A stretch of DNA of 5,819 nt from Acidobacteriota bacterium (GTDB lineage Bacteria > Acidobacteriota > Vicinamibacteria > Vicinamibacterales > Vicinamibacteraceae). A program made the translations under genes and the position numbers. The DNA lies in the NCBI GenBank assembly GCA_013695405.1, contig JACDAO010000292.1, forward strand, positions 1 to 5,819, written 5' to 3'. Below the pieces are notes generated by a model. It saw only the letters and a program-made list of their open reading frames with translations. It did not search any database and was not told where the DNA came from. Below, in pieces: positions 1-5,819 of this stretch. The stretch's first letter is position 1; each line of letters begins with the position of its first letter.

Positions 1-797
1 GTGATTCCGGCGCGACTGGCGGCGTCGGCGAATGCCGCGCCATCCAGGATCAGCGTACGCCCGGCGTCTATCGAGAGCAGCCTGATTCCCGCGTCCTGCA
101 AGACCGCCACGGTCGGCAGCCCGACCACGGGCACGTCGAAGCGCATGTCCTGGTCCGGCTTCGCTACCTTAATGACGCAGGCGCCAGGGCCGGCGATTCG
201 ACCGCCGCGGCGGATCGTCTCATCGGTCCCCTCCATCGCCTCGACGGCCACCACCGCGCGGTCCTTGACGACCAGGGTCTGGCCGATGTCCAGCCCGGCG
301 ACCGCGTCGGCCATCGTGTAGCCGAACGCCAGGTCGGCTTGCGCGGACTCGTCGGGCACCGGCCCGGCCAGATGCCCGTCGCCAGCCACCAGCGGTTGCA
401 GGAACGAGGTCGAGTCGAGCAGTTCGATGCCCTTGCCCTCGAGGACGTCGGCGATCGCCGCAATCAGCGCGTCGGTCGATTTGGCGCGTAGTCGCAGCAG
501 CACTTGCAGCAGCGTCCAGTCGGGCACGATGTTGGCGAACAGCTTGGCGTGCTTGACCTGCCCGGCCATGACCGCCTGCCGGCAGCCCGCGTCCTGGAGG
601 ATCTGGATGCAGGTGCCGAGCTGACCGAGCGACACCGTGTGCAGCGGCACCTGATGCGACGCCGCCAGCGCGACCAGGTCGGGGCCGGTCTCCTCCCTGA
701 CGGCCACCACGGTCACCGCGTGGCCTAGCGACCGCGCCGCCTCGAGCACGAGCAGCGGGAACCGGCCATTGCCGGCGATCAGTCCGAGGGGGGCCAT
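1..797 (-). CDS. lpxI: UDP-2,3-diacylglucosamine pyrophosphatase LpxI (3' end cut by window edge)
   Basis: LpxI (DUF1009 family) hydrolyses UDP-2,3-diacylglucosamine to lipid X and UMP in the cytoplasm. It is the non-homologous alternative to LpxH in the lipid A pathway. The frame is open from ATG 797-795 to the window edge, giving 265 residues without a stop. The family is usually about 270-290 residues, so only a short C-terminal tail should be missing. Family hallmarks are visible: the N-terminal GLIAGNGRFPLL (residues 5-16), MAGQVKHAKLF (77-87), the C-terminal-domain stretch LDIGQTLVVKD (169-179) followed by AVEAMEGTDETIRRGG (184-199), and KVAKPDQDMRFDVPVVGLPT (210-229). The start lies 14 bases after the fabZ-lpxA stop, which fits translational coupling. 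I see no Shine-Dalgarno in the GC-rich spacer, but the N-terminus matches the family, so the ATG is probably right. Recognition is by motif memory; the 3' boundary is not visible. Confidence 0.95.
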   Translation of the reverse strand, partial: MAPLGLIAGNGRFPLLVLEAARSLGHAVTVVAVREETGPDLVALAASHQVPLHTVSLGQLGTCIQILQDAGCRQAVMAGQVKHAKLFANIVPDWTLLQVLLRLRAKSTDALIAAIADVLEGKGIELLDSTSFLQPLVAGDGHLAGPVPDESAQADLAFGYTMADAVAGLDIGQTLVVKDRAVVAVEAMEGTDETIRRGGRIAGPGACVIKVAKPDQDMRFDVPVVGLPTVAVLQDAGIRLLSIDAGRTLILDGAAFADAASRAGI

Positions 798-811
798 GGC
801 GGGCGGCCGCG

Positions 812-2074
812 CTACTCGTCGGGCGAGACGTCCTCGAGCCGACGGGTCGCGCGGCGCAGGATCACCCCGCGCTTGGAGCCGCGGATGAAGTCGATCAGGT
901 ACTGGACCTCGGCGCAGCTCAGCTCGGGATCGTTCTCGATCTGGGCCAGCGCGCGGGTCGTGTTCAACTTCGAGAGCAGCAGGTAGCGATAGGCATGCCG
1001 CAGCCGTGTCACCACCTCGGAGGTGAAGCCGCGCCGCATCAGGCCGACTGTGTTCAGGCCGTAGTTGCGCGCCCGGTTGCCGACTGTCTTGGCAAATGGC
1101 AGGGCGTCTTTGGTGACCACCGAGTAGCCGCCAATGAAGGCGTAACTGCCGATCCGGCAGAACTGGTGCACGCCCGAGAACGCGCTGATCGTGGCGTAGT
1201 CCTCGACCTGCACGTGGCCGCCGAGCGTCGCGCCGTTGCCGAAGATGGTGTGGTGACCGACGCGGCAGTCGTGCGCGACGTGCGAGTAGGCCATGAACAG
1301 GTTGTGGTCGCCGATCCTGGTGACGCCGCCGCCGCCAGCGGTGCCGCGGTGGATCGTCACGAACTCACGGAAGACGTTGAAGGCGCCGATCTCGAGGCGG
1401 GTCGGCTCGCCGCGGAACTTGGTATCCTGCGGGATCAGGCCGATCGACGCGTACGGGAACACCTCGGTGCCCTCGCCAATCGAGGTCCAGCCTTCGACGA
1501 TCGCGCCCGCGCCGATCTTGCAGCGCGGCCCGATCGTCACGTGTGGCCCAATCACTGCGCCGGGCGCCACCACCGTGCCGGCCCCAATCGAGGCGCCGAC
1601 CTCGACGATGGCGGTCGGGTGGATGATCGCCGGCTCCGGCTCGATCGCCAGCACCAGCGTGCCCTCGGCGACGATTTGATCTTCGACGAAGGCGACCCCG
1701 CGAACCCGCGCCATGGTGCTGCGGCGCCGCTCGATGCTCAACTCGAGGCGGACGCAATCGCCAGGGCCGACCGGCCGGCGGAACTTGGCCCCGTCGACGC
1801 CGCGCAGGGAGGTGCGCTGCGGCAGGATGGTGCCGTCGGTGGACTGCAGCAGCAGCACGCTGGCCGCCTGCGCCATCGACTCGATCATCAGCACGCCCGG
1901 CATCAGCGGCGCGCCGGGAAAATGGCCCTGGAAGAAGCCCTCGTTGATTGTGACGTTCTTGATCGCCACCACTCGCTCACCGGCGATGAACTCGGTGACC
2001 GCATCGACCATCTGCAAGGGAAAGCGAGAACTCAGCCGGTCGACGACAGGTGGGAGGTTGATGGACACGGGCAT
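812..2074 (-). CDS. fabZ-lpxA: Fused 3-hydroxyacyl-ACP dehydratase FabZ / UDP-N-acetylglucosamine acyltransferase LpxA
   Basis: One uninterrupted 420-residue frame holds two complete cytoplasmic enzymes. Residues 1-143 are FabZ, a hotdog-fold dehydratase of fatty acid synthesis, with NEGFFQGHFPGAPLMPGVLM at 44-63. His51 and Glu65 match catalytic His54 and Glu68 of E. coli FabZ. Residues about 150-406 are LpxA, which moves a 3-hydroxyacyl chain from ACP to UDP-GlcNAc. It starts at HPTAIVEVGASIG (152-164) and carries left-handed beta-helix hexapeptides, QDTKFRGEPTRLEIG (216-230) and HRGT (242-245). His265, His268, His287 and His303 equal E. coli LpxA His122, catalytic His125, His144 and His160 at a constant offset of 143. 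The C-terminal helical domain includes GLMRRGF (344-350), and the last ~14 residues extend beyond E. coli LpxA. The stop is TAG at 814-812. ATG 2074 has no good Shine-Dalgarno; a GTG at codon 3 (2068-2066), preceded by GAG six bases upstream, is an alternative start. Confidence 0.97.
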   Translation of the reverse strand: MPVSINLPPVVDRLSSRFPLQMVDAVTEFIAGERVVAIKNVTINEGFFQGHFPGAPLMPGVLMIESMAQAASVLLLQSTDGTILPQRTSLRGVDGAKFRRPVGPGDCVRLELSIERRRSTMARVRGVAFVEDQIVAEGTLVLAIEPEPAIIHPTAIVEVGASIGAGTVVAPGAVIGPHVTIGPRCKIGAGAIVEGWTSIGEGTEVFPYASIGLIPQDTKFRGEPTRLEIGAFNVFREFVTIHRGTAGGGGVTRIGDHNLFMAYSHVAHDCRVGHHTIFGNGATLGGHVQVEDYATISAFSGVHQFCRIGSYAFIGGYSVVTKDALPFAKTVGNRARNYGLNTVGLMRRGFTSEVVTRLRHAYRYLLLSKLNTTRALAQIENDPELSCAEVQYLIDFIRGSKRGVILRRATRRLEDVSPDE

Positions 2075-2097
2075 CTCGAGGTCGCCGGTGGACAGGC

Positions 2098-2134
2098 GGC
2101 CCGACCGGCCGGCGCAGCGCGCCGGAGTCGGGCC
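2098..2134 (-). other. Two-part GC-rich RNA hairpin in the skp to fabZ-lpxA spacer
   Basis: Between the skp stop and the fabZ-lpxA start the sequence forms an imperfect inverted repeat. The outer 8-bp arms are 2098-2105 (GGCCCGAC on plus) and 2127-2134 (GTCGGGCC). The inner 7-bp arms are 2109-2115 (CCGGCGC) and 2119-2125 (GCGCCGG) around a 3-base loop. A 3-base bulge (2106-2108) faces a single base (2126). All 15 pairs are Watson-Crick. No T-run follows on the transcribed strand, so it is not a standard intrinsic terminator. A role in mRNA stability, partial termination or translational control is inference. In a genome this rich in G+C some chance hairpins are expected, but 15 pairs in 37 bases inside a 75-base spacer is notable. 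Confidence 0.55.
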
Positions 2135-2149
2135 GTCAAGGCGGGTCGA

Positions 2150-2809
2150 CTACTTGGCTGCCGGCGCGGTGGCGGCGTCGAGCGCGGTCACGACGTCGGC
2201 CGTCACGTTCAGGCCCGAGTCCACCCAGACCACGCCGGCGTCGGCGATGCTGAGGATGAACTGCAGGTTCTTGGCCTTGGCCACCTGCTCGATGATCGGC
2301 AGCAGGCGCTGCTGGAAGGTCACCTGCAGTTCCTGCGTGAACTCCTGCACTTCCTGCTGCGCGTCCTGAGTCGCACGCTGCAGTTCGACCTGCAGCCGCT
2401 CCACTTCCTTCTGCTGCCCGCCACGGGCCGCGTCGCTCAGCACCGAACCGCCCTGTTCGAGCTTCTGCTGCGCCGCCTGCAACTGCTTCTGCCGGCCCTC
2501 GAGGTCGGACTGCTTCTTGGCTTGGAATTCCTTGATCTTGGCGCCCGCCGCCTGGCCTTCGCGGCTCTGGGTGGCGATGCCGTTCAGATCGACGTAGGCA
2601 ATCCTGGCGCCCTCGGGGAACGGACGCGGCGGCGACGCCGGTTGCGTCATCGCGGGCTGCGTCATCGCGGGCTGCGCGGGAGCGGGTCGCGCGGGCGCCG
2701 GTTGGGTGGTGGCCGGTGCCGCAGCCCCTGGTTTCGCAGGCGTTTGCGCAGCGACCGGACCGGCCACCAGCATCAGGCACGTCGTGGAGACGGCAATCAC
2801 GAACTTCAT
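2150..2809 (-). CDS. skp: Periplasmic chaperone Skp/OmpH family, with Pro/Ala-rich N-terminal linker
   Basis: Skp is a trimeric periplasmic holdase that binds unfolded outer-membrane proteins after Sec export and passes them to the BAM complex. The 219-residue product starts with a Sec signal peptide (MKFVIAVSTT, then a hydrophobic stretch), with likely signal peptidase I cleavage after VAA at residue 21. Residues 22-66 are a low-complexity Pro/Ala/Gln/Thr linker. The OmpH core follows: first beta strand ARIAYVDLNGIATQS (68-82), a long Gln/Glu/Lys-rich coiled-coil hairpin (about 85-175), and the closing strands LQFILSIADAGVVWVDSGLN (182-201) and a short helix. E. coli Skp is about 161 residues; most of the difference is the linker. 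Start 2809 is chosen because a clear Shine-Dalgarno precedes it and it begins the signal peptide; the open frame extends upstream into bamA but without family similarity. It sits 73 bases after bamA, its functional partner. Stop is TAG. Confidence 0.92.
   Translation of the reverse strand: MKFVIAVSTTCLMLVAGPVAAQTPAKPGAAAPATTQPAPARPAPAQPAMTQPAMTQPASPPRPFPEGARIAYVDLNGIATQSREGQAAGAKIKEFQAKKQSDLEGRQKQLQAAQQKLEQGGSVLSDAARGGQQKEVERLQVELQRATQDAQQEVQEFTQELQVTFQQRLLPIIEQVAKAKNLQFILSIADAGVVWVDSGLNVTADVVTALDAATAPAAK
2643..2672 (-). repeat. Perfect 15-bp tandem duplication encoding QPAMT-QPAMT in Skp linker
   Basis: The plus-strand unit TGCGTCATCGCGGGC occurs twice back to back (2643-2657 and 2658-2672), followed by a decayed partial copy starting TGCGCGGG. 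In the skp frame each copy encodes five residues, giving PAMTQPAMTQPA around residues 47-58. The unit length is a multiple of three, so copy-number change would keep the frame. It lies in the disordered Pro/Ala linker, not in the chaperone core. Confidence 0.9.
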
Positions 2810-2815
2810 GGACAA

Positions 2816-2825
2816 CTTTCCTTTC
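2816..2825 (-). promoter_or_regulatory. Shine-Dalgarno of skp
   Basis: The transcribed strand reads GAAAGGAAAG here. The core AAGGA (2823-2819) is nine bases from the ATG at 2809-2807. It is the only strong ribosome binding site in the window and decides the skp start over the longer upstream open frame. Confidence 0.75.
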
Positions 2826-2835
2826 GACCCGACAG

Positions 2836-2854
2836 GGACCCGGCTGCCGGGCCC
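2836..2854 (-). other. GC hairpin in the bamA to skp spacer
   Basis: On the transcribed strand GGGCCCGG (2854-2847) pairs with CCGGGTCC (2843-2836) around a CAG loop. This gives an 8-bp stem with one G-U pair. It lies after the bamA stop and about ten bases before the skp Shine-Dalgarno. No T-run follows, so an intrinsic terminator is unlikely; it could protect the bamA 3' end or tune the bamA to skp ratio, which is inference. Confidence 0.45.
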
Positions 2855-2882
2855 GCCACATTGAACCACACCCGCGCTCCGG

Positions 2883-5702
2883 CTAGAACGTCGAGCCCAC
2901 CGCGAACCGGAACTGGAACTTCCTGGCCGGGGTGTAATCGTTGTTGAGCACGCCGTCACGCTGCGGGTTTGCCGCGAAGATCAGGCGGAACGGCACGTTG
3001 AGTACCGGCATGAAGAACCGCACCTCGGCGCCGGTCGAGGTCTTGAACTCGTTGAAGGCGAAGCGCTCGCGGCTGTCGCGCACCTGCCCGGCATCGTAGA
3101 ACAGCACCAGCCGGACCGGGCCGGCGATGCTGATCAGGTACTCGGCGTTGAACAGCAAACTCTTGTTGCCACCGAGCACGACGCCACTGCCCGGGTTGTC
3201 GACCGTGCCGACGTCGCGCGGGCCGATGCTGCGGACATCGAAGCCGCGCACGCTGAACTCTCCGCCCTGGACCAGGCGCTCGAAGATCGGCAACGGCAGC
3301 GTGTCGCCATAGGCGCGAATGTACTCGCCCTCGACGCGGAAGCCGAACGACGTGCGGCGCGTGTGCTGCAGGAACTGCGCGTACTCGATCCGCGGCTTGA
3401 GGAATTTGGTGTTGCCACCGAGGCCGGCCACGTCCATTGACGCGGTGAAGCGCGTGCCGGTGTTCGGGAAGATCGGGTTGTCGACCGTGTTGTGAACGAA
3501 GCTCGGGACGAACTTGCTGATCGTGCGTGCGCCGCCCGGCAAACAGGTGCGGCCGCCCGCGGGGTTCTCGACGGTCGGCGGCGCGTCCTGGCACCGTAGC
3601 AGCAGCGAGTCCTGCAGGAACGGGTTGCGGCCGATCACCGACTCGTCGGTGAAGGCCGACGCCAGATCACTGATCGTCACCCGCTCGAAGCTGTACTGCA
3701 TGAAGGTGCGCGTGAAGTTGGCAACCGGGAAGCCCCACACCGTGTTCACGCCGGTGGTCTGCTGCGTGAAGGCCCCGATGTACTGGATGCCGCGCCGTGA
3801 GACATCGATGCCGGCGGTGATCGGGCGATCGAACAGGTACGGCTCGGTGAAGGCGACCTGGTAGAACTGGGTCCGCGAGCCGGCTGCCAGCGACAGCGAC
3901 AGCGTCTCGCCGCGGCCGAGGAAGTTGGAGGTCGCAAAGGCCAGCTGACCGAAGAACCCTTCGAACTGCGAGATGCCGGCACCGAAGGTCAGCTGGTTGC
4001 GGTTCTGTTCCTGCAGGCTCAGGGTGACGTCGACCTTGTTCTTCTCGCCCTCGGTCTTCTTGACGTCGATCCCTTCCTTGCCTTCTTCGAGCTGCTTGAA
4101 GTACCCGAGCTGGTTGAGGCGCCGGACGCTGTTCTTGAGCGCTTCGGTGTTGAAGACGCCACCTTCGAGCAGGTTCAGTTCGCGGCGAATCACGTTGTCG
4201 CGCGTCGTCGAGTTGCCGATGAAGGTGATCCGGTTGATGAAGTACTGCTCGCCCTCCTGCATCCGCATTGTCACGTCGACGACCGGCGGGCCGTTGGGCG
4301 CGGCGCCGTCGGCGAGGAACTGTTCGGGATTGGCGGGGTCGACCAGGTCGAGCGGCTTGAGGTCCGGGAAGCCGGTGAATTCGAAGTACCCGCCCATGCC
4401 ATACAGCTCGCGGGCCTTCTCGAGGCCCTTGCGAACCTTCTTCTCGGAGTAGTAGTCGCCGGCCTTGAGCTTGAAGATCGGCTGCAGCGCCTCGCCCTTG
4501 ACCACGGTGTTGCCTTCGAAGGCAAAGGTACCCACACGATAGCGCCGCCCTTCGGTGACCGGAATGCGCAGCTGCACGGCGCGGGTCTCGCCGTTCTGCG
4601 AGGTCTCGAGGGTGCGGATCTCGGGTTGCCCGACCCGGGCCGCAATGTAACCCTCCTCTCGGTACAGGCTGCGGACGTTCTCGGCGTCTTCCTCGAACTT
4701 GGCCTGCTGATAGACGCCCTTGCCGGTGAGGAAGGACAGGAAGTTACGCTCCTTGTTCTCCTTCATCGCCCGCTTCAACTTGCCATCGCCCATCGCCGTG
4801 TTGCCGACGAAATCGATGTCGCGGATCTGCACCTTCGGGCCGTCGACGATGTTGAAGGACAGGTTGACCAGCTTCGGCCCCCCGGCGACCGGCGTCACCA
4901 CGTGCGAGACCTCGGCATCGAGATAGCCCTTCTCGGCGAGCATCTCGCGGACCACGCTCTCGACGCGGCGGATCTGGCCGGGGTCGATGAACGAGTCGAG
5001 GCGAATCACGTTGTTGATCTCGCGCAGTTTCTCGTCGACCTTGGTCGACTCGATCTTCTTGCTGCCGACGTACTCGACGATCTTGACGCGCTGCCGCTCT
5101 TCCATCCGGAAGCGCACGTACTTGCCGACCACGCCGTTGGGATACGGCGTGTCGAGCACCTCGACGGCGAGGTCGTCGAGGAAGTTGGTAGCCCACAGCC
5201 GGCGGAAGTCCTCGACGAGATCCTGCTCGACCTCCGCCGTGAATGGCACCCAGGCGTTCTGCGACGGGCGGCTGCCGCGGGCCTTGACGTAGAACAGGTA
5301 GGTCTCGAACTCGATCGCCGAGACGTTGCCCTGGGTCGGGAAACAGAGTTCGACCTGCCGCAGCACGGCGCCGGAGTTGGCCGGGGGCTGGGCCGAGGCG
5401 CTGGTCGCGGCGATCGGCTGACAGCCGTCAGTGTCGAGCACGCTCTTGACCACCGTCTCGGTCGGAGTCGGGGCCGGCGTGTCCTGACTGAGCGGCGGGA
5501 CGGCGACTGGCGCGGGCGTCGTGCCCGGCCCGGTCGGCACCACATCGGGCGGCGGTGCCGGAGACTGCGGCGTCGTCGGCAGGGGCGGCTGAGGGGCCGA
5601 GGGCGGCTTCTGGGGCGAGGTCTGCGGCTGGGCCGACGCGGACGCGGCCGACAGCGCCCAGAGGGCCAGACCCAGCACCCTGGCAGGGGTCACAATTCTC
5701 AT
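2883..5702 (-). CDS. bamA: Outer membrane protein assembly factor BamA (five POTRA domains plus beta barrel)
   Basis: BamA (Omp85 family) folds and inserts beta barrels into the outer membrane. The 939-residue product has a signal peptide (MRIVTPARVLGLALWALSA, likely cut after ASA at residue 24) and a Pro-rich stretch at 25-82. Five POTRA repeats follow at about 115-203, 204-291, 292-387, 388-487 and 488-568; POTRA 3-5 show the typical strand openings DIDFVGNT (295-302), TFAFEGNT (392-399) and RITFIGNS (491-498). The 16-strand barrel spans about 570-939, with NFLGRGE (593-599), the conserved loop-6 motif GGEFSVRGFD (813-822) and a terminal Phe ending the beta-signal FRFAVGSTF. E. coli BamA is about 810 residues; the extra length is mainly the Pro-rich region, a longer POTRA4 and barrel loops. 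Start 5702 begins the signal peptide but lacks a Shine-Dalgarno; ATG 5735 would add 11 residues and is a fair alternative. Stop is TAG at 2885-2883. No lipoprotein partner gene is in the window. Confidence 0.97.
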   Translation of the reverse strand: MRIVTPARVLGLALWALSAASASAQPQTSPQKPPSAPQPPLPTTPQSPAPPPDVVPTGPGTTPAPVAVPPLSQDTPAPTPTETVVKSVLDTDGCQPIAATSASAQPPANSGAVLRQVELCFPTQGNVSAIEFETYLFYVKARGSRPSQNAWVPFTAEVEQDLVEDFRRLWATNFLDDLAVEVLDTPYPNGVVGKYVRFRMEERQRVKIVEYVGSKKIESTKVDEKLREINNVIRLDSFIDPGQIRRVESVVREMLAEKGYLDAEVSHVVTPVAGGPKLVNLSFNIVDGPKVQIRDIDFVGNTAMGDGKLKRAMKENKERNFLSFLTGKGVYQQAKFEEDAENVRSLYREEGYIAARVGQPEIRTLETSQNGETRAVQLRIPVTEGRRYRVGTFAFEGNTVVKGEALQPIFKLKAGDYYSEKKVRKGLEKARELYGMGGYFEFTGFPDLKPLDLVDPANPEQFLADGAAPNGPPVVDVTMRMQEGEQYFINRITFIGNSTTRDNVIRRELNLLEGGVFNTEALKNSVRRLNQLGYFKQLEEGKEGIDVKKTEGEKNKVDVTLSLQEQNRNQLTFGAGISQFEGFFGQLAFATSNFLGRGETLSLSLAAGSRTQFYQVAFTEPYLFDRPITAGIDVSRRGIQYIGAFTQQTTGVNTVWGFPVANFTRTFMQYSFERVTISDLASAFTDESVIGRNPFLQDSLLLRCQDAPPTVENPAGGRTCLPGGARTISKFVPSFVHNTVDNPIFPNTGTRFTASMDVAGLGGNTKFLKPRIEYAQFLQHTRRTSFGFRVEGEYIRAYGDTLPLPIFERLVQGGEFSVRGFDVRSIGPRDVGTVDNPGSGVVLGGNKSLLFNAEYLISIAGPVRLVLFYDAGQVRDSRERFAFNEFKTSTGAEVRFFMPVLNVPFRLIFAANPQRDGVLNNDYTPARKFQFRFAVGSTF

Positions 5703-5819
5703 GCGTGTTCGGTGTGTGGTGGGCGTCACGGGCATCTGCCCCGGGCTTGCCGAGACGACCCGACCCGCACAGCGGTCGCTCCGCCGCGCAGACCAAGCCG
5801 TCAGTGTACCGGACATGAG
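5703..5819 (-). other. Region upstream of bamA, no clear gene or promoter
   Basis: These 117 bases precede bamA. The bamA frame stays open through them, with ATGs at 5735 and 5816, but the translation upstream of the signal peptide has no recognisable features. TACACT on the minus strand (5808-5803) matches a -10 box at four of six positions, but any -35 box would lie beyond the window edge, so I do not call a promoter. The operon promoter may be here or further upstream. Confidence 0.4.

Follow-up and report, generated by a model that had tools for sequence, protein, structure and literature searches.

In E. coli, FabZ and LpxA are separate proteins, and the balance between phospholipid and LPS depends on their competition together with the turnover of LpxC, an enzyme which, unlike LpxA, does not use the acyl-ACP substrate of FabZ. 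In two papers on E. coli, the substrate for which FabZ and LpxA compete is 3-hydroxymyristoyl-ACP, and LpxC catalyses the committed step (PMC12444477, PMC6339880). The joining of FabZ to an early enzyme of lipid A synthesis has a precedent in the LpxC–FabZ proteins (NCBIfam NF009667), which, according to PMC3087551, occur in Bacteroidetes, Chlorobi and Verrucomicrobia and derive from an lpxD-lpxC-fabZ-lpxA cluster, fabZ being present in the majority of lpx clusters. These are the proteins that the original prediction had named as the known fusion of the pathway. The protein described here differs from them in that LpxA lies downstream of FabZ, whereas LpxC lies upstream of FabZ there; it has no LpxC domain according to Pfam, and NF009667 matches its FabZ part only, scoring 138 bits where the cut-off is 465. 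With the separate fabZ and lpxA genes of the E. coli-type lpxD-fabZ-lpxA cluster and of other Acidobacteriota it shares homologous halves in the same order and, in part of the acidobacterial loci, the neighbours bamA, ompH and lpxI. There, however, two polypeptides are produced, their genes often lying one stop codon apart in Acidobacteriota.

No FabZ–LpxA fusion model figured among 25 listed of 28 NCBIfam families, and no description of such a fusion was found in the open-licence PMC literature, in so far as its text was accessible, which is no proof of its being unpublished. The original prediction had left open whether the pairing was undescribed; that doubt is answered in part, by this literature result, by the class-wide occurrence of the fusion and by its apparent second origin in Margulisiibacteriota. 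While a fusion at the junction of FabZ and lipid A synthesis is known, the FabZ–LpxA pairing, its class-wide fixation, the second origin indicated by our trees and a His-less FabZ paralogue set this one apart. Judged from its sequence, the single polypeptide, composed of a complete FabZ domain followed by a complete LpxA domain, on balance seems to work as a bifunctional enzyme, in which the sites for elongation dehydration and those for starting lipid A would be numerically locked to each other. A class with both competitors in one protein would offer a natural experiment on the phospholipid/LPS balance at an unchangeable ratio.

The fusion gene and its product

The window, i.e. the whole stretch of DNA that was analysed (5,819 nucleotides), contains the following features:

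3..797, minus strand: lpxI (UDP-2,3-diacylglucosamine diphosphatase), running off the contig end; Pfam LpxI_N/LpxI_C
812..2074, minus strand: fabZ-lpxA fusion gene, 420 aa; single ORF with NCBIfam and Pfam domains
815..1627, minus strand: LpxA half, residues 150–420, predicted left-handed beta helix and C-terminal helices
1271–1273, minus strand: LpxA catalytic His268
1628..1636, minus strand: junction, residues 147–149, from predicted secondary structure and the alignment of fusion rows
1637..2074, minus strand: FabZ half, residues 1–146, hotdog fold
1880–1882, minus strand: FabZ catalytic Glu65
1922–1924, minus strand: FabZ catalytic His51
2150..2809, minus strand: ompH/skp chaperone gene; Pfam OmpH
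2883..5699, minus strand: bamA, start codon assumed at 5699; NCBIfam TIGR03303, 447 bits; Pfam POTRA/Omp85

The fusion ORF runs from an ATG at 2074 to a stop at 812 on the minus strand without internal stops. In NCBIfam, residues 10–143 match FabZ and residues 150–406 match LpxA, and Pfam gives the same two-domain reading of the 420-aa protein, so that the predicted fusion of full-length FabZ and LpxA in one uninterrupted frame is borne out. The FabZ half scored 142.4 bits with NF000582, above the cut-off of 113, and 143 bits with TIGR01750, below the stricter cut-off of 155.15; the LpxA half exceeded the cut-offs of both NF003657 (332 versus 226) and TIGR01852 (307.7 versus 231.05). The neighbouring lpxI product reached 122.5 bits with NCBIfam NF047836, below its cut-off of 400. 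A long plus-strand ORF (995–2947) overlaps the fusion region, antisense to the fusion gene, and most probably arises as a by-product of codon use at high GC content.

Conservation was assessed in an alignment of 67 fusion rows, 65 from Vicinamibacteria (59 of them distinct) and two from Margulisiibacteriota, from which four repeat loci had first been dropped. His51 and Glu65, the pair of the FabZ motif GHFPGxPxxPGVLxxE, and His265, His268, His287 and His303 of LpxA are invariant in all 67 rows; the catalytic residues lie where they had been predicted to be. Asp269 is found in 66 rows, the exception (L074) having Asn, and Gly316 is kept as Gly in 64. By alignment to 1lxa, His268, His287, His303 and Gly316 correspond to E. 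coli positions 125, 144, 160 and 173. We take the histidines at E. coli 122, 144 and 160 (His265, His287 and His303 here) to act alongside the catalytic one at 125 (His268), and Gly173 is presumably the chain-length ruler. The spacer from alignment position 143 to position 150 has six residues in 42 of the 67 rows, the range being 5–21.

In ten within-genus pairs, dN/dS was 0.04–0.19 for the FabZ half and 0.055–0.27 for the LpxA half; with values well below 1 in all ten, both halves are under purifying selection. Decay of the FabZ half in some lineages was considered and rejected, the three rows that lack GHF reading GHY, with His and Glu retained. The predicted structure consists of a hotdog domain, whose final strand ends at about residue 146, followed by the beta helix. 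With a mean pLDDT of 76.8 and a pTM of 0.58, the relative placing of the two domains is unreliable. The hotdog fold of the model resembles that of solved FabZ structures, and FabZ chains alone were among the 50 Foldseek matches listed; solved LpxA chains were matched, with high rmsd, in a separate structure comparison.

Distribution and origin of the fusion

Two partly overlapping samples were searched: 60 genomes, comprising the source genome and 59 relatives from the same genus, family or order, and 396 genomes from across the phylum. Together they include 73 genomes of Vicinamibacteria, the class of soil bacteria that contains the order Vicinamibacterales. A single open frame covers both halves in 70 of these 73 and, in the sample of 60, crosses the junction in 58, including the single-contig genomes G001 and G002. 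The gene of G005 is fused, with some 20 extra residues inserted in the FabZ half; in G042, G049 and G401 contig ends truncate the gene, yet the frame spans the junction. G029 has the C-terminal piece alone, at a contig start, and a genome search of G326 did not find the fusion gene, though lpxC is present. G058 encodes an LpxA without an adjoining FabZ near a contig end (L134, G058:C108), where either the locus is rearranged or the contig is chimeric. By eye, the region upstream of LpxA at that locus resembles a response regulator on the opposite strand.

The 16 closest named public loci (L046–L061; 13 labelled Acidobacteria, two Vicinamibacterales and one Acidimicrobiia) are likewise all fused, although some may come from the same genomes as the sample of 60. 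A protein-database search gave 7,998 scored matches, and every one of the best 120 has FabA-type and LpxA-type domains. They include a ‘Luteitalea sp.’ protein (87%), the nearest match named to genus, which is annotated solely as an LpxA enzyme. The database further contains a 93% relative and a four-member cluster at 100% identity, the longest contig of which has 7,838 bases, so that a contig other than that of the source is included.

The source contig is short and comes from an assembly of 831 contigs, and one might suppose that sequencing or assembly error had erased a stop codon or frameshift separating the genes, a possibility for which the original prediction named the region near 1620–1650. 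Given the identical frame in 58 of 60 genomes, two of them single-contig, the 16 fused named loci, the 100%-identity cluster and the 93% relative, such an error has a negligible probability, and an artefact of assembly is refuted by the recurrence of the fusion across relatives. Nor do the sampled close relatives carry separate genes at this locus, the other circumstance that would have spoken against the prediction. As for a second stand-alone fabZ or lpxA, the source assembly does contain a FabZ paralogue, described below, but a genome search found no second LpxA match in it. In four genomes, all from a single family (f14), there is a stand-alone LpxA-like match as well, which is 37–41% identical to the fused LpxA (G019:C33, G028:C7, G037:C23 and G054:C9; L142, L143).

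The usual gene order in the class is bamA-ompH-[fabZ-lpxA]-lpxI. It was found in 20 of 21 loci of the order, the exception (L053) being a short contig that lacks BamA, and in two of four loci from other families of the class; OmpH was not found in the stretch of L137, nor BamA and OmpH in that of L136. Outside the class, all 20 of the phylum matches listed that span both halves contain at least one internal stop. In 17 of 20 outgroup loci, the stop-to-stop frames of FabZ and LpxA abut in frame, one stop apart, in a sample that is biased towards same-frame pairs because it was picked from the best matches spanning both halves. Three of the 20 (L149, L151 and L155) display the separate-gene version of the class order; eight have OmpH > LpxD > FabZ > LpxA, and one further locus has LpxD > FabZ > LpxA with OmpH absent from the stretch. 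From the neighbour orders in fused and separate-gene acidobacterial loci, it is likely that in an ancestor of the class LpxD was lost from the cluster and the stop codon separating fabZ from lpxA disappeared. LpxC and LpxD are encoded away from the fusion locus in 57 and 58 of the 60 genomes, respectively (LpxC of the source genome is a separate gene on G000:C140), and gene order therefore implies no larger complex.

In the careful combined tree of 52 loci, built on both domains, the 14 Vicinamibacteria fusions form one clade (bootstrap 100, SH-aLRT 99), nested within the group of acidobacterial separate-gene loci plus one further bacterial locus, L079 (100/100). This topology indicates a single origin of the fusion within Vicinamibacteria. 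Earlier quick trees of FabZ alone and of LpxA alone were poorly resolved; that of LpxA did not join the two fused groups of the class, contrary to a single origin. Since clade tests on the quick trees gave better trees when clades, that of the Vicinamibacteria plus Margulisiibacteriota fusions included, were enforced, they were replaced by the careful combined and FabZ trees.

Of the 80 named loci, 64 remain, and two of these are fused as well, L074 and L084, both from WOR-1/Margulisiibacteriota. A search with the L074 protein gave 7,977 matches; the best 120 all measure 408–429 aa and combine FabA-type with LpxA-type domains, and those named belong to Margulisbacteria/Margulisiibacteriota, Saganbacteria, WOR-1 and one ‘Sulfotelmatobacter’ bin. 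These proteins have the same two domains in the same order and a similar length (about 425 aa), and the FabZ His and Glu and the LpxA histidines are retained in both rows. Their halves, however, are only 37–41% identical to those of the source protein, and in the two stretches examined there was no match to the BamA, OmpH or LpxI of the window. The earlier quick-tree tests had not rejected a joint clade of the Vicinamibacteria and Margulisiibacteriota fusions. With the careful combined tree such a clade is rejected (AU p 0.008), which points to a second, separate origin in Margulisiibacteriota.

The strongest alternative to a bifunctional enzyme is a neutral one, in which loss of a stop joined co-transcribed neighbours lying in the same frame, the domains act independently and the fusion has no regulatory meaning. 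The one-stop-apart pairs of the outgroup loci, with the bias noted above, would be suitable starting material for such an event, and LpxC–FabZ fusions, for which we know of no demonstrated coupling, exist elsewhere. On the other hand, the fusion was retained in 70 of 73 class genomes, the same genes were apparently fused a second time in the same order, and the junction is short in most rows, all of which is still compatible with neutrality and inertia. Taken together, a neutral fusion is a tenable but distinctly less probable explanation.

FabZ2 and other FabA/FabZ-family proteins

A stand-alone FabZ paralogue, here called FabZ2, is encoded in 58 of the 60 genomes (none was detected in G012 or G032) and is 30–39% identical to the fused half. 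That of the source genome lies at L126:1772-2347 (G000:C408), and FabZ2 and the fusion are the two PF07977 members of the source assembly. In all 59 FabZ2 sequences read from genomes of the order (the 58 and that of G326), a variant of ...LPPTILTEAVAQV stands in place of GHFPG...PGVL..E. All 59 retain the Glu, and two have a His in the His column (L213, within a His run, and L220, beside a gap), neither inside GHFPG. FabZ2 is also His-less in three of three genomes of another family of the class and was not found in G412, a class genome of a further family. The three rows scored passed NF000582 (136.9–140 bits, cut-off 113) and fell below TIGR01750 (124.5–128.9 bits, cut-off 155.15). Annotators of these genomes thus face a trap: a standard FabZ model accepts the stand-alone protein, in which the catalytic His motif is missing, while the intact FabZ is concealed by an annotation as LpxA. 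In the two loci scanned, genes for a GAF/SpoIIE phosphatase and a histidine kinase are found close to FabZ2.

One of eight outgroup loci read, from another class of Acidobacteriota (L301, G084:C226:70800-71600), encodes a His-less FabZ; such paralogues therefore extend beyond the fusion class, and the idea that FabZ2 is unique to that class did not hold. The careful FabZ tree groups FabZ2 in one clade (100/100) and fused FabZ in another (100/97), both within the operon-FabZ group (96/82), and their sisterhood is neither supported nor rejected (p 0.31). FabZ2 might form mixed dimers with fused FabZ or have a function other than dehydration. A more elaborate proposal, which we consider unlikely, is that fused FabZ is the sole true elongation dehydratase and FabZ2 its regulator through mixed dimers, signals from the nearby kinase and phosphatase tuning dehydration versus lipid A initiation on one particle.

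Whether the fused FabZ is the main dehydratase depends on what else the genomes encode. In 40 of the 60 genomes, including that of the source (in G029 the fusion is itself truncated), PF07977 members other than the fusion and FabZ2 were not found by a search of limited sensitivity, which in at least one genome (G023) missed a FabZ2 recovered by protein search. In the remaining 20, further FabA/FabZ-family proteins are present. All four sampled congeners (G001–G004) have a third FabZ-like protein with the motif HFPGxPVVPA...E or a close variant (HFPD in G001), the Glu being kept; the two scanned scored 61–74 bits against cut-offs of 113 and 155 (G001:C1:6597282-6597662 and G002:C1:5449588-5449983; L272, L265). 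Neither this protein nor a MaoC-family (PF01575) match was found in the source assembly. Since that assembly is 94.7% complete and smaller than those of the congeners, the absence of other dehydratases from it is weak evidence, and the third gene may simply be missing; the count of 40 genomes is a better argument for fused FabZ as dehydratase than absence from the source genome. Given those 40 genomes, the main dehydratase for elongation is likely the one within the fusion.

The third protein of the congeners, with its His and Glu, would fit another scheme, in which the FabZ half mainly serves LpxA, either holding acyl-ACP or, the FabZ reaction being reversible, hydrating enoyl-ACP to 3-hydroxyacyl-ACP, while another protein dehydrates for elongation. 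In PMC12444477 the LpxA step is described as thermodynamically unfavourable, so that a local supply of substrate could help. This scheme is difficult to reconcile with the 40 genomes that have no FabA/FabZ-family protein besides the fusion and His-less FabZ2, and with the lack of a MaoC-family match in the source assembly; we regard it as improbable. The clade with HFPGxPVVPA..LIE or a near variant also occurs in several genomes besides the four congeners, and ORFs of 2346–2504 aa with at least two FabA-type domains were observed in G013:C20, G058:C159 and G059:C21 (L184–L186); the latter are perhaps, at a guess, polyunsaturated fatty acid or polyketide synthases.

Proposed role of the fusion

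FabZ usually forms a trimer of dimers, LpxA a trimer, and with these oligomers the bifunctional enzyme could assemble into a particle of six chains. The 3-hydroxyacyl-ACP made by FabG would meet both active sites on this one particle and would be either dehydrated by the FabZ domain and elongated towards phospholipid, or used by the LpxA domain, which would move the 3-hydroxyacyl group to UDP-GlcNAc; acyl-ACP might also be handed over between the fused domains. Because the stand-alone FabZ2 lacks the catalytic His motif, the ratio of FabZ to LpxA could likely no longer be adjusted through expression levels, as E. coli genetics has shown to be possible there. With FabZ and LpxA on a single polypeptide, and hence equal numbers of FabZ and LpxA sites, control would lie elsewhere, the split between phospholipid and lipid A probably being set by chain-length preference and the pull of LpxC.

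This reasoning extends the original prediction that fusion fixes the ratio at 1:1, which holds only if no other dehydratase works. That FabZ2, present in 58 of 60 genomes, is His-less agrees with it; the further FabA/FabZ-family proteins of 20 genomes, among them all four congeners, do not. The reading that FabZ2 itself breaks the 1:1 argument had been considered and was dropped, its catalytic His motif being absent.

The ratio would also not be fixed if an internal start at the junction yielded free LpxA in addition to the fusion. We think this quite doubtful, since 43 of 59 genes have no such start and its codon position varies among the rows inspected. Nevertheless, an in-frame ATG, GTG or TTG with an SD-like stretch of at least four bases occurs at the junction in the other 16 genes, as compared with 68 of 964 control stretches. 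The source gene has a GTG at codon 141, and with the SD-like stretch at this internal start some free LpxA could be made.
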